Assembly (NCBI GenBank): GCA_903875225.1
Contig: CAIQVJ010000058.1
Span: 62,001-126,000, forward strand
Origin: an uncultured Pseudomonadota bacterium
GTDB lineage: Bacteria > Myxococcota_A > UBA796 > SXON01
Length of the DNA stretch: 64,000 nt
Direction: 5' to 3'
Below are positions 1 through 64,000 of the stretch, in pieces. The notes under the pieces were generated by a model. That model saw nothing but the letters and a program-made list of their open reading frames with translations, did no database searches and was not told where the DNA came from. A program made the translations under genes and the position numbers. How positions within the stretch are numbered: the stretch's first letter is position 1; every line of letters starts with the position of its first letter.

Positions 1-1
1 G

Positions 2-1924
2 GCCGCACGGCTCTACCTCTCGACCCTCGACACCGTCGCGTTGCTTGCCCTCGGCACGATCACGCCCGCCCTGCTCGCCCTGTGCGTCGTCCCGGTGCTG
101 ATCCTCGTCCCGCCGCGACCGCTCGGGCGGGAGCGCTGGCTCGGGTTCGTGGGCGGGCTCACGCTCGCGGTCCTGGCCGACATCGGCGTCTGGTGGTTCA
201 GCGACCCGCCCCCGTTCCAGGATCCGCTGCCGCTGCAGGGCAACCCGCTCGCGTTCCTGGTGGTCGCCGCGTTGGCGGTGGGCCTGGGGTTGGCGATCTG
301 GCGGTTCGTCCAGGGGGCTGGACGGGTTGCCGGCGCGATCGCGATGCTCTCGACCGGCCTCCTGATCTGGGCGGCGTCTGCCCGCTCCGTGCCTGCGGCG
401 GCGACCGAGCCCCTGCCCCCCGGCGCCCCGAACGTCCTGCTCGTCACGCTGGACACAACCCGCGCGGATCACATCGGCGCCTACGGGAACACGATCGACA
501 CGCCCGCTTTCGACCGGATCGCCAAGGACGGCGCCCTGTTCCTCGATGCGAGCGCTGTCGCCGCGGTGACGGGCCCGAGTCACACCTCCATGCTCACCGG
601 CTCCGGTCCGTGGGACCACGGGGTGCTGCTGAACGGGATCCCGATCCCGCAGGACCGGACCCTGCTCGCCGAGGTCCTGCACGATCGCGGCTGGTCGACC
701 GGCGCTTTCGTCAGCAGCTACGTGCTCGACGGGAGCCACGGGTTCCGCCGGGGCTTCCAGGTGTACGACGACGACTTCGGCTCCTTGCCGGGCGCCCAGT
801 CGTTGCTGATTCCTCGGATCTTCGCGATGTTGGAGCGCCATTTCCACCCCGACGAGGAGCTCGAGCGCCGCGGTGGCGACACCGTCGACCATGCCCTGAC
901 CTGGATCGGGGATCAGCACGGCGCCTGGTTTGCCTGGGTGCACCTGTTCGACGCCCACGGTCCCTACGAGCCCCCGCCGCCGTTCGACACGCGCTACTAC
1001 CAGGGCGACCCCCGCGACCCGGCCCACAGCAGCATGAGCCAGGTCAAGAACGTCGCGGCGTACCTGAAGAAGAGCCTCGAGGGGATCACCGACGTGAACT
1101 ACGTCACGGCGGAGTACGACGGCGAGATCAGCTACGCCGACTCGCAGCTCGGGCGGCTGCTGGACGCTGTGGACACGAAGAACACACTGGTGGTCGTGAT
1201 CGGCGACCACGGAGAGTCGCTCGGCGAGCACGGCGTGTGGTTCAACCACGGGGATGACGTGTACGAGGCGAGCGTTCACGTGCCGTTCGCCGTGCAGTGG
1301 CCGGGGCGCGTCAACGCCGGCGTGCGTGTGGCGAAGCCTTTCGAAGGTACGGATCTCGCGCCGACCGTGCTGGCGCTCGTGGGCGTCCCCAGGGCCCCGA
1401 GCATGACCGGACTCTCCGCCGCCGGGTTGATCGGCGATTTCGAAGGCGACGGGCGGATCGAGGCCCGCTCGTTGTGTTTCGACCGCGCCGCGAACGTCGC
1501 GGGCCGGGAGCGCGGGGAGATCACGAAGCCGAAGTGGCGCATGGCCGCCTTGCGGGGAGCCAGCAGCCGCTACGTGCAGCGGGAGACCGGCGCCGGGCCC
1601 GAGTACTTCGACCTCGCCAGCGATCCGACGGGCGAGACCGACGTCTACGCGAACGTCGCGTGCTCGACGCCGGGAAAGCAGTTGCTCGAGATCCTCGATG
1701 CACATGCCCGGGAGCTCTTCCTGTCCACCGCGACCGAGCGCAGCGCCGGCGACGTTGGCGAGGCCGAGCGCAAGAAGCTCGAGGCGCTGGGGTACCTCTC
1801 GGGGACCGAGGGGGACGCCGGCGCTCCCGCGGCGACTCCGGTCGACCTCACGCAGCCATGCCCGACAGGAGCCGCCCCCGCTGCTCCGGCGGCCCCCGCG
1901 CCCGTCGCGCCGGCGGCGGAGTGA
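2..1924 (+). CDS. sulfatase-like hydrolase with N-terminal membrane segments (5' partial)
   Basis: The reading frame is open to the left edge, so the start lies upstream; the first in-window start codon is a TTG at 41 and residue numbers here count from it. Residues about 1-115 hold several hydrophobic segments, followed by a sulfatase/alkaline-phosphatase fold beginning with NVLLVTLDTTR (metal ligand Asp138). The position that is the formylglycine Cys in true sulfatases is Thr177 in VTGPSHTSMLTG, and GDHGE (388-392) supplies further metal ligands. A Thr nucleophile is known in LtaS-type phosphotransferases, so a phosphate or phosphodiester substrate is as likely as a sulfate ester. It ends in EALGYL, common in this family, and an Ala/Pro-rich tail. 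The active domain is probably periplasmic. The next gene starts 4 bp after the stop, suggesting an operon for envelope lipid or glycan modification. Confidence 0.85.
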   Translation, partial: AARLYLSTLDTVALLALGTITPALLALCVVPVLILVPPRPLGRERWLGFVGGLTLAVLADIGVWWFSDPPPFQDPLPLQGNPLAFLVVAALAVGLGLAIWRFVQGAGRVAGAIAMLSTGLLIWAASARSVPAAATEPLPPGAPNVLLVTLDTTRADHIGAYGNTIDTPAFDRIAKDGALFLDASAVAAVTGPSHTSMLTGSGPWDHGVLLNGIPIPQDRTLLAEVLHDRGWSTGAFVSSYVLDGSHGFRRGFQVYDDDFGSLPGAQSLLIPRIFAMLERHFHPDEELERRGGDTVDHALTWIGDQHGAWFAWVHLFDAHGPYEPPPPFDTRYYQGDPRDPAHSSMSQVKNVAAYLKKSLEGITDVNYVTAEYDGEISYADSQLGRLLDAVDTKNTLVVVIGDHGESLGEHGVWFNHGDDVYEASVHVPFAVQWPGRVNAGVRVAKPFEGTDLAPTVLALVGVPRAPSMTGLSAAGLIGDFEGDGRIEARSLCFDRAANVAGRERGEITKPKWRMAALRGASSRYVQRETGAGPEYFDLASDPTGETDVYANVACSTPGKQLLEILDAHARELFLSTATERSAGDVGEAERKKLEALGYLSGTEGDAGAPAATPVDLTQPCPTGAAPAAPAAPAPVAPAAE

Positions 1925-1928
1925 ACGC

Positions 1929-2858
1929 ATGGTGATCGAAGAGAACCCGCTGAAGGATGCGTACCGCAAGGTGGTCTGGGGCCCGTGGCGCGCGCTGCTC
2001 GAGAGCCTCCCGCCCGGGTGGGAGTACCGCGCGAACCGGAGGGTCGGGCTCGTGGTGGGCGCGCTGGCGGCCAGCAAGATGGGACAGGTGCGCGCGAACC
2101 TGGAGCGTGGCCTGGGGCGGCGTCCCGATGTTCCTGCGATCGCCCGCGAGACCATGGGGACCCATTTCCTGAACCAGTACGCGAGCTTCGCATTCGGGCG
2201 CATCACCATCGACAATTGGGACTCGTACCTGCGCTTTGAAGGCATCGAGCACATCGAGGAGGCAGCGCGCAGCCGGCGTGGTGTGGTTCTGCTCCATCCC
2301 CACATGGGCCCGGCGCAGCTACCGCTGTGCGTGCTGGGTGTGCGCGGCTACCGTGTGCACCAGATCGGGGGAGGGGAGCCCGCCGTCGAGAAGAGCGCGA
2401 CCGGCCGCTGGGCGACGCAGCTGCGGCATGATCTGGAGCAGCGCATGCCCGTGACCCTTCACCAGGGCGGGGGCTACCTGAGGGCGCTGCTGCGCGCGCT
2501 CAAGGAGGGCGAGATCGTGCTGACTGCTGCTGACGGTACGGGCGGCGGCAAGGAGATCGGTCGACGGTATCCGCGTGAGGTGCTCGGGCACCGCATCGGG
2601 GTGCCGGTCGGCGGGTTCTACCTGGCTGCGCGGAGCGGCGCGGCGCTCCATCCGCTGCACACGGTCCGCGACCCGGAGCATGCAGGGCGCTGGCTCTCGG
2701 TCATCGGGCCGGAGGTGAGGCTGCCGGAGGCACCGCTGGACGACGTGCTCGAGTTCGGGGCAGACTGGACGGCGCAGTATCTCTCCGACGTGCTCGCCCG
2801 GCACCCCGGCGAGTGGCACTTCTGGGACGGGTTTCAACCAGGCGGACTCATCCTGTGA
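1929..2858 (+). CDS. LpxL/HtrB-like lysophospholipid acyltransferase
   Basis: 309 residues, near the usual ~300 of the lipid A acyltransferase family (Pfam Lip_A_acyltrans). I chose ATG 1929 (MVIEENPLKDAYRK) because the homologous region begins there; the longer in-frame ORF upstream only reads antisense-like Arg/Pro sequence inside the previous gene. The family acyl-transfer motif HxxxxD/E appears as HMGPAQ (His125, Gln130), so the usual acidic partner is Gln. Later family-like stretches are the glycine-rich ADGTGGGKEIG region and a C-terminal WHFWDGF. Members transfer an acyl chain to a lipid or glycolipid at the inner face of the cytoplasmic membrane. The stop overlaps the GTG start of the next gene, so translation is probably coupled. 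Exact acceptor unknown. Confidence 0.8.
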   Translation: MVIEENPLKDAYRKVVWGPWRALLESLPPGWEYRANRRVGLVVGALAASKMGQVRANLERGLGRRPDVPAIARETMGTHFLNQYASFAFGRITIDNWDSYLRFEGIEHIEEAARSRRGVVLLHPHMGPAQLPLCVLGVRGYRVHQIGGGEPAVEKSATGRWATQLRHDLEQRMPVTLHQGGGYLRALLRALKEGEIVLTAADGTGGGKEIGRRYPREVLGHRIGVPVGGFYLAARSGAALHPLHTVRDPEHAGRWLSVIGPEVRLPEAPLDDVLEFGADWTAQYLSDVLARHPGEWHFWDGFQPGGLIL

Positions 2859-4573
2859 GCAAGCTCGTTCGTCTCTTCCTCTGGTCGCTCGCCGTGTCCA
2901 TGCTCGGTTGCGCTGCTGGAGCCTTTGCCGGCAGCATGATCAACCCGTTCTTCTTCGACGCTCCCTGGCTCGTGCTGGTGCCGATCGCCTGCGTGGTGAT
3001 CAGCGTGCGCCACCCGCCGACGCGGCTGGTGAACGCGCTGGCCGCTGTGCTCTCTGCTTTCGCGGTCGCCCGCGTGCCCCGCGGACCCGCATCCCCGAAC
3101 CTCTTCGTGTTCGGCGTGGACGGCGCGACCTTCGAGGTCATCGATGCCCACGCCGACGTGCTCCCGAACTTCACCGCGCTCAAACGCGACGGCTCGCGCG
3201 CCGTGCTCCATTCCGTGGACCCGATGTTCTCGCCCCTGCTGTGGACCACGATCGCTTCGGGCCGCACGCCGGACGAGCACGGGATCAAGGGATTCCACGT
3301 GCACTCGAACGACTGCAAGGTCGCCCGGTTCTGGGACATCGCCGAGGAGAAGGGCGAGACGATCGGGCTCTACAAATGGCTCGTCGACTACCCGCCGCGG
3401 GCGTTCAAGACCGGCGGCTTCTGGGTCCCGAGCTGGCTCGCGCCCGATGTCCAGACGTCCCCGCCCGAGCTTGCGGTGGTGAAGGAGCTGGAGCTCTCGA
3501 AGCGGCTTCGTCGAAAACAGGTCGCGGCCAAGCAGGGCCCCGCTGCGATGGCCCTGGGCCTCGTGAGGGTCGGCGTCCGGCTCTCGACGCTGGCCCGCGC
3601 AGTCGCGTGGTCGCTCGACGAGAAGCTCACGCACCCGGATCTCGTCACGACGAACGTCGAGATGCAGAAGCTGCGCGGTTGGGTCGACCGCGATGTCTAC
3701 GTCGCCCAGGTGTACAAGACGAAGCCCGCTCTCGCCAGCTTCACGTACTACGCGACAGATGGCCTCGGGCACCTGTACTGGGACAAGTACGCGGCTGCAA
3801 AGCCCGGCGAGGTCACCCCTGTCCTCGCCGCCTACATGCAGGCCGACGCGATCCTCGGGGACATCCGCTCGATGATGGGCCCCGACGCCCGACTCATCGT
3901 CGTGAGCGACCACGGGTTCAAGGCGATGGACGGGACGGGGCTCGCGGGCCAGTTCGCGCCGCTCACGGAGGGCCTGCGCGCGCGGATGGGCACCCTGCTC
4001 CCGGCGGCAGGGCCGTACGACGTCACGAAGGTCGGTCACAAGCTCACCCTCGGCTTTGGCGACGCGTCGATGCGCGACGCTGTGCGCACAGCAGTGCTGT
4101 CGCTCACCGATGCCGCTGGCCAGCCGTTCTACAAGACCGAGGACATCGAAGGAGCCTCGTCCACGCTCGGGCTGACGCTCGCGGATGAGCAGATCACCGC
4201 GGAGAGGCTCAAAGTCGAGACCGTCGGGGGCGAGCCGATCACGAACTACGTCACGCTCACCGATGCGTACACCGGCACCCACAAGTATGACGGTGTGTTC
4301 TACGCCTACGGCAAGGACGTCCCCGCCGATCAGCAGCTGCCCGAGGTGCCGCTGCTCGACGCCGCGCCTACGATCCTGGCGGCGGCGGGGCTGCCCGCCG
4401 CGAAGAACATGCCCGGAAAGGCACAGATCTTCTCGGAGCTGCCCCGCGTGGACTCGTGGGACGCGCTCGTTTCCAGGCTGCAGTGGATCGACGTGGGAGA
4501 GGGGCAGGGCGTGAACGAGGACGCCCTCAAGGCGCTCGGCTACATCGACGCCGGCCCGGCAACCCCGAAGTGA
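2855..4573 (+). CDS. alkaline phosphatase family protein (type I phosphodiesterase/nucleotide pyrophosphatase-like)
   Basis: 572 residues from GTG 2855, which overlaps the preceding TGA by 3 bp. Residues 1-75 carry two or three hydrophobic segments (signal/anchor plus a short membrane region), then the catalytic domain opens with NLFVFGVDGATFEVI (Asp89 as first metal ligand). The nucleophile region SPLLWTTIASG (Thr131/Thr132) followed by a Pro-Asp-x-His-Gly-Ile element is typical of the PF01663 superfamily, and VVSDHGFKAMDG supplies the second metal site. The C-terminus again ends with ALGYI, as in the neighbouring sulfatase-like proteins. It probably hydrolyses or transfers phosphoester groups outside the cytoplasm. 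Placement between an acyltransferase and a glycosyltransferase points to envelope lipid or glycan metabolism; the substrate cannot be read from the sequence. Confidence 0.82.
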   Translation: MSKLVRLFLWSLAVSMLGCAAGAFAGSMINPFFFDAPWLVLVPIACVVISVRHPPTRLVNALAAVLSAFAVARVPRGPASPNLFVFGVDGATFEVIDAHADVLPNFTALKRDGSRAVLHSVDPMFSPLLWTTIASGRTPDEHGIKGFHVHSNDCKVARFWDIAEEKGETIGLYKWLVDYPPRAFKTGGFWVPSWLAPDVQTSPPELAVVKELELSKRLRRKQVAAKQGPAAMALGLVRVGVRLSTLARAVAWSLDEKLTHPDLVTTNVEMQKLRGWVDRDVYVAQVYKTKPALASFTYYATDGLGHLYWDKYAAAKPGEVTPVLAAYMQADAILGDIRSMMGPDARLIVVSDHGFKAMDGTGLAGQFAPLTEGLRARMGTLLPAAGPYDVTKVGHKLTLGFGDASMRDAVRTAVLSLTDAAGQPFYKTEDIEGASSTLGLTLADEQITAERLKVETVGGEPITNYVTLTDAYTGTHKYDGVFYAYGKDVPADQQLPEVPLLDAAPTILAAAGLPAAKNMPGKAQIFSELPRVDSWDALVSRLQWIDVGEGQGVNEDALKALGYIDAGPATPK

Positions 4574-4580
4574 GCTGCCC

Positions 4581-5624
4581 ATGCGCATCCTGATGACGGC
4601 GCGCCGCTGGCCGCCGGACGTGCGCAGCGGCACCGAGACCGTGTTCGAGAACCTCTGGCTGCAAGCCCGGGCCGCGGGCCACGAGGTCCGGCTCGTCGTG
4701 GGCTTCAAGGGCTCACCCGCGGGATTTCCGCCGGACGCAGTGCCGGTGGACCTTCGAGGCCGGGGCCCGATCCCGTACGTTGCGATGGAGCGGGCAGCGC
4801 TGTGGGAAGCGCGGCGTTTCCGGCCGGATGTCGTGCTCTCGAACTCGATCGAGATCCGCGTTCCCGGTGTGCGCAACGTGGTGATCGTCCACGACCTGAA
4901 CTTCGGCGCGGCGGGCGAGCGGACCGCCTCCCATCGCGCGCGTGAGCTGCTGTACCGGGCCCAGGGGCGGTCTGGTGCACACGTCGTCACAGTGAGCGAT
5001 GCAACGGCCAGGCGGCTCGCCGCCATCGGGGTCGCCTCCACGGTCATCCACAACGGCGTGGACATCACCCGGTTCACGCCGCACACCCGTCCGCCCGACG
5101 GCGTCGTGCGCTTCGTCTACCCCTCCCGGATCCTGCCCGGGAAGGGCCAGCACGTGGCCCTCGACGCGTTCGGGCGCCTGCGGCCGGACCAGCGCAGGCG
5201 TTGGGAGCTCACGCTGGTGGGCGCATCCGCGGATCGCATCTACGCAGACCAGCTCCGCGTGCAGGCGTTTCACCTGCCGGTGCGCATCGAGCTGGACGTG
5301 CCCGACATCGCCCCCTGGTACCAGGATGCCGACGTGGTGCTCTTCCCCACGCGCATGGAGGAGGGGTTCGGGTTCACCGCGGTGGAAGGGATGGCCTGCG
5401 CGAAGCCCGTCATCTGGAGCGAGCAGCCCGCCATCCGCGAGGCGACCGGCGGGATCGGCATCCCCGTGCCGATGGACGACGCCGATGCCCTGAAGCGCGC
5501 GATGCTGGAGCTCGGCGAGGACCCGGTGCTGCGGGAGCGGATCGGGCGGGAGGGGCGGGCGTTCGTCGAGCGATACGCGTGGGGCGAGGTGTGGAAGCGG
5601 TACGAGCGGGTGCTCGGCCCGTAG
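4581..5624 (+). CDS. glycosyltransferase family 4 (GT-B fold)
   Basis: 347 residues with the two Rossmann halves of GT-B enzymes. The N-terminal half (1-170) binds the acceptor. The C-terminal half starts near VVRFVYPSRILPGKGQ, with Lys188 in the position used for donor-phosphate contact, and contains EGFGFTAVE (Glu261 and Glu269), the EX7E signature of retaining GT4 enzymes. The ATG follows the previous stop by 7 bp. It is likely a cytoplasmic enzyme moving a sugar from a nucleotide donor to a lipid or polysaccharide acceptor. It is the last gene of the plus-strand run that begins at the left edge and is convergent with the next gene, only 11 bp away. Confidence 0.88.
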   Translation: MRILMTARRWPPDVRSGTETVFENLWLQARAAGHEVRLVVGFKGSPAGFPPDAVPVDLRGRGPIPYVAMERAALWEARRFRPDVVLSNSIEIRVPGVRNVVIVHDLNFGAAGERTASHRARELLYRAQGRSGAHVVTVSDATARRLAAIGVASTVIHNGVDITRFTPHTRPPDGVVRFVYPSRILPGKGQHVALDAFGRLRPDQRRRWELTLVGASADRIYADQLRVQAFHLPVRIELDVPDIAPWYQDADVVLFPTRMEEGFGFTAVEGMACAKPVIWSEQPAIREATGGIGIPVPMDDADALKRAMLELGEDPVLRERIGREGRAFVERYAWGEVWKRYERVLGP

Positions 5625-5635
5625 CGGCGCTCGGA

Positions 5636-6904
5636 CTAGTTGCCGGGTCGGCGTGGCCTGCCCGGGCCTCCGGGGCGCCCCGGGCGCACCCCGGGTCCAG
5701 GCCCCTTCGGTGCGTTCGGATTCGCCCCATCCGGTCGGATCGGGGTGCCCCGCTCTGCGGCCTGGGCGTGGGCGGCTGCGGCTTCCTTGCGCAACTCCAC
5801 CGGGTCGGGCGGGCGCGGCATGGGGGCGCCGGGGATGTAGTCCGTGCGCCAGGGGATGGGGATGAGCTCGTAGAGGTGCCGCAGGGGGCTCACCCGCACC
5901 TCGATGTACATGTCGCGCAGGCGCACCATCTCGGCGACGTCGGACTTGTGCCAGGCCACATACCAGGCGCTCGCCACGAGGTCGGCGTCCACGAGCAGAT
6001 CGTACGACGACAGGATGGCGTCGGCGGCTTCGAAGTCGCCCTCGTCGGCGAGCACGCGCACCCGGATCGCGTCGCTGTCGTTCGTCTCGTTGTTGCGCAT
6101 CGCGCGGCCCTGAAGGATGTCTCCGGCCTGGGATGTCTCGCCCTGGCGGCGGACGGCCTCGGCGTTCACCATGCGCGCCATGCCCGGTCGGCGCGGTCGC
6201 TTGATCCCTCGCATCACGCGACTCACTTCCACGGGGTCGTCGCAATCGAGCCAGCTCTGCCCCTGCAGCCCCCACAGCGTGCGGGCCGTGTTCCTGTCCG
6301 TGGGCCACTCGCGGGCGATGAGGTCGAATTCGCCGAGATCGCCGCGGCGCAGTGCGAGCACTGCCCGGGCAAAGAAGCTCGCGTCGCGGTCGTCTCGTGC
6401 GACCACCAGATCGTCCAACAGCTTGTCGAGGTCGTCGTGCTGGCCGTTCGCGTCGAGCGACAGCACCAGGTTCGTCAGCGCAGTGGTGTTCGTGGGATCC
6501 CGCTCCACGGCAAGCTGGCTGAACGTCACGGCGTCGTCGGTGAGCCCGAGCCTTCCCGAGCACACGGCGGCCGAGAGGGCGACTTCGCTGGAGAACGCCT
6601 TCATGCCCACGTAGGGCCAGAATTCCTGGAGCGCGAGGTCGCAGCGTCCGAGCCGGGTGAGCGCGCGGCCGAGCCCGAGGTGGGCCGGGACGGAGTCGGG
6701 GTGCGCGGCGAGCTCCTGACGGAAGGCATCCGCTGCCTGTCGGTAGTTACCCTGTTTGAATGAGCTCTCTCCGATCCCCTGAACCCGCTTGTGATTCTGG
6801 CCGTCGAGCGCGCCGGCGGCGGCGGGCGTGGCAGGGGAGGCCGGCGCCGCCACCCCGAGCGGGATGAGGCCGAGGCCGAACAGGAGCGGGAGGACCTTGA
6901 TCAT
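5636..6904 (-). CDS. exported TPR-repeat protein
   Basis: 422 residues from ATG 6904; upstream in-frame ORF is ignored because MIKVLPLLFGLGLIPLGVAA is a clean signal peptide with an AxA-like cleavage site. Residues about 45-330 are helical with TPR-like repeats, for example the QGNYRQAADAFRQELAAHP unit near residue 55. The tail is rich in Gly, Pro and Arg and low-complexity. The start overlaps the stop of the TPR-sulfatase gene by 4 bp (ATGA), so the two are coupled and probably act together outside the cytoplasm. No enzymatic domain seen; a scaffold or protein-interaction role is inferred from TPRs alone. Confidence 0.75.
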   Translation of the reverse strand: MIKVLPLLFGLGLIPLGVAAPASPATPAAAGALDGQNHKRVQGIGESSFKQGNYRQAADAFRQELAAHPDSVPAHLGLGRALTRLGRCDLALQEFWPYVGMKAFSSEVALSAAVCSGRLGLTDDAVTFSQLAVERDPTNTTALTNLVLSLDANGQHDDLDKLLDDLVVARDDRDASFFARAVLALRRGDLGEFDLIAREWPTDRNTARTLWGLQGQSWLDCDDPVEVSRVMRGIKRPRRPGMARMVNAEAVRRQGETSQAGDILQGRAMRNNETNDSDAIRVRVLADEGDFEAADAILSSYDLLVDADLVASAWYVAWHKSDVAEMVRLRDMYIEVRVSPLRHLYELIPIPWRTDYIPGAPMPRPPDPVELRKEAAAAHAQAAERGTPIRPDGANPNAPKGPGPGVRPGRPGGPGRPRRPGN

Positions 6905-9324
6905 GGCTGCTTCGGGGCGGGGGAGGGCCCGGGGGCGGTCGGCGCGGGCTGCGTGGGTGTCGACTCGGTCTGGTTGCCGATGGGTTTTCCGGTGGTCGGG
7001 TCGAGCTGGATGATCGTACCGCCCTTCTTTGCGGCCTCTCGTACACGCGCCTCGTTCATCGCGTTCGCCTTCTGGTAGATCACGTAGCCTTCGTCTTTCT
7101 TCCCTTCCTTGGCGAGCAGGTTGGCATGGAGCAACAGGATGTCCGGATCCTCGGGCGCCAGCTTGAGGGCGATGTCCACGGTCTTGCGGGCGCCGACATA
7201 GTCGCCGAGGTTGAAGAGGCACTGGCCCAGCTGCCGGTGGGCGTCGGGCTCCTTCGGCAAGCCTCGGGCGATGGCCTCGGCCTGGGGCCGCTGATCGAGC
7301 CAGCGCTGATCCTCGCCGTACAGGCGGGAGAGCAGGCGGCGCGCCATGATGTTGCCGGGGAAGTCCTTCACCTCGGCTTCGAGCAGCTTGTAGGCGTCCG
7401 GTCGCGCACCCGCGCCGATGGCCAGCAGCGCAAGCTGGGACCGCGCCGCACGGCGCGGTGTGGGACCGCTCACGGCCACGCGCAGGTACTGCTCCGCCTT
7501 CTTGAAGTCCTGCTTTCCGAGCCAGTACTGGCCGAGGAGCGCGCTCACGCCGTAGTTGAGCGGGTTTTCCTCGCAGTACTTCGTGGCCTTGCCCAGCGCC
7601 TCGTCGGTGCGCTTGAGCTGGAAGAGCGACTGCACCTCGATCTCCTGGGCCGGCGCCCCCTTGGGATCGAACGCCAGGGACTTCTGGGCGTACTCCAGCG
7701 CCTGTTCCGGCTGGCCCTCGCGCACCGCCATCGTGGCCAGCGTAGCCCACACCCGCGGGTCGTTGCCGAAGGACTGGCAGTCGGGCTCGTCCGTGGCGCA
7801 GGTCCTGGTGAGGTCGTGGACGTAGTCCCGCGCCTCGTCCAGCCGGTTCATGCGAACCAGCAGGTTCACCCGTCGCATGCGGAGCTCGAAGGCGTCGGGC
7901 TTGAGCTTGACCGCCTCGTCCACGAGCGCCAGGGTCTCCTGGGGCGTGTGGGCCTTCGCGCCGGACTCGAGCGCGGCAAGCTTCCGGAAGAACTCGGTGA
8001 AGTCCTTGGGATCCTTCAGTTGATCGTAGTCGACCGCCCCGATCGTCGGCGATGTGTAGCCGAGGGCGGCGAGCTGCGCCTGTGTGTCGGCGTCCATCGT
8101 GATCCCCTTGCCGTTCGGCGGGGTGGCGTTCTTGTCGGCGAGGAGTTGCTTGAGCCGCTTGACGTCGTCTGGCCGGGCATCCGCGAGGTTCGTCCTCTCG
8201 CCGGGATCGGTCGTCAGGTCGTACAGTTCGGGGCGGGGCGTGTCGATCAGCTTGAGGGTGCCCTGGACGACCATGCGGTGCGGGGCGATCTTGAACCGGT
8301 CAGCCAGCTGGTACGTCTCGGCGTAGGGCACGTCCTCGTCGCCGGGCTGCGGCTTGCCGTCCAGCCCCTCGGGCACGGGCAGCCCGAGCGTGTGCAACAG
8401 GGTCGGGGTCAGATCGGCGGTCGACACGGGCTTTTCGTACACGCCGGGAGTGATCCCCTGGCCGGACAGGATGAAGGGCACGTGCTGCGTCGAGTTGTAG
8501 TTGAACAGGCCGTGGGTCAGCTCCTCGTGGTCCCCGAGCCCCTCGCCGTGGTCGCCGACGAGCGCCCAGAGCACCCGTCGCCCGGCGAATGCGTCCACCA
8601 CGCGCTGGACCTGGTCGTCGACGAACGCAAGCTCGCCGTCGTACGGGCGCTCCTTGTTCTCGCTGGCGTAGGGCTCGGGCGGCCTGTACGGGGCGTGCGC
8701 GTCGTAGAGGTGCACCCAGAGGAACACGGGCTTGTCCTCGGGCTGGGCGGCGAGCCAGTTGAGCGCGTCGTCCACGACCAGGTCCCCGGAGCGCTCGGTG
8801 TGCCAGTAGTTCTTGTCCTTCTTGTCGTCGTCCTCCGGCATGCTGTCGTAGTATGCGTCGAAGCCCTGGTTGAAGCCCCATTGCCGCGTGGTCACGAACG
8901 CGGCGACGCTGGCAGCCGTGGCATACCCCGCGTCGTGCAGGTGCTCTGCAAGGGTCGTGAACTTGGGGTCGAGCACGTTGTCGCCGTTCGAGCGGATCTG
9001 GTGATGGTACGGCAGCAGGCCGGTCATCAGGGTCGCGTGGGCGGGGATCGTGAGGGGCAGGGGCGAGAACGCGTTCTGGAACCGCAGGCCGGCCGCAGCC
9101 AGCTTGTCGATCGTCTCCGTGTGGGCTTTGTCGTACCCGTACGCGCCGATACGATCCGCGCGCGTCGTATCCAGCGTGACGAGCACGACGTCGGGTAGAT
9201 CCGCCGGTTTTGGAGCTTTCGGTGCGGCACCGGGATGCTGGGCCGCATCATCAGCCCCCGAGCACGCTGCCAGACCGAACAGGAAAAAAGGGGCCAGCGC
9301 GGACGAAGGACGATGCACAGGCAA
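6901..9324 (-). CDS. lipoprotein sulfatase-like hydrolase fused to TPR repeats
   Basis: 807 residues. Residues 1-21 form a lipoprotein signal peptide (FGLAAC, lipidated Cys21). The hydrolase domain (about 44-440) starts with DVVLVTLDTTR (Asp52) and has Thr92 in LTIPAHATLMTG at the position of the formylglycine Cys, so maturation by a sulfatase-modifying enzyme is not expected. GDHGEGLGDHEE gives later metal ligands. Residues about 470-770 are TPR-like helices, then a Pro/Thr/Ala-rich tail. The TPR protein downstream overlaps by 4 bp. Sulfatase-TPR fusions of this type recur in deltaproteobacteria (family knowledge); the substrate is unknown. The start is 104 bp from the divergent mrp gene. 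Confidence 0.85.
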   Translation of the reverse strand: MPVHRPSSALAPFFLFGLAACSGADDAAQHPGAAPKAPKPADLPDVVLVTLDTTRADRIGAYGYDKAHTETIDKLAAAGLRFQNAFSPLPLTIPAHATLMTGLLPYHHQIRSNGDNVLDPKFTTLAEHLHDAGYATAASVAAFVTTRQWGFNQGFDAYYDSMPEDDDKKDKNYWHTERSGDLVVDDALNWLAAQPEDKPVFLWVHLYDAHAPYRPPEPYASENKERPYDGELAFVDDQVQRVVDAFAGRRVLWALVGDHGEGLGDHEELTHGLFNYNSTQHVPFILSGQGITPGVYEKPVSTADLTPTLLHTLGLPVPEGLDGKPQPGDEDVPYAETYQLADRFKIAPHRMVVQGTLKLIDTPRPELYDLTTDPGERTNLADARPDDVKRLKQLLADKNATPPNGKGITMDADTQAQLAALGYTSPTIGAVDYDQLKDPKDFTEFFRKLAALESGAKAHTPQETLALVDEAVKLKPDAFELRMRRVNLLVRMNRLDEARDYVHDLTRTCATDEPDCQSFGNDPRVWATLATMAVREGQPEQALEYAQKSLAFDPKGAPAQEIEVQSLFQLKRTDEALGKATKYCEENPLNYGVSALLGQYWLGKQDFKKAEQYLRVAVSGPTPRRAARSQLALLAIGAGARPDAYKLLEAEVKDFPGNIMARRLLSRLYGEDQRWLDQRPQAEAIARGLPKEPDAHRQLGQCLFNLGDYVGARKTVDIALKLAPEDPDILLLHANLLAKEGKKDEGYVIYQKANAMNEARVREAAKKGGTIIQLDPTTGKPIGNQTESTPTQPAPTAPGPSPAPKQP

Positions 9325-9382
9325 AAGCGCTCCACGGAACGTGGCCCCCTACCCATGACGCCCCCGTTGGGCAAGACACGGG

Positions 9383-9410
9383 TTGTCATGAGGCGCGCAA
9401 GCATTAGAGT
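9383..9410 (+). promoter_or_regulatory. candidate sigma-70-type promoter for mrp-moaA
   Basis: TTGTCA (9383-9388), a 16-base spacer and TAGAGT (9405-9410) lie 18 bp before the ATG of the Mrp-type ATPase, in the gap between divergent genes. The match to TTGACA/TATAAT is moderate and the spacer is one base short. A GAGGAA ribosome-binding site follows at about 9418. Inferred from sequence only. Confidence 0.35.
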
Positions 9411-9428
9411 CTGCGCCCGAGGAAGTCC

Positions 9429-10523
9429 ATGGATCCGTACAGCCTGCTCGAGCCCATCTCCACCCGCGTGCGTGATCCCCTGTCCGGCCGGTCGGTCTGG
9501 GTCGCAGGGATGATCCAGGACGCGCGGTTCGACGGCGAGGTCCTGAAGTTCGTCCTCGCCGTCAAGAAGGAGCACTCGCCCGAGGACCGGAACCGCCTGA
9601 GGGAAGCCGTCCTGCGCGGACTCGCCAACGCGGGATGGGACGGCGAGGTGCACTGCACGCTCCGGGTCGAAGGGTTGACAGCTGCAGCAGCCCCGCCTGC
9701 TCCAGCTCCGCCAGCGAAGGATGCGGTGCGTGGCATGTCCGGGCCCGGGATGCAGCCTCACGGGGGCCCCATCGCCAAGGCCAGGCTCGAGGGCGTCAAG
9801 CACATCATCGCCGTCGCCTCCGGCAAGGGGGGCGTGGGCAAGAGCACGGTCGCCGTGAACGTGGCCGTGGCGCTCGCCCAGCGCGGCGCGAAGGTGGGCA
9901 TCATGGACTCCGACATCTACGGTCCGTCCATCCCGTTGATGCTGCACGCGACGGGTCGCCCGATCGCGAATGAGCGGAAGATGATCGTGCCGCTCCGGGC
10001 GCACGGCGTGGAGTGCATGAGCATCGGGTTCCTGGTCGACGAGAAGGAGCCGATCATCTGGCGCGGGCCGATGGTGATGGGCGTGGTGAACCAGTTCCTC
10101 AAGGAGGTCGACTGGGGGGAGCTCGACTACCTGGTCGTCGACATGCCGCCGGGGACCGGCGATGCCCAGCTCACGATGATCCAGGCCGTGCCGATCTCGG
10201 GCGGCATCATCGTCACCACCCCCAACCCGGTCGCGCTCCTGGACGCCGTGCGGGGCGTGGAGATGTTCCGAAAGCTCGACGTGCCCGTGCTCGGCATCGT
10301 CGAGAACATGAGCTGGTACGACGTGGGCGGCGTTCGTGTCCACCCGTTCGGCGAGGGCGGCGGCGTGAAGATGGCAGCCGAGTACGGCGTGGCGCTGCTC
10401 GGTCAGGTGCCGCTGAAGGACGCCATCCGGTCCGGCGGCGACACCGGTCGCCCGGCCGTGCTCGATGGTGAGGGCGTGTTCACCTCCATCGCGGCGGCGA
10501 TCGAGCGGGTCCTGCCTCGGTGA
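9429..10523 (+). CDS. mrp: Mrp/NBP35-type P-loop ATPase lacking the CxxC motif
   Basis: 364 residues. The N-terminal ~80 residues resemble the DUF59/MIP18-like domain common in bacterial Mrp (ApbC), followed by an Ala/Pro linker and the P-loop domain with the deviant Walker A SGKGGVGKST (132-140), SDIYGPSIP and a VVDMPPGTGD switch. Mrp proteins carry or deliver [4Fe-4S] clusters through a CxxC after the ENMS motif; here the stretch reads ENMSWYDVGGVRVHPFGEGG with no cysteine, and only two Cys are visible in the whole protein (76 and 197). The fold is therefore clear but classical cluster binding is doubtful. Its stop overlaps the GTG start of moaA, an Fe-S enzyme, so it may serve that enzyme in another way, such as an ATPase chaperone. 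Confidence 0.88.
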   Translation: MDPYSLLEPISTRVRDPLSGRSVWVAGMIQDARFDGEVLKFVLAVKKEHSPEDRNRLREAVLRGLANAGWDGEVHCTLRVEGLTAAAAPPAPAPPAKDAVRGMSGPGMQPHGGPIAKARLEGVKHIIAVASGKGGVGKSTVAVNVAVALAQRGAKVGIMDSDIYGPSIPLMLHATGRPIANERKMIVPLRAHGVECMSIGFLVDEKEPIIWRGPMVMGVVNQFLKEVDWGELDYLVVDMPPGTGDAQLTMIQAVPISGGIIVTTPNPVALLDAVRGVEMFRKLDVPVLGIVENMSWYDVGGVRVHPFGEGGGVKMAAEYGVALLGQVPLKDAIRSGGDTGRPAVLDGEGVFTSIAAAIERVLPR

Positions 10524-11575
10524 ACCGGCCAACGGACACCGGAACCGCGCTGGTGGACCGGTTTGGCCGGCTGCACACCTACCTCCGGGTGAGCGTGACC
10601 GACCGGTGCAACTACCGGTGCACCTACTGCATGCCGGCCGAGGGCCACGTGTGGTTGCCCCGCAACGAGGTCCTGAGCCACGAGGAGATCGTCCGCATCG
10701 TCACCGTCATGGCGGGGAGCGGGCTGCGCCGTGTGCGGCTGACCGGTGGCGAGCCGCTGCTCCGGCGCGGGATCACGTCGCTCGTGGCGGCGATCGCCGC
10801 GGTGCCCGGGATCGACGACGTGTCGATGACCACCAACGCACACGGTCTCGCCGAGCTTGCCGGGCCCCTGGCAGCGGCTGGTCTGCACCGGGTGAACATC
10901 TCCGTCGACTCGCTCGATCCGGCGCGGTTCGCCCGGCTCACGAGGGGCGGCCAGCTCGGTGCTGTGCTGGCAGGTGTGCGGGCGGCGCACGAGGCCGGTC
11001 TCGGGCCGATCAAGCTGAACATGGTGGTCATGCGCGGCGAGAACGACGACGAGATCACGTCGATGGCGGCGGCGTGCCTGCCGGGTGGCCTCCTCGCCGG
11101 CGCGGAGGAGACGGTGCTTCGCTACATCGAGTACATGCCGTTTGCGGGTCGGTGGCACGAGAACGTGCCCGCTGGAGAGATCCGGGAGCGACTCCGCGCG
11201 GCCGGGCATCTGGAGGTGGACGCTGGGGACCTGCCAGGGGTCGGTCCGGCGACACGGGAGCGGTGGACGCCGGCTCCCCGCGAGTCCGCGCCGGGCGCCT
11301 CGGCCCCGAGTGTGCGCGTGGGGTTCATCGCCCCGCTCACCGAGCATTTCTGTGCTCGCTGCAACCGGCTGCGGCTCCTGGTTGACGGCCACCTGCGCAC
11401 GTGCCTCGGCTACGAGTCCACGCCGTCGTTGCGCGACGTGCTCAGGGGGGGCGCCACCGACGACGCACTGCTCGCTGCGATTGCCGACATCGTGTCCGGG
11501 AAACCGGCGGGCCATCTGGCGGAGACCGAGGGCGGGACGGCGTTCGAAGGGGTGATGACGTCGATCGGCGGGTGA
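10520..11575 (+). CDS. moaA: GTP 3',8-cyclase MoaA (molybdenum cofactor biosynthesis)
   Basis: 351 residues. Radical-SAM CxxxCxxC is CNYRCTYC (Cys30, 34, 37) and the second cluster site is CX2CX13C at Cys278, 281 and 295, the arrangement specific to MoaA. The C-terminus ends in Gly-Gly, which reaches the active site in MoaA. The enzyme converts GTP to 3',8-cyclo-7,8-dihydro-GTP in the first step of molybdopterin synthesis, in the cytoplasm. GTG start overlaps the TGA of the Mrp-type gene by 4 bp. No other moa or moe gene is in the window. Confidence 0.95.
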   Translation: MNRPTDTGTALVDRFGRLHTYLRVSVTDRCNYRCTYCMPAEGHVWLPRNEVLSHEEIVRIVTVMAGSGLRRVRLTGGEPLLRRGITSLVAAIAAVPGIDDVSMTTNAHGLAELAGPLAAAGLHRVNISVDSLDPARFARLTRGGQLGAVLAGVRAAHEAGLGPIKLNMVVMRGENDDEITSMAAACLPGGLLAGAEETVLRYIEYMPFAGRWHENVPAGEIRERLRAAGHLEVDAGDLPGVGPATRERWTPAPRESAPGASAPSVRVGFIAPLTEHFCARCNRLRLLVDGHLRTCLGYESTPSLRDVLRGGATDDALLAAIADIVSGKPAGHLAETEGGTAFEGVMTSIGG

Positions 11576-11611
11576 GTCGGATGTGATGTGTGTCAGGCCG
11601 GATCGGTCGGA

Positions 11612-12784
11612 CTACTCCGGGGCCCGCCATCCCGCGGCCCAGTCCGGAATGGCGTCGCCTTCCATGGGGTGTGCGATGAAGAAGCCCTGGGCGTGGTCGC
11701 AGGCGGACTTCCGGACGAGGTTCCAGTCCTCAAGGTCCTCCACCCCTTCGGCGACGGCTGTCATCCGCAGGTCGTGCGCAAGCCGGCAGCTCGCATCGAA
11801 GATCGCCCGCGACGAGGTGTTGTGGCCGGCAGCGTGGACGAACCCGCGGTCGATCTTCAGCTCGTCGAAGGGAAAGTCACGGAGCTGGCCCAGCGAGGAG
11901 TGGCCGGTGCCGAAGTGATCCACCGCGAGTCCGAAGCGCTTGAGCTTGACCCGTGCGAGGATGTCGAGGGCGGTCGAGGGGTCCCGCATGATCCGGGTCT
12001 CGGTCACCTCGAGTACGATCATGGCCGGGGCGATGCCGCGAGCTTTGGCCTCGCTCGCCACGATGTCCGGAAACCGCAGGTTCGAGAGGTTGTCCATCGA
12101 CACGTTCACCGCCACGACGAGATCGAGCCCGGAATCGCGCCAGTCCTGTGCCTGGTCCAGGGCCCTGTCCAGCACGCGGAGCGCGAGCGCGTCAATCAAG
12201 CCGTGCTCCTCCGCAGTGGAGATGAACTGGTCGGGGAGCAGCACCCCCAGGGTCGGGTGGTGCCAGCGCACCAGGGTCTCGACCCCGGAGACCATGCCAG
12301 TCCGCACGTCCACCTTCGGCTGGTAGACGTTCACGATCTCGTCTCGCTGGAGCGCGAGGCGGAGGGCATCTGCGCCCTGGAGCGCAGCGATGCGCTTCGG
12401 CGCGTCCCGCCACTCCGGATTGTCGAGCGCCCTCTGAAGATCCTGCGGCGCCACGGGCTTCTGCAAGCCCGCGAGGACGAACAGGCCGTGGGCCGTGCCC
12501 AGCAGCGTGGCGGCCTGGAGGACACGCTCGTCCTCGGCGCTCAACAGGATGATGGCTCCGGTGAACTTGAGCCGGGCGAGGTGCCGGAGCACCTCGACGC
12601 CGTCCATGCCGGGCATCTGGAGATCGCACACCACGAGCGTGAACGCCCCGGGGTCCTGCTCGACGACCCGCACCGCCTGTGCTCCCGAGGAGCAGGCGAG
12701 TACGTCGTCGAAGCAGAGGCTGTGCAGTTGGGCCGTGAGCAGTCGGAGCGCGAGCGGGTGGTCGTCGACGATCAGGATCTTCAA
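11612..12784 (-). CDS. response regulator with receiver and EAL (c-di-GMP phosphodiesterase-like) domains
   Basis: 390 residues. Receiver at 1-120 with Asp7/Asp8, phosphoacceptor Asp54, Ser82 and Lys109. EAL domain at about 145-385: the signature Glu is Glu169 in GVETLVRW (ETL rather than EAL), and NVS, TET, ELKID and AEGVED elements are present. The DDFGTG loop reads DHFGTG (Asp289, His290), losing one residue that binds metal in active c-di-GMP phosphodiesterases. Activity could be reduced, or the protein could act as a c-di-GMP sensor. The start overlaps the stop of the upstream histidine kinase by 4 bp, so they form a cognate two-component pair linking membrane sensing to c-di-GMP. Confidence 0.9.
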   Translation of the reverse strand: MKILIVDDHPLALRLLTAQLHSLCFDDVLACSSGAQAVRVVEQDPGAFTLVVCDLQMPGMDGVEVLRHLARLKFTGAIILLSAEDERVLQAATLLGTAHGLFVLAGLQKPVAPQDLQRALDNPEWRDAPKRIAALQGADALRLALQRDEIVNVYQPKVDVRTGMVSGVETLVRWHHPTLGVLLPDQFISTAEEHGLIDALALRVLDRALDQAQDWRDSGLDLVVAVNVSMDNLSNLRFPDIVASEAKARGIAPAMIVLEVTETRIMRDPSTALDILARVKLKRFGLAVDHFGTGHSSLGQLRDFPFDELKIDRGFVHAAGHNTSSRAIFDASCRLAHDLRMTAVAEGVEDLEDWNLVRKSACDHAQGFFIAHPMEGDAIPDWAAGWRAPE

Positions 12785-15700
12785 GAGGGGTCTCCAACGC
12801 TCGGTCGGTGATCGCCGGGAAGGCTGACGGTGAACGCGGTCCCGCGACCGACCTCGCTCTTCAGGGCGATGGTGCCGCCGAGCGCCTCGACCAGCCGGCG
12901 GGTGAGCGCGAGACCCAGCCCGGTGCCGGCGAATTTACGGGAGCGCCCGGAGTCGAGCTGCTGGAAGGGGAGGAACACGCGCTCGAAGTGGTCTGGGGCA
13001 ATTCCGATGCCCGTGTCCGACACCGTGAGCCGGGCGCCGCCGTGCTCGTCGACGAGCACCTCCACCCCGATGGCGCCGCCGTCCTCGGTGAACTTGATCG
13101 CGTTGGACCAGAGGTTGTAGAGTACCTGCTTCACCCTGCGTCGGTCGGACCACACCGCGGGGAGCCCGGGCTGTACGTTGCACTCCAGGGTGAGCTGCCG
13201 GCCGGCCGTCAGGCCCTGCCCCGTAGCCACGACCTCCCGCGCGAGCGCCCCCAGGTCGAACGGCTGGCGCTCGATCTCCATCTGCGCGGCTTCGATCTTG
13301 GAGATGTCCAGCAGATCGTTGATGAGCTGCAGCAGGTGGCGCGCGCTCCCGATCACGTCGGTGAGGTATTCGCGGTGCTTGTCCGAAACCGGGCCGGCCT
13401 GGCCGTCCACGATGAGCCCTGTGAAGCCGAGGATCGCGTTCAGCGGCGTGCGCAGCTCGTGGGACATGTGCGCCAGGAATTCGCTCTTGAGCCGATTCGC
13501 CTCCTCGGCGCGTCGGCTTCGTTCTTCGAGCTCGAAGGCCCGGCGGCTCGAGTCCTCGAGGGCCCGGCGCCGGGTCACGTCCTGGATGGCCGCGACTGTC
13601 CAGCGACCCTCGGGCAATTCGATGGAGCCGAGGGTGATCTCGACCGGAAACTCGGTGCCGTCCCGGCGCCGCGCCGAGACCTCCCGCGGGACCATGAGGC
13701 GGGCATGGTCGGAGGGTCGCGTGGCGGTCAGGCGCTGTGCAGCGTGGGCCGCACGGCACGGCACCGGGACGAGCATCTCGACGCTCGAACCGAGGAGCTC
13801 GGCTCGGGGGTAGCCGAATGCTGACTCCGCCGTGGCGTTGACCATCTGCACCCGCCCGGTCTCGTCGGAGACGAGCAGGCTCATCGGCATGGTCTCCAGT
13901 ACGGCGCGGAGTTGTTCCTTCGCGTGGCTCAGCTCCGCGACCCGGGCCGCGATGTCGCGCAGCAGGAGCGCGTTGTCGAGGGCGATCCCGGCGCGGTCGG
14001 CGATCTCCGAGGCCAGGTCGATGTCCGTAGCGGTGTACGCGCGGCCGGGGGAGTGACGGGTGAGCGTCAGGACACCGAGGCAGCGGCCTCGCGCGCGCAG
14101 TGGGACGCAAAGCACGCTGGTCGGCGCGCATCGGCGGACGACGGGCCGCAGGTGCGCTGGCGCTCGGGCGATGAGCTCCTCGGGGCGGGTCACCGCGACC
14201 AGGAGGGATACCCCGGTTTCGGCGACCCTCGCGGAGATGCCCTGGCCGAGGTTGAGACCGGGGATCGCCAGCAGCACCTGGATCTCACCCTCGAGCCCCC
14301 GGTCGGGCGAACGTATGGCGGTATCCGTGTGCGAAGCGAGGGATGCGACAGGGTCGTTGAGCGTGGCCAGCCCCACATCCCCGATCGCCTCCGACGCTCG
14401 GGATGCCAGGACGTCGAGCAGTCCGGCCACATCGTGCCCGACCACCGCGAACTCTGCGGAGAGACCAGCCAGGAGTTGGCTGCGCCCAGCCGCACGTGCC
14501 TCCGCCTGGCGGGCCTGCAACTCCCGGGTCATGTCGTGGAAGACCAGCACGACCCCTCGCGTCGCGCCGTCGCCGCCACGGATCGGGGCCGCCGTGTCGC
14601 CGACCGGGCGCTCCTCGCCCCCGCGGGCAAGGAGCAACCGGTGGTTTGCCAGCCCGGTGTCGGCCCCCCTCCGAACCCGGTCCAGCGGCGACTCGAGCGT
14701 GGCGCGGGTGTCGGGGTCGACGAGGTGGTACACATCGGAGAGCGGCCGGCCCCGGGCGTCGGCCTCGGACCAGCCGGTGAGCTGCTCCGCCACGAGGTTC
14801 ATGCGCGCGACACGTCCCTCCGGATCCGTGGAGATCACGGCGTCGCCGATGCTGTGCAGCGTGGTGGCGAGCTCCTTCTCCCGCTGCGCCAGCCTCGACT
14901 CGGCGCCCAGCCGGACGAGCTCGGAGCTGTTCAGCCTCCCCAGCATCCCGAGCGTGAGCCCCCCCGCGCTCACCATCGCCAGGAGCACCCCGCCTGTGGC
15001 GACCGTGCCCTCGTCCACCCACTGGCCCCGGATTGCCTCCTGGGCGCCCCACCCGAGGGCCAGCGTCGCCCCCAGGATCAGCGGCAACGCGCGCCGCGCC
15101 GCCGCCCCCGCGGTCGTGTCGCTCGCCAGCAGGCTCCCCAGGCCGCCGGTGGGGCGGGAGGCCGCGGAGGCGAGGCTCGCGATCCCGAGCCCGAGAGCCG
15201 TGTTCAACGCGACCGGGGTCTCCATGCCGAGTCGGGACAGCACGTCGAGGCCCTGGAGGTAGCCGGAGCAGGCGACGAACGAGACCGAGGCGACCAGGAC
15301 GAGGCACATGTCGGCCAGGGGACGCCAGGCCGTGTCCATGAGGGGCAGCGCGATGCCGAGGCAGAGGAAGCTGATGGCTGTGGCCTCCGCCATGCGGCCC
15401 GGCGCGCCGGCCACGCCGGCGGTGGGTGGGTCGTGGCCGAGGAGTTCGTCGATCCCGAGGTTCACGCCGAAGAGGTGCTGGGAGAGCACCAACCCGGCCA
15501 CGGACATGACGATGCTCCCGAACACCAGATCTCCGCGGTCTGGCCGGGCCGGGCGACGCATCAAGGCCGCTCCGTACAGCACGAAGAGGAGGGCGGTGTT
15601 CACCTTCATGCCGGTCGCCGCGGGGACCATGCTGCGCAGGGCCGGGATGTGAAGGAGCCAGCCCAGCAGGGCGCTGGCCCCGAGGGCCGCGAGAAGGCCG

Positions 15701-15867
15701 CCGCCAAGCCGGGAAGCGGCTCGAAATCGGGAGTGCAGTGGAGTGTCCAGGTTCCCCCCAAGCGGCGTCGGCGTCAACGATTTGACTGCGACGCCATAGC
15801 CCGGGCCTTCCGAGTCCCGCACTAGGGGCCATCCCGTAAATTCGGGCAAATAATGGACGATCGTCAT
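12781..15867 (-). CDS. membrane sensor histidine kinase (7-8 TM, PAS, GAF, PAS, HisKA, HATPase)
   Basis: 1028 residues. About 55-330 contains seven or eight hydrophobic segments. Then a PAS domain (about 345-455), a GAF domain (about 480-640), a second PAS (about 655-770), HisKA with His803 in HELRTPLNAILGF, and HATPase_c to the C-terminus with N box (NLWSNAIKF), G1 (DTGIGIAP) and G2 (GTGLGLALTRR). No receiver domain. I used ATG 15867; the first ~45 residues have no recognisable domain, so a start further in, such as the TTG before LTPTP, is possible. It should autophosphorylate and pass phosphate to the overlapping receiver-EAL protein. The signal is unknown. Confidence 0.92.
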   Translation of the reverse strand: MTIVHYLPEFTGWPLVRDSEGPGYGVAVKSLTPTPLGGNLDTPLHSRFRAASRLGGGLLAALGASALLGWLLHIPALRSMVPAATGMKVNTALLFVLYGAALMRRPARPDRGDLVFGSIVMSVAGLVLSQHLFGVNLGIDELLGHDPPTAGVAGAPGRMAEATAISFLCLGIALPLMDTAWRPLADMCLVLVASVSFVACSGYLQGLDVLSRLGMETPVALNTALGLGIASLASAASRPTGGLGSLLASDTTAGAAARRALPLILGATLALGWGAQEAIRGQWVDEGTVATGGVLLAMVSAGGLTLGMLGRLNSSELVRLGAESRLAQREKELATTLHSIGDAVISTDPEGRVARMNLVAEQLTGWSEADARGRPLSDVYHLVDPDTRATLESPLDRVRRGADTGLANHRLLLARGGEERPVGDTAAPIRGGDGATRGVVLVFHDMTRELQARQAEARAAGRSQLLAGLSAEFAVVGHDVAGLLDVLASRASEAIGDVGLATLNDPVASLASHTDTAIRSPDRGLEGEIQVLLAIPGLNLGQGISARVAETGVSLLVAVTRPEELIARAPAHLRPVVRRCAPTSVLCVPLRARGRCLGVLTLTRHSPGRAYTATDIDLASEIADRAGIALDNALLLRDIAARVAELSHAKEQLRAVLETMPMSLLVSDETGRVQMVNATAESAFGYPRAELLGSSVEMLVPVPCRAAHAAQRLTATRPSDHARLMVPREVSARRRDGTEFPVEITLGSIELPEGRWTVAAIQDVTRRRALEDSSRRAFELEERSRRAEEANRLKSEFLAHMSHELRTPLNAILGFTGLIVDGQAGPVSDKHREYLTDVIGSARHLLQLINDLLDISKIEAAQMEIERQPFDLGALAREVVATGQGLTAGRQLTLECNVQPGLPAVWSDRRRVKQVLYNLWSNAIKFTEDGGAIGVEVLVDEHGGARLTVSDTGIGIAPDHFERVFLPFQQLDSGRSRKFAGTGLGLALTRRLVEALGGTIALKSEVGRGTAFTVSLPGDHRPSVGDPS

Positions 15868-15918
15868 GTTTTCGGAGCAGCGTCGAGCGATGCCCCGCGG
15901 GTCGGCATGGAACCGCTG

Positions 15919-15974
15919 AACGGATGTACAAAAAAACGGGTGTCCATGCGAGGGTTGCGTTAACGGATGTGCAA
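15919..15974. repeat. pair of direct repeats AACGGATGTRCAA
   Basis: AACGGATGTACAA at 15919-15931 and AACGGATGTGCAA at 15962-15974 differ by one base and are spaced 43 bp start to start, about four helical turns. They lie in the 119-bp gap between the divergent histidine kinase and the hypothetical gene pair, 12 bp before the ATG at 15987. Possible operator for either side; no known regulator recognised. Confidence 0.4.
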
Positions 15975-15986
15975 GGATGAGGGTTC

Positions 15987-16457
15987 ATGGAGAACGAGCA
16001 GAACGAGATCCTCCAGCCGCGGTTGTGGTGCAGGAACGGCTGGACCGCGAGGGTGGTCAAGAACGAGGATGACGACGGGTGGGCCGTGGAGATGACCAGA
16101 CTGGGAGACGCCGAGCCGGTGCTGATCGCGCCGTGGACGATGGGCAGGGACAAGAAGAACCCCAAGCCCCTCGATCAGGCCGCGTTCACCACGTGGGTGA
16201 AGACGGCGAGCGAGGTGGTCCGTCGTCACGAACACAGCGCACGGGCGCGGCTTCACCGCGAGGGGGCTTGCACGCTGAACGATGGGCGCCGGGTCCGGGT
16301 GTCCCACGACATCGCGCCGGACGAGGACGATCCGCACGCGATCCTCGTGGTCGTGGACGACCAGACGGACCAGGAGCTCCGCCGGGGTCGAGTCTCGCCG
16401 GGCATGCGATTGAACGAGCGGACGGTCGAACGGTTCCTCACGACAGGGGAGGGGTAG
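15987..16457 (+). CDS. hypothetical protein
   Basis: 156 residues, charged and soluble, no signal peptide or membrane segment and no family I recognise. The N-terminal half has a WCRNGWTARVVKNEDDDGWAVEM stretch of alternating strand pattern resembling a small beta domain; the rest is mixed. An AAGGATGAGGG stretch precedes the ATG. The stop codon is immediately followed by the ATG of the next gene, so the two are coupled. It is preceded by direct repeats that may be an operator. Confidence 0.7.
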   Translation: MENEQNEILQPRLWCRNGWTARVVKNEDDDGWAVEMTRLGDAEPVLIAPWTMGRDKKNPKPLDQAAFTTWVKTASEVVRRHEHSARARLHREGACTLNDGRRVRVSHDIAPDEDDPHAILVVVDDQTDQELRRGRVSPGMRLNERTVERFLTTGEG

Positions 16458-17633
16458 ATGTCGAGCCTGCGGGACGATCTGGTGCTCATCGGCTGGCTCT
16501 CGAAGCTCGCTCCCGAGTCGGTGCTGCACCCCGAGGCCGGGCGCTGTGCAACGGCTGCGGTCCGGGCCTTGTTCCCCAGCGAGGAGTCGCTCGATGACGC
16601 GCTCGCCAACGCACTCCGGCGGTCACTCGCGACGGTGCTCGTCGAGCAGCCCCGCTGGGTCCTCCACCAGCCGGAGGTCCTGAACGATCGCGCCAGGTTC
16701 CGGTTCGCGCTCGATCACACCGAGCCTGCGATTGTCGCGCTGCAAACGCTGGTGGGGAGCTTTCCCGCGCTGACGGTGGACGCCGCGCGGATCGCTGCGC
16801 TGCTCGTCCCCACGTTCCGCGTGCAGGCGCGGGACATCCTGCCGCACGACGATCGTGCGGGGCTGCTCGCCGGGGTCGCGGCGCTCTCGGCACTTCTCAC
16901 CGTCGCGCCGGGCTCCGCCCAGATCGGTCGGGAGCTCGCGAGCCTGCACCAGCGACTCGGCAACACGGCGCAGGCGTCCGAGCTGCGAGGCCCGGACGAC
17001 GCGCAATCGACCCTCGACCACGCGGACCACGCGGCCGCGATGGGCGACATGGCGCGCGCGAAGGAGCTGCTGGCCCGCGCGCAGATGTTGTTCGCGCGGT
17101 CGGGGATGCTCGCCGGCATGGCGGCGGTGAAGCGCCGGGAGGCCGCGCTGTTGGGCCCCGCGGAGCGGATGCCCGCGCTGTTCGAGGCGCTTGCCCTGTC
17201 CCGCGACGCCCGCGACGACCATCGGGGGCAGGTCGAGGGGCTGGAGGACCTGTCCCGGGCGTTCTCCGAGCAGGGCCGGATCGGGCCTGCTGTGGCTGCG
17301 CTCGGCAGGATGGCCAGGCTCCACCGTGGCGCCGGGGAGGCGCTCGGAGAGGCGCGCGCGCTGCAGCTCAGCGGCCGACTGCTGTGCGAGGCCTCGGGCC
17401 CCGCCCGGGACGCGGGGGCGGGCATGGTCATGCTCCTCTGGGCGGCCGACATCGGGGGCAGCCAGGACCCCGTGCTGGCCGACCTCACGCGGCGATACAT
17501 CGAGGGTTTCCAGTACACGCTCAGTGATGTCGAATTCTCCTCGATAGAAGCTATTTTCGAGCGGCCGCGTGAGCAGGTGGTGAACGAGGCGTATGCGCTG
17601 TATGAGCATCGCCACAAGGAGGAGTTGCCTTGA
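16458..17633 (+). CDS. hypothetical helical (TPR-like) protein
   Basis: 391 residues, strongly Ala/Leu/Arg-rich and predicted all-helical by eye. Residues about 165-340 contain degenerate TPR-like helical pairs (for example the HADHAAAMGDMARAKELLARAQ region). No signal peptide, no catalytic motif. The ATG abuts the stop of the preceding hypothetical gene, and its own TGA overlaps the TTG start of the HIT protein, so all three are probably in one transcript. The small upstream protein is a plausible binding partner. Function unknown. Confidence 0.72.
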   Translation: MSSLRDDLVLIGWLSKLAPESVLHPEAGRCATAAVRALFPSEESLDDALANALRRSLATVLVEQPRWVLHQPEVLNDRARFRFALDHTEPAIVALQTLVGSFPALTVDAARIAALLVPTFRVQARDILPHDDRAGLLAGVAALSALLTVAPGSAQIGRELASLHQRLGNTAQASELRGPDDAQSTLDHADHAAAMGDMARAKELLARAQMLFARSGMLAGMAAVKRREAALLGPAERMPALFEALALSRDARDDHRGQVEGLEDLSRAFSEQGRIGPAVAALGRMARLHRGAGEALGEARALQLSGRLLCEASGPARDAGAGMVMLLWAADIGGSQDPVLADLTRRYIEGFQYTLSDVEFSSIEAIFERPREQVVNEAYALYEHRHKEELP

Positions 17634-17968
17634 CGCTTTTCGAGAAGATCGCCGCCCGCCTCGTCCCCGCCGAGATCCTGTACGAGGACGAGCACACCTT
17701 CGCCTTTCGGGATCTGCACCCCGCGGCCCCGACCCATGTCCTGATCGTGCCGCGCAAGCCGATCCCGAAGCTCTCCGAGGCCACCGACGACGACGCGCTG
17801 CTGCTCGGTCGTTGCCTGCTCACCGCGCGTCTCGTCGCCGCGCGTCTCGGGCTCGACGAGGGGGGATACCGTGTGGTCATCAACACGGGGGCAGACGCGG
17901 GACAGTCCGTGTTCCACCTTCACCTTCACCTGCTCGGTGGCCGTATGCTGGACTGGCCTCCGGGGTAG
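17630..17968 (+). CDS. HIT family nucleotide-binding hydrolase (HINT-like)
   Basis: 112 residues, the normal size of bacterial Hint proteins. The histidine triad is HLHLHLLGG (His96, 98, 100) with the second His as expected nucleophile, and the upstream RDLHPAAPTHVLIVPRK block is typical. Members hydrolyse phosphoramidates such as aminoacyl- or lysyl-AMP in the cytoplasm. TTG start at 17630 overlaps the previous TGA; an AAGGAGG ribosome-binding site precedes it, which supports the unusual start. Confidence 0.93.
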   Translation: MTLFEKIAARLVPAEILYEDEHTFAFRDLHPAAPTHVLIVPRKPIPKLSEATDDDALLLGRCLLTARLVAARLGLDEGGYRVVINTGADAGQSVFHLHLHLLGGRMLDWPPG

Positions 17969-18026
17969 TCCGATCACCCGGCTTGGCGCCGGATCGCTTA
18001 CCCTCCCGCGAAGCCCGGAGCCGCGC

Positions 18027-19277
18027 GTGTCCCAGCCGTCAGAGTCGCAGCCGTCAGCACCTTCCAGGGCCACGCCGCCGGGGGCGGGCTGGGCCGTGTT
18101 CGTGCTCACCATGATGAACCTGCTCAACTACATCGACAGGTACGTCCCGAGCGCGGTGAAGGACCTGTTCAAGGTGGATCTGAAGCTCACCGACGCGCAG
18201 ACGAGCCTGCCGCTCTCGGCGTTCGTCCTGGTGTACATGCTCGCGAGCCCGGTGTTCGGGGCGCTCGCGGATCGGCTCCCCCGTACGAAGCTCATCGCCG
18301 CGGGCGTGGCGTTGTGGAGCCTCGCAACCGCGGCTGCTGCCTTTGCCGTCGACTTCTGGAGCTTCCTGTTCGCGCGGGCCCTCGTCGGCGTGGGCGAGGC
18401 TGCGTATGCCACGCTGGCGCCACCCCTGCTCTCCGACTTCTACAGCGCGGAGAAGCGCAATCGCGTGTTGACCTTGTTCTACGTGGCGATCCCGGTGGGC
18501 GCCGCCATCGGCTTCACGCTCGGCGGGCTCCTCGGAGCGACCTGGGGCTGGCGCGCCGCCTTCCTGATCTGTGGAGTCCCCGGTGTGTTCGCCGCGGGCG
18601 CCGCGCTGTTCATCCGGGATCCGGGGCGCGCCCCGCACGAGCCTGCCCCGGTGCAGACCACCTGGCCCGAGGCGATCGGCAAGCTCCGGAAGATCCCCAC
18701 CTACGTCTACGCAGTCGCTGGCTACACCGCAGTCACCTTCGCGGCCGGTGGTATGGCGGACTGGTTTCCGGTCTACCTCTCTCGCGTCCGGGGCATGGAG
18801 ACCGCCGCCGCCGGCTCTACGGTCGGCATGGTCACCGTGGTGGGTGGACTCCTCGGGACGGGGCTGGGCGGTCTGGCCGCCGAGCGCCTGACAGGTCATA
18901 CGCGCCAGCCGCTGCTCGCGGTGTCTGCCGTCTCGATGGTCCTGGCCGCCGTGTTCGCCCTGATCGCGCTGCTGGTGCCCGGCGTCTCGATGTCCATCGT
19001 CTGTATCGGCGTCGCGCAGTTCTTCCTCTGGTTCTACAACGGCCCGATCAACGCCCTGATCGCCAACTCGGTGAGCGCCGACCTGCGCGCGCGGGCGTTC
19101 TCGCTGTCCATCCTCTCCATCCACATCCTCGGCGATGCAGTGAGTCCGCCGATCATCGGGTTCGTCTCCGACCAGGCAGGCTCCCTCGTCCCAGGGGTGC
19201 TCCTCGTGCCGGTGTTCATGGCCATCGGCGCGGCGATCTGGCTCCGCGGCTGGCGGGTCGTTCCGGAGCTCGAGTGA
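18027..19277 (+). CDS. MFS transporter, Spinster-like
   Basis: 416 residues with about 12 hydrophobic segments. I chose GTG 18027; the longer ORF upstream reads out-of-frame through the HIT gene. The first segment ends with NYIDRYVPSAV, and the loop 2-3 motif appears as FGALADRLPRTKLIA, both typical of Spinster-type transporters. Segments 4-5 carry ARALVGVGEAAYATLAPPLLSD. Family members export or import lipids and other organic solutes across the inner membrane; the substrate here is unknown. A PlsC-like acyltransferase follows 22 bp downstream, hinting at a lipid-related role. Confidence 0.87.
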   Translation: MSQPSESQPSAPSRATPPGAGWAVFVLTMMNLLNYIDRYVPSAVKDLFKVDLKLTDAQTSLPLSAFVLVYMLASPVFGALADRLPRTKLIAAGVALWSLATAAAAFAVDFWSFLFARALVGVGEAAYATLAPPLLSDFYSAEKRNRVLTLFYVAIPVGAAIGFTLGGLLGATWGWRAAFLICGVPGVFAAGAALFIRDPGRAPHEPAPVQTTWPEAIGKLRKIPTYVYAVAGYTAVTFAAGGMADWFPVYLSRVRGMETAAAGSTVGMVTVVGGLLGTGLGGLAAERLTGHTRQPLLAVSAVSMVLAAVFALIALLVPGVSMSIVCIGVAQFFLWFYNGPINALIANSVSADLRARAFSLSILSIHILGDAVSPPIIGFVSDQAGSLVPGVLLVPVFMAIGAAIWLRGWRVVPELE

Positions 19278-19299
19278 ACCTGCGGGCAGGAGCCCGGGG

Positions 19300-20595
19300 A
19301 TGAGCGCGCTCGAGGTCGTGACCGAGCGCCTCCTGGCGCTGTACTACCCTGTGCGGGAGCTGCGGGGCGCACCCCCGAGCGAGGGGGTCTACATCGTGGT
19401 GTGCAACCACCCGAACGGGCTGCTCGACCCGTTGCTGGTGCGCCTGCTGTTGCGGCGGCGGCCAGGGTTCCTGGCCAAGAGCACGTTCTGGGACAACCCG
19501 CTCGGACGCTGGGCGATGGAGTCGTCCGGCGCGATGCCCGTGTACCGCGCACAGGAGGCCGACACGTCGAAGAACGAGCGGACGTTCCAGCGGTGCCGGG
19601 ACCTGCTCAAGGGCGGGCGCTGGCTCGCGCTCTTTCCCGAGGGGACCTCGCACTCGAGCCCCACCCTGCTCGCGCTCAAGACGGGCGCGGCGAGGATCGC
19701 CCTCTCGACGCTGGCGGAGGCCCCGGACCTGCCGCTCCGTGTGCTGCCGATCGGTGTCTTCTACGAGGACAAGGCGGTTTTCCGCTCGCGGGCGGCCGGC
19801 ACCATCGGGGCGCCGATCCCCGTCGCCGATCTCCTGGCGGACTACCGGGTCGACCCTCGGCGCGCGGTCGATCGGCTCACCGAACGGATCGAGCAGGGCC
19901 TCGGCGCCGTCGTGCTTCAGGGGGAGACCGAGGAGCTGCGGCGGGCGTTCTACGCGGTCGCAGGGTGGGTGCAGGCCCGCGCCGGGACCGCGGGCGGGGC
20001 GGCGCCGAGGGGGGACGTCGCGGAGCGTGAGGCTCGCGCCCGGGAGCTCGCCGAGCGGTGGGCGGAGAGTGACGACATGCACCGGGGCGCTGCTGTCGCG
20101 GCGTTCCAGCAGTTCGAACGGCGGATGGCGGAGCTTGGGGTGCAGGACCCCCTTGCGGTGCTCGACCCCGATCCGCCGAGGGTCCTGGCGCGGACGCTCG
20201 GCTTGCTGGCGCTCGCGCCGATCGCCGCGGTGGGCGCCCTGCTCGGCTGGCTGCCGTACCGGGCCGTGCGACCGATCGCGTCCCGGATGGCGCGGGGCAA
20301 CACCGACGTGGAGGCGACGCTCAAGGTGCTCCTGGGGTTGGTGGTGATGACGTCGAACTACCTGGGGATCGCGCTGGTGGCAGGCCTCGCGGCCGGGCCC
20401 GGCTGGGGCCTCGAGCTCCTGATGGTCGGGCCGCTCTCCGGGTACATGGCGCTACGGTTCGACGAGCGCTGGGCGCTGCGGGTCGAGGCGCTGCGCGGGC
20501 TCTGGCTCGCGCGCGACGCCGATGTGCGCGACGCGATGGCACGTGAGCGGGAGGCGCTGGTGCGAGCGATCAGTCCGGCAGCATCACCACGTTGA
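19300..20595 (+). CDS. PlsC-like glycerolipid acyltransferase
   Basis: 431 residues. Acyltransferase motifs: CNHPNGLLDP (His37, Asp43) as the NHx4-5D catalytic site, VYRAQE and FPEGT (112-116) for phosphate binding. The C-terminal third (about 285-375) contains two or three hydrophobic segments, making the protein longer than a minimal 240-residue PlsC. It likely acylates a lysophospholipid or other lipid at the cytoplasmic face of the membrane. Transcribed with the Spinster-like transporter. Its 3' end overlaps the convergent Kelch lipoprotein gene by 26 bp. Confidence 0.85.
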   Translation: MSALEVVTERLLALYYPVRELRGAPPSEGVYIVVCNHPNGLLDPLLVRLLLRRRPGFLAKSTFWDNPLGRWAMESSGAMPVYRAQEADTSKNERTFQRCRDLLKGGRWLALFPEGTSHSSPTLLALKTGAARIALSTLAEAPDLPLRVLPIGVFYEDKAVFRSRAAGTIGAPIPVADLLADYRVDPRRAVDRLTERIEQGLGAVVLQGETEELRRAFYAVAGWVQARAGTAGGAAPRGDVAEREARARELAERWAESDDMHRGAAVAAFQQFERRMAELGVQDPLAVLDPDPPRVLARTLGLLALAPIAAVGALLGWLPYRAVRPIASRMARGNTDVEATLKVLLGLVVMTSNYLGIALVAGLAAGPGWGLELLMVGPLSGYMALRFDERWALRVEALRGLWLARDADVRDAMAREREALVRAISPAASPR

Positions 20596-22201
20596 TGGCG
20601 TCCTGCGCCGTCTCCGCGTCGGTCTCCCCGCCCGCGATGAGGACGCCGAAGTCGGGGTCCACAGCGATGCCCGGTGTCGCCGCGCGCGCCGCGAGCCCGC
20701 CAGCGTCGGCGTTGGCGTCGCATTGCGCGATCGGCGTGTAGCTGTGGTCCGAGGGGTCGTAGATCTCCACGCAGGACAGGCCCTGCCCGACCACCGTCCC
20801 CGGCGCGTACTCGTCCGACCCGCCCGCGATCATCACGCGCCCGTCGGGGAGCAAGGCCATGCGGTGCCCGACGCGCCCCACGTGCATCGCGCCCTCTGGC
20901 GCCCACACGCCCGTGTCGGGGTCGTAGATCCAGCCATCGGCGGAGGCCGCTGCCGTGGTCTCGAAGTCGAACTGTACGTCGGTCTCCTGCGTGGCGCCGC
21001 CGGTGGCGAACACCTTGCCGCTCGCCAGCGTGACCATGGCGAGCCCAGCCAGGGGCACGGGAAGGTCGGAGTCGTTCGTGATGGAGTGCCCCAGCGACAC
21101 GCGGTGGCATGCAGCGGATGTCGTCCATGTCGCGTATTGCCCGTCGGTCCCCTGGAGCCCGCCGCCGCAGAACAGGGAGCCGGCGTCGCCGATGGCTGCT
21201 CCGGCCGCGTCGTACATGGACACGTTGGCGGGGTTGTACGTGTCGCCCGTGGACTTCGCCTTCCGCGTGGCGGGGTCCCAGTACTCGACGGTCGTGTTGA
21301 TGGCGACGACGTTGGAGGCGTTGTTCTGCGTCCAGCCACCCCACATCACGATCGCGCCCTGCGCATCGACGACGGTCGCCGCCTCGCTTCGGGGTGACGC
21401 CAGGCCCTCCCGGTCCGTCAGCGCCTCGAACGTCGAGTCGGCCGGGTTGTACAGCCAGACGCTCGCCGTCACTGCGGTGGGGTCGAGCAGCCCGATGGTC
21501 GCCCCTCCGCCGCCGATGAAGAGCTTGCCGGCGTCCTCGCCGGAGGAGATGGTCCCGGTGGAGGAGCCGAACCAGCCCTGCTGGTCGGACCCCGTGAGGT
21601 CCGTCCAGGTCGGGAGATCCGCCAGGGTGACCGGAACGAAGTCTGCGCTTGGGCTGGAGATCGAGACCTCCTGGACGATGGTCGAGTTCTTCGTCCATTT
21701 CCCACTCGAGTTGGCCCCGACGCCGCCGATGACGTGGAACTTCCCCCCGCCGACGGGGAGGATGATCGGGCCGACCACCGGGTCCACCAGGCTGCCGATC
21801 CAACCGACCTGGCCCACCGAGCCAAACAGGACGGTGCTCTCCACGGTCCCGCTCTCCACCGTGAGCGGGTCGGTGATCCCGCGGCTGACGGTGACGTTGC
21901 CGGCCTTGCCAGCGAACACCAGCGTGCTGTTCGACAGCGGACCGATGCCCTCGCTCGAGAGCGTGAGTCCGCTCTCCGGTGCGCCCAGATCGAAGTCCTC
22001 CGAGGTCCCGTCTTCCGCCACCACCGAGAGCATCACGTCGTCCACGCCGTCGAACGGCGACTGGTTGGTCGGGATGACGGGGGTGATGGAGGCCGTGTAG
22101 GCCTTGCCGCTGGAGCCGGAGGCCGGACCGCAGCCCGTGAGGCATGCAGCGAGCCCCAGCAACAGACAAGAGGACCCAGCAGGGAAGAACGGCTTCGACA
22201 T
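20570..22201 (-). CDS. Kelch-repeat lipoprotein
   Basis: 543 residues from ATG 22201; MSKPFFPAGSSCLLLGLAAC leads into LTGC with lipidated Cys24. The longer in-frame ORF upstream is antisense to yfiH and is ignored. The mature part is a string of Kelch-like blades with the hallmark pattern of hydrophobics then Gly-Gly, e.g. ALLPDGRVMIAGGSD, VTLASGKVFATGG and VDAQGAIVMWGG, suggesting a beta-propeller facing the periplasm or cell surface. No catalytic motif. Probably a binding or structural protein. Convergent with the PlsC-like gene, divergent from yfiH 60 bp away. Confidence 0.82.
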   Translation of the reverse strand: MSKPFFPAGSSCLLLGLAACLTGCGPASGSSGKAYTASITPVIPTNQSPFDGVDDVMLSVVAEDGTSEDFDLGAPESGLTLSSEGIGPLSNSTLVFAGKAGNVTVSRGITDPLTVESGTVESTVLFGSVGQVGWIGSLVDPVVGPIILPVGGGKFHVIGGVGANSSGKWTKNSTIVQEVSISSPSADFVPVTLADLPTWTDLTGSDQQGWFGSSTGTISSGEDAGKLFIGGGGATIGLLDPTAVTASVWLYNPADSTFEALTDREGLASPRSEAATVVDAQGAIVMWGGWTQNNASNVVAINTTVEYWDPATRKAKSTGDTYNPANVSMYDAAGAAIGDAGSLFCGGGLQGTDGQYATWTTSAACHRVSLGHSITNDSDLPVPLAGLAMVTLASGKVFATGGATQETDVQFDFETTAAASADGWIYDPDTGVWAPEGAMHVGRVGHRMALLPDGRVMIAGGSDEYAPGTVVGQGLSCVEIYDPSDHSYTPIAQCDANADAGGLAARAATPGIAVDPDFGVLIAGGETDAETAQDAINVVMLPD

Positions 22202-22261
22202 GCCGGTAGTGTAGCATCCGTGCGCCGGGCCCGCGAACGGGTGACGTTTCCGGAAGACCCG

Positions 22262-22957
22262 ATGTTTCACGGCCCGCTGCTCGCCCCGACCCCGCACGCG
22301 TTCACCGGCGTGGCGGACGGCGACTTCCGGCCGGGTCGGCCCGGTCAGCCCGACACGGCCGCCCGGCTGGTCGCCCGGCTCGGCGGCACCGGCGCCCTGC
22401 GCATCGTCAACCAGGTACACGGTGCGGAGGTCGTTCATGTCGACGCGATCGACGCTGCGTGGCCGGCGGTGTTGGATGCAGACGCGATCGTGAGCACACG
22501 CCCGGGCGTCGTCATCGCCGTTCGGACCGCGGACTGCGTGCCGATCCTCGTGGCCGGACCCGGTGGGGTCGCGGCGATCCACGCGGGCTGGCGCGGGACG
22601 GCGGCGGACGTGGCCCGGGCTGGCGTGGCCGCACTGTGCGCCGCCACGGGTTGCCGCGCCTCGGACCTGAGGGCGGTGGTCGGCCCGTGCATCTCGGGCG
22701 CGATGTACGAGGTGGGCGCCGAGGTGGTGCCGGCCTGTTCCGGGGTGGCTCCGAGGGGGGGAGCCCCCTGGTTCCACGTCGGACCAGCCGGCCGCGAGCA
22801 CGTGGACCTGGCGCGACTCAACGCCAACATCCTGGCGGATCTGGGGGTGCAGGTCGACGTGCTCGGCCTGTGCACGGCGAGTGACCGGCGGCTGTGGTCC
22901 CACAGACGTGATGGAGAGCCGAGCGGCAGGCAGGTCGCAGCGATCCGATGGGGCTGA
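22262..22957 (+). CDS. yfiH: YfiH/LACC1-family purine nucleoside-processing protein
   Basis: 231 residues from ATG 22262 (MFHGPLLAPT). The zinc-binding triad of the family is present: His53 in NQVHG, Cys92 in TADC and His107 in HAGWRG, plus the GPCISG element. Family members, formerly called polyphenol oxidase or laccase-domain proteins, have purine nucleoside phosphorylase and adenosine deaminase activities; the E. coli member also affects peptidoglycan precursor fidelity. Cytoplasmic. The downstream TPR gene overlaps by up to 10 bp. Confidence 0.92.
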   Translation: MFHGPLLAPTPHAFTGVADGDFRPGRPGQPDTAARLVARLGGTGALRIVNQVHGAEVVHVDAIDAAWPAVLDADAIVSTRPGVVIAVRTADCVPILVAGPGGVAAIHAGWRGTAADVARAGVAALCAATGCRASDLRAVVGPCISGAMYEVGAEVVPACSGVAPRGGAPWFHVGPAGREHVDLARLNANILADLGVQVDVLGLCTASDRRLWSHRRDGEPSGRQVAAIRWG

Positions 22958-23922
22958 TGGTGTTGCTGGGCCTGTGGGGGGCGCTCCCGCTCGGGTGCGC
23001 GGACGCCATGCTGGTCCCTTTCCGGGACGCCGCACGGGCGTACGACGCGGGCCGCACCGCGCTGGATGCCGGCGACTTCGTATCGGCAAACCAACGCTTC
23101 TCGGAGGCGCGAGCCCTGGACCCTTCCAGCGCCACGCTGCCCCTCTGGCAGGGGCGGGCGCTCGCGGCCTCGGGCGACCTGCCCGGGGCGATCCGGGCGG
23201 CCGACGACGCCATCGCCCACGACGCCAAGTCGGGGCTCGCCTGGTACAACCGGGCGGCCTGGCGCGCTCGCAGCGGGGATCTCGCGGCTTCGGCAGCGGA
23301 TCTGCAGCAGGCATTGAAGCTGAACGCAGCCACCGCGTGGGCCGCTGCGCGCGACCCGGACTTCGCGCCGCATCGCCAGGACAGTGCGTTCGCCGGCATC
23401 CTCCCCCCTGCCGATCTGCTGGTGGCGGTCGAGGGCCCCGCGGAGTCCGGCTTCGTCGGCAGCGAGCTCTCCGTGTTGTTCCGGCTCACAGGCCCTGCCG
23501 AACAGGTCCCTGCGCTCTCAGGTCCGCCCGTGCCCGGCTGCTTGAAGCAGACGCGTATCGTGGAGGACGACGCCATCGGGGAGGGGCCCTCTTCCGGCAC
23601 GGTGGAGCGGCACGTGCGGGTGTATTTCCGCGCCAACGCGAGCTGCGTGGTGACGCTGGGGCCATTTGTCGCCTCCACTCCGGACGGCGCCACACACGTG
23701 GAGGTTGCGGCGATCCCGGTGGTTGTGCTCGGCCCGACGGGCGCCGCCGGGGAGGCCGGCACCCGCCCGGCCGCCTGGGTCATCCCCGCGGGTGTGAGGG
23801 ATGGGGCGGCCGTCGACGGGTGGAGCGTGCACCTGGGCGGGGAGCGCCCCGCCGGGATGATCACGCTGGAGTGGCGGGTGGACCACCAGACGCGTGAGGT
23901 AGGGTGGCTGGCGATCCTGTGA
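22948..23922 (+). CDS. exported TPR protein of unknown function
   Basis: 324 residues. An N-terminal hydrophobic stretch ends in LPLGC, which could be a signal peptide or a poor lipobox. Residues about 35-130 hold two or three TPRs (GRTALDAGDFVSANQRFSEA and following). The C-terminal half (about 155-324) looks like an Ig-like beta domain, a layout reminiscent of BatD-type proteins, but I cannot name a family. The start may instead be ATG 22957, which overlaps the yfiH stop as TGATG. Convergent with mutL, 6 bp apart. Confidence 0.72.
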   Translation: MGLMVLLGLWGALPLGCADAMLVPFRDAARAYDAGRTALDAGDFVSANQRFSEARALDPSSATLPLWQGRALAASGDLPGAIRAADDAIAHDAKSGLAWYNRAAWRARSGDLAASAADLQQALKLNAATAWAAARDPDFAPHRQDSAFAGILPPADLLVAVEGPAESGFVGSELSVLFRLTGPAEQVPALSGPPVPGCLKQTRIVEDDAIGEGPSSGTVERHVRVYFRANASCVVTLGPFVASTPDGATHVEVAAIPVVVLGPTGAAGEAGTRPAAWVIPAGVRDGAAVDGWSVHLGGERPAGMITLEWRVDHQTREVGWLAIL

Positions 23923-23928
23923 GCGCGC

Positions 23929-25854
23929 CTATCGGTGAAACCTTCGCTCCAATTCTTCGGGCCCAATCCAGATCGCGACGGGTCGCCCATGGGCGCACAC
24001 CGAGAAGTCGACGTCGTCCAGATCACGCAGCAGCTTCGCGATGTCGTCGTGCGAGAGGATGTCTCCGGCCCGGATCGAGGTGTGGCAGGCCAGGGTGTTG
24101 AGGAAGTGGTCGAGCCGCTCCTGGGGCATCGACGCCGGAGCACCGTCCTGGAGCTCGTCGGCAACGTCGCCGAGCAGAACGTCGATGTCCGCGCGTGCGA
24201 GCGGGCCGGGGAGGGAGTGCAGGGCGAACGTGTCGCCGCCCATGAAGCGTACATCCAGGCCCCACGCGAGCAGGGAGTCGACAGCGGGGGCGAGCGCACG
24301 GGCGCGGGCCGGCCCGAGTCGCACCAGTCTCGGCGTGAGCAACTGCTGGGCGCCGCCCACCACCGAAGCCGGGTCGCACGTGAGCCGGTACAGCGTGATC
24401 CGCTCGGCTGCGGCGTGCTGGTCCACGATCACCAGCTCACCTGCACCTTCGCACAGCAGGTAGGTCCTCTTGAGTTGGCCGATGATCCGGAGATCACGGA
24501 AGCGGGCCACCGGGAGGAGGGGACGTTTGGCAGATGTCGAGCCGTGGGCCGGGGTGGCCGGTGCGGGGAGGGCGGCGGGAATTGCTGTGGGCAGCGAAGC
24601 AACCGTGGACGCTCCCTCGGGCGACGTGCGAGGAAGGGCGCGGTCCCCGGTCGTGGACCACGCGACGGCCGGCTCGGCCGCGAAGGCGACGAAGGGGCGT
24701 GACCGCGGGGGCTCGCCGACGGGTTCGGCGCGCGGGTTCGGCGTCCCGAGCGCTTCGGGGAGGCGCACCTGGGTGGCCTCTCGCGCGGGCTCGGGGGTGT
24801 ATCGGGGTGCCGAGGCCACGGGGCGCTGGATCCCGTAGTCCTGGAGCGCGGCGCGCAGTCCCTGGGTGACGGCGCTCTGCAGCTCGAAGCCGTGGGCGAA
24901 CCGGACCTCGGTCTTGGCGGGGTGCACGTTCACGTCCACGTCGCCGGGCGGCACGCGAACATCGATGATGACCAGTGGAAACCTGTCCTTTGGGACGATC
25001 CCGGCGTACGCGGCGGTGAGCGCCCGGCGCAGCGTGAGGTCCCGGACGTAGCGCCCGTTCACGTACATCCACGTGGAGCCGGTGGGCTGTGCGCGATGCA
25101 CCCCGACCGGGCTCAACAGCGCGCGCACCTCCAGGTTGCCGCGGCTGAAGGCAACGGGGATGAGCGCCTCTCCGTGGGGACCGAGCAGGTCGGCGGCGCG
25201 GCGACGGGGATCCGAGGTGGGGGCGCAGCGCAGGATCTGCCGTTCCTCGTGGGTGAGCTCGAGGTCCAGGTCCGGCCGGTTCAGGGCCGCGCGGGTCACC
25301 GCCTCCACGCAATGCGAAAGCTCGGTCTCGATGGTGCGCAGGAACTTGCGACGCGCCGGCACGTTGAAGAACAGGTTCGCGACCGCGATCTCGGTGCCCG
25401 GCGCGCAGCCCGCCTCGCGCACGTCGAGCAATCGCCCGCCCTCCATCTCCACGCACGTGCCGATGTCCGCACCGGCGTCTGTCGAGCCGTCGGGCTTGCC
25501 CACGTTGGGGTTGGGACGGGTGAGCAGGGTGAACCGGCTCACAGCCGCTATCGACGGGATCGCCTCCCCCCGAAACCCGAGGGTGGACACGCGAAAGAGG
25601 TCGTCGTCCGTGAGGATCTTCGAGGTGGCGTGCCGCTCGATGCACATCATCGCATCGGTGCGGTTCATGCCCGAGCCGTTGTCGATGACCTTGACGAGGT
25701 TGCGGCCCCCGGCGCGGAGATGGACCCGGACGTCGGTGGCGCCGGAGTCCAGCGAGTTCTCGAACAGCTCCTTGAGCACCGAGGCGGGACGCTCCACGAC
25801 CTCGCCGGCCGCGATCTTGTTGATCAGGTGTTCATCGAGGATCCGGACGGGCAT
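23929..25854 (-). CDS. mutL: DNA mismatch repair protein MutL
   Basis: 641 residues. N-terminal GHKL ATPase: IAAGEVVERPASVLKELFEN, DNGSGM and GFRGEAIPSIAAV; then the transducer domain, a Pro/Ala-rich linker (about 340-450) and the C-terminal dimerisation domain. The C-terminal region has a relic or variant endonuclease site: DQHAAAERITLY (478-489), where the final Glu of DQHAx2Ex4E is Tyr489, ACHTS (589-593) and CAHGRP (620-625) in place of CPHGRP. Couples MutS mismatch recognition to strand excision; whether it nicks DNA itself is uncertain. Divergent from der with a 105-bp gap. Confidence 0.96.
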   Translation of the reverse strand: MPVRILDEHLINKIAAGEVVERPASVLKELFENSLDSGATDVRVHLRAGGRNLVKVIDNGSGMNRTDAMMCIERHATSKILTDDDLFRVSTLGFRGEAIPSIAAVSRFTLLTRPNPNVGKPDGSTDAGADIGTCVEMEGGRLLDVREAGCAPGTEIAVANLFFNVPARRKFLRTIETELSHCVEAVTRAALNRPDLDLELTHEERQILRCAPTSDPRRRAADLLGPHGEALIPVAFSRGNLEVRALLSPVGVHRAQPTGSTWMYVNGRYVRDLTLRRALTAAYAGIVPKDRFPLVIIDVRVPPGDVDVNVHPAKTEVRFAHGFELQSAVTQGLRAALQDYGIQRPVASAPRYTPEPAREATQVRLPEALGTPNPRAEPVGEPPRSRPFVAFAAEPAVAWSTTGDRALPRTSPEGASTVASLPTAIPAALPAPATPAHGSTSAKRPLLPVARFRDLRIIGQLKRTYLLCEGAGELVIVDQHAAAERITLYRLTCDPASVVGGAQQLLTPRLVRLGPARARALAPAVDSLLAWGLDVRFMGGDTFALHSLPGPLARADIDVLLGDVADELQDGAPASMPQERLDHFLNTLACHTSIRAGDILSHDDIAKLLRDLDDVDFSVCAHGRPVAIWIGPEELERRFHR

Positions 25855-25959
25855 CGGGCGGGACTATCGTGGGGAAGGGCCAGCGGGCGAGACCTCGCCG
25901 CCGGGACGTGATCCGCCTCGGGATGGGGCGCGACGTCCCCCCGCGGGGTAACGGCCCGA

Positions 25960-27561
25960 ATGCTCCCCACCATCGCTATCGTCGGCCGCCCGAACGTCGG
26001 CAAGTCGACGCTGTTCAACCGCCTCGCAGGCACCAAGAAGGCGCTCGTCCACGACCGCCCCGGTGTCACGCGCGACCGCAACTACGCCCAGACCGAGTGG
26101 CTCGACCGTGAGTTCATCCTCGTCGACACGGGCGGCTACGATCCTTCGCCGAACGATGCCCTGTTCGACTCGATGCGCACCCAGTCTGACACCGCCATGG
26201 CCGAGGCGGACGTGATCCTGTTCCTGGTGGACCGCCAGGCGGGCATCACCCCGGCGGATCGGGAGAGCGCGAACCGGGTCCGCGCCGCCCACAAGCCGGT
26301 GATCGTGGTGGTGAACAAGTGCGACACGCCAACGCATGAGGATGAAGCTCACGAGTTCTGGGCCCTGGGCTTCGACGAGCTGGTCGCGGTCAGCGCCGAG
26401 CACGCGCGGGGCATCCACGACCTGATGGAGGTGGTCTTCGCTCGCCTGCCCGAGCGGGACTACGCGCCTGTTGTCGAGGTGGAGGGCGAGATCCGGGTCG
26501 CGGTGCTCGGGAGACCGAACATCGGCAAGTCCACGCTGCTGAACAAGCTGCTCGGGCAGGAGCGCCACGTCGTCCACGACATGCCGGGCACCACGATGGA
26601 CTCCACGGACACGCTCCTGGACTACGAGGGCACCCGCTTCCGCCTGGTGGACACCGCCGGGATCCGGCGTCGGGGTCGGATCAGCGATCGGGTGGAGACC
26701 ATCGCCGTCTCCGCCGCGATCCGCACCATCGAGCGTTGCCACGTCCTGATGCTCGTGATCGACGGGGCGGAAGGGGTGACCGATCAGGACGCCGCGCTGG
26801 CTGAGCTCATCGAGGAGCGGGGGCGGGCCGTCGTGCTCCTGATCAACAAGTGGGACCTCGTCCGCGAGATCGAGGATCGCAACGTCAAGGTGTTGGAGGA
26901 CGAGGTGGAGCGCCGGTTGCCCCACCTCTCCTGGGCGCCGGTGCTCTACATCTCTGCGCTCACCGGCAAGGGCTGTGGCAAGGTGCTCTCCGTCGTGCGC
27001 GACGTCTACAAGAGCTTCAACCAGCGCGTCACCACCGCTCGCCTCAACGACTTCCTGCGCGAGGTCGTGGCCGCCTACCAGCCCCCCCAGTTGCACAACC
27101 ACCCGGTGCGGCTCCAATACATGACGCAGGTCCGCGTTCGCCCTCCCACGTTCACCGTGTTCTGCAACAATCCCGAGGGCGTCGTGGACGGCTACCAACG
27201 CTACCTCCAGAACAAGCTCCGGGAGCAGTTCGGGTTCCTGGGAACGCCGCTGCGCCTGCAGATGCGCCGCCGCCGCAAGCTCGGCGAGGAGCGCGCAGAG
27301 GTCGAGCTCTCCAATCGGGAGCCCGCGCCGCTCTGGATCGACGACATGGCGGAGGAGGTGGGTGAGGACGACGAGCCGCTGGATGACGTGCTCGCCGACG
27401 ATGAAGGGCTCCCGGGCGACGCCGACGAGGCCGAGGCCGACGACGAGTTCGATGCCGACGAGGTCGCCGACGACGCGGACGAGGCTTTGGACGTCGACCA
27501 CGAAGCGGCCGGACCGGACGGCGAGCCGGTCGGCCCGGACGACGAGACCGACGAGCGCTGA
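25960..27561 (+). CDS. der: ribosome assembly GTPase Der (EngA) with acidic C-terminal tail
   Basis: 533 residues. Two tandem G domains: P loops GRPNVGKST (9-17) and GRPNIGKST (184-192), each followed by its DTGG/DTAG, and NKCD/NKWD motifs, then the KH-like domain ending near residue 450. Der acts in 50S subunit maturation. After the KH domain there is an extra tail of about 75 residues (458-533), roughly half Asp/Glu, with no basic stretch; usual Der proteins stop near 440-490 residues. The tail is codon-simple (GAC/GAG-rich) and may be disordered. Confidence 0.97.
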   Translation: MLPTIAIVGRPNVGKSTLFNRLAGTKKALVHDRPGVTRDRNYAQTEWLDREFILVDTGGYDPSPNDALFDSMRTQSDTAMAEADVILFLVDRQAGITPADRESANRVRAAHKPVIVVVNKCDTPTHEDEAHEFWALGFDELVAVSAEHARGIHDLMEVVFARLPERDYAPVVEVEGEIRVAVLGRPNIGKSTLLNKLLGQERHVVHDMPGTTMDSTDTLLDYEGTRFRLVDTAGIRRRGRISDRVETIAVSAAIRTIERCHVLMLVIDGAEGVTDQDAALAELIEERGRAVVLLINKWDLVREIEDRNVKVLEDEVERRLPHLSWAPVLYISALTGKGCGKVLSVVRDVYKSFNQRVTTARLNDFLREVVAAYQPPQLHNHPVRLQYMTQVRVRPPTFTVFCNNPEGVVDGYQRYLQNKLREQFGFLGTPLRLQMRRRRKLGEERAEVELSNREPAPLWIDDMAEEVGEDDEPLDDVLADDEGLPGDADEAEADDEFDADEVADDADEALDVDHEAAGPDGEPVGPDDETDER

Positions 27562-27597
27562 GCGGCGGACCGCCGCGGCGCTACGCGCTGAGCGCCT

Positions 27598-27628
27598 ACC
27601 GGGTGACCCACGTATGGGATCACCCGGT
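27598..27628. terminator. perfect hairpin between convergent genes, candidate bidirectional terminator
   Basis: ACCGGGTGA (27598-27606) pairs with TCACCCGGT (27620-27628), extended inward by CCCA/TGGG with a CGTA loop and a single bulged A at 27619. It lies between the stops of der (27561) and the convergent repeat/AT-hook gene (27651). There is no U tract on either side, so termination is inferred from position and symmetry. Confidence 0.55.
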
Positions 27629-27650
27629 CAGGGCCTGGTTCCCCATGGGC

Positions 27651-29300
27651 TCAGACGAGGGCTTCGGTCCCGGTCTTCTTGATCGCGACGACGTGCCAGG
27701 CGCCACTACGGGCGCTCAGCGCGCGGCTGGCACGCTGGACGGCATCCACGATGTCCGCGCCGAAGACGATGAAGCTGCGCTCCGCGCCGTCTTCGGTCGC
27801 CCACACCCGGAAGGCGAACGTTGCGGCGACGGTGCTGGCAGGTGCCGGCGCTTCGACCGCGGCCACGGCGGGTGCGGTCACGACCGGCGCGACCACCACG
27901 GGCGCGGGAGCCTCGACGGCCGCCGGCGGTGCCACGGGCTCGGCCACGACCTTCGGGGCGTTGGCGCGCCCGGGGGGGCGACCGCGGCGGGGCTTCTCGG
28001 CCTCGGGCGGGGCGACGGCGATCACGGGCGCCGCGGGAGCGGCTACAGCGACGGCGGCCACGGGCACGCTCGGCGGGCGCCCACGGCGGGGCTTCTCGGT
28101 CGCCGGGGCAGCCGGTGCGACGACGACGGGTGCCGCGACCTTGCGGGGACGCCCGCGCCGCGGTGCTTCGGTCGCGGGGGCGGACTTCGGGGCGGGCGCG
28201 GACTTCGGGGCGGGCGCGGGAGCCGCCGCGGGGGTCACCGCGCGCGGTGCCGGGGCGATGCCACGGCGAACCCGGTAGGCACGCACGTTTTCGAGCGTGA
28301 CGTTGGCGAGCCGCGCGATCTCGGCGTCTGCCGTCTTGCCGAGGAGGTGCAGGTAGGGCTCCAGGCGCGTGGGCCGGTGGGCGCGCACCCGGACGGCAGC
28401 CTGGGGAGCGGCCGGCGGTGCGGCAACGGGTGCAGCAACGGGTGCAGCAGCCGCCTTGGTGGCCGGTGCGGCTGCGGCAGGTGCCGCAATCCGCTCGATG
28501 CCGTGGCGCTTGCGGTAGGTGCGGACGTTCTCGGTGGTCATGCCAGCGAGCCGCGCGACCTCTGCGTCGGGTTGGACGCCGAGCAGGTGTCGGAAGGGCT
28601 CGAGCCGGGTGGGGCGAGGGGCCGGGGCCGCGCGCTTCGCCTCGGGGGCAGGGGCGGACTGGGGCTGGGCGGCCTTCGGCTGGGCGGCCTTCGGTTCGGC
28701 GACCTTCGGCTCGGCGGCCTTCGGCTCGGCGACCTTCGGCTCGGCGACCTTCGGCTCGGCGGCCTTCGGCTTGGCGGCCTTCGACTTGGCGGCCTTCGGT
28801 TCCGGGGCCTTGACCTGTACAGCCTTCGGCGGCTCCGTGGCCTTGGCCGGTGCGGCCTTCGGCGCGGGGGTCGGTGCAGCCTTCGGCTTGGCGGTCCTGG
28901 CGGCCGGCTTCTCCACAACGGCTGCTGTCGCCACGGTCGCCTCGACGGGCTTGGTGGCGGGCGCGGCAGCATTGCGCTCGATGCCGTGACGCTTGCGATA
29001 GGTGCGCACATTCTCCGCGGTCATGCCCGCGAGCCGGGCGACCTCGGAGTCGGGCAGGACGCCGAGCAGGTGGAGCCAGGGCTCGAGCCGCGTTGGGCGA
29101 CGGGTGCCGGCAGGTGCGGGTTTCGCCGATTCGGCAGGGGGGGCAGGAATCTTTTCAAGCATCCGGAAGACCTCGACTTGTTTGGGATCCACTCCGGCGA
29201 GGACGGCGACAACAGCGTCAGACGCTTTGCCGATCATCTCACGGAAGGGTTCAAGGGCAGCAACGATGGCAGGACTGAAGGCAGGGGCGTGACGTGACAT
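27651..29300 (-). CDS. DNA-binding protein with four 36-residue helical repeats and three AT-hooks
   Basis: 549 residues, no family recognised. Four segments of exactly 36 residues align: 16-51, 72-107, 233-268 and 313-348, each LEP-x5-(L/I)G-x11-AG/N(V/M)-x9-(Y/F)R ending in Gly-Ile or Lys-Ile. The last three contain an ARLAGMTAENVRTYRKRHGI-type helix-turn-helix; the first is degenerate. Between them run long Ala/Pro/Lys linkers, including PKAAEPKV-type repeats like histone H1 tails (about 160-215). Three AT-hooks follow: RRGRPRK (381-387), PRRGRPP (404-410) and PRRGRPP (437-443). A compact C-terminal domain (492-549) is of unknown type. It is likely a multivalent nucleoid or regulatory DNA-binding protein in the cytoplasm. 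The gene is 53 bp downstream of the arginine cluster on the same strand. Confidence 0.8.
   Translation of the reverse strand: MSRHAPAFSPAIVAALEPFREMIGKASDAVVAVLAGVDPKQVEVFRMLEKIPAPPAESAKPAPAGTRRPTRLEPWLHLLGVLPDSEVARLAGMTAENVRTYRKRHGIERNAAAPATKPVEATVATAAVVEKPAARTAKPKAAPTPAPKAAPAKATEPPKAVQVKAPEPKAAKSKAAKPKAAEPKVAEPKVAEPKAAEPKVAEPKAAQPKAAQPQSAPAPEAKRAAPAPRPTRLEPFRHLLGVQPDAEVARLAGMTTENVRTYRKRHGIERIAAPAAAAPATKAAAAPVAAPVAAPPAAPQAAVRVRAHRPTRLEPYLHLLGKTADAEIARLANVTLENVRAYRVRRGIAPAPRAVTPAAAPAPAPKSAPAPKSAPATEAPRRGRPRKVAAPVVVAPAAPATEKPRRGRPPSVPVAAVAVAAPAAPVIAVAPPEAEKPRRGRPPGRANAPKVVAEPVAPPAAVEAPAPVVVAPVVTAPAVAAVEAPAPASTVAATFAFRVWATEDGAERSFIVFGADIVDAVQRASRALSARSGAWHVVAIKKTGTEALV
28656..28823 (-). repeat. 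Lys-Pro-Ala pentapeptide-like repeat region in the AT-hook protein gene
   Basis: Codes for residues 160-215 of the AT-hook protein. The unit is (A/K/E/Q)PK(A/V)A, repeated about ten times, giving near-identical 15-base units (GGCCTTCGGCTCGGC type on the plus strand). Histone H1-like composition; prone to length change by slippage in steps that preserve frame. Confidence 0.7.
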
Positions 29301-29353
29301 GGGGTCGTGCTAATTCGAAATGGGTGGACGAGGGAGGGGGAGGTGTTGCTTGG

Positions 29354-30394
29354 TTACAACATCCAGCTGAGAAGGACCGCCGCCTGGACCGGCTCACGGT
29401 TGGCAGCCTGTGGGATTACCCGGCTCTTTGGCCCGTCGAGCACGCTGTCGGTGACGATTACATTTCTTCGCACGGGTAGACAATGAAGAAACGCGGTCGC
29501 CGATTCCATGCGCGCGTCGCCCACCGTCCAATGCCCCAAACCAGCCACGCGATCGGCGTGCTCCTCGTGGCTGTTTCCTCCCCAGCCCTTCGCGTACACG
29601 GCGAGGGCGCCCTGTGCAGCAGCATCCGGGTCCCGGGTGAGGGTGAGCCGGGCCCCCGTGTCTCCGCAGAAGCTGCGAGCGCGCTCCACCTCCTCCGGAT
29701 CGAGGTCGAAACCCTCGGGGTTCGCGATGTGCAGGTCGGCGCCGCCAAGGACCGCGGCCCGTAGGACCGAGAGGGGGACCGCCTGGGGGAGCGGCTTCGG
29801 GTGCGGAGCCCAGGTGAGACAGACCTTGCGCCCCTTGAAGCTGCCGCCACCGAGATCGCAGAGCGTGAGTTGGTCGGCGAGGCCCTGGCAGGGGTGCGAG
29901 AGGGCGCTCTCGAGGTTCATGAGTGGCGCACCGGCGTGGGCCGCAAAGCCCCGGATCACCGTTTCGTCGCGGTTCGGGCCCTTGGGGAACGCCCGGACGG
30001 CGAGGACGTCCGCGTAGGTCGAGAGAACGGGCGCTGCCTCGCGGATGTGCTCGGCGGCAGTGCCGTTCATGACCACGTTGTCCGCGAACTCCATGCCCCA
30101 GGTGCCCTGCCCGCCCTGCAGGTGGACGAAGTGGGCGCCGAGGCGGCCGGTCGCCACCTCCATGGACGTGTGGGTGCGCAGGGAGGGGTCGAAGAAGAGC
30201 CCCGCGACCGCGCGCCCGGACAGGAGGCGCATCCGCCCGATCTCGAGGCGGTTGGCCCGGTAGATCCGCGCAACGTCGAGCAACGCGGCGGTGCCTTGCG
30301 GCCCGGGTTCGAGGCCATCGATGAAACGGGTGCCGCGCCACTGGTCGCGTACGCGGGAAACAGCTGCGTGAATGCGGGATTCGAGGGTGCTCAT
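29354..30394 (-). CDS. argF': N-acylornithine carbamoyltransferase (acetyl/succinyl type, ArgF')
   Basis: 346 residues from ATG 30394; the longer in-frame ORF upstream is antisense shadow of argD. Carbamoyl-phosphate motif FFDPSLRTHTS (SLRT instead of the STRT of ordinary OTCase), HPCQ (167-170) and HCLPVRRNV near the C-terminus mark the N-acetyl/N-succinylornithine branch. The stretches TWAPHPKPLPQAVP, HWTVGD and VIPQAANRE resemble the Bacteroides succinylornithine enzyme as I recall it. The residue before EH at 115-116, Glu in the Xanthomonas acetyl enzyme and Pro in Bacteroides, is Ala114 here, so acyl preference is open. It makes N-acylcitrulline for arginine synthesis. Starts 14 bp after argD. 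Confidence 0.9.
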   Translation of the reverse strand: MSTLESRIHAAVSRVRDQWRGTRFIDGLEPGPQGTAALLDVARIYRANRLEIGRMRLLSGRAVAGLFFDPSLRTHTSMEVATGRLGAHFVHLQGGQGTWGMEFADNVVMNGTAAEHIREAAPVLSTYADVLAVRAFPKGPNRDETVIRGFAAHAGAPLMNLESALSHPCQGLADQLTLCDLGGGSFKGRKVCLTWAPHPKPLPQAVPLSVLRAAVLGGADLHIANPEGFDLDPEEVERARSFCGDTGARLTLTRDPDAAAQGALAVYAKGWGGNSHEEHADRVAGLGHWTVGDARMESATAFLHCLPVRRNVIVTDSVLDGPKSRVIPQAANREPVQAAVLLSWML

Positions 30395-30408
30395 TTGGAT
30401 CCGGGCTG

Positions 30409-31602
30409 TCAGATTGTGGCGTTCAGGGCGGCGGCGAATTCGGTCACCGCCTCGGGGGGCAGGCAGAGGGGCGGCATGAGGCGCAGGACATGGGGATCGT
30501 CCGATCCCCCTGCCATGAACCCTGCTGCCCGCAGCCTCGGCAGGATCTCGCGTGACGGCGCCGGGCAGACGATGCCCAGCAGGCAGCCGTGGCCCCGCAC
30601 CGGCCAGGAAACAAGCTCGCGAACCTGCTGTTCGACGAACCGGGCGTTTGCCATCAGTCCTTCGGACCGCACGATGTGATGGGTCGCGAGGATGGCGGCG
30701 CAGGCGAGGGGCCCGGCACCGAACGTGGAGCCCTGATCGCCGGGCTTGACCCGTGTGGCGATCGCGTCGTCCACCAGCGTGACCCCCACGGGGAAGCCGC
30801 CGGCTGCGGACTTCGCGCCCGTGATCAGGTCGGCGCGGACGCCGTAGTAGTCCGCCGCGAACGGCGTGCCGAGGCGACCCCATGCCGTCTGCACCTCGTC
30901 GAGGATCAGCAGGGCGCCGGCCTTGTCGCAGGCCTCGCGGAGGCCGTGCATGAACTCGGCCGTGGCCGTCGTCATGCCGTTCAGGGACTGGATGGGCTCG
31001 ATGATCACGGCGGCGACGTCTTCGCCGATCTCGGGCACGACGCCGAACGGGACGAAGCGCGTGTGTCCGAGGCCGGGAGCCGCATAGTCCCTGTACTTCC
31101 GGTTCCAGGTCACAGCGAGCGCGCCCGCGGTACGCCCGTGAAATCCGCCTTCGAACGCGATCACCTCGGTGCGTCCGGTGTGGTGGCGAGCGAGCTTCAG
31201 GGCGGTCTCGTTCGCCTCGGCGCCGGAGTTGGTCAGGAACACGCGCGTGAGGTTCGACGGCGCCAGATCGACGATGGCCCGACATGCTGCTGCGCGGAGC
31301 GGATGGGGCGTGAGGTTCGAATAGAAGGGCAGCCGGCGGGCCTGTTCGCCGACGATCGCGGCCCACAGCGGGTGTGCGTGGCCGATGAGCGAGACGGCGT
31401 GGCCTCCATAGAGGTCCCAGTACCACCGTCCGGAGCGGTCCTGCACCCGAGCCCCGCTGCCCGCCACGATCTCGACGGCCAGCTTGTCGAACACGGCCAG
31501 CTGCGCCGACTCGTCGGCCGGGCCGGCCGACCACTCGTCAAGCAAATGAGAAGCCTCAAACCTGAACTGTTCGTCAACGGCCTCGGCGCTGGATGGGATC
31601 AT
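30409..31602 (-). CDS. argD: acetylornithine aminotransferase (ArgD-like, class III PLP enzyme)
   Basis: 397 residues. PLP features: TNSGAEANETALKLAR for phosphate binding, LLILDEVQTAWGR with Asp235 contacting the pyridine nitrogen, and Lys264 in TGAKSAAGG as Schiff-base lysine. Converts N-acylglutamate semialdehyde to N-acylornithine. Lies in the run argC - lipoprotein - argD - argF', all minus strand with gaps of 14-40 bp, so cotranscription is likely. Substrate could be acetyl or succinyl, as for the carbamoyltransferase. The N-terminal ~45 residues are longer than in many ArgD proteins. Confidence 0.92.
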   Translation of the reverse strand: MIPSSAEAVDEQFRFEASHLLDEWSAGPADESAQLAVFDKLAVEIVAGSGARVQDRSGRWYWDLYGGHAVSLIGHAHPLWAAIVGEQARRLPFYSNLTPHPLRAAACRAIVDLAPSNLTRVFLTNSGAEANETALKLARHHTGRTEVIAFEGGFHGRTAGALAVTWNRKYRDYAAPGLGHTRFVPFGVVPEIGEDVAAVIIEPIQSLNGMTTATAEFMHGLREACDKAGALLILDEVQTAWGRLGTPFAADYYGVRADLITGAKSAAGGFPVGVTLVDDAIATRVKPGDQGSTFGAGPLACAAILATHHIVRSEGLMANARFVEQQVRELVSWPVRGHGCLLGIVCPAPSREILPRLRAAGFMAGGSDDPHVLRLMPPLCLPPEAVTEFAAALNATI

Positions 31603-31642
31603 GCGCGGGTGTATTGCCCGGTTGGGCGCGCCGCAAGCCGCC

Positions 31643-32311
31643 CTACCGGCGCTTCTGCGCAGCGGCGTCTTCGCTCAGGGTGATGTCGACCCCCGAAACG
31701 GGGTCGGTCTCGATGTCGTAATTGTCCTTCGGCGGGTGCCCGGCCGCTTCGCCGTCGGAGGGACCGTTCCCATCGGCGTCCACGTACGCGACAATCTGCA
31801 CCTTGCCGAGGTTCTGGGGCACGTCCACGGAGAAGGGGCCCGGCGCCTTGAGCGTGAGGGATCCGACGATCTCGGGAAACCCGGCCTTGTCCTGCGCGCG
31901 AAGGAAGTCCACCCGGATCGTGCCCTTCTGGCTTCCCGTGTACGTCACGCTGCCGGAGACCTTCACGCCCTTGCCGCCCTCGACCTGGAATTCCACGTCC
32001 GGGTGCACGACGACCTTCGCGGGTTCCTGGGTTCCGTCCTGCGGGGGCAGGGGGGCTCCCGCGCCCCCTTCACCGGGGGCGCCGCCGGGCGGGCCGCCGC
32101 CTGGACCTCCCTTCGGGTCGCCTCCGGCGGCGCCGTTCGGATCGCCTCCGGGGCCGCCCTTGCCGTCGTCACCAGGCCCGCCCTTGCCTTCGGCGCCGGG
32201 GCCTCCCTTGGGGTCGCCACCCTTCTCGGCGCCGTACTTGCCGTTCTCGGGCGCGTCGGCAGGCATCTCCCTGGCGTCGGAACAGGCAAGGAGCATCAAC
32301 AGCGCGATCAT
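31643..32311 (-). CDS. Gly/Pro/Lys-repeat lipoprotein in the arginine cluster
   Basis: 222 residues. The signal peptide is extremely short: MIALLMLLAC with lipidated Cys10 and no basic residue. Residues about 28-95 are an imperfect octapeptide repeat GGPGxxxK (GGPGAEGK, GGPGDDGK and variants), collagen-like in composition but with shifted Gly phase, so a strict triple helix is not expected. The rest (about 100-222) looks like a beta-rich domain (KVSGSVTYTGSQKGTIRVDF). No family recognised. Located 22 bp after argC and 40 bp before argD, yet with no evident metabolic role. Confidence 0.75.
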   Translation of the reverse strand: MIALLMLLACSDAREMPADAPENGKYGAEKGGDPKGGPGAEGKGGPGDDGKGGPGGDPNGAAGGDPKGGPGGGPPGGAPGEGGAGAPLPPQDGTQEPAKVVVHPDVEFQVEGGKGVKVSGSVTYTGSQKGTIRVDFLRAQDKAGFPEIVGSLTLKAPGPFSVDVPQNLGKVQIVAYVDADGNGPSDGEAAGHPPKDNYDIETDPVSGVDITLSEDAAAQKRR

Positions 32312-32333
32312 CGGGACCTCGCCGCGGCGTTTA

Positions 32334-33296
32334 TCACACCACGGGACCGATGGCCCCCAGCCCCTCGTCCACCGCGCGCCCGAGCATGAGGTTCACGTTC
32401 GCGATCGCCTGCGAGGCCGCGCCGCGACCGAGGTTGTCAATCACGCAGAAGACGACCGCTGCGCCCTGGTGGCGAACCACGGAGACCTGGGCGAACGCGG
32501 TGCCGACCACCGCGTTGAGGTCCGGCGGCCTGTCCGAGACGACGAGCAGCGGGTTGTCGGCGTAGTAGCGGCGGTAGGCGTCCAGATCGGCGCCGGGCAG
32601 CGGCACCGTGACGAGGATCCCGCGACGGAGGGGGGCCGAGATGGGGACGAACTGCAGCTCCGTGCTCCCGCCCGCCTCGGTCACCGCGCGCAGCACCTCG
32701 GGTACGTGCTGGTGCGTGAGCACCTTGTAGGGGCGGAGGTTCTCGGCCCGCGTCGGATGATGGGTACCCTCGCTCGGCGATGCGCCGGACCCGGTCGAGC
32801 CTGTCAGCCCGGTCGCGGTGACGATCGGGGGAAGCTGGCGGGCGGCCGGGAGCAGGGCGAGGGCGAGGGCGGTCGCGAAACAACCGGGGTTGGCAACCCG
32901 GGTGACGCCCGCGTACCGACCGGATCCGAGCTCCGGGAGACCATAGAGCCACGGCGCCGTGGCGCGTGCGAATCCGTAGGCGGCTGAGTGCTCCGGCTCC
33001 GCCAGCCGATGGTCACCCGAGAGGTCGACCACGTAGCCTTCGAGCTGGGGCGCGATCAGGGCGGCCTGACCGTGGGGGAGGCACAGCAGGTGGACGTCTG
33101 CCGCGACGGGCTCGGCGCCCACGATGAGCGAGGTCGCCCGGCCGAGTCGGGGCCAGAGGGAGCCGAGCGGCTTCCCCGCGGCTTTCTGGGCCGTGGCCGC
33201 GACGAGTCGGAGGCGGGGGTGGTTCAGCACCCAGCGGATGCACTCCGCACCGGTGTACCCAGAGGCGCCGTGAACGCAGACGGAGACGGTTTCCAT
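32334..33296 (-). CDS. argC: N-acetyl-gamma-glutamyl-phosphate reductase ArgC
   Basis: 320 residues. NADP-binding GASGYTG (10-16) at the N-terminus, catalytic Cys139 in VANPGCFATA, and the STGSGASPSEGTHHP and HQHVPEV stretches of the family. Reduces N-acylglutamyl phosphate to the semialdehyde in arginine synthesis. First gene of the minus-strand arginine cluster, divergent from trmO by 40-110 bp depending on the trmO start. Confidence 0.95.
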   Translation of the reverse strand: METVSVCVHGASGYTGAECIRWVLNHPRLRLVAATAQKAAGKPLGSLWPRLGRATSLIVGAEPVAADVHLLCLPHGQAALIAPQLEGYVVDLSGDHRLAEPEHSAAYGFARATAPWLYGLPELGSGRYAGVTRVANPGCFATALALALLPAARQLPPIVTATGLTGSTGSGASPSEGTHHPTRAENLRPYKVLTHQHVPEVLRAVTEAGGSTELQFVPISAPLRRGILVTVPLPGADLDAYRRYYADNPLLVVSDRPPDLNAVVGTAFAQVSVVRHQGAAVVFCVIDNLGRGAASQAIANVNLMLGRAVDEGLGAIGPVV

Positions 33297-33408
33297 CCGC
33301 GCCTCCTACCCCGATCCCGGGCGCCCATGGCGATACGTGGTGCGTGTGCAGCGCTCCAAACCCGTCCAGGACCACACCTCCGCCTCCGCGGCCCCGCTTT
33401 CGGTGACG

Positions 33409-33879
33409 ATGAGCGTGATCGGGTGGGTGCGGTCCCCCTACACCGAGCGGTTCGGGACCCCCCGGCAGCCGCCGGTCACCCAGCAGGTGCTGGAGGATGC
33501 CGCGTTGCCGGCCCAGATCGTGCTCCGCGAGGATCTCGCCGAGGCCGCGGCAGACCTTCAGGGCTTCGGACACATCTGGGTGCTCGCGTGGCTCCACCTG
33601 AACCGGGGCTTCTCGACGACGGTGTTGCCCCCGCGCGGTCCCAGGGTTCGCCGCGGCGTGTTGTCCACTCGCGCACCGCACCGCCCGAACCCGATCGCTC
33701 TCTCCGCCCTGCGGCTCGTGCGGGTCGAGGGGTGCATCCTGCACGTGCACGGCATCGATCTGCTCGATGGCACGCCCATCCTGGACGTGAAGCCCTACGT
33801 CCCGTACACCGACGCGTACCCGGACTCTGCCGTCGGCTGGCTCACCGGACTCATCCCGGACGCGCCGGATCGGTTCTGA
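33409..33879 (+). CDS. trmO: tRNA (adenine-N6)-methyltransferase TrmO (TsaA/YaeB family)
   Basis: 156 residues from ATG 33409. Family hallmarks: IGWVRSPYTERFGTPRQP at the start, LQGFGHIWVLAWLHLN, RGVLSTRAPHRPNPIALS and DGTPILDVKPYVPY. TrmO methylates t6A37 of tRNA-Thr(GGU) using SAM in E. coli. The frame stays open upstream, with GTG at 33403 and 33337 as alternative starts; family members usually begin five to ten residues before the IGWVRSP motif, which favours the short forms. No convincing ribosome-binding site decides it. Confidence 0.9.
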   Translation: MSVIGWVRSPYTERFGTPRQPPVTQQVLEDAALPAQIVLREDLAEAAADLQGFGHIWVLAWLHLNRGFSTTVLPPRGPRVRRGVLSTRAPHRPNPIALSALRLVRVEGCILHVHGIDLLDGTPILDVKPYVPYTDAYPDSAVGWLTGLIPDAPDRF

Positions 33880-33900
33880 CGCTCACCCTTCACGCCCTCG

Positions 33901-33929
33901 TTTCCAGGTCGTCACAATCCGCGCATAAG
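33901..33929 (+). promoter_or_regulatory. weak candidate promoter for the pst-phoU operon
   Basis: TTTCCA (33901-33906), 17 bases, CATAAG (33924-33929), 28 bp before pstS ATG. Each hexamer matches four of six consensus bases. I could not make out a clear Pho box although phosphate control would be expected. Confidence 0.25.
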
Positions 33930-33957
33930 AAGTCGGCCCTCACCCACGGAGCCGACC

Positions 33958-34845
33958 ATGATCCTCGCCCTCGCCCTACTCGCCTGCAGCCCCGAGACCC
34001 CCGCGCCCTCGAAGCCCGAAGCCGTCGCTCCTCCTCCCGCGAAGACCGAGCTGGTGATCAAGGGCTCGGACTCGGAGGTGAACGTGGTGCAGAAGCTCGC
34101 GGAGGAGTTCATGAAGACGCACGCCGATGTGGCGATCAGCGTCACGGGCGGTGGCTCGGGGACAGGCGTCGCCGCGCTGATCGACGGGGGATGCACGTTG
34201 GCGAACTCCTCCCGGGACTTCGAGCCCGAGGAGAAGGTGAAGGCGCTCGACAAGAAGGTCACGCCCGTGAGCTTCGTGTTCGCCACGGATGCGGTCGGCC
34301 TGGTGGTCAACCCGAAGAACCCGGTCACGACGGCCGACCTCGCCACGGTGGGCAAGGTGTTCCGGGGAGAGGAGAAGACGTGGACGGCGCTCGGGGGCGG
34401 GGCGACGCCGATCAGCCTGTACGGACGCCAGTCGAACTCAGGGACCTACACCTTCTTCAAGAAGGTCGTGGTGAACGGAGAGTACTCGGCCGACGTGAAG
34501 CAGATGAACGGCAACGCCCAGATCGTGGAGGGTGTCGCAGCGGACGAGGCAGGCATCGGCTACGTCGCAGCAGGCTACGTGAAGGGAAAGGCGAACGTCA
34601 AGCTGCTCAACCTGGTCGTCGACGGCGCGGAGATCTCTCCCTCGGACGAGGCTGCGGTGATCTCCGGGAAGTACCCGCTGGCCCGGCCGCTCTACCAGTT
34701 CATGAACGGGAAGCCGACGGGCGCGTTGAAGGACTTCCTGGCCTACGAGGCAAGCGACGCGGGCAAGGCGATCATCGCCTCCGAGGGCTTCTACCCGGTG
34801 TTCCCGGACAAGGTCGCTGCGAACCAAGCGCTGCTCGGGCAGTAG
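33958..34845 (+). CDS. pstS: phosphate ABC transporter substrate-binding lipoprotein PstS
   Basis: 295 residues. Very short lipoprotein signal MILALALLAC (Cys10), then a Pro/Ala linker and the PBP domain. Phosphate-binding loops: IKGSDSEVNVV, TGGGSGTGVAALIDG and GRQSNSGTYTFF, matching PstS-type (PBP-like_2) proteins. Captures phosphate outside the inner membrane for PstCAB. The stop is directly followed by the GTG of pstC. First gene of a complete pstSCAB-phoU operon. Confidence 0.95.
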   Translation: MILALALLACSPETPAPSKPEAVAPPPAKTELVIKGSDSEVNVVQKLAEEFMKTHADVAISVTGGGSGTGVAALIDGGCTLANSSRDFEPEEKVKALDKKVTPVSFVFATDAVGLVVNPKNPVTTADLATVGKVFRGEEKTWTALGGGATPISLYGRQSNSGTYTFFKKVVVNGEYSADVKQMNGNAQIVEGVAADEAGIGYVAAGYVKGKANVKLLNLVVDGAEISPSDEAAVISGKYPLARPLYQFMNGKPTGALKDFLAYEASDAGKAIIASEGFYPVFPDKVAANQALLGQ

Positions 34846-35883
34846 GTGGAGGGCGCCTCCACGTACGTGCACCCGGTGACGACGCGGAACCCGCTCACCG
34901 GGGGTGGAGTACGTCGGGCGCGAGAGGCCGCCATCCGGGGCGCCTTCACGCTCGCGGCGCTGGTCTCCGTGGGCGTGCTGGTCGGCATCTTCGCGGTGCT
35001 CTTCCTGCAGGCGCGGGAGTCGTTCGGCGGGAACGAGGGCATCGCCCAGAGCACGCTGACACCCGAACAGCGCGCCCTGTTCACGGACGTCGAGTTCGCC
35101 GCGCTCCCGGCGGTCCCGCCGCCGGCCCCGTCGGTGGGGCGTGACTTCCTCGGCGGGACCAACTGGAACCCGACCGGCGCCACGGCGTACTACGGCGTGT
35201 TGCCGATGGTGGTCTCCACCCTGATGGTCACGCTCTGTGCGCTCGCGCTCGCGGCTCCGCTCGGGATCGGCGCGGCGGCGTGGCTCGCCTACGTGGCGCC
35301 GCCCCGGGCGCGTGAGGTCATCAAGCCCATCATCGAGGTGTTGGCGGCCATCCCCTCGGTGGTGCTCGGCTTTGTAGGCATCGTGGTGGTGGGCCCCGCC
35401 CTGGCGCATGGCTTCGGGCTGCAATCCGGGCTGAGCGCCGCGAACGGCGCGCTGCTGCTCGCCGTGATGGCCCTGCCGACGATCGTCTCCATCACCGAGG
35501 ACGCGTTGACCGCGGTGCCGAGGGACTACGTGCAGGCTTCCCTCGCGCTCGGGGCCGACCGCTGGCAGACGCTGGTCCGCGTGGTGCTCCCAGCGGCCCA
35601 GTCCGGGGTGGTCGCAGCGTTGATGCTGGGCATGGGTCGGGCGATCGGCGAGACGATGACGGTGCTGATGGCGTGTGGCAACGCCACTGCGATGCCCGGC
35701 AGCATCTTCGACCCGGTCCGCACGCTCACCGCCACGATCGCGATCGAGCTGGGCGAGACCGACGTCGGCAGCCGGCACTTCCACATGTTGTTCGCGGTCG
35801 GGCTCGTGCTGTTCTGCATGACGTTCGCGGTGAACCTCGCGAGTGAGATCGCGATGCGGAAGAGCGGCGGGAGCCGGGCGTGA
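34846..35883 (+). CDS. pstC: phosphate ABC transporter permease PstC
   Basis: 345 residues with six hydrophobic segments and a periplasmic loop of about 70 residues after the first (FLQARESFGGNEG onward), where family members usually have a shorter one. The inner-membrane permease EAA-like loop is DALTAVPRDYVQASLALGAD. Start GTG 34846 abuts pstS; the first 30 residues before the hydrophobic segment are poorly conserved. Stop overlaps pstA start by 4 bp (GTGA). Confidence 0.94.
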   Translation: MEGASTYVHPVTTRNPLTGGGVRRAREAAIRGAFTLAALVSVGVLVGIFAVLFLQARESFGGNEGIAQSTLTPEQRALFTDVEFAALPAVPPPAPSVGRDFLGGTNWNPTGATAYYGVLPMVVSTLMVTLCALALAAPLGIGAAAWLAYVAPPRAREVIKPIIEVLAAIPSVVLGFVGIVVVGPALAHGFGLQSGLSAANGALLLAVMALPTIVSITEDALTAVPRDYVQASLALGADRWQTLVRVVLPAAQSGVVAALMLGMGRAIGETMTVLMACGNATAMPGSIFDPVRTLTATIAIELGETDVGSRHFHMLFAVGLVLFCMTFAVNLASEIAMRKSGGSRA

Positions 35884-36725
35884 ACCGCAACGAGCGCACC
35901 GGGTTCGGGCTGCTGGCGATCTGCGCCGGGTTTCTCGTCCTGCTGGTGGTCGCGCTGGTGGGGTACGTCGTCTCCGGCGGCTGGTCGGTGTTGAGCTTCG
36001 GGTTCCTGACCGAGGTTCCCCGGAACGGCATGCGGGAGGGTGGCATCTGGCCGCCGATCTTCGGTACCATCGTGCTGATGCTGATCACCGCGGTGTCCGC
36101 GACCCCGCTCGGGGTCGGGTGCGCCATCTACCTGGTGGAGTATGCCCGCGAGGGCTGGCTCGTCCGGCTCATCCGTCTCTCGATCCGCAACCTCTCCGGG
36201 GTGCCGAGCGTGGTGTACGGGCTCTTCGGTGTCGGGCTGTTCGTGAATGGCCTCGGATTCGGCCCCTCGTTGCTCGCGAGTGGTCTCACCCTCGGCCTGC
36301 TCACGCTGCCCTGGACGATCACGGCCTCCGAGGAGGCCCTGCGCCGTGTGCCCCGGAGCTACCGGGACGGCGCGCTCGCGCTGGGCGCAACACCCTGGGA
36401 GGCGATATCGAAGAACGTGATCCCGGCAGCGCTGCCCGGGATGCTCACCGGCATCATCCTCGGCCTCGCCCGTGCGGCAGGGGAGACTGCCCCGATCCTG
36501 TTCACCGGGGTCACGTTCTCACGCCCCGACATTCCCCACAGCGTGTTCGACACCTACATGGCGCTGCCCTACCACCTCTACATCCTCTCCACCCAGCACC
36601 AGGACATCGTCACGGTGCGCCCTGTCGCGTTCGCCACGGCCACGGTGCTGTTGGGGATCGTGCTGGTGATCAACGGAACGGCTGCGGTTGTCCGGTCGCG
36701 CCTTCGCGCTGCCCAGGTCGGGTAG
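35880..36725 (+). CDS. pstA: phosphate ABC transporter permease PstA
   Basis: 281 residues, six hydrophobic segments. EAA-type loop [20 protein letters not shown] near the middle contacts PstB. Conserved [12 protein letters not shown] and the [10 protein letters not shown] stretch are typical of PstA. GTG start overlaps pstC TGA. Forms the membrane channel with PstC. Confidence 0.95.
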
Positions 36726-36747
36726 ACATGCACCCCGGAGGCTCGAA

Positions 36748-37497
36748 GTGAAGATCCAGAGCAAGAAGCTGGAGGTGTGGTACGGCAACAAGCAGGCCCT
36801 GCACGCCGTGGATCTCGCCATGCAGGAGCACACCATCACGGCGCTCATCGGTCCGTCGGGCTGTGGCAAGAGCACGTATCTGCGCTGCCTGAACCGCATG
36901 AACGACACGATCGAGGGCGTCGTGGTGAAGGGCGGACTCCTGCTCGACGGATACGATGTCTACGAGCCGGGTGTGGACGTGGTCGCGCTCCGCCGCCGCG
37001 TCGGCATGGTGTTCCAGAAGGCGAACCCGTTCCCGAAGTCGATCTTCGACAACGTCGCGTTCGGGTTGAGGCTCGGCCCACGGATCCCGAAGACGGAGCT
37101 CGACGGCCGCGTGGAGCAGGCGCTCACGAGAGCCGCGCTTTGGGAGGAGGTGCGAGACAGGCTCACGGGCTCTGCGTTGGGCCTCTCCGGGGGCCAGCAG
37201 CAGCGCCTGTGCATCGCTCGCGCGCTCGCGGTGGAGCCAGAGGTGCTGCTGATGGACGAGCCCACCAGCGCGCTCGACCCGATCGCCACGGCGAAGATCG
37301 AGGAGCTGCTGCACGGCCTGGCGGACAGGTACACCATCGTGATCGTCACGCACAACATGCAGCAGGCCGCCAGGGTGAGCGACCAGACGGCGTTCTTCTT
37401 CATGGGGCAGCTCATCGAGGTCGCACCGACGGACGACCTTTTCACCCACCCCACGGTAAAGAAGACAGAAGAGTACATCACCGGGAGGTTCGGTTGA
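36748..37497 (+). CDS. pstB: phosphate ABC transporter ATP-binding protein PstB
   Basis: 249 residues from GTG 36748, chosen because GGAGG lies 7 bases before it and homology begins at [12 protein letters not shown]. Walker [10 protein letters not shown] (35-43), Q-loop [11 protein letters not shown], signature LSGGQQQR, Walker [14 protein letters not shown]-loop VTHN, all intact. Energises PstCA-mediated phosphate import. Stop overlaps the TTG start of phoU. Confidence 0.96.
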
Positions 37498-38159
37498 CCC
37501 GCCACACAGACACGCACTACGAGAGCGACCTGCTCAACCTCGCCAGCCACGTCAACCTGATGGGGGCGCGCGCGGAGGGCATGGTCGCGAACGCGATCCG
37601 TGCGCTGTTCAACCGGGACGCTGCGCTCGCCCGGGCCGTGGTGGACCAGGACTCGGATCTCGACCAGCTCGAGAAGGAGTCCGACAGGCGCTGCCTGAAC
37701 ATCCTCGCTCGCCGCTCCCCGGTGGGTGAGGATCTGCGGTTCGTGACCAGTGTGTTCAAGGTCGTCACGGACCTGGAGCGCGTGGGCGACCTGGCGGTGA
37801 ACATCGCAGAACGTGGCCTCGACCTGGCCGCGGGCACCGGGATCCATGCCGGTCCCGAGATCCAGGAGCTCTCTGCTCGCGTGCAGGCCCAGCTCTCGGA
37901 GTCCATCCGGGCGTTCGGAGACCGGGATGTTGCTGCGGCACGGGGGCTGCCCGCCATGGATGCGGTCGTGGACGACATGAACCGGCTGGCGTTCACGAGC
38001 CTGCTCACGATCGCCCGGAACCATCCCGACCAGATCGACCGCGCTCTCTCGCTCTCGAGCGTGTGCAAGCACCTCGAACGTATCGGAGACCACGCGGTGA
38101 ACATCGGCGAACAGACTGTGTTTCTGGTCGAGGGGCATGACGTGCGGCACGGCGGATGA
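37494..38159 (+). CDS. phoU: phosphate signalling protein PhoU
   Basis: 221 residues from TTG 37494, which overlaps the pstB TGA and has GGGAGG upstream. Two related three-helix bundles: [15 protein letters not shown] and [15 protein letters not shown] are the duplicated metal-binding E/DxxxD motifs of PhoU. Links Pst activity to the PhoR sensor and restrains phosphate uptake. No phoR/phoB genes in the window. Confidence 0.95.
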
Positions 38160-38225
38160 GCCAGCGGGTGCTCGAGGAGCAGGTGTACACCCTCGGTCGG
38201 GTTGCGTAGTAGCGCTTCGGGTGCG

Positions 38226-38241
38226 CCGCGATAGCTCGCGG
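38226..38241. terminator. short perfect inverted repeat after phoU
   Basis: CCGCGA (38226-38231), loop TAGC, TCGCGG (38236-38241), 66 bp after the phoU stop and 18 bp before the next ATG. No U tract; it could end the pst operon or act in the leader of the next gene. Confidence 0.3.
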
Positions 38242-38259
38242 TCACACCGGATTATTTCC

Positions 38260-38931
<672 letters not shown>

Positions 38932-38951
38932 ACGCGCGCGGCTGATCGCAC

Positions 38952-39392
38952 CTACGGGGCTCCCGAGTCACCCCCGGTGTCGTCGACGGGACCCTGTCGA
39001 TACAGGGTCATCGTCCCGACGCCGGTGATGTCCAGGTAGAGCGATGCCCGCTCGTCGGCGAACAGGCCGGTCACGTCGAACGCGACTCCGTTGAGCGCGA
39101 CCTCGCACCACAGGTCGTCGCCGTCGACGGTCACTCCCTCGATCCAACTGTCCTCGAACTTGATCACCAGGCCCTGGACGACCATCCTCCCCCGGAAGCC
39201 GACGAACGCCCAGAGGACGCTCTCCCGGTCATAGAAGGTGACCGTGAGGAACGAGTCGGTGTTGAGCACCCGCACGCCGTCTGCGGGTTCACCGTCTGCG
39301 GGGTACCCAACATAGGTCCCGTCGATGATGTCGATGGTCCTGCCGGGGGCAATCGTGCCGGCACCACAAGCAAGCAATAGAATCATGAACAT
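38952..39392 (-). CDS. small lipoprotein of unknown function
   Basis: 146 residues. Start ATG 39392 with GGAGG 6 bases upstream; signal MFMILLLAC is among the shortest possible (Cys9) and has no basic residue. The mature part is beta-rich (DIIDGTYVGYPADG, FLTVTFYDRESVLWAFVGF) and ends in an acidic VDDTGGDSGAP tail. No family recognised; probably periplasmic or outer-membrane anchored. Confidence 0.72.
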   Translation of the reverse strand: MFMILLLACGAGTIAPGRTIDIIDGTYVGYPADGEPADGVRVLNTDSFLTVTFYDRESVLWAFVGFRGRMVVQGLVIKFEDSWIEGVTVDGDDLWCEVALNGVAFDVTGLFADERASLYLDITGVGTMTLYRQGPVDDTGGDSGAP

Positions 39393-40080
39393 GAAGCACC
39401 TCCGTTGTGTGATGCTCCGCTCTGTGCCAAAGACCCTTCTGGCTCATCCGGTCCAGGACGTTCCGTGAGCTGGGGTCCGGCTACTCCGTGTTGATGCAAC
39501 CTCCGTGCCAGCATTCGCGCGTGGATGTCGGCTCCCCGTCGGCCCGCTGGCTGGCTTCCGGGTGGTCTCCCGGAACGGGTGGGGGTGTAGGGGCTCGCCG
39601 AGCGTTCGATATGGCCCACTCCGACCGCGCAGCGGCCCGGTCGTCCATGCGGTCCCCCCTGGTCGTTGCGGACGCTCAGCGGACGATCCTGGACGGCTTC
39701 ATGAAACGTATGCATTTTGACAGGATTCTTCATTGACTCGGGCTCTCGAACACCTGTAGGATGCCGGCGCAGCGGGAGAAACCAGAACTTGCGTTGAAGT
39801 GTGCGTGAGATCGCGACGAGTACACCTTCGTGATCACCGTAGACGGAATTCCGACAGGATTCGATTGACCTCGGATCCCGATTCGTTCTAGAATGGGACC
39901 GTCAGACCAGATTCCCCGCGACAGTCGCAAGAAGCGGCGGGCCACAGGCTTGCCGTCCCCGGTGGAGCGCACCGAGGCCGATTTGCATCACACAGCGCCG
40001 CACCCTCCACTCGTCGTCCCCGACGGGCGAGAGCAGGGCTGTTTCTCTTTCCAAGCTTGTTCACAACTCAGGAGTCACCC
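39393..40080. other. 688-bp intergenic region without a convincing gene
   Basis: Short ORFs exist on both strands but lack codon bias, ribosome-binding sites and recognisable domains. The region 39700-39900 is noticeably less GC-rich than its surroundings. It contains two copies of GACAGGATTC (39719-39728, 39853-39862), each followed by ATTGAC, and a promoter-like element at 39865-39894. It probably holds divergent control regions for the two flanking surface-protein genes. Confidence 0.5.
39865..39894 (+). promoter_or_regulatory. candidate promoter for the FG-GAP/His-tail protein
   Basis: TTGACC (39865-39870), 18 bases, TAGAAT (39889-39894), both five of six to consensus, inside a locally AT-richer stretch. 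A transcript from here would have a leader of about 180 nt before ATG 40081. One GACAGGATTC copy overlaps the upstream edge. Confidence 0.45.
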
Positions 40081-42315
40081 ATGTCCAAACCTGGCTACCT
40101 CGTCTTCTCGTCCCTGTTGCTCGCGCTCGCCGGTGCAGGCTGCCGTGGAGCGCCCCCGTCTCCGGCAGCGCATACAGTCCCCCCGAACGGGGACTGGATG
40201 GCGGAGATCCTGACGCGCACCGGAACCGCGCTCCGTACCTTCCGCGCCCGGTCCGGGGGGTTCGATGCCCGGCACGACGGGCTCGACTATGACGTCTCGG
40301 TGGACGCGGGTGGGCTCCGCGTGCGCCACCTGGGAGACGACATCGGGCTCGAATTCCGGCGCTGGGGGCGCGTGGGCGCGCTGCGTGGGGCCGAGGTCGC
40401 GCCCCCGACGGTAGGTGGCTGCGGGCATGACGGCGCCGTGCTCCCCGAGGGGGACTGTGCCCGGGAGCTCAGCCTGGATCGGGGCGGGGGAGCGACGGAG
40501 TGGGTGGAGAACGCCGCGGAGGGGGTGGAGCAGGGCTGGACGCTCGACACGCGCCCGGACGGCGCCGGACCGCTGCTGCTGCAGGTGCAGGTGGACGGCG
40601 CCACACCGACCGCTGTGGGCGACGGCGTCGAGCTCGCCGGCGCGTCTGGGCAGGTGTACCGGTACCGGGACCTCGGGGCCTGGGACGCCAACGGGGACGC
40701 GCTGGAGGCGTGGTTCGAGGTGGATGGCGACACCATTTCCATCCTTGTGGACGATGCCGGGGCCACGTGGCCCATCGAGATCGACCCGACGATGGACAGC
40801 GTGGAGGACGTCACCATCAGCGGCACCGCCACCTCGGGGTACCTCGGCATCTCGGTGGCTGGCGCGGGGGATGTGAACGCCGACGGCGCGGATGACGTGA
40901 TCGTCGGCTCCTCCTACGAGAATGCGGGCCTGGGTGCAGCGCGGGTCTACCTTGGCGGTCCTGCCATGGACAGCACCGCGGACGTCACGATCAACGGCAC
41001 CGCTACGCTTGGCTACATGGGGCGGTGCGTGGCTCCGGCCGGGGACTTGGACAGCGACGGCTATGACGACGTCCTCGTGGGCTCCCCGAACGAGAACGGA
41101 GGCCTGGGGGCGCTCCGCGTGTACTACGGCGGCGCATCGATGGACTCTGCAGAGGATCTGACGTTCGGCGGGTCCTCACCGGACAGCACGTTCGGGCGGT
41201 CTGCGGCCGGGGCGGGCGACCTGAACGGGGATGGCCACCCCGATCTGGTCATCGGGGCGTTCGGGGAGAGCGACAGCCGTGGCGTTGCGCGCGTCTACTT
41301 CGGAGGCGCAGCGATGGACACCACGGCAGACATCACGATCACCGGCGATGCCGCGCCCGGCTACCTCGGGCGCTCGGTGGCCCGCTCGGGGGACGTGAAC
41401 GGGGATGGTTTCGACGACATCGTCGTCGGCTCCTACCTCGAGAACGCGGAGCTCGGCGCTGTGCGGGTGTTCTACGGCGGCGCCGCCATGGACGGGGTGG
41501 CAGACGTGGTGATCAGCGGCGCCGCCGTCGGCGGGCGCATGGGGTACTCGGTGGCTCGGGCGGGTGACCTGAACTCGGACGGCTACAGCGACCTCGTCGT
41601 GGGCTCCTACACCGAGAACGCCGGCATGGGTGCTGCTCGCGTGTACTTTGGTGGCCCCTCGATGGATGTCACCGCAGACCTGACCATCGAGGGCACCGCC
41701 GCGAACGCCCAGCTCGGGGAGTCCGTGGCCTCGGCCGGGGACACCAATGACGACGGCGTGGACGACTTCATCGTGGGGGCGTTCAACGAGAGCTCGGGGC
41801 TCGGAGCCGCCCGCGTCTACGATGGCGGGAGCGCCATGGACGACGTGGCGGACGTGGAGATCCTCGGGACCGACACAAGCCCCGGCCGCTTCGGCTACAG
41901 CGTCGCGGGCGCGGGTGACGTGAACCAGGATGGAGGCCAGGACATCATCGTAGGCGCATACAACGAGTCTTCCGGGCTCGGCACGGCGCGCATCTACTTT
42001 GGTGTCGCCCACCCCACCGACAGGGATGGGGACTCGGTGCCGATCGAAGCGGACTGTGACGACTCCGACCCCGCCGTCGGCGCACCCTACACCCGTTACG
42101 TGGACGCCGATGGCGATGGGTACGGGTCGACGACCGCGGTCACCGCGTGTGCCGACGACGCCGGGTACTCGGACAACTCGACGGACTGCAACGACGCCGA
42201 CAGCCACCATCACACCGCGCACGGGCGCTCGTGCGAGGACCACCACCACGGCGAGGATCACGGGGGCCATCATGGCGGGGGGGACCATCACGGGAGCCAC
42301 GGCGGCGACGACTGA
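40081..42315 (+). CDS. FG-GAP repeat lipoprotein with MopE-type motifs and His-rich tail
   Basis: 744 residues from ATG 40081 (CAGGAG upstream). Signal MSKPGYLVFSSLLLALAGAGC gives lipidated Cys21. Residues about 50-240 are a beta domain seen in front of such repeats. Residues about 250-640 carry six or seven FG-GAP units with a ~63-residue period, each with a Ca-binding loop such as GDVNADGADDVIVG or GDLNSDGYSDLVVG, expected to form an integrin-like beta-propeller. Then DCDDSD/DADGDGYG/DCNDAD loops of the MopE metal-binding type, and a 40-residue tail (about 705-744) with about 15 His plus Asp and Gly. Likely surface-exposed and metal-binding. Confidence 0.85.
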   Translation: MSKPGYLVFSSLLLALAGAGCRGAPPSPAAHTVPPNGDWMAEILTRTGTALRTFRARSGGFDARHDGLDYDVSVDAGGLRVRHLGDDIGLEFRRWGRVGALRGAEVAPPTVGGCGHDGAVLPEGDCARELSLDRGGGATEWVENAAEGVEQGWTLDTRPDGAGPLLLQVQVDGATPTAVGDGVELAGASGQVYRYRDLGAWDANGDALEAWFEVDGDTISILVDDAGATWPIEIDPTMDSVEDVTISGTATSGYLGISVAGAGDVNADGADDVIVGSSYENAGLGAARVYLGGPAMDSTADVTINGTATLGYMGRCVAPAGDLDSDGYDDVLVGSPNENGGLGALRVYYGGASMDSAEDLTFGGSSPDSTFGRSAAGAGDLNGDGHPDLVIGAFGESDSRGVARVYFGGAAMDTTADITITGDAAPGYLGRSVARSGDVNGDGFDDIVVGSYLENAELGAVRVFYGGAAMDGVADVVISGAAVGGRMGYSVARAGDLNSDGYSDLVVGSYTENAGMGAARVYFGGPSMDVTADLTIEGTAANAQLGESVASAGDTNDDGVDDFIVGAFNESSGLGAARVYDGGSAMDDVADVEILGTDTSPGRFGYSVAGAGDVNQDGGQDIIVGAYNESSGLGTARIYFGVAHPTDRDGDSVPIEADCDDSDPAVGAPYTRYVDADGDGYGSTTAVTACADDAGYSDNSTDCNDADSHHHTAHGRSCEDHHHGEDHGGHHGGGDHHGSHGGDD

Positions 42316-42398
42316 TCCGTTCGCCGGAGCTATCGGCCGGGGGCGCCTGCTGGTTGGTCCCGGTTGTGTGTCGTGCCACCCCACTCCCGTGTCAGAGC

Positions 42399-42413
42399 CC
42401 CCGCGTCGCGGGG
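42399..42413 (+). terminator. GC-rich hairpin after the FG-GAP gene
   Basis: CCCCGC (42399-42404), loop GTC, GCGGGG (42408-42413), 84 bp after the stop. No U tract; weak support for termination. Confidence 0.3.
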
Positions 42414-42525
42414 CGTGATCCCCTCCGCGCAGACGAGCGGTCGTTTGGGAGTGAGGTGAGCAGCCACTGAGCCGGGCCTCGCGCCGGTGGCCCGATCCTT
42501 GCCAATCATGGGATTGGAGGTTCAC

Positions 42526-44160
42526 ATGCTCCACCTTGAATTGGCGGGGAGTCGGGTGCTCCCTGTCCTGGCATGCCTCGGGATGATGGGTTGCATGTTC
42601 GATGGGGCGCCGAACGTCGTCCGCCCACCGGTCAGCCTCGCGAGGCTCGTTGCCGCCGGGTCGAGCACGCGGCTTGTCGGCGGCGAGAAGGGCAACGGGT
42701 TCGGCGCGGCAGTCGCGATCCCTGGCGACATCGACGGGGATGGCTACGCGGACGTGGTCGTCGGCGCGCCGGGTACGGATGGCGAGTCTCCTGGCGAGGT
42801 GTACGTCTTCTACGGCGCTGCCGCGGGGGTCGGGACCGTCGCGCAGACGGTGCTCACCGGGTCCACCGCCGCCGGGGGCCTCGGCGCGACCGTGGGCCCA
42901 CTGGGTGACGTGAACGCGGATGGGTTCGCCGACGTGGCCATCGGCACTTCGGACGGCCTCGGGGTCTACCTCGGCTCCGTCGCCGGTCTCCAGACGGAGC
43001 CGTCGCTGCTCCTTCCCGGGGTGCCCGCCGAGGACGTCGCGCATGGCGACTTCGACTGCGACGGGTTCACCGATCTCGCCGTCGTCGACGGGGCGGCCCT
43101 CGTGATGCGCGCAGGGAGTGACGCGGGGCCCTCACCGCTGCCTGGACTCAGGGTGGACCTGCGGGAGTACACGGACTCGGGCTGGACCGTCGTCCTGCAC
43201 GCATCTGGAGTTGGGGACGTCGATGGCGACGGGTGTGACGAGGCGCTCGTCGACGTGGTGAGCTCGGGCCCCTGGGGGCCGCCCGGGCCGATCCATGAGG
43301 GCCTCGTGTTCAGCGGTGGACCCTCGGGCCTGAACGGTGATCTGCTGCTCGAGATGGGCAACGAGTGGGTGCCGGGGGGAGTGCTCGGCTACCTGCGTGC
43401 CTCCGGCATGGCGGGGGATCTGGATGGCGATGGGCGCATGGAGTTGTGGGCGATGTGGGTCGGCCTGCAGTCCTCCCAGGCGCAGAAGCAGCACACCGTG
43501 AGGGTGTACGATCTGCAGGGCGCGGACTTCGAAGAGACGCTCATGTACTCGATCACCTCCGATTGGGACGGAGGGGTCGTCCGCGTCGACCCCGTCGTGC
43601 AGGCCGTGGGCGATCTGAACGCCGACGGCTTCGACGATCTCTACGTCGACTCTCAGATCTTCGGCGGGGCGACAGCCATCCGCGAGATGACCGGCGCCCC
43701 CGCCTCGACGTCCATCCAGGGTCGGGGAGGAAGGGTGAACACCGACTGCGCCGACGATGTGCTGTCGCCCACCGGCGGAGAGTCGGTCGACGTGGTGTAC
43801 GGGATCGCCTACGACGACGGCCTCGGGGGCTTCATCGACCTGGATGGCGACGGGTACGGGACCGCCAAGCGGACCTGTGATCGTCCGTACGTCGAGGACG
43901 CGACAGACTGCAACGACATCGACCCGACCGTTCATCCCGGGGCGATGGAGCTGTGCGACGGGCTCGATCAGGACTGCGACGGGGAGGTGGACGAGGAGGT
44001 GTGCGGAGACACCGGGGAGACGGGGCACGCGCCGCGCCACACGAACGCTCCCTCCACCACCGTTCCGGGCTGCGGCTGCGCGACCGGGGCCGGCCCTGGC
44101 GCCAGCGCGCTGGTGATGCTGCTCGCGGTCCGGCGTCGGCGGTCCGCTTCGCGCGGTTGA
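42526..44160 (+). CDS. FG-GAP repeat protein with MopE-like motif and MYXO-CTERM-like tail
   Basis: 544 residues. I chose ATG 42526 because GGAGG (42516-42520) sits 5 bases before it; ATG 42508 and GTG 42487 are longer alternatives. The N-terminus is a signal peptide, possibly lipidated (LAC at 17 or MMGC at 23). FG-GAP loops include GDIDGDGYADVVVG, GDVNADGFADVAIG and GDLNADGFDDLYV. Near the C-terminus a MopE-type motif reads DCNDIDPTVHPGAMELCDG then DQDCDGEVDEE. The last ~30 residues, GCGCATGAG, a short hydrophobic run and RRRR, match the MYXO-CTERM sorting-signal layout, implying cell-surface anchoring after processing. Confidence 0.83.
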   Translation: MLHLELAGSRVLPVLACLGMMGCMFDGAPNVVRPPVSLARLVAAGSSTRLVGGEKGNGFGAAVAIPGDIDGDGYADVVVGAPGTDGESPGEVYVFYGAAAGVGTVAQTVLTGSTAAGGLGATVGPLGDVNADGFADVAIGTSDGLGVYLGSVAGLQTEPSLLLPGVPAEDVAHGDFDCDGFTDLAVVDGAALVMRAGSDAGPSPLPGLRVDLREYTDSGWTVVLHASGVGDVDGDGCDEALVDVVSSGPWGPPGPIHEGLVFSGGPSGLNGDLLLEMGNEWVPGGVLGYLRASGMAGDLDGDGRMELWAMWVGLQSSQAQKQHTVRVYDLQGADFEETLMYSITSDWDGGVVRVDPVVQAVGDLNADGFDDLYVDSQIFGGATAIREMTGAPASTSIQGRGGRVNTDCADDVLSPTGGESVDVVYGIAYDDGLGGFIDLDGDGYGTAKRTCDRPYVEDATDCNDIDPTVHPGAMELCDGLDQDCDGEVDEEVCGDTGETGHAPRHTNAPSTTVPGCGCATGAGPGASALVMLLAVRRRRSASRG

Positions 44161-44242
44161 CCGAGGTGGGGTTTCGCCGGTGTGTCACGCCCGTCGGCGC
44201 GGCTGCGGCGCGGGGAGGGGGCCACGTGGTCATTGTCGAGGG

Positions 44243-44548
44243 ATGCAGCTCCGTCCCGGCATCGTCGTCCCTGAAGCCGCGCTCGCTGCGGTCTCCAGGC
44301 GCCACCATGTGCTGCGATTGTCCGTCTTCGGATCGAGCGCGCGGGGCGACTTCCGGCCTGACAGCGACTTCGACGTGCTGGTGGACTTCGAACCAGGTGC
44401 CAGGGTCAGCCTTTTCGACCTGGCGGACTTGAGGTCCGACCTCGCCGATCTGATCGGGGTTCCCGTCGACCTCGTGACTCGCGGCGGTCTCAAGCCGCTC
44501 ATCCGGGAACGCATACTCAGCGAGGCCAGGTCCCTGTATGCGGCGTGA
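44243..44548 (+). CDS. MNT-type nucleotidyltransferase antitoxin (MntA-like)
   Basis: 101 residues from ATG 44243. The minimal nucleotidyltransferase signature is intact: VFGSSARGDFRPDSDFDVLVDF, with GSxxRGDxxxxSDxD supplying the two metal-binding Asp residues. In MNT/HEPN modules this protein AMPylates and neutralises the HepT toxin. The stop overlaps the start of a HepT-like reading frame by 11 bp, the usual arrangement, but that partner is truncated. The longer ORF upstream (GC-rich Arg/Gly) is not credible. Confidence 0.85.
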   Translation: MQLRPGIVVPEAALAAVSRRHHVLRLSVFGSSARGDFRPDSDFDVLVDFEPGARVSLFDLADLRSDLADLIGVPVDLVTRGGLKPLIRERILSEARSLYAA

Positions 44549-44700
44549 GCGGCTGTCTCTGACGGGCATCGTCGACGCGGCTGACGCGGCTGCCCGATTT
44601 CTTCAGGGCGTTGACAGGGACACCTTCCTCGGGTCGGAGCTCTTGCAGAGCGCCGTGCAGACATTCCTGTCCTGCGCGTGCAGATCGCCGCGCTGCTCGC
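44538..44700 (+). pseudogene. truncated HepT-like (DUF86/HEPN) toxin remnant
   Basis: The first ~42 residues (MRRERLSLTGIVDAADAAARF, LQGVDRDTFLGSELLQSAVQ) match the N-terminus of HepT-type HEPN proteins, which run to 110-140 residues. After this the frame turns into Cys/Arg-rich nonsense and then reads antisense through the acyl-CoA dehydrogenase 3' end. The catalytic RxxxxH motif in the C-terminal half is absent in all three frames I checked over 44660-44735. The right boundary is approximate. Confidence 0.65.
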
Positions 44701-44734
44701 TACGCTGCCTGCGGACGGATGAAGTCGGGCGCCC

Positions 44735-45886
44735 CTACATCCCGCTCCACTTCCCGATTATCTCCTTCATGATCTCGCTCGTGCCACCGCCGATCGGCAT
44801 GAGGCGCAGGTCGCGACAGGTGCGGACGATGTCGTACTCCTCCATGAAGCCATTTCCCCCGTGGAACTGCTGGCAGTCGTAGAGCACCTTCTGCGCGAGA
44901 TCGCCTGCAAACAACTTGGCCATGGAAACCTGCAGGGTTGGGTCCTCCTTGGTCTCCATCCGTGCGACCGCCGCGTAATTGAGCAGCTTCGCAGCCTGTA
45001 GCGCTGTCAGGTGCTCTGCAAACTTGTGGCGCCAGACCTGGAAGCTGCCAATCGGACGCTTGAACGCCTTCCGGGTGCGCCCATACTCCAGTGCGTCCTG
45101 GATGGAGAGCTCCATCGCGCTCGTGGCCATGAGCGCGCCGACGAGGCGCTCGCCCTGGAAGTTCTGCATGATGTACAGGAAGCCGGCGTTCTCGACGCCG
45201 AGCAGGTTGCGGCGCGGGATGCGGCATTCATCGAAGTGCAGGAGCGAGCTGTCGACGGCGCGGGTTCCGAGCTTGTCGAGCTTCTTGCCGACGGAGAACC
45301 CCTTCGTCTTCGTGGGGAACAGCACCAGGGAGATGCCGGCATGCCCCTGCTCCCCGGTGCGCACGGCGAGCACGACGAAATCGGCGAACGCTCCGTTGGT
45401 GATGTAGGTCTTCGCGCCGTTGATGACGTAGTCGCCCCCGTCGATCCGGGCAGTGGTCTCGATCGCGGCGACGTCGGAGCCGCAGTTGGGTTCTGTCACC
45501 CCGAGCGAGCCGATGAGCTCGCCGCGCATCGCGGGCTTGAGGAACTCCTCCTTCTGCTCGGGCGTGCCGATCTCGCTGATGATCGGCGTGGAGATGTCGG
45601 TGTGCACGAGGATGCTCATCACCACACCGCCGTTGCGGGCGTGCGCCAGCTCCTCCACGAAGGCGGTGTGGAACCACCAGTCAAGGCCCTGGCCACCGTC
45701 CTCGACGGGGTAGCGGATCCCGAGGCAGCCCATGCCGGCAAGCTGCTTGATCATCTCGCGTGCGGGCCACTCGCCGGCGTCGTCCCACTCCTTGCGGTGC
45801 GGGTACAGCTCCCTCGTGACCCATTCGCGGACGGTCTTGCGGAGGAGCTCGTGTTCGGACTCAAAGGGCGGGAAGGATGTAGTCAT
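44735..45886 (-). CDS. acyl-CoA dehydrogenase (LCAD/IVD-like active-site layout)
   Basis: 383 residues, normal for the family. N-terminal helical domain, middle beta domain with GSLGVTEPNCGSDVA and the FAD-binding TYITNG, then the C-terminal helical domain with RKAFKRPIGSFQ, QFHGGNG and GGGTSEIMKE. The usual catalytic Glu before GT in YEGTSE is Gly here; a Glu in the ERLVGALMATSAMELSIQ helix lies where the base sits in long-chain and isovaleryl-type enzymes. Introduces the alpha-beta double bond into an acyl-CoA with electron transfer to ETF. Isolated gene; upstream 267 bp shows nothing clear. Confidence 0.92.
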   Translation of the reverse strand: MTTSFPPFESEHELLRKTVREWVTRELYPHRKEWDDAGEWPAREMIKQLAGMGCLGIRYPVEDGGQGLDWWFHTAFVEELAHARNGGVVMSILVHTDISTPIISEIGTPEQKEEFLKPAMRGELIGSLGVTEPNCGSDVAAIETTARIDGGDYVINGAKTYITNGAFADFVVLAVRTGEQGHAGISLVLFPTKTKGFSVGKKLDKLGTRAVDSSLLHFDECRIPRRNLLGVENAGFLYIMQNFQGERLVGALMATSAMELSIQDALEYGRTRKAFKRPIGSFQVWRHKFAEHLTALQAAKLLNYAAVARMETKEDPTLQVSMAKLFAGDLAQKVLYDCQQFHGGNGFMEEYDIVRTCRDLRLMPIGGGTSEIMKEIIGKWSGM

Positions 45887-46153
45887 GCAGGGAATGTAAC
45901 GGGGCGGGCAGCCCTGGCCCGTTGACGCTCCGGAGCGCGGCCTGGTCCGGAGTGGATGAGACGGCGGGTGTTCCTATGGATGGCGCGGCTCTCCCCCCCG
46001 CGATCGGTTTCTGCCGCGAACCGTTCGGGCAGGGCGCGGCCTCCCCAACCGTCACCACCAGGTGGCCCGGCGGCGGATCCGGTTCGGGAGCGCATGAGCC
46101 GATGCGTTCCCCCCCGCGGGGACGCCGCCGCAACGCAGAGCGGTTGCCCGAAT

Positions 46154-48214
46154 CTACTTGACGAGACTCCTGAACACCTCCGGCAATCGCCTGGGCAGCA
46201 GGTCCACGTCGTCCAACTGAAGGAACTTCCCCCTCCCGAAGATCTCCTGCAGGTAGGTGCCGGCGTCCTCGCGGGCGTCGAGGCTGATGCAGTGCACGTG
46301 CACGCCCGCGCGCGAGACCTCCTGTACAGCCATCGCGGCGTCCTTCACGCCGTAGGTGCCGCGGTAGTCGCCGCGATCCTCCGGCCTGCCATCGGAGACG
46401 ATCATCAGGATGCGGCGTGCCTGGGGCTGTGTGGAGAGGAGGAAGCCCGCATGGCGGATGTACGCGCCGAGGCGGGTGGCCCCGTTGGCACGGAGGTTCC
46501 CGAGCCGCTTGTAGACGGCCTCGTTGTAGGCCTCGGCGAAGCCCTTGATGCGGCCGATGGTGAACTCCTGCGGGTGGGTGTTGCCGAAGGAGTAGAAGGC
46601 GTGCGGAAAGTTGAGGGTGCGCAGGCCCTCGGCGAACAGCACCATCGCCTCCTGCTCGAGCGCGAGGATGTTGCCCTGCGTGGAGCCCGAGACATCCACG
46701 AGGGTGAGGATGCAGACCTGCTGTTTCTGGCGTTGGAACCGCTTGAAGATGCGGTCGTCGGGCTGCTGGCCCGCGGCGATGTCGCAGACCGCGGCGATCG
46801 CGCGGTTCAGATCGATCTCGCTGCCGTCGGGTTGGCCGTGCAGCCACCGTTCCTCCACGCGCAGCGCTTCGAACCTCCGGCGGATCTCCTTGATCTGCTT
46901 CTGGTTCGCCTGGACGATGCGGTCGTAGCTCTCCTTCGACCCGCTGTTGCCCTCCGCCTCGATGACCTTCACGGCGGTGAACACGTAGCTGCCGGCCTTG
47001 TAGTCCCACTCGTCGTATTCCCGACCCGACTCGTCGGGCTTGAGCACCTCGCCCTCCGCCAGCACCTGCTCGGCCGAAGTGCCCGGGGCCCACTTTGCCT
47101 CCGGTGCCTCCTTCTGTTTTTCCTGGTGCTCGTCCCGCAGGGCGCCATATGCCGGCGCCTTGGACTGATCCGGGCCGGAGAAGGCTGCTTTCAGCCGATC
47201 CCTCAGGCCGAAGCGCGGTCGCCCGAACCCGCCCGGGTTCACCTCACTCGCGGCTGTCGTCACGCCCTTCTTCGCCATCGCGGCGATCAACTGGCGCAGC
47301 GGAAGCTGCCCCTTCTTCCACTCGTTCTCATACGCCACGTTCCGGCCGAGATCAGCGAGGATCCACTCCGGCCGGATGATCCCGAGGTACCAGGGCAGGG
47401 GAGGGGGCCCGAGCCGCAGCTTGCGGAAGTGCTCCCGCAACTTCTGGGCTTCTGCGAGGAACATCGCCGCAGCGAGCGTTCCGTCCTTCCACGCAGGATC
47501 CTTCGGGCCCAGGGCGTCCACGCGGCGGACGGCCTCGCGCGCCGGGTCGCCTGCGGGGCCGGGCGTCTTCCAGTTCAGGCACACCACGAGCCCATCGTAG
47601 AGCGGCAGGAACGCGTCGGGCATGCCGTCCCGCGGCACCTCCATCACGTTCACGCGCATCGACCCCGCCTTCTCGAGGTAGGGTACCCGGGCGATATCGG
47701 ATTTCAACCCAGGGTATTCATCGCTCCAGCGGCGGAGCACCCAGCGCGCGGCGAGCAGGTGGAAGGCTGAGCGCAGGAGCCAGTCCCTGTGGATCTCCGA
47801 GAGGATCGACCGCTCGCGGAGCAGCTTCGACTGGATGAACCCGACCTGGATGAGCCCCATCACCCGGTAGAGCAGCAGATCGGTGACCGGCTCCTCGGGC
47901 GCGGGGGCGGCCTTGGGGAGGTACACGTTCACGTTGTCGGTGCACGGGGGATCGCTGTACGCGATGCGGAAGTTGTGCCCGGAGAGCATCCTGAGCAGGG
48001 CCTGGAGCTGCTTCTGTACGCGATCCAGGGGCAGACCGTTGCGCTCCCCCGTCAGGGCCTGGCGCTTCGGCTCGGTGTAGAGGAAGTGCGCCAGCAGCGC
48101 CTGTTCGGCGTCTTCATCGCTCTCGGCCTCCAGTCCGAGGTCTGCGGCCGAGACCCCATACTCGTCCATCGTCGCCTGGAGCGCGTCGTCGAGACGGGTG
48201 GTGGGAGCGGGCAT
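46154..48214 (-). CDS. VWA-domain protein, NorD/CbbO-like
   Basis: 686 residues. C-terminal von Willebrand A domain (about 495-686) with the MIDAS motif DVSGSTQGN (507-515) and VSDGRPEDRGD. The N-terminal ~490 residues are largely helical, without transmembrane segments. The arrangement and the MoxR/NorQ-type ATPase immediately upstream (6 bp) match the NorD/CbbO partner of AAA+ activation machines that insert metals or remodel target enzymes. No nor, cbb or other obvious client gene is nearby. Confidence 0.85.
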   Translation of the reverse strand: MPAPTTRLDDALQATMDEYGVSAADLGLEAESDEDAEQALLAHFLYTEPKRQALTGERNGLPLDRVQKQLQALLRMLSGHNFRIAYSDPPCTDNVNVYLPKAAPAPEEPVTDLLLYRVMGLIQVGFIQSKLLRERSILSEIHRDWLLRSAFHLLAARWVLRRWSDEYPGLKSDIARVPYLEKAGSMRVNVMEVPRDGMPDAFLPLYDGLVVCLNWKTPGPAGDPAREAVRRVDALGPKDPAWKDGTLAAAMFLAEAQKLREHFRKLRLGPPPLPWYLGIIRPEWILADLGRNVAYENEWKKGQLPLRQLIAAMAKKGVTTAASEVNPGGFGRPRFGLRDRLKAAFSGPDQSKAPAYGALRDEHQEKQKEAPEAKWAPGTSAEQVLAEGEVLKPDESGREYDEWDYKAGSYVFTAVKVIEAEGNSGSKESYDRIVQANQKQIKEIRRRFEALRVEERWLHGQPDGSEIDLNRAIAAVCDIAAGQQPDDRIFKRFQRQKQQVCILTLVDVSGSTQGNILALEQEAMVLFAEGLRTLNFPHAFYSFGNTHPQEFTIGRIKGFAEAYNEAVYKRLGNLRANGATRLGAYIRHAGFLLSTQPQARRILMIVSDGRPEDRGDYRGTYGVKDAAMAVQEVSRAGVHVHCISLDAREDAGTYLQEIFGRGKFLQLDDVDLLPRRLPEVFRSLVK

Positions 48215-48220
48215 GGGCCG

Positions 48221-48991
48221 CTAGCCCAGCACCGAGCGCACGAGCTCACGCAGCGCCTTGGTCATCTCCGCATCGTCCGTGAGGGAGTGGACGAGCGTGG
48301 CCTCGGCGGCGTCCTTGAGCGTGAGACCGGACTTCACGAGGGAGGCAGCGTACACGAGCAGGCGCGTGGATGCACCCTCGCCCAGCCCGTGACTGCGCAG
48401 GTTTCGGGAACCCTGACCGAGCCTGACGAGCGTCGCCGCGAGCGCGAGCTCGCACCCCGCCTCCTTCGCCACGATCTCGGCCTCTACGTCGGGCTTCGGG
48501 TAGTCGAACGCCATCGACACGAAGCGCTGGCGCGTGGACTCCTTGAGCTCCTTGGTGACCGACTGGTAGCCCGGGTTGTAGGAGATCACGACGAGGAAGC
48601 CCGGCTCGGCTTCGAGCTCCACGCCGAGTCGGTCGAGGGGGAGCACCCGCCTGTCGTCCGTGAGCGGATGGATGACCGTCATGACGTCGGACCGCGCCTC
48701 GACGACCTCGTCCAGGTAGCAGATGGCCCCTGTGCGCACCGCGCGCGTGAGCGGCCCATCGCGCCACACGGTCTGCCCGCCTTCGAGCAGGAACCGTCCG
48801 GTGAGGTCGGCGGCCGCGAGATCCTCCTGGCAGGCCACGGTGATCAGGGGGCGACCCAGCTTCTCCGCCATGTAGCGTACGAAGCGCGACTTTCCGCAGC
48901 CCGTGGGCCCCTTGAGGAGGACGGGGAGGTTGTTCCGGGCGGCGGTCTCGAAGACCTCGACTTCGTTGGCGTGCGGTCGATAGAAGATCAT
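48221..48991 (-). CDS. MoxR-type AAA+ ATPase (NorQ/CbbQ/NirQ family)
   Basis: 256 residues. Walker A GPTGCGKS (28-35), Walker B ICYLDEVVEA, VVISYNPGYQ as sensor 1, and the C-terminal CbbQ-like domain. Forms ring assemblies that work with a VWA partner, encoded 6 bp downstream, to activate a client enzyme. Located 88 bp upstream of it in the same direction is the 3' end of the Ig-repeat gene. Confidence 0.92.
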   Translation of the reverse strand: MIFYRPHANEVEVFETAARNNLPVLLKGPTGCGKSRFVRYMAEKLGRPLITVACQEDLAAADLTGRFLLEGGQTVWRDGPLTRAVRTGAICYLDEVVEARSDVMTVIHPLTDDRRVLPLDRLGVELEAEPGFLVVISYNPGYQSVTKELKESTRQRFVSMAFDYPKPDVEAEIVAKEAGCELALAATLVRLGQGSRNLRSHGLGEGASTRLLVYAASLVKSGLTLKDAAEATLVHSLTDDAEMTKALRELVRSVLG

Positions 48992-49079
48992 GGCGTGGAA
49001 GATAGCCCAGGATGCGGACTGCAGAAAGCAGGCAGCCCCGAACTGCCGTGCATTGTGTAGTCCAGGGCGCGCGCCGCTG

Positions 49080-51866
49080 CTAGTACGTGAAGCTCACGCC
49101 CAGATCGGCCACCACCTGGCTCTGGGTGACCTTTGCCGTGCCGCCGGCGCCCGTCGCGAACTTCATCGAGCGGTAGTCCCACCCTGCGCCCAGCCGCAGG
49201 CCCAGGGTGTCCGTGACCCCGTACTGGAAGAACCCGCCCAGCCGCGTGACGCAGGGGAACGGCACGAAGCTCTCGGCGCCTTCGAGGCCGCTGTAGACCT
49301 TGCCCTTCTCGAACGCAGCGATGACGGCCACCCGCGCGCCCATCAGCGGCAGGCCGGCAGGCTTGGCCCCCGTGTAGTTCGCCGTGTAGGTGAACACGTT
49401 GCCGTTGGTGTAGTGGAACGCGAGGCCGCCCTGCACCGAGAGGGGCCCGAACCCGCGCCGGTACCGCGCGCCGGCGATCACGTCGCGGGCGATGGCGATG
49501 CCGGGGGTGTTGAGCACGTTGTACAGTTCCAGGCGCGAGTCAGCGCGCACGTCGATCCCGATGTCCCCGAAGCCCGCGTGGACGGGCCACCACAAGGCGT
49601 CCACGCCGAGGCCGGTGAAGCCGAAGCCGGGGGCGCTGTAGCTCGCACCGCCGAGCAGGCCGCCCTGTCCGTTCGCGGTCATCGTGTAGGAGCCGTGCGC
49701 GTTTTCGAGGGCCGCGCCGATGTAGAGCTTCTTGTAGTCGGTCGCGGCGGCGGTGGTGTGGGTGCGCACTCCCGGGCTGCCGGCTGTGGCGGGATTGCCG
49801 CCGGAGGCTGCGACCGGCGCCGCGACTGCGGCTGCGTTGGAGAGCGTGGGCAGGTCGAGCCGGCCCAGCGCGGACTCTGCCCCTGCGGAGATCGCGAGCG
49901 GGCCGTCCACCCCCGCCGGCAGCTGAGCCGCGAACGTGTAGGAGCCATCGTGGTTGTCGGTGATGGCGCCGACGGTGGCGGGCGCCGCGGAGATGGCGAG
50001 CTTCTGCCCCGGCACGCCCTTGCCGGTGGCGTCGGCCACGCGGACGTTGACGAGGATGTTGGCGCCCGGCGTGGTGTAGGGGGGCACCGTGCTCACGGTC
50101 ACCGAGGCGGGCGGACCGGAGAGCGGTGCAGTCCCGGTGCGGATCACGAGGGTCTCGGGCGCTGCGCCGCGCCACCGGTCGAGCAGCGCGTCGATGTCCG
50201 GCGGGCCGCCCACGGGGATGACCGGGGAGGGGCCGCTGGCCTGCACGATCGGGGCTTCCGTCCACAAGCCGGCGCCCTCGGCGCGAAGAGAAACCAGCCC
50301 CGCCACCTTGCCCGCCCGGAACGTCGTGCGGCCGAGGCCGTGGGCGTCGGTCTTCACCTCGGGCGGCAGGCTCCCGTCCCCATGGGGCACGGAGAGGCGG
50401 ACGGTGACGTTGGGGACGGGCAGCCCGTACGCGTCGAGCGCGAGCACCGTGAGCGACACTGCGTCGGTGCCATTGGCGGCGACGGTGGAGGTGGAGGGCA
50501 GGATGACCAGCCGCACGGGCGCCAGCCCGGTGGCCTCGAGGGACGGGATGCCCCAGACGCGGAGCAGGTTCGTGGTGGCGGAGGTGAGCTTGACGGTGGC
50601 GGTGTAGCTGCCGTCCTTGTTGTCCTTCAACGCGCCGATCACGCCGCCGTCCGCGTAGAGGAAGGGTGTGCGGCCCACGACGGCGGCTCCTGCGCCGTCC
50701 TTGATGCGCGCGGTCACCGCCATGGAGGTGCTCTTGACCGCGATCTCGGCCGGCTCGGTCACGAGGGTCATGCTGCCGGGGGCGGCGACCACGTGCATCG
50801 TCAGCCCGGTCTTGCGGTCGCCGATCGCCGCGGTGAGCACGACGTCTCCGGGGGTGACCGGGGCGGTGAACTTCACCACGAAGCTCTCCGCATCGACAGC
50901 AGGTGCGCTGAGCGTGCCGTTCGTGGCAGTCACCGTGGGGGGATTCGCGGTGCTCATGCCGCCCGCTGAGCTCGTGCCCAGGCGCAGGTCCACCGTGGCG
51001 CCGGTGGGCAGGGTCGTCCGGCCTGCGAGCCACGACACGTCCACGCCGGAGACATCGGGCAGATCGACGTCCTTCTGGACCCGCGAGGTGTCCGGGTTCA
51101 CGCTGGTGAGTTGCCCGCGCGGCTGGCGGGGATCGAGATCGACGTCGAACGCCACCTTTCCGGACGGAGCGGCGATCACCGGGCCGTAGGTGCGATCGCC
51201 GGCGACGAGCACGTTGCTCGAGCCCGCGAGCGCATCGAAGGAAACCGAGCGGCGGGAGACGATCGGCAGGGTCGTCACGCCCCAGACGGAGTCCGGCGCC
51301 GCTGCGTCCCCTGCGCTGATCACGACGGTCATCGGCTTGGTGAGACCCTTCGGCGGCGTGTAGTGCGCTACCCAGGCGCCCCCTCCGGCGGGGGTCAAGG
51401 CGTCGATGGCGCCGGCGGATGCGACGACCTTGAACGAGCGCCCATCCGCCGCGATCGCGCCGGTGCTCTGCGGCTGGATGCGGATCGTCGCCGATCCCGA
51501 GGCCGAGACCACCGGGGGGTCGACCGTGATCGTGACTCGCCCGGTGTTCGTCGGGATCACCGGCACCGGGATCATCGTGTCCTCGCCGTTCAGCGTGACC
51601 TTGAAGTTGACGGCTCCGGCGGCGGTGGCCGCGGCGGGCGTGAACGCGAACGTGATCACGCCGTCCGAGCCGGACACGACGGGCCCGATCTTGCCGCTGT
51701 CAGGCTTGATCTTCGCCTTCGTGCCGCCGCCGCCCTCCACGTAGAGCCGCACGGTCGAGGTCGTGACCCCGTCCGCGACGAGCGGTGCAGTGGGGACGAG
51801 CACGACTCCGGCGAAGGCGGAGTCCATCCAGATCAGCATCGCGCTGAGCAGCGTGAAAGCAGGCAC
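49080..51866 (-). CDS. Ig-like repeat protein with C-terminal outer-membrane beta-barrel
   Basis: 928 residues. Signal peptide MPAFTLLSAMLIWMDSAFA, cleaved before Gly20. Residues about 20-660 hold six or more Ig-like/invasin-type domains, with repeated VTVDPPVV, DGAGAAVVG, NHDGSYTF and NKDGSYTATV elements. Residues about 695-928 look like an 8-strand outer-membrane barrel (alternating pattern, many Tyr/Gly) that ends VVADLGVSFTY, an aromatic C-terminal OMP signal. In intimins and invasins the barrel precedes the Ig domains; here the order is reversed. Likely a surface adhesin or envelope spacer. 47 bp downstream of the predicted selenoprotein. Confidence 0.8.
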   Translation of the reverse strand: MPAFTLLSAMLIWMDSAFAGVVLVPTAPLVADGVTTSTVRLYVEGGGGTKAKIKPDSGKIGPVVSGSDGVITFAFTPAAATAAGAVNFKVTLNGEDTMIPVPVIPTNTGRVTITVDPPVVSASGSATIRIQPQSTGAIAADGRSFKVVASAGAIDALTPAGGGAWVAHYTPPKGLTKPMTVVISAGDAAAPDSVWGVTTLPIVSRRSVSFDALAGSSNVLVAGDRTYGPVIAAPSGKVAFDVDLDPRQPRGQLTSVNPDTSRVQKDVDLPDVSGVDVSWLAGRTTLPTGATVDLRLGTSSAGGMSTANPPTVTATNGTLSAPAVDAESFVVKFTAPVTPGDVVLTAAIGDRKTGLTMHVVAAPGSMTLVTEPAEIAVKSTSMAVTARIKDGAGAAVVGRTPFLYADGGVIGALKDNKDGSYTATVKLTSATTNLLRVWGIPSLEATGLAPVRLVILPSTSTVAANGTDAVSLTVLALDAYGLPVPNVTVRLSVPHGDGSLPPEVKTDAHGLGRTTFRAGKVAGLVSLRAEGAGLWTEAPIVQASGPSPVIPVGGPPDIDALLDRWRGAAPETLVIRTGTAPLSGPPASVTVSTVPPYTTPGANILVNVRVADATGKGVPGQKLAISAAPATVGAITDNHDGSYTFAAQLPAGVDGPLAISAGAESALGRLDLPTLSNAAAVAAPVAASGGNPATAGSPGVRTHTTAAATDYKKLYIGAALENAHGSYTMTANGQGGLLGGASYSAPGFGFTGLGVDALWWPVHAGFGDIGIDVRADSRLELYNVLNTPGIAIARDVIAGARYRRGFGPLSVQGGLAFHYTNGNVFTYTANYTGAKPAGLPLMGARVAVIAAFEKGKVYSGLEGAESFVPFPCVTRLGGFFQYGVTDTLGLRLGAGWDYRSMKFATGAGGTAKVTQSQVVADLGVSFTY

Positions 51867-51913
51867 GTTCTCTCTCCGGTCCCGGCCAGCCTATAGTGCC
51901 GACCGCAGCGTGA

Positions 51914-52618
51914 CTACCCGCCGAGCAGCCCGTCCATGTCGCCCACACTGGCGCTCCCGACACTCTCCACCACGACGCCGCGGTCGAGCAGCACGGTGTA
52001 GGGGAGGCCGATGCTGCCGGAGGCGTAGGTGTACATCACCGCCTCGTCCTGATCGGCCAGCACCGGCATGGTCAGCCCGTAGGTGTCGGCCCACTCGCCG
52101 AGCTCATCCACGGACGGCGTCACCGAATCGTTGTTCTCGATCATGATCTCGAGGAACATGCCGCCCTGGGGGATCCGCTCCTGGTACTCTGCTTCGAGGC
52201 CACCGGCCTCGCTCTGGCAGGAGCCTCACCAGAAGGCGGCGAAGACCATGTAAACGACCTGATCGCAGAAGTCGTGCAGCTTGACGGTCTCGCCGAACTG
52301 GTCGAGCATCTCGAAGTTGTTGGCGACCTCTCCCTCGGACTGTCCCGTGGCCTCGACGTCGTCGCGGCAGGAGTCGATCTTCCAGCCGTTCTGGTACGGG
52401 TGGTCGGTCTCGGCGAGCGGGTCGGTGAACTGGTCGACTTCGTCGCCGTCGTTCCAGCCGTCGCCGTCGGAGTCCGGGTTACCGGGGTCGGTGCCCAACG
52501 CTGCCTCGTCGGAGGCGAGCAGGCCGTCCTGATCGCCGTCGGCGTCTGCATCGACCTGCGCGATGCAGCCCATCGCACCGAGCGCCGGGAGGAGGGTGAA
52601 CGGAAGGTACGCTCTCAT
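51914..52618 (-). CDS. predicted selenoprotein: thioredoxin-fold lipoprotein with UGSC redox site and Ca-binding repeats
   Basis: 234 residues if the single in-frame UGA (52226-52228) is read as Sec131. Start ATG 52618 has GGAGGAG 8 bases upstream. Signal peptide ends at MGC (Cys18). Residues about 23-72 are Asp-rich TSP3/EF-hand-like loops (DADADGDQDG, DSDGDGWNDGDE). Residues about 98-234 are a TlpA/AhpC-like thioredoxin fold: VVYMVFAAFW, then U-GSC-QSEA aligning with the usual WCxxC, and the cis-Pro loop GLPYTVLLD. Both halves are in one frame with continuous homology across the UGA, which replaces the nucleophilic Cys. A SECIS-like hairpin follows. Likely a periplasmic or surface thiol-disulfide or peroxide reductase. 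sel genes are not in the window. Confidence 0.82.
52189..52220 (-). promoter_or_regulatory. bacterial SECIS-like hairpin after the in-frame UGA
   Basis: On the coding strand, CGAGGCC pairs perfectly with GGCCTCG around a GGT loop (52195-52211), and CTGC/GCAG extend the stem across a small internal loop. The apical GGU lies 22-24 nt after the UGA, close to its position in the fdhF SECIS of E. coli, where SelB also reads a GGU-containing loop. The stem codons still encode ordinary protein. Confidence 0.7.
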
Positions 52619-52690
52619 GGATTTCTCCTCCGGGTAGAGTAGCACTTTTCGGGAGCAATCGGGTATCCCGAGGGGGAGTTATGTTGCCAA

Positions 52691-53080
52691 ATGTACTCGG
52701 AAGCCCTGCTGGACGCCGTCGCTCGCGCGCGGCACGATCTCGGTAAGTACATCGCGTTCCAGGTCCGCTCGCTCGATCCGGGATCTTCCGACGACGACGT
52801 CCGGTCGGCGCTGGACGCCGATCTCAACCACACGCGTTCGACTCCGGACGCCACGTGCGCCCAGGTCTGGGCGGGCCTGCGCAGCGTGCTGCTCGATGCC
52901 GGATTGAACCCGGGGGAGGTCCATGGCGTCGACGAGGTGATCAGCACCCTCTCCGACCGGGCGGCGCGGCTCGAACACCTGGACTCGGTCGCGCTCGGGT
53001 CCACCGTCGCGCTCTCGCTCGCGCTGGGCGACAGGCTCCGGGCCCTGCACCGCCGGCTGCTGTCCGAGCAACCCGCGTGA
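52691..53080 (+). CDS. small helical protein, first gene of a regulator-kinase operon
   Basis: 129 residues, all-helical by eye, no signal or membrane segment. The N-terminal helix reads MYSEALLDAVARARHDLGKY, so a His sits in an HDLGKY context like some phosphotransfer or dimerisation helices, but I do not recognise the family. Its TGA overlaps the GTG of the NtrC-type regulator by 4 bp, and the kinase-like gene follows, so a phosphorelay or anti-factor role is possible. Divergent from the selenoprotein gene with a 72-bp gap. Confidence 0.75.
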   Translation: MYSEALLDAVARARHDLGKYIAFQVRSLDPGSSDDDVRSALDADLNHTRSTPDATCAQVWAGLRSVLLDAGLNPGEVHGVDEVISTLSDRAARLEHLDSVALGSTVALSLALGDRLRALHRRLLSEQPA

Positions 53081-54681
53081 GCACGCTGCTCGTCATCGAC
53101 GATCAAGACCGGCACATCGAACTCTGTCGGCGCGCCATCCCCGAGCACACCTACCTCGGGCCCGCCCGTTCCTGGCGCGAGGCAGTCACGATCCTGAAGG
53201 CGGAGCGCCGGAACATCGACGTCGTGCTGCTCGACGTCAACTTCGACATCCCACCGGAGCAGCTCCTCGGCCTCCCGCCGGACCCGGACGAGCGGACGCT
53301 CGCCCGCGTTCGTCGGCGCCAGGGGCTCGAGATCCTCGCCCGGCTGCGTCGCGCGCTGCCGGATCTCCCCGTGCTGCTGATGACAGCGCGGGAGGAGGTC
53401 GATCTCTCCCGCGCGGCCGAGCGGCTCGGCGCGGAGGAATACACCTGGTTCCTCGACGACGACTACGTGGACGCCCGCTCGCTCCGCGTGCAGATCGAGA
53501 ACATCCTCTCGGCTCGTCGCGGCCAGGAGGCCGAGGGCCCGATCTACTGGGGAAAAAGCCCCACGATGCGACGGGTACGCGCCCGACTGGCGCTCCTCGC
53601 CAGGGGCCGCCTTCCCGTGATCCTCGGCGGTCCGACCGGGTCCGGCAAGTCGCTGCTCGCGCGCCACTACATCCACCCACGCTCCGGGCGGAAGGGGAGG
53701 TTCGTCTCGCTCGATCTCTCCACCGTCCCGCGGGATCTCCAGGGGGCACAGCTCTTCGGCTCCTCGCGCGGGGCCTACACCGGCTCCGTCGCCGACCGGA
53801 AGGGCGCTTTCGAAGAGGCTGACGGCGGGACGCTCTTTCTGGACGAGATCGGGAACCTGCCGGAAGACGCGCAGAAGATGCTGCTTGGCGTGCTGCAGGA
53901 GGGGACGGTCACCCGCATCGGAGACACCCAGGACCGCAAGGTGGACGTGAAGCTCGTCGTCGCCACGCACGAGGATCTGGGCGCCATGGTGCGCGAGGGT
54001 CGGTTCCGCGCAGACCTCTACATGCGGCTCAACCCCGCGTGCACGGTGGTGCTCCCCGCGATGCACACCCGCCGCGGGGACCTGGTGGGGCTCGTCGCCT
54101 GGCTCGGTCGGCGCGCCCTCGGGGGATCCCAGCTCTCGGGTCTCGTCACCGAATACCGGCAGCGGGCGGGCCTGCCTGTCGACGCGCCCACCGTTTTCGC
54201 GATCGGGGGAACGCTCCCGCCGGTCACCCCCGGCGAGCTCACGGTGTACCTGCCCGGTCGCTCGCTCGCGTTGCTTCGCGCCTACCCCTGGCCGGGCAAC
54301 CTGCGTGAGCTGGCGATGACCGTCGAGAACGCGCTCACCTTCACGTTTGCAGAGATGTTCGGCCTGCCCCTTGGCGGCCGTGGCGACCTCGTCCTGGTGC
54401 GCCCCAAGCTGGTTCGTGACCTGCTCCGGGCGGTGCGCGTGGGGGGGGAGGCCCCCACGGACGGGGTCACCCTGCCCGTCTGCCTTCGGCCCCAGGAAAC
54501 GCTGAATGGCGTGTCTGTCGACGTGGAACGGCAGTACTTCACGCGGCTGTGGGAGCAGGAGGACGGCGATTTTGCCGCGATCGCCCGTGTGCTCCTGGGT
54601 GACCCCGTCCACGCCCGAAAGGTGCAGCTCCGCTTCAATCAGCTCGGGCTCAAGGTTCGGGAGCTCCGGGGCGGGAAGTAG
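53077..54681 (+). CDS. NtrC-family sigma-54-dependent response regulator
   Basis: 534 residues from GTG 53077. N-terminal receiver-like domain (1-150): Asp8/Asp9 and Asp53 are present but the conserved Lys is missing (YTWFLDDDY), and an insertion of about 20 residues follows Asp53. AAA+ domain (about 160-430): Walker A GGPTGSGKS (184-192), Walker B GTLFLDEIGNLP, and the sigma-54 contact loop GAFTGA written GAYTGS (232-237). C-terminal Fis-like HTH (about 490-534). Probably activates sigma-54 promoters under control of the TPR kinase encoded next. GAYTGS variation could weaken sigma-54 contact. Confidence 0.88.
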   Translation: MSTLLVIDDQDRHIELCRRAIPEHTYLGPARSWREAVTILKAERRNIDVVLLDVNFDIPPEQLLGLPPDPDERTLARVRRRQGLEILARLRRALPDLPVLLMTAREEVDLSRAAERLGAEEYTWFLDDDYVDARSLRVQIENILSARRGQEAEGPIYWGKSPTMRRVRARLALLARGRLPVILGGPTGSGKSLLARHYIHPRSGRKGRFVSLDLSTVPRDLQGAQLFGSSRGAYTGSVADRKGAFEEADGGTLFLDEIGNLPEDAQKMLLGVLQEGTVTRIGDTQDRKVDVKLVVATHEDLGAMVREGRFRADLYMRLNPACTVVLPAMHTRRGDLVGLVAWLGRRALGGSQLSGLVTEYRQRAGLPVDAPTVFAIGGTLPPVTPGELTVYLPGRSLALLRAYPWPGNLRELAMTVENALTFTFAEMFGLPLGGRGDLVLVRPKLVRDLLRAVRVGGEAPTDGVTLPVCLRPQETLNGVSVDVERQYFTRLWEQEDGDFAAIARVLLGDPVHARKVQLRFNQLGLKVRELRGGK

Positions 54682-57294
54682 GTGCTCCTGTGGATCGCAC
54701 TCGCCCTGGCCGCGCCCGAGGACGCGCTCGATCCGGTCAGCGCACGGTTTTTTGCGCAGGCGACTGCGGACGAGGAGGCCGGCAGGTGGTCCTCCGCCGA
54801 GGCCGGCTACAAGCTCGTACACGGGAATGACGCGACCTTTCTCCCCGCGAGCCTCGGGCTCGCGCGGGCGCTCCTGGCCCAGGGTCACGCCGATCAGGCC
54901 GAGGCGCTGTACCGGTCGCTCGGCCTCGATCCCGACGCCGTAGAGGCCCTGGCGAGGCTGGTGGAGCCCCGGTCGCCCGCCGAGGCGTTGGGGCTGTGGA
55001 CGCAGTTGGAGACCCTCCGGCTCGGTGACCCGGGCCCGTGGTGCGCGGAGGCGCGGCTCCGGGCCCCGCTCGACGAAGGGCTCGAGGCGGCGCTGTCTGC
55101 GTGGGATCGGTGCGCCGTGCTCAGCGGGACCACCGCCCCCGACCTCGCGCCGTTGGACGTGATCCTCGACGTGCTGGCGCCCGCCGGAGTCGCGCTCGAC
55201 CCCGACAAGAGCGTCCAGGCGACCGCGCTGCTGGACGACGCCATCCGACGCTGGCCTGCGGTCGAACCCCTGCTGCAACCCCGCCGCGACCGGCTGGAGA
55301 TCGAGCGCTCGGCCCGGGACGTGGTGCTCGGCGGCTCTGTCGAGCTCTCGGGAGACGACACGGCGCGGATCCGGGAGGCGCGCGCCTTGTTGGTCACGGA
55401 CCCTGCGAGAGCCCGTGCGATCGCGGAGTCGATCGTGGGGCGCGCCCCCCGATCGGCAGAGGCTCACGCCGTGCTCTCCGACGCCGCCTGGGGGATCGAC
55501 TGGTCGGATGCCGAGGTGCACGCGCTGCTTGCCCGGGATCTCGATCCCGACGACGCCTCGAACCACCTGCGCGTCGCGCGCATCCTCCACGCCGCCTACG
55601 CCGGCCGGCGCGACGCCGAGGCCCTCACGGCGCTCCGGCAGGCAGCTGCGCTGCGCCCCGACGAGCCCGCGATCCTGCTGCAGCTCGCGGAGCTCGAGAG
55701 CGCCCGGGGCGAATGGGATCGCGCCGAAGCCGCGCTCGTGCGCTGGCTCCAGATCAACCCCGATACGACGCTCTCGGCGGCGGTCCAGGCCCGGCTGGAA
55801 GGCCTGCGCCGCGCCCCTCCGCCAGCGCGCACCCTGCCTCCCGTCACCCCGCCGGGGATCCCCGACGAGGCGCTCGCCGCGTGGCGCATCGCGCGTGTCT
55901 ACCTCGATCGTGGGGACCTCGCAGGCGCACGGGCCGAGCTCGACGTCGCGCTGGCGAGCGCCCCGAAGGTGCCCGCGTTGATGAACCTCGACGCTCGCCT
56001 GCGTCGTGAGTCCGGCGACGTGAAGGGCGCCATCCGGGCCTGGGAGGCCAGCCTCGCGGTCGACCCGGGGCAGGGGGACGTACAGCTCGCGCTCGGGGAG
56101 ACGCTCGACGCAAAGGGTGAGCCCGAGTCCGCCCTCGAGCACTACCGGCGCGCGGCCGAGGCGGGCGAGGCAGACGCGCATTTCTTCCTGGCGCGCTCCG
56201 CCGACACGGTCGGGGACTGGCAGACCGTCCAGAAGGAGCTCCAGGCCTTCGACAGCGCCGGCGGGCATGGTTCCCTGTACGCGGTCGCGGCTGGCGATCT
56301 CGCTGCCAAGGCCCACCGCCACGTCCTGACCGTGCGCGCTGTCGGGGCCGGGTTGCTGGTCGCAGTCGCCGGGCTGCCGCTCACCTGGCTCCTCTGGAGG
56401 CGCGGAGGCGTGGGCCTGCGCCAGATGCTGGACCAGGCCCCGGGCTCCTGGCACGACGCCGCTCGCATCCTCGCGGCGGTGCGTCACGAGGTGCTCAAGC
56501 ACAACACGACGGTGCTCCCGGACATCGCCGGGGCCCTCGAACACGGAGACGGCACCTCCTGGGAGGCGTGGCGCGGTGGGGCGGGTGACCTCCTCGCCCG
56601 GTTCGACGGGTACGTCGGGGCGCTGGAGTCGCTCGGCGCCCAGCACGGCGTGCGACTCGCTGCCGATCGCGATCCCATCCTGGCGCCGATGCGTGCTTCG
56701 CTCAAGGCGCTCGTTCGTGCCTCCCGCCGGGGGCGGGCTCCCCGCCCCGCGGATCTGCGCGCCCACAGCGAGGTGCTCAACGGCGAGGGGTACACCGCCC
56801 TGGGCACGCTCGTCACCGAGATCTGCATCCTCCCCGTGACCGCCGAGCACATCGAAAAGGTCTACGCGCGGGTGGCCGCCGAGCCGGGATTCGGAGGCGA
56901 CACGGCGCCGCTCACGGTCTCCGGCGAGCCGGGGCAGGTCCGGCTCTTTCGGGGAGACCTCGAGGACATCCTCGCGAACCTGTTCCGGAACGCGCTGGCC
57001 GCGGGAGCGACGCGGGTTGCGGTGGTCCTGGGGGAGGACAGCGACCCGATCACCGGCCATGCCTGGTTCGAGATCCGCGTGGAGGACGATGCGCCGGGGC
57101 AGCTCACCACCGCCATGATCCGCGGTCGCTACATCTCGCGTGGGCTCGGGCTGGCCGTGGACATGCTCAACCGTCATGGTGGGACAATCCGTGTGGATGC
57201 CCCCGCGGGCGCGCCCGGAGCCCGCCCCCACAAGGCCGTCGTCGTACAACTGCCCTCGGTGGAGGCAGCGTCCGTGGAGGTGGAGTGGAAGTGA
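54682..57294 (+). CDS. histidine kinase with extracytoplasmic TPR sensor array
   Basis: 870 residues, GTG start directly after the previous stop. A short signal-like N-terminus (LLWIALALAA) is followed by about 500 residues of TPR-type repeats, one transmembrane segment (about 552-573, VGAGLLVAVAGLPLTWLLW) and a cytoplasmic kinase part. His602 in AAVRHEVLKHNTTVL is the likely phosphoacceptor; the N box ANLFRNALAAGA (about 765) and RGLGLAVDMLNRHGG mark a GHKL ATPase. The TPRs would thus face the periplasm, an uncommon sensor. Expected partner is the NtrC-type regulator immediately upstream. Confidence 0.8.
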   Translation: MLLWIALALAAPEDALDPVSARFFAQATADEEAGRWSSAEAGYKLVHGNDATFLPASLGLARALLAQGHADQAEALYRSLGLDPDAVEALARLVEPRSPAEALGLWTQLETLRLGDPGPWCAEARLRAPLDEGLEAALSAWDRCAVLSGTTAPDLAPLDVILDVLAPAGVALDPDKSVQATALLDDAIRRWPAVEPLLQPRRDRLEIERSARDVVLGGSVELSGDDTARIREARALLVTDPARARAIAESIVGRAPRSAEAHAVLSDAAWGIDWSDAEVHALLARDLDPDDASNHLRVARILHAAYAGRRDAEALTALRQAAALRPDEPAILLQLAELESARGEWDRAEAALVRWLQINPDTTLSAAVQARLEGLRRAPPPARTLPPVTPPGIPDEALAAWRIARVYLDRGDLAGARAELDVALASAPKVPALMNLDARLRRESGDVKGAIRAWEASLAVDPGQGDVQLALGETLDAKGEPESALEHYRRAAEAGEADAHFFLARSADTVGDWQTVQKELQAFDSAGGHGSLYAVAAGDLAAKAHRHVLTVRAVGAGLLVAVAGLPLTWLLWRRGGVGLRQMLDQAPGSWHDAARILAAVRHEVLKHNTTVLPDIAGALEHGDGTSWEAWRGGAGDLLARFDGYVGALESLGAQHGVRLAADRDPILAPMRASLKALVRASRRGRAPRPADLRAHSEVLNGEGYTALGTLVTEICILPVTAEHIEKVYARVAAEPGFGGDTAPLTVSGEPGQVRLFRGDLEDILANLFRNALAAGATRVAVVLGEDSDPITGHAWFEIRVEDDAPGQLTTAMIRGRYISRGLGLAVDMLNRHGGTIRVDAPAGAPGARPHKAVVVQLPSVEAASVEVEWK

Positions 57295-57360
57295 CATGAG
57301 CGGGCTGGCGGTGGGGGCCCTCGCCCCACAGACAGACCAGACCGGGATACCTTCAGGCGC

Positions 57361-57828
57361 ATGCTGAAGCGTCTGGTCAACCTCCCCTTCGCGGTCGCCG
57401 GCAAGGCGGCGCGTGCCTATCAGGCTCGGGAGGACGCCCGGACTGCGGCTGCGTTCGGCCGGGCCGAGGATCCAGGCATGGTGGCGAACAACACCCACGT
57501 GCTGCCCGCTGTGAGCACCCCGCGGGATGCTGTCCAGATGCGCGTCGCAGCGCTGGGTGCCGGGACCGTGCATTGGGTGGATGTGCGCGACGAGGCCGAG
57601 CGCGACGAGTGGATCGAAGGGGCCACGCACATGCCGATCCTCACGGCGAACGTGCGTGTGAGCGAACTGCCCCCAGACGAGACGGTGGTGGTGTATTGCG
57701 ACGACGGCGTGCGATCGACGCAGGTGGCGTGCTTCTTCCGGGACCGTGGGATGGAGGACACCTGGGCGCTGGAAGGGGGTCTGGCGGCGTGGAAGGCTGC
57801 TGGGCGACCGACCCGGAAGCGAACGTGA
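57361..57828 (+). CDS. rhodanese-domain protein
   Basis: 155 residues. Single rhodanese domain (about 50-150) with DVRDEAERDEW and active-site loop CDDGVRST, Cys113 as persulfide carrier. No signal peptide. May transfer sulfur from thiosulfate or a persulfide in the cytoplasm. 66 bp after the kinase; its TGA overlaps the GTG of the next lipoprotein gene. Confidence 0.88.
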   Translation: MLKRLVNLPFAVAGKAARAYQAREDARTAAAFGRAEDPGMVANNTHVLPAVSTPRDAVQMRVAALGAGTVHWVDVRDEAERDEWIEGATHMPILTANVRVSELPPDETVVVYCDDGVRSTQVACFFRDRGMEDTWALEGGLAAWKAAGRPTRKRT

Positions 57829-58436
57829 AGCGTCCGAGCGGCGCACGCCTCCGCTGGGCGGTGATGGGCGTCGGCTTCATCGGGATCGTGCTCGGGTGCG
57901 CCCAGGTGGACACCTACAAGCAGAAGGCGGTCTCGCTCGCCGAGCAGGCCAGGCGCAAGGCCACGACCCCTCCGATGCCGTGCGATGCGAAGGTCCCCGA
58001 CGATCCTGCGACCTCGTGCGTGACCGGAAAGCTCTGGTGTGGCGCGACGGTGGAAGGCACCACGCTCGGGGGGCACCACGACTGGGACGGCGACTTCTAC
58101 AACGCGAAGTTCTGTACTCCCGGGGGTGACTATTCCGGTCCGGAGCGGGTCTATGCGCTCGACGTGCCCGAATATACGAGCGCGATCGTGGAGCTGCAGT
58201 CCGACTGTGTGGACCTCGACCTGTTCGCGTTCGCCTTCACCTGGTCCAGCGGGGACTGTCCGGGCATGGATCACAACATCCCCAACTGCGACAGCAACGT
58301 GGCGAGCGGTGGCGGCGAGATCGAGCTGCAGACCTTCCAGAACCCCGGTGCCTACTTGATCGGGGTGGACGGGAAGAACGGCGAGTCGGGCACCTTTCGC
58401 CTGACGGTGCGGTGCGAGGACCTGGCTCGGCGGTGA
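57825..58436 (+). CDS. Cys-rich lipoprotein, PPC-like domain
   Basis: 203 residues from GTG 57825, overlapping the rhodanese stop by 4 bp. Signal peptide ends in IVLGC (Cys25). The mature part has eight or more cysteines and a beta-sandwich pattern (VYALDVPEYTSAIVELQSDC, FQNPGAYLIGVDG, ESGTFRLTV) resembling bacterial pre-peptidase C-terminal domains. No catalytic motif. Probably periplasmic or outer-membrane attached; function unknown. Stop overlaps the GTG of the GT2 gene. Confidence 0.75.
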   Translation: MKRPSGARLRWAVMGVGFIGIVLGCAQVDTYKQKAVSLAEQARRKATTPPMPCDAKVPDDPATSCVTGKLWCGATVEGTTLGGHHDWDGDFYNAKFCTPGGDYSGPERVYALDVPEYTSAIVELQSDCVDLDLFAFAFTWSSGDCPGMDHNIPNCDSNVASGGGEIELQTFQNPGAYLIGVDGKNGESGTFRLTVRCEDLARR

Positions 58437-59164
58437 ACGTGGCGATGGTGGATCTCACCGTGGTCATCCCCGTCTGGAACGAGGCGGGCCGTGTGGCCTC
58501 GGGCATCGCAGGGTTCTCGAAATTGTGGGGCATGCTCCCGCGAGGCGCCTGGTCCACCGTGGAATGCCTGGTCGTGGACGACGGCTCCACAGACGGGACC
58601 GGGCGCATTGCGGAAGCGGCTGCGGGCCCGGGTGTTCGCGTCCTCACCGCCCCGCATCGTGGCAAGGGCGCCGCCATTCGTCGGGGCGTGGTCGAGAGTC
58701 GGGGGCGACGGATCCTGGTCGTGGATGTGGACTGGAGCGTGGCGCCGGGGCAGGTTGCGGAGCTGCTGAGGGTACAGGGCCAGGTGGTCTGCGCCTCCCG
58801 TGAGGGGCATGGGGCGCGGCGAATCGGTGAGCCCGCGTGGCGCCACCTGCTCGGACGGGGTTTCAACCGGGTCGTGCAGCAGTTCGTGCTGGCAGGCGTT
58901 CAGGACAGTCAATGCGGATGCAAGGCGTTCGATCATGAGGTCGCGATGGACCTCTTCGGGCGGTTGACCATCGAGGGGTGGGCGTTTGACGTCGAGTTGT
59001 TGACCATGGCGTACGCACATGGCTACTCGGTGCGTGAGGTTCCGATCGTGTGGCGGCACGATGCAGACAGCCGGGTGGGTGTGCTAACGGACGGCTGGGC
59101 GATGTTCCGGGACGTGCGGAAGGTCCGTCGGAACCTGCGCGCCGGCGTCTACTTCAACAAGTAG
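58433..59164 (+). CDS. family 2 glycosyltransferase, dolichyl/polyprenyl-phosphate glucosyltransferase-like
   Basis: 243 residues from GTG 58433 (ATG 58445 also possible). GT-A fold: VVIPVWNEAGR, VVDDGSTDGTG, VVDVDWS in the DxD position, and DSQCGCKAF then WAFDVELL as in ALG5/DPM-type enzymes. Likely moves a sugar from a nucleotide donor to polyprenyl phosphate at the inner membrane. Its 3' end overlaps the convergent membrane protein gene by 16 bp, whose product could use the lipid-linked sugar. Confidence 0.9.
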   Translation: MNVAMVDLTVVIPVWNEAGRVASGIAGFSKLWGMLPRGAWSTVECLVVDDGSTDGTGRIAEAAAGPGVRVLTAPHRGKGAAIRRGVVESRGRRILVVDVDWSVAPGQVAELLRVQGQVVCASREGHGARRIGEPAWRHLLGRGFNRVVQQFVLAGVQDSQCGCKAFDHEVAMDLFGRLTIEGWAFDVELLTMAYAHGYSVREVPIVWRHDADSRVGVLTDGWAMFRDVRKVRRNLRAGVYFNK

Positions 59165-60921
59165 ACGTCGATGCCGGCGATGGTGGTGGGGGCCCCCCAG
59201 GGCGCGAGGAGGTCCCGGGCGGCCCGATAGCGCGTCTGGCTCTCGAAGTGGGCCTTGTCGACCAGGATGCCGATGAACCCGTCGCTGACGAGCCGGCCGC
59301 GGTCCGCCTCGATCCGGGTCGGGTCCTTGACCTCCACCTTGAGGCGACCGTAGGGCTTCTCGGCCGCCAGCAGCGCCGCTGTGTAGTTGTTCTCCTTCAG
59401 GTAGCGCGCCGGAAACCCGATCACCTCGTCCGCGATCGGGCGGCCATGGATCAGTTGATCGAGGAAGTGCGTTCGTTGAAAGCGGTCTGTGCCCAGATCG
59501 AAATACGGCAGGGAGATGATTGCACCGGGCGGCAGCAGCGTTTCCAACTGGAACACGGCGGGGCTGATCGTGAGCGGGGCGACTGGCATCGGCACGGGCA
59601 CAGGCGAGAGCCAGATCGTCTCTGTGAGCCAGACGGCGAGGGCCAGCGGCCCGAACCCCACGCCCACGCGCCGCTCGATGGCGTCGACCCCGAACGCCGC
59701 ACATACGGCGAGGCCGAGCGCGGCCGGGATGGCGTAGCGGAAGGGCTCCTGGAGCAGGGCCGTGCCGGGCCAGAACCGCAGCAGGCCGAGCCAGACCGGG
59801 TTGTTGGCGGTGGGCGAGGCGAGCGTGAGGGTGATGGGCGTGAACGGGCCTATGGAAGCCGCGACGCAGAACAGGGTGACCCCCCACCACATCCCGACCG
59901 GCAGGCGGCGGCGTTGGAGGACGACCGCAGCGAGCCCGAGCGCAAACAGGCTCAGCCCCGGCGAAAAAGCCCGGTAGTAGCGGCTTCCGGCCTCCCGGGA
60001 GAGCAGCTTGTCCTTCCCGACGGCGACGTAGTCCGAGAGGAACGCTGTGTACCGATCGCGGTTCGCGGGCGCGAGGTAGGGAAACGGCGCGACGTTGCGC
60101 GTAGCGGCGATCATGTCGTCCGACATCTGGCTGTCGTCGGCCGTCATGAGCTGCCGCATTCGCAGTGCATAGGGCCCCGCCACCAGGGCGGAGGCGAGGA
60201 TGACGGCCCCGAGGGCTCCAGCGACTCTCCCCCAGGGCGCGGGGGTGGGGGCTTTTGTCGTGCTGGCGCCATGGGTGCGCAGCATGTTCACGAACGGGAT
60301 CAGCGGAAGCGCGACGATCGAGAAGACGACGGCGTTGTAGGGGCACGTCACGAAGCCCAGCCCGACCCAGGCCCCCGCGACCACACCGTCACGCCAGCCC
60401 GTGCGAAGGGAGGCCAGGCCCGATCGCAACGCGAGGATCCAGGGCCAGAGGTTGAGCATGTCGGTCACGGCGCCGGCCACGCAGTACATGAGCACGACGG
60501 GGGTCAACGCGAAGGCGACCGCGCCGTGGAGTGCTGCCCATCGCGACGGGACCAGCGTGCGCAGGAGCGCGCGCATCGCGAGCATGTTCGCGAACAGCTG
60601 CGCGTAGATCAGCGTGTTGTACGCCCATACCCTTCCGAGCGCCGGCCGAAGCAGCGCGGTCACGAGCGTGCCCATGGGGTCCGGGTTGTTCAGGCTGCCG
60701 GCGTTCGGCCAGCCGATCGAGTCGATGCGCCCCCCGAAGAACCCGTCACGCCAGAAGGTCTCGAACACCCACAGCTTCACCGGCACCTCGGAGTGCACGT
60801 CCGCAAGCAGGGACCCGGGCGAACCGGCGAGCGAGAGCAGCGGCAGGGCGGCGCACACCGCCAGGAGGGCGAAGTCCGGCTGGAACGCTGCCCGGGTCGC
60901 TGCGCGAAGTCGATCCAGCAT
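59149..60921 (-). CDS. multi-pass membrane protein, GT-C/YfhO-like
   Basis: 590 residues with about ten to twelve hydrophobic segments to residue ~430 and a soluble C-terminal domain. An Asp-x-His (ADVHSEVP) in the first external loop resembles the catalytic loop layout of GT-C glycosyltransferases, which use polyprenyl-phosphate sugars. No closer family can be named. Convergent with and overlapping the polyprenyl-phosphate sugar synthase gene, which suggests a functional link. Confidence 0.72.
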   Translation of the reverse strand: MLDRLRAATRAAFQPDFALLAVCAALPLLSLAGSPGSLLADVHSEVPVKLWVFETFWRDGFFGGRIDSIGWPNAGSLNNPDPMGTLVTALLRPALGRVWAYNTLIYAQLFANMLAMRALLRTLVPSRWAALHGAVAFALTPVVLMYCVAGAVTDMLNLWPWILALRSGLASLRTGWRDGVVAGAWVGLGFVTCPYNAVVFSIVALPLIPFVNMLRTHGASTTKAPTPAPWGRVAGALGAVILASALVAGPYALRMRQLMTADDSQMSDDMIAATRNVAPFPYLAPANRDRYTAFLSDYVAVGKDKLLSREAGSRYYRAFSPGLSLFALGLAAVVLQRRRLPVGMWWGVTLFCVAASIGPFTPITLTLASPTANNPVWLGLLRFWPGTALLQEPFRYAIPAALGLAVCAAFGVDAIERRVGVGFGPLALAVWLTETIWLSPVPVPMPVAPLTISPAVFQLETLLPPGAIISLPYFDLGTDRFQRTHFLDQLIHGRPIADEVIGFPARYLKENNYTAALLAAEKPYGRLKVEVKDPTRIEADRGRLVSDGFIGILVDKAHFESQTRYRAARDLLAPWGAPTTIAGIDVYLLK

Positions 60922-60950
60922 CGTGGGGCGGACCCCCCCGCCTGTCGGAG

Positions 60951-61853
60951 CTACCAGCCGGCCACGAGCTGGCGCGGGTTCGCGAACGCTGTCAGCAGCA
61001 CGCGGGCCTCGAGATCAACCCACAGGAGGAACTCTCCCTTGTCGGTCACCCCATGAGCGACGGCGAGCTGGTTCGGAGCGGCGTGGGTCAGGCGTTGCAG
61101 TACCAGCGCGGCGCCCACTGCATACTCCACCTGGTGCGTAGCGAGGAAGCGCGCGCGGTGGGAGCGCCACAGGGCGGTGAGGCTCTTGCGGTCTTCGGCG
61201 AACATCGCGTTCGCCACGTAGACCTGCGCCCCGGGCAGGTTCGACCCGAGCACTGCCTGGACGACGTCGCCGAGCTGATCCTCGGTCACGATGGGCGCGG
61301 CGAAGCTCGGGGCCGGGGGCACGGGGGCCGGCGCCACGGGCGCAGCGGCGGGCGCAGGAGCGAGGGTGGGCGCAGGCGTCGCGGCGGGCTGGGCTGGCTT
61401 CGACGCCGCAGCGGCCTGGGGGGCCCTGGCGGTGGCGGGCGTCGGGGCGGCGCTCTGTTCAGCCTCCTGCCGCCGGGCGGCCTCCATCGCCTCGAGCGCG
61501 GAGAGCTTGCGGGTGGGCGGGGGCGCAGCCGCCACGCCGCGCACCACGGGCTTGCCCTCGGCGGGCCTGGGTTCGGCGCGGGGGCGCTCCTCTGCGGGGG
61601 GGCGCGCCGGGGCAGCGCCGGCCTTGGCCACAGCAGCCTTTGCGAGCGCCTTCGCGAGCTGGCGGGGGTCCGGGCCCGAGCTGGGGGAGGGCGGGAGCAC
61701 CGGCGGCGGCATGGGCCGACTCACGGGCTTCGTTGCGCGCAGGTGTCCGGGCTCGGGCGTATCGCTGGGGCCCGAAGGGGGGTCCGTGGGTTGCGCAGAG
61801 TGAACGAACAGGCTGGAAAGCGGGTCCTTTTTCGGGGGGTTCTGCGTAGACAA
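60951..61853 (-). CDS. Ala/Pro-rich protein with conserved-looking C-terminal domain
   Basis: 300 residues. Residues about 1-180 are low-complexity Pro/Ala/Arg/Lys sequence, probably disordered. Residues about 185-300 look folded (DQLGDVVQAVLGSNLPGAQVYV, TALWRSHRARFLATHQVEYA, GEFLLWVDLEARVLLTAF). No signal peptide, no family recognised. Lies 29 bp upstream of the membrane protein on the same strand. Confidence 0.68.
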   Translation of the reverse strand: MSTQNPPKKDPLSSLFVHSAQPTDPPSGPSDTPEPGHLRATKPVSRPMPPPVLPPSPSSGPDPRQLAKALAKAAVAKAGAAPARPPAEERPRAEPRPAEGKPVVRGVAAAPPPTRKLSALEAMEAARRQEAEQSAAPTPATARAPQAAAASKPAQPAATPAPTLAPAPAAAPVAPAPVPPAPSFAAPIVTEDQLGDVVQAVLGSNLPGAQVYVANAMFAEDRKSLTALWRSHRARFLATHQVEYAVGAALVLQRLTHAAPNQLAVAHGVTDKGEFLLWVDLEARVLLTAFANPRQLVAGW

Positions 61854-61919
61854 CTGGAACGCTCCTCAGTGGCAAGTCAATGTGCGCCGGAAAGGTCCGG
61901 ACGGCGAGTCAAAATCCAG

Positions 61920-62360
61920 TCAGGGCGTGGCATCCGCGGCGTCGAGACGCCGGGTGTAGAGCGCTCGCCAGCGCTCGGGCGCGGCGCGGGCGAACGGCTC
62001 CAGGACTGTGCGCGTCTCGGGGTTCGCGAGGCTGGTGGTCAGCACGGCAAGCCCGAGCCCGCCGAAGTCCTCGTCGGTGAACCAGGGGGTGACCCACCCG
62101 ATGAAGCGGGGGTCGGCGGGGAAAAGCTCGGTGAGGCAGCCCGCCGCACGGAGCGGCACCCAGGCAGGCGCGATGTCGGTCACCGCGATGGCGTGCAGGG
62201 TCGCCGCCAGGTCCGGATCGGCTGGCAGCGCGGCGCAGGGGGCGGGATCCCTCGCGCGGAGCGCATGGATCACGGGGTTGTCGTTGGTGAGCACAGGCTC
62301 GTCCGCCCACGCGGGGCCGGGGCCGAACAGGGGGAGCAGCAGCGACAGGGTGGACAGCAT
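61920..62360 (-). CDS. small exported protein of unknown function
   Basis: 146 residues. Signal peptide MLSTLSLLLPLFGPGPAWA with cleavage after AWA, then a helical, HEAT-like mature part (DPDLAATLHAIAVTDIAPAWVP, LTTSLANPETRTVLEPFARA). Two cysteines (PCAAL, AGCLTE). Two bases after the protease gene stop, so probably cotranscribed. No family recognised. Confidence 0.7.
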   Translation of the reverse strand: MLSTLSLLLPLFGPGPAWADEPVLTNDNPVIHALRARDPAPCAALPADPDLAATLHAIAVTDIAPAWVPLRAAGCLTELFPADPRFIGWVTPWFTDEDFGGLGLAVLTTSLANPETRTVLEPFARAAPERWRALYTRRLDAADATP

Positions 62361-62362
62361 GG

Positions 62363-63511
62363 CTAGTCAACCCCCACGTAACGTTGCATGATCCCGACCT
62401 GCCCGTCGGTGAGCTGATCCTGTGCTTCGCAGTCCGTCATCGACGTGCACACGGGATAGGGGAACATCAGGTTCGTACCCAGCTTCTCCTCGCACGAGCC
62501 CATGTCGGTGCAGTCGTTGGTGTCCTCGACCGCGTCCCAGTTCTGCCAGCCGTCCTCCACCGGATGGAACATCCCGAGGTAGTGTCCGGTCTCGTGCGCC
62601 ATCGTCTCGCCGAGGATGCCGATCTCGCCGTCCGAGAATTTTCCGTTCGCGCCGGCGTGGGCGATCCAGGAGATCTCCACCGCCGAGATCTCGGTCGGCA
62701 CGATGGGCCCCGGGATGGCGGCGGCCTCTCCGTACACGTACGCGTCTCCCGCGATGAGGTCGCCGACCACCATGAGCAGGGAGTAGTCGGCGTGCTCTGC
62801 GAGGAGGGTCTGGTACTCCGCAACGCCCTCGTAGGTGTCGGGCAGGGCGGGGTCGACGTCGATGTCCGCGTATTCGACCGTCAGGTCCACTCCCCACTTC
62901 GCGTAGAGCTCCTGCCAGTAGGCGACCCCGCGCTCGATCGCGTCCACGACCCCGTCCTGGTCCCTCACCCCGGTGCAGTACGCCAGGATTGCGTGTACCG
63001 AACCGGAGTCCAGGGCGTCGTCCTTCCGGTACGCGATGGTCACGTCCACGTCGGTCTTTCCATCGTAGTTGTAGGTGCGGTCCAGGGTGTCGCCGGCAAG
63101 CGTCCAGATGCCGGGCTTCATCACGCCGTCCTGCGCCCGGATCGGCCAGTTGAGGGTGCTCACGTGCTCGGCCCCGTATACGGCCTCGGTGAGCGAATGG
63201 TGTCCACCGGCCCAGTCCTCCCAGTCCAGCGCAGTGTTCCCGTCGGGATCGATGAGCTGCTCCGTGCCCACGATCCCGTTCTTGTGATCGGAGAGCACGA
63301 TCTGCACGCGTTCACCCTCGCGGACCTCGAAGTCCACGTCGAACAGTCCGTGGTTGTTCGACGTCACCGTCTGGGTCTCGACGCGGAAGGTCTCGGGAGG
63401 GTTGTCCCCCGTGTCGTCACCGTTGTGGTGCGTGCCTGCATGCTTGCACCCAGCCAGCAGGCCCATCAACGTAATCAACAGGAGGGGGCGTGGGGTGGTC
63501 ACCCGCGCCAC
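62363..63511 (-). CDS. lipoprotein metzincin zinc metalloprotease
   Basis: 382 residues. Signal peptide ends LLAGC (Cys22), then His/Asp-rich linker and a beta domain (about 45-160). Catalytic domain about 170-382 with HETGHYLGMFH (His306, Glu307, His310, His316), the extended HExxHxxGxxH zinc site, and Met349 in TNLMFPYP as Met-turn, so it is a metzincin, M43-like by eye. Several Cys pairs near the site. Likely a periplasmic or surface peptidase. Downstream of the helicase gene by 9 bp on the same strand. Confidence 0.9.
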   Translation of the reverse strand: MARVTTPRPLLLITLMGLLAGCKHAGTHHNGDDTGDNPPETFRVETQTVTSNNHGLFDVDFEVREGERVQIVLSDHKNGIVGTEQLIDPDGNTALDWEDWAGGHHSLTEAVYGAEHVSTLNWPIRAQDGVMKPGIWTLAGDTLDRTYNYDGKTDVDVTIAYRKDDALDSGSVHAILAYCTGVRDQDGVVDAIERGVAYWQELYAKWGVDLTVEYADIDVDPALPDTYEGVAEYQTLLAEHADYSLLMVVGDLIAGDAYVYGEAAAIPGPIVPTEISAVEISWIAHAGANGKFSDGEIGILGETMAHETGHYLGMFHPVEDGWQNWDAVEDTNDCTDMGSCEEKLGTNLMFPYPVCTSMTDCEAQDQLTDGQVGIMQRYVGVD

Positions 63512-63520
63512 GTATCTCGC

Positions 63521-64000
63521 TCAATCGATGACGAGCACTTCGTCGCGGGAGACGGCGCGCAGCAGGTCGGCGAGCATCGACTGCTTGCTCTCGTCCTCCT
63601 TGTACACGTCCTTGAGCTGCCCGATCAGGTCCTTCGCCCGCCGGAAGGCGCCGACCAGGTCCCCGCTCATGTCGGTCTCCGAGTCGATGAACAGGAGGCA
63701 GTCGTTGAAGCTGCGGCCCTCTGCCCACATGGCGCCGAAGGGGATCATCTCCGGGCACCACGTCACGCCGAACCCGGTGATCCGCTCGGCCTCCACGACC
63801 GTCTTGCTCATCCGGACCTTGTTGGCGTCGCGCGCGGCGTTGAGGGCCTGGCCCTGCAGTCGGGCGCGTACGCGTACGTTCCGCCCGAATTCCTTGTTCA
63901 CCGCGCACAGGAGCCCGAACAGCGTCGGTCCTGAGAGGTCCTCGAGCGTCCCCGAGAGGATGAGCTCGGTGACGAAGATCTCCTCCATCTGGATGTGCGT
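63521..64000 (-). CDS. Ski2/Mtr4-type RNA helicase, C-terminal DSHCT end (5' partial)
   Basis: The frame is open to the right edge, so only the last ~159 codons are in the window. The pattern VTELILSGTLEDLSGPTLF, MIPFGAMWAEGRSFND, then a GDLVGAFRRAKDLIGQLKDV helix and SRDEVLVID at the very end fits the DSHCT domain that closes Ski2-like DEAD/DEAH helicases. Such proteins unwind structured RNA. The helicase core is outside the window, so the call rests on this domain only. Confidence 0.8.
   Translation of the reverse strand, partial: THIQMEEIFVTELILSGTLEDLSGPTLFGLLCAVNKEFGRNVRVRARLQGQALNAARDANKVRMSKTVVEAERITGFGVTWCPEMIPFGAMWAEGRSFNDCLLFIDSETDMSGDLVGAFRRAKDLIGQLKDVYKEDESKQSMLADLLRAVSRDEVLVID

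Follow-up and report, generated by a model that had tools for sequence, protein, structure and literature searches.

The UGA-containing gene and its neighbours

On the minus strand of the window, by which we mean the whole stretch of 64,000 nucleotides that was analysed, a frame of 234 residues runs from 52618 to 51914. It opens with an ATG at 52618, downstream of a ribosome-binding site that was read directly (GGAGGAGA, 52624..52631, minus strand), it ends with TAG, and it contains a single TGA, codon 131, at 52228-52226. This lone in-frame UGA had been claimed in an earlier note on the same DNA and was found again when the frame was re-read. As judged from the sequence reading and the homologues, the whole gene (51914..52618, minus strand) comprises 234 codons, one of them the UGA, plus the TAG, and the UGA stop is very probably read as selenocysteine (Sec), which would lie in the active site of the exported, thioredoxin-like product.

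At its N-terminus, the protein has a short signal peptide that leads to Cys18 (52565..52618, minus strand, with the Cys18 codon at 52567-52565), as located by alignment and pattern. Cys18 is aligned in 104 of 105 homologues; the strict lipobox pattern is found in 53 of 108 proteins, and the window protein lies outside it, with the non-canonical form GAMGC. Lipid anchoring at Cys18 is graded as probable, on sequence grounds. Residues 25-68 (52415..52546, minus strand) form TSP3-type acidic repeats with two loops, ADGDQDG and DSDGDGWNDG, which the earlier note had described as TSP3/EF-hand-like and which were read there again. The Pfam family TSP3_bac scored 20.6 bits on the window protein, below its cut-off of 25, and matched 22 of the 25 members of alignment A1 at E <= 0.01, and a TSP3-type motif is found in 100 of 108 proteins. 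Judged by its sequence, this linker is probably a calcium-binding spacer.

The linker is followed by a conserved Cys84 (52367..52369, minus strand) and by a redoxin domain of thioredoxin fold, residues 95-234 (51917..52336, minus strand), delimited by Pfam, structure matches and a structure model. Pfam AhpC-TSA matches residues 96-217 (E 2.4e-14, 53.8 bits against a cut-off of 26) and Redoxin scores 32.2 bits against a cut-off of 26.6. Within this domain lie a conserved Cys118 (52265..52267, minus strand) and the active-site context FAAFW-U-GSC, in which the UGA codon for Sec131 (52226..52228, minus strand) occupies the first position of a UxxC motif, and the resolving Cys134 (52217..52219, minus strand) the last. 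A bSECIS-type hairpin (52195..52211, minus strand) and cis-Pro206 (52001..52003, minus strand) are found further downstream. The structure model of the protein is confident (mean pLDDT 92.1), and its best solved match is the ResA-type oxidoreductase 4nmu (TM 0.82 by target length, 23% identity). The nearest solved structure by sequence is also of the ResA type, and the predicted fold is ResA-like.

Located 47 nt downstream, a 928-residue protein with Invasin_D3/Big_1 Ig-like domains by Pfam is encoded at 49080..51866 on the minus strand; a similar protein accompanies the homologue in 15 of the 29 relative loci compared, and in one of these 15 (L024) the match is to another part. Divergently, on the plus strand, a gene for 129 residues without a Pfam match (52691..53080) is kept in 17 of 29 loci; a further gene (53077..54681), for a response regulator that has a sigma-54 activation domain, is kept in 16 of 29, at 72-89% identity. 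Because these loci are short and some lie at contig ends, the absence of a neighbour says little. A tRNA-Ser (gga) was called by ARAGORN at 56595-56670, inside the frame of a TPR protein (54682-57294), perhaps as a false call.

Homologues, selection and the hairpin past the UGA codon

The search for homologues covered 141 related genomes, namely 71 of the same class and 70 others of the phylum. Among the matches listed, homologues were found in 74 genomes, comprising 70 of the 71 of the class (all but G053) and 4 of the 70 others. Roughly by rank among these matches, 110 loci were read, and a partial match on the L076 contig was not taken as separate. The aligned codon was TGA in 72 loci, Cys in 33 (with one gene present twice, as L044 and L139) and another residue in 5. 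Removal of the duplicate L139 and of two UGA fragments at contig ends (L019 and L090) left a set of 107 homologues, in which the column holds UGA in 70, Cys in 32, Ser in 2, Asp in 2 and a poorly aligned residue (Glu or Pro) in one.

The placement of the UGA at the first Cys of the thioredoxin CxxC motif, as proposed in the earlier note, is borne out by this column, and Cys at the UGA position in relatives, which the same note had named as support for its reading, is present in 32 of the 107. Its further statement that homology continues on both sides of the UGA down to the cis-Pro loop also holds, given that the AhpC-TSA match spans the UGA and that, of the 107 homologues, 103 retain the second Cys and 106 the cis-Pro; Cys84 and Cys118 are each kept in 88 of the 107. 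Relatives that end before the GSC motif would have spoken against the reading, and the homologues run on past this motif. In the five genus genomes, the best homologue of each (L015-L019) has an in-frame TGA at the aligned codon, which goes beyond chance. Neither TAA nor TAG was found inside the local alignments of the 110 loci, and a second TGA was present in two of them, ahead of the start codon in L031 and as the final stop in L073. The tetrapeptide varies among homologues (UGSC, but also UGAC, UGTC, UPSC, USAC and others), so that UGSC, judged by sequence, does not define the family.

A query made of the redoxin part by itself gave matches in 95 of 377 genomes of the phylum, including three genomes outside the class (G150, G313 and G262) whose matches, as found by this search, have one TGA inside. 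A contig scan with A1 was keyed on a TSP3 pattern only, and the proteins that it found matched mostly over the TSP3 part. Tandem copies occur in several genomes among the matches listed. In five paralogues (L105, L072, L073, L076 and L104), the position of Sec is taken by Ser, Asp or some other residue, and from their sequences these are probably without redox activity; among the matches listed, G015 has four tandem copies, of which the last, L105, has Asp at this position and lies beside Sec copies.

Selection was compared on the two sides of the UGA in six pairs of the four full-length genus genes, with codons 1-22 left out. The dN/dS values ranged from 0.15 to 0.34 before the UGA and from 0.15 to 0.53 after it, being higher after the UGA in all six pairs, although nearly equal in one. 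Purifying selection acts on the stretch past the UGA, though somewhat less strongly than ahead of it.

The hairpin of the window gene, CGAGGCC-GGU-GGCCUCG, has a perfect 7-bp stem and a loop that begins 21 nt after the UGA; its stem and loop lengths, its loop G and its spacing agree with the bSECIS rules given in PMC13188914. Stems were searched over the 51 nt past the codon, accepting perfect stems with a loop of 3-6 nt, a G in the first two loop positions and a distance of 15 to 36 nt between codon and loop. At 6 bp or longer, such stems were found in 62 of 70 UGA genes, compared to 2 of 32 Cys genes and none of the 5 others. The stem was longer than in synonymous shuffles (p <= 0.05) in 19 of 70 UGA genes and in 0 of 32 Cys genes, the window's own stem not being rare among its synonymous shuffles (p 0.155). 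UGA and Cys genes are not told apart by whole-segment folding energy (mean z -0.18 and -0.15), a result that, like the one on the window's own stem, counts against the hairpin; the argument therefore relies on stems counted by rule and on covariation.

Two registers of the hairpin were followed. Pairing holds in 97.5% of the cells of register A (34 genes), with 11 cells changed on both sides, and in 87.5% of those of register B (11 genes, loop GGA, 29 nt away), with 12 so changed. In neither register did any of 500 shuffles attain the pairing or the covariation score of the real genes, and slid versions were far below; these figures lean towards structure, since the underlying gene sets, A2 and A3, were picked by the best stem in that register. 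In the same two registers, the Cys genes pair at 39% and 43%, the same as their own shuffles. The unselected comparison is the stem count in UGA against Cys genes, and the strength of the hairpin lies in this comparison and in the covariation. In four homologues (L107, L109, L111 and L127), the hairpin past the UGA has the loop context CCAGGUCUGG, similar to the loop at the apex of the fdhF SECIS in E. coli.

On a quick tree of 142 columns, from which the active-site columns were omitted, the Sec/Cys label requires at least 10 changes, or 14 if the five other forms are given a state of their own; labels that had been shuffled gave means of 27.6 to 32.2 changes and none as low as observed. With 37 of the 104 inner branches of this quick, 142-column tree open, the count of changes is a rough one. 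The family offers a natural experiment on the exchange of Sec and Cys, in which the hairpin accompanies Sec.

Selenium machinery in the window genome and its class

A genome search for selA, selB, selC and selD had been put forward in the earlier note as a check, and all four were present in the window genome (7.19 Mb in 137 contigs, 94.8% complete). The tRNA-Sec (selC) with anticodon TCA scored 66.9 bits against a cut-off of 47, selB 305.5 against 242 and selA 459.1 against 268, and selD gave two matches (L046 and L047) of 421 and 231 bits against a cut-off of 125. The second selD match, of 231 bits, sits in a 702-residue open frame and is perhaps a fusion protein for this reason.

Among the 141 relatives, selA was detected at E <= 1e-30 in 96. 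Eleven genomes of the class were without a selA match (G009, G016, G019, G020, G040, G042, G044, G053, G055, G056 and G060). In G009, G016, G019 and G020, both selB and tRNA-Sec were over the cut-off, and in G040 selB was, but not tRNA-Sec; selA may therefore just be missing from these assemblies. No selA match was found in G042 and G044 (97% and 98% complete), nor did selB or tRNA-Sec exceed the cut-off there, and the one copy read in each has Cys, in support of the Sec reading. Likewise, G053 and G055 had no selA match and neither selB nor tRNA-Sec over the cut-off. In G056 and G060 (77% and 83% complete) UGA forms are present, yet no selA match was obtained and neither selB nor tRNA-Sec passed the cut-off, which counts against the Sec reading.

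The window genome contains another candidate at C54:120745-121101, about 6 kb from selA. It encodes a secreted Bcp/peroxiredoxin-like protein (L226) with an Asp-rich linker and the motif TSG-UGA-TAEGC, and a hairpin with a 9-pair stem follows the UGA. From its sequence, this is likely a second selenoprotein of the genome.

Function, alternative readings and known relatives

The explanation that we favour for the whole of the data, at a probability of roughly 0.85, is that the gene encodes an exported, probably anchored thiol-disulfide oxidoreductase of the ResA/TlpA kind, with the UGA as Sec131; it draws on sequence and on the structure model. The hairpin just past the UGA, together with SelB and tRNA-Sec, would direct the insertion of Sec131, and the protein would then be anchored outside the cytoplasm, probably at the membrane, with its TSP3-type linker as a probable calcium-binding spacer. 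By analogy with its fold family, Sec131 may attack a periplasmic or cell-surface client at a disulfide or an oxidised thiol, and the mixed selenosulfide that this would form may be resolved by Cys134. Electrons could arrive via a membrane protein of the DsbD/CcdA type, and one DsbD_TM protein (160.3 bits) is present in the window genome.

If the UGA, which is a stop in table 11, were a real stop here, the product would be a TSP3 protein of 130 residues that lacks the active site, and what follows would be either a remnant in decay or a small gene of its own, for which an ATG at 52159 opens an ORF of 81 residues. A start at 52159 would, however, drop the UxxC motif, the UGA sits exactly at the column of the catalytic Cys in 70 of 107 homologues, selection acts downstream of it, the hairpin tracks it, and the sel genes are present, so that the UGA was rejected as the end of the gene on account of its exact column, the selection beyond it and the hairpin, and such an ending is highly improbable. 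A further reading, in which a changed code or general read-through puts some ordinary amino acid, for instance Trp, at the UGA, has a single point in its favour, namely that the frame remains open. Against it, the homologues without UGA have Cys, not Trp, in 32 of 37 cases, the UGA-specific hairpin and the anticodon TCA of the tRNA-Sec point to Sec, and UGA also terminates many of these same frames, which leaves this reading with hardly any probability at all.

The main functional rival accepts Sec and assigns the protein mainly to the thiol peroxidases, like peroxiredoxins or glutathione peroxidases, instead of the disulfide oxidoreductases. AhpC-TSA is indeed the best Pfam match, and 11 of the 25 A1 members weakly match GSHPx and 14 of the 25 the thiol peroxidase family PRK09437. 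Against this, the motif is UxxC, whereas the Sec peroxiredoxins catalogued in Table 1 of PMC13188914 carry TxxU, the nearest solved structures by sequence and by fold are of the ResA type, and the NCBIfam model for ResA is matched by all 25 members, though the window protein is far below its cut-off. A mainly peroxidatic role is unlikely, and a disulfide oxidoreductase with Sec131 is preferred.

The known families closest to the protein were compared with it by motif and profile. Over NCBIfam, the window protein had no match above a cut-off. Bacillus ResA (4nmu and 1st9), the nearest solved structure by sequence and by fold, shares 23% identity and, as judged from the domain family, has Cys where the window protein has Sec; because the window protein scored 48.7 bits against a cut-off of 170 for NCBIfam ResA (NF002854), it was not filed as ResA itself. 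The TUGYCR redoxin (NF053656) was rejected at 14.6 bits against a cut-off of 100, and a Sec peroxiredoxin was rejected on the motif, which is FW-U-GSC without TxxU. The UGSC-containing selenoprotein NF041046 has the tetrapeptide UGSC in common with the window protein, but no match of the latter was obtained at E <= 1, and NF041046 is not among the 20 families listed for the 25 members. The ResA-like NF041054 (WAxxUGC), which was weakly matched by 11 of the 25 members (best E 1.2e-7) and gave no match on the window protein at E <= 1, is perhaps the nearest named selenoprotein relative by sequence; the window protein differs from it, and from the UGC-containing TlpA selenoproteins, in having UxxC and not UGC.

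The text of PMC13188914 counts 119 prokaryotic selenoprotein families or subfamilies, including UxxC proteins with PF00578, PF08534 and cd02966, and the text of PMC2398784 describes large Trx-like and Prx-like UxxC families with several domain fusions. In Table 1 of PMC13188914, the Prx-like thiol:disulfide oxidoreductase (PF00578, UxxC) and the Redoxin family protein (PF08534, UxxC) have the same domains and the same Sec position as the window protein, and the thiol-disulfide isomerase-like protein (cd02966, UxxC) and the UGC-containing TlpA selenoproteins have a ResA/TlpA-like domain in common with it. Compared by description to the catalogued PF00578 and PF08534 UxxC families, the window family adds an N-terminal TSP3-type linker with a signal sequence, a distribution in one class, probably of the Myxococcota, and conserved neighbours. 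The terms 'myxo' and 'lipoprotein' are absent from the main text of PMC13188914, no TSP3 fusion is named in the text of section 9 of PMC2398784, and a term look-up found no 'Myxococc' in PMC12013277 and PMC5029168. In the literature searched, no description of a selenoprotein in Myxococcota or myxobacteria, with TSP3, or as a TlpA-type lipoprotein was found, and journals outside this search may have one. The claim of the earlier note stands: the architecture of a TSP3 linker with a Sec-redoxin, spread through one Myxococcota class with conserved neighbours, is not found described in the papers and libraries searched, although existing catalogues already hold UxxC selenoproteins that share its redoxin domains.

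A broader proposal, which we regard as tentative and somewhat doubtful, is that this Myxococcota class runs a dedicated extracytoplasmic seleno-redox system. Anchored Sec-thioredoxins on calcium-bound TSP3 spacers, found class-wide and repeatedly duplicated, would be linked with an Ig-like surface protein and a sigma-54 regulator; exchanges between Sec and Cys would have been frequent, and Sec would be accompanied by bSECIS hairpins of different registers. Among the matches listed, a homologue in 70 of 71 class genomes and UGA in 70 of 107 genes amount to a large added branch of exported selenoproteins. Where gene callers take UGA for a stop, the catalytic half of such proteins would be missed, as is seen in the cut ORF at this locus.
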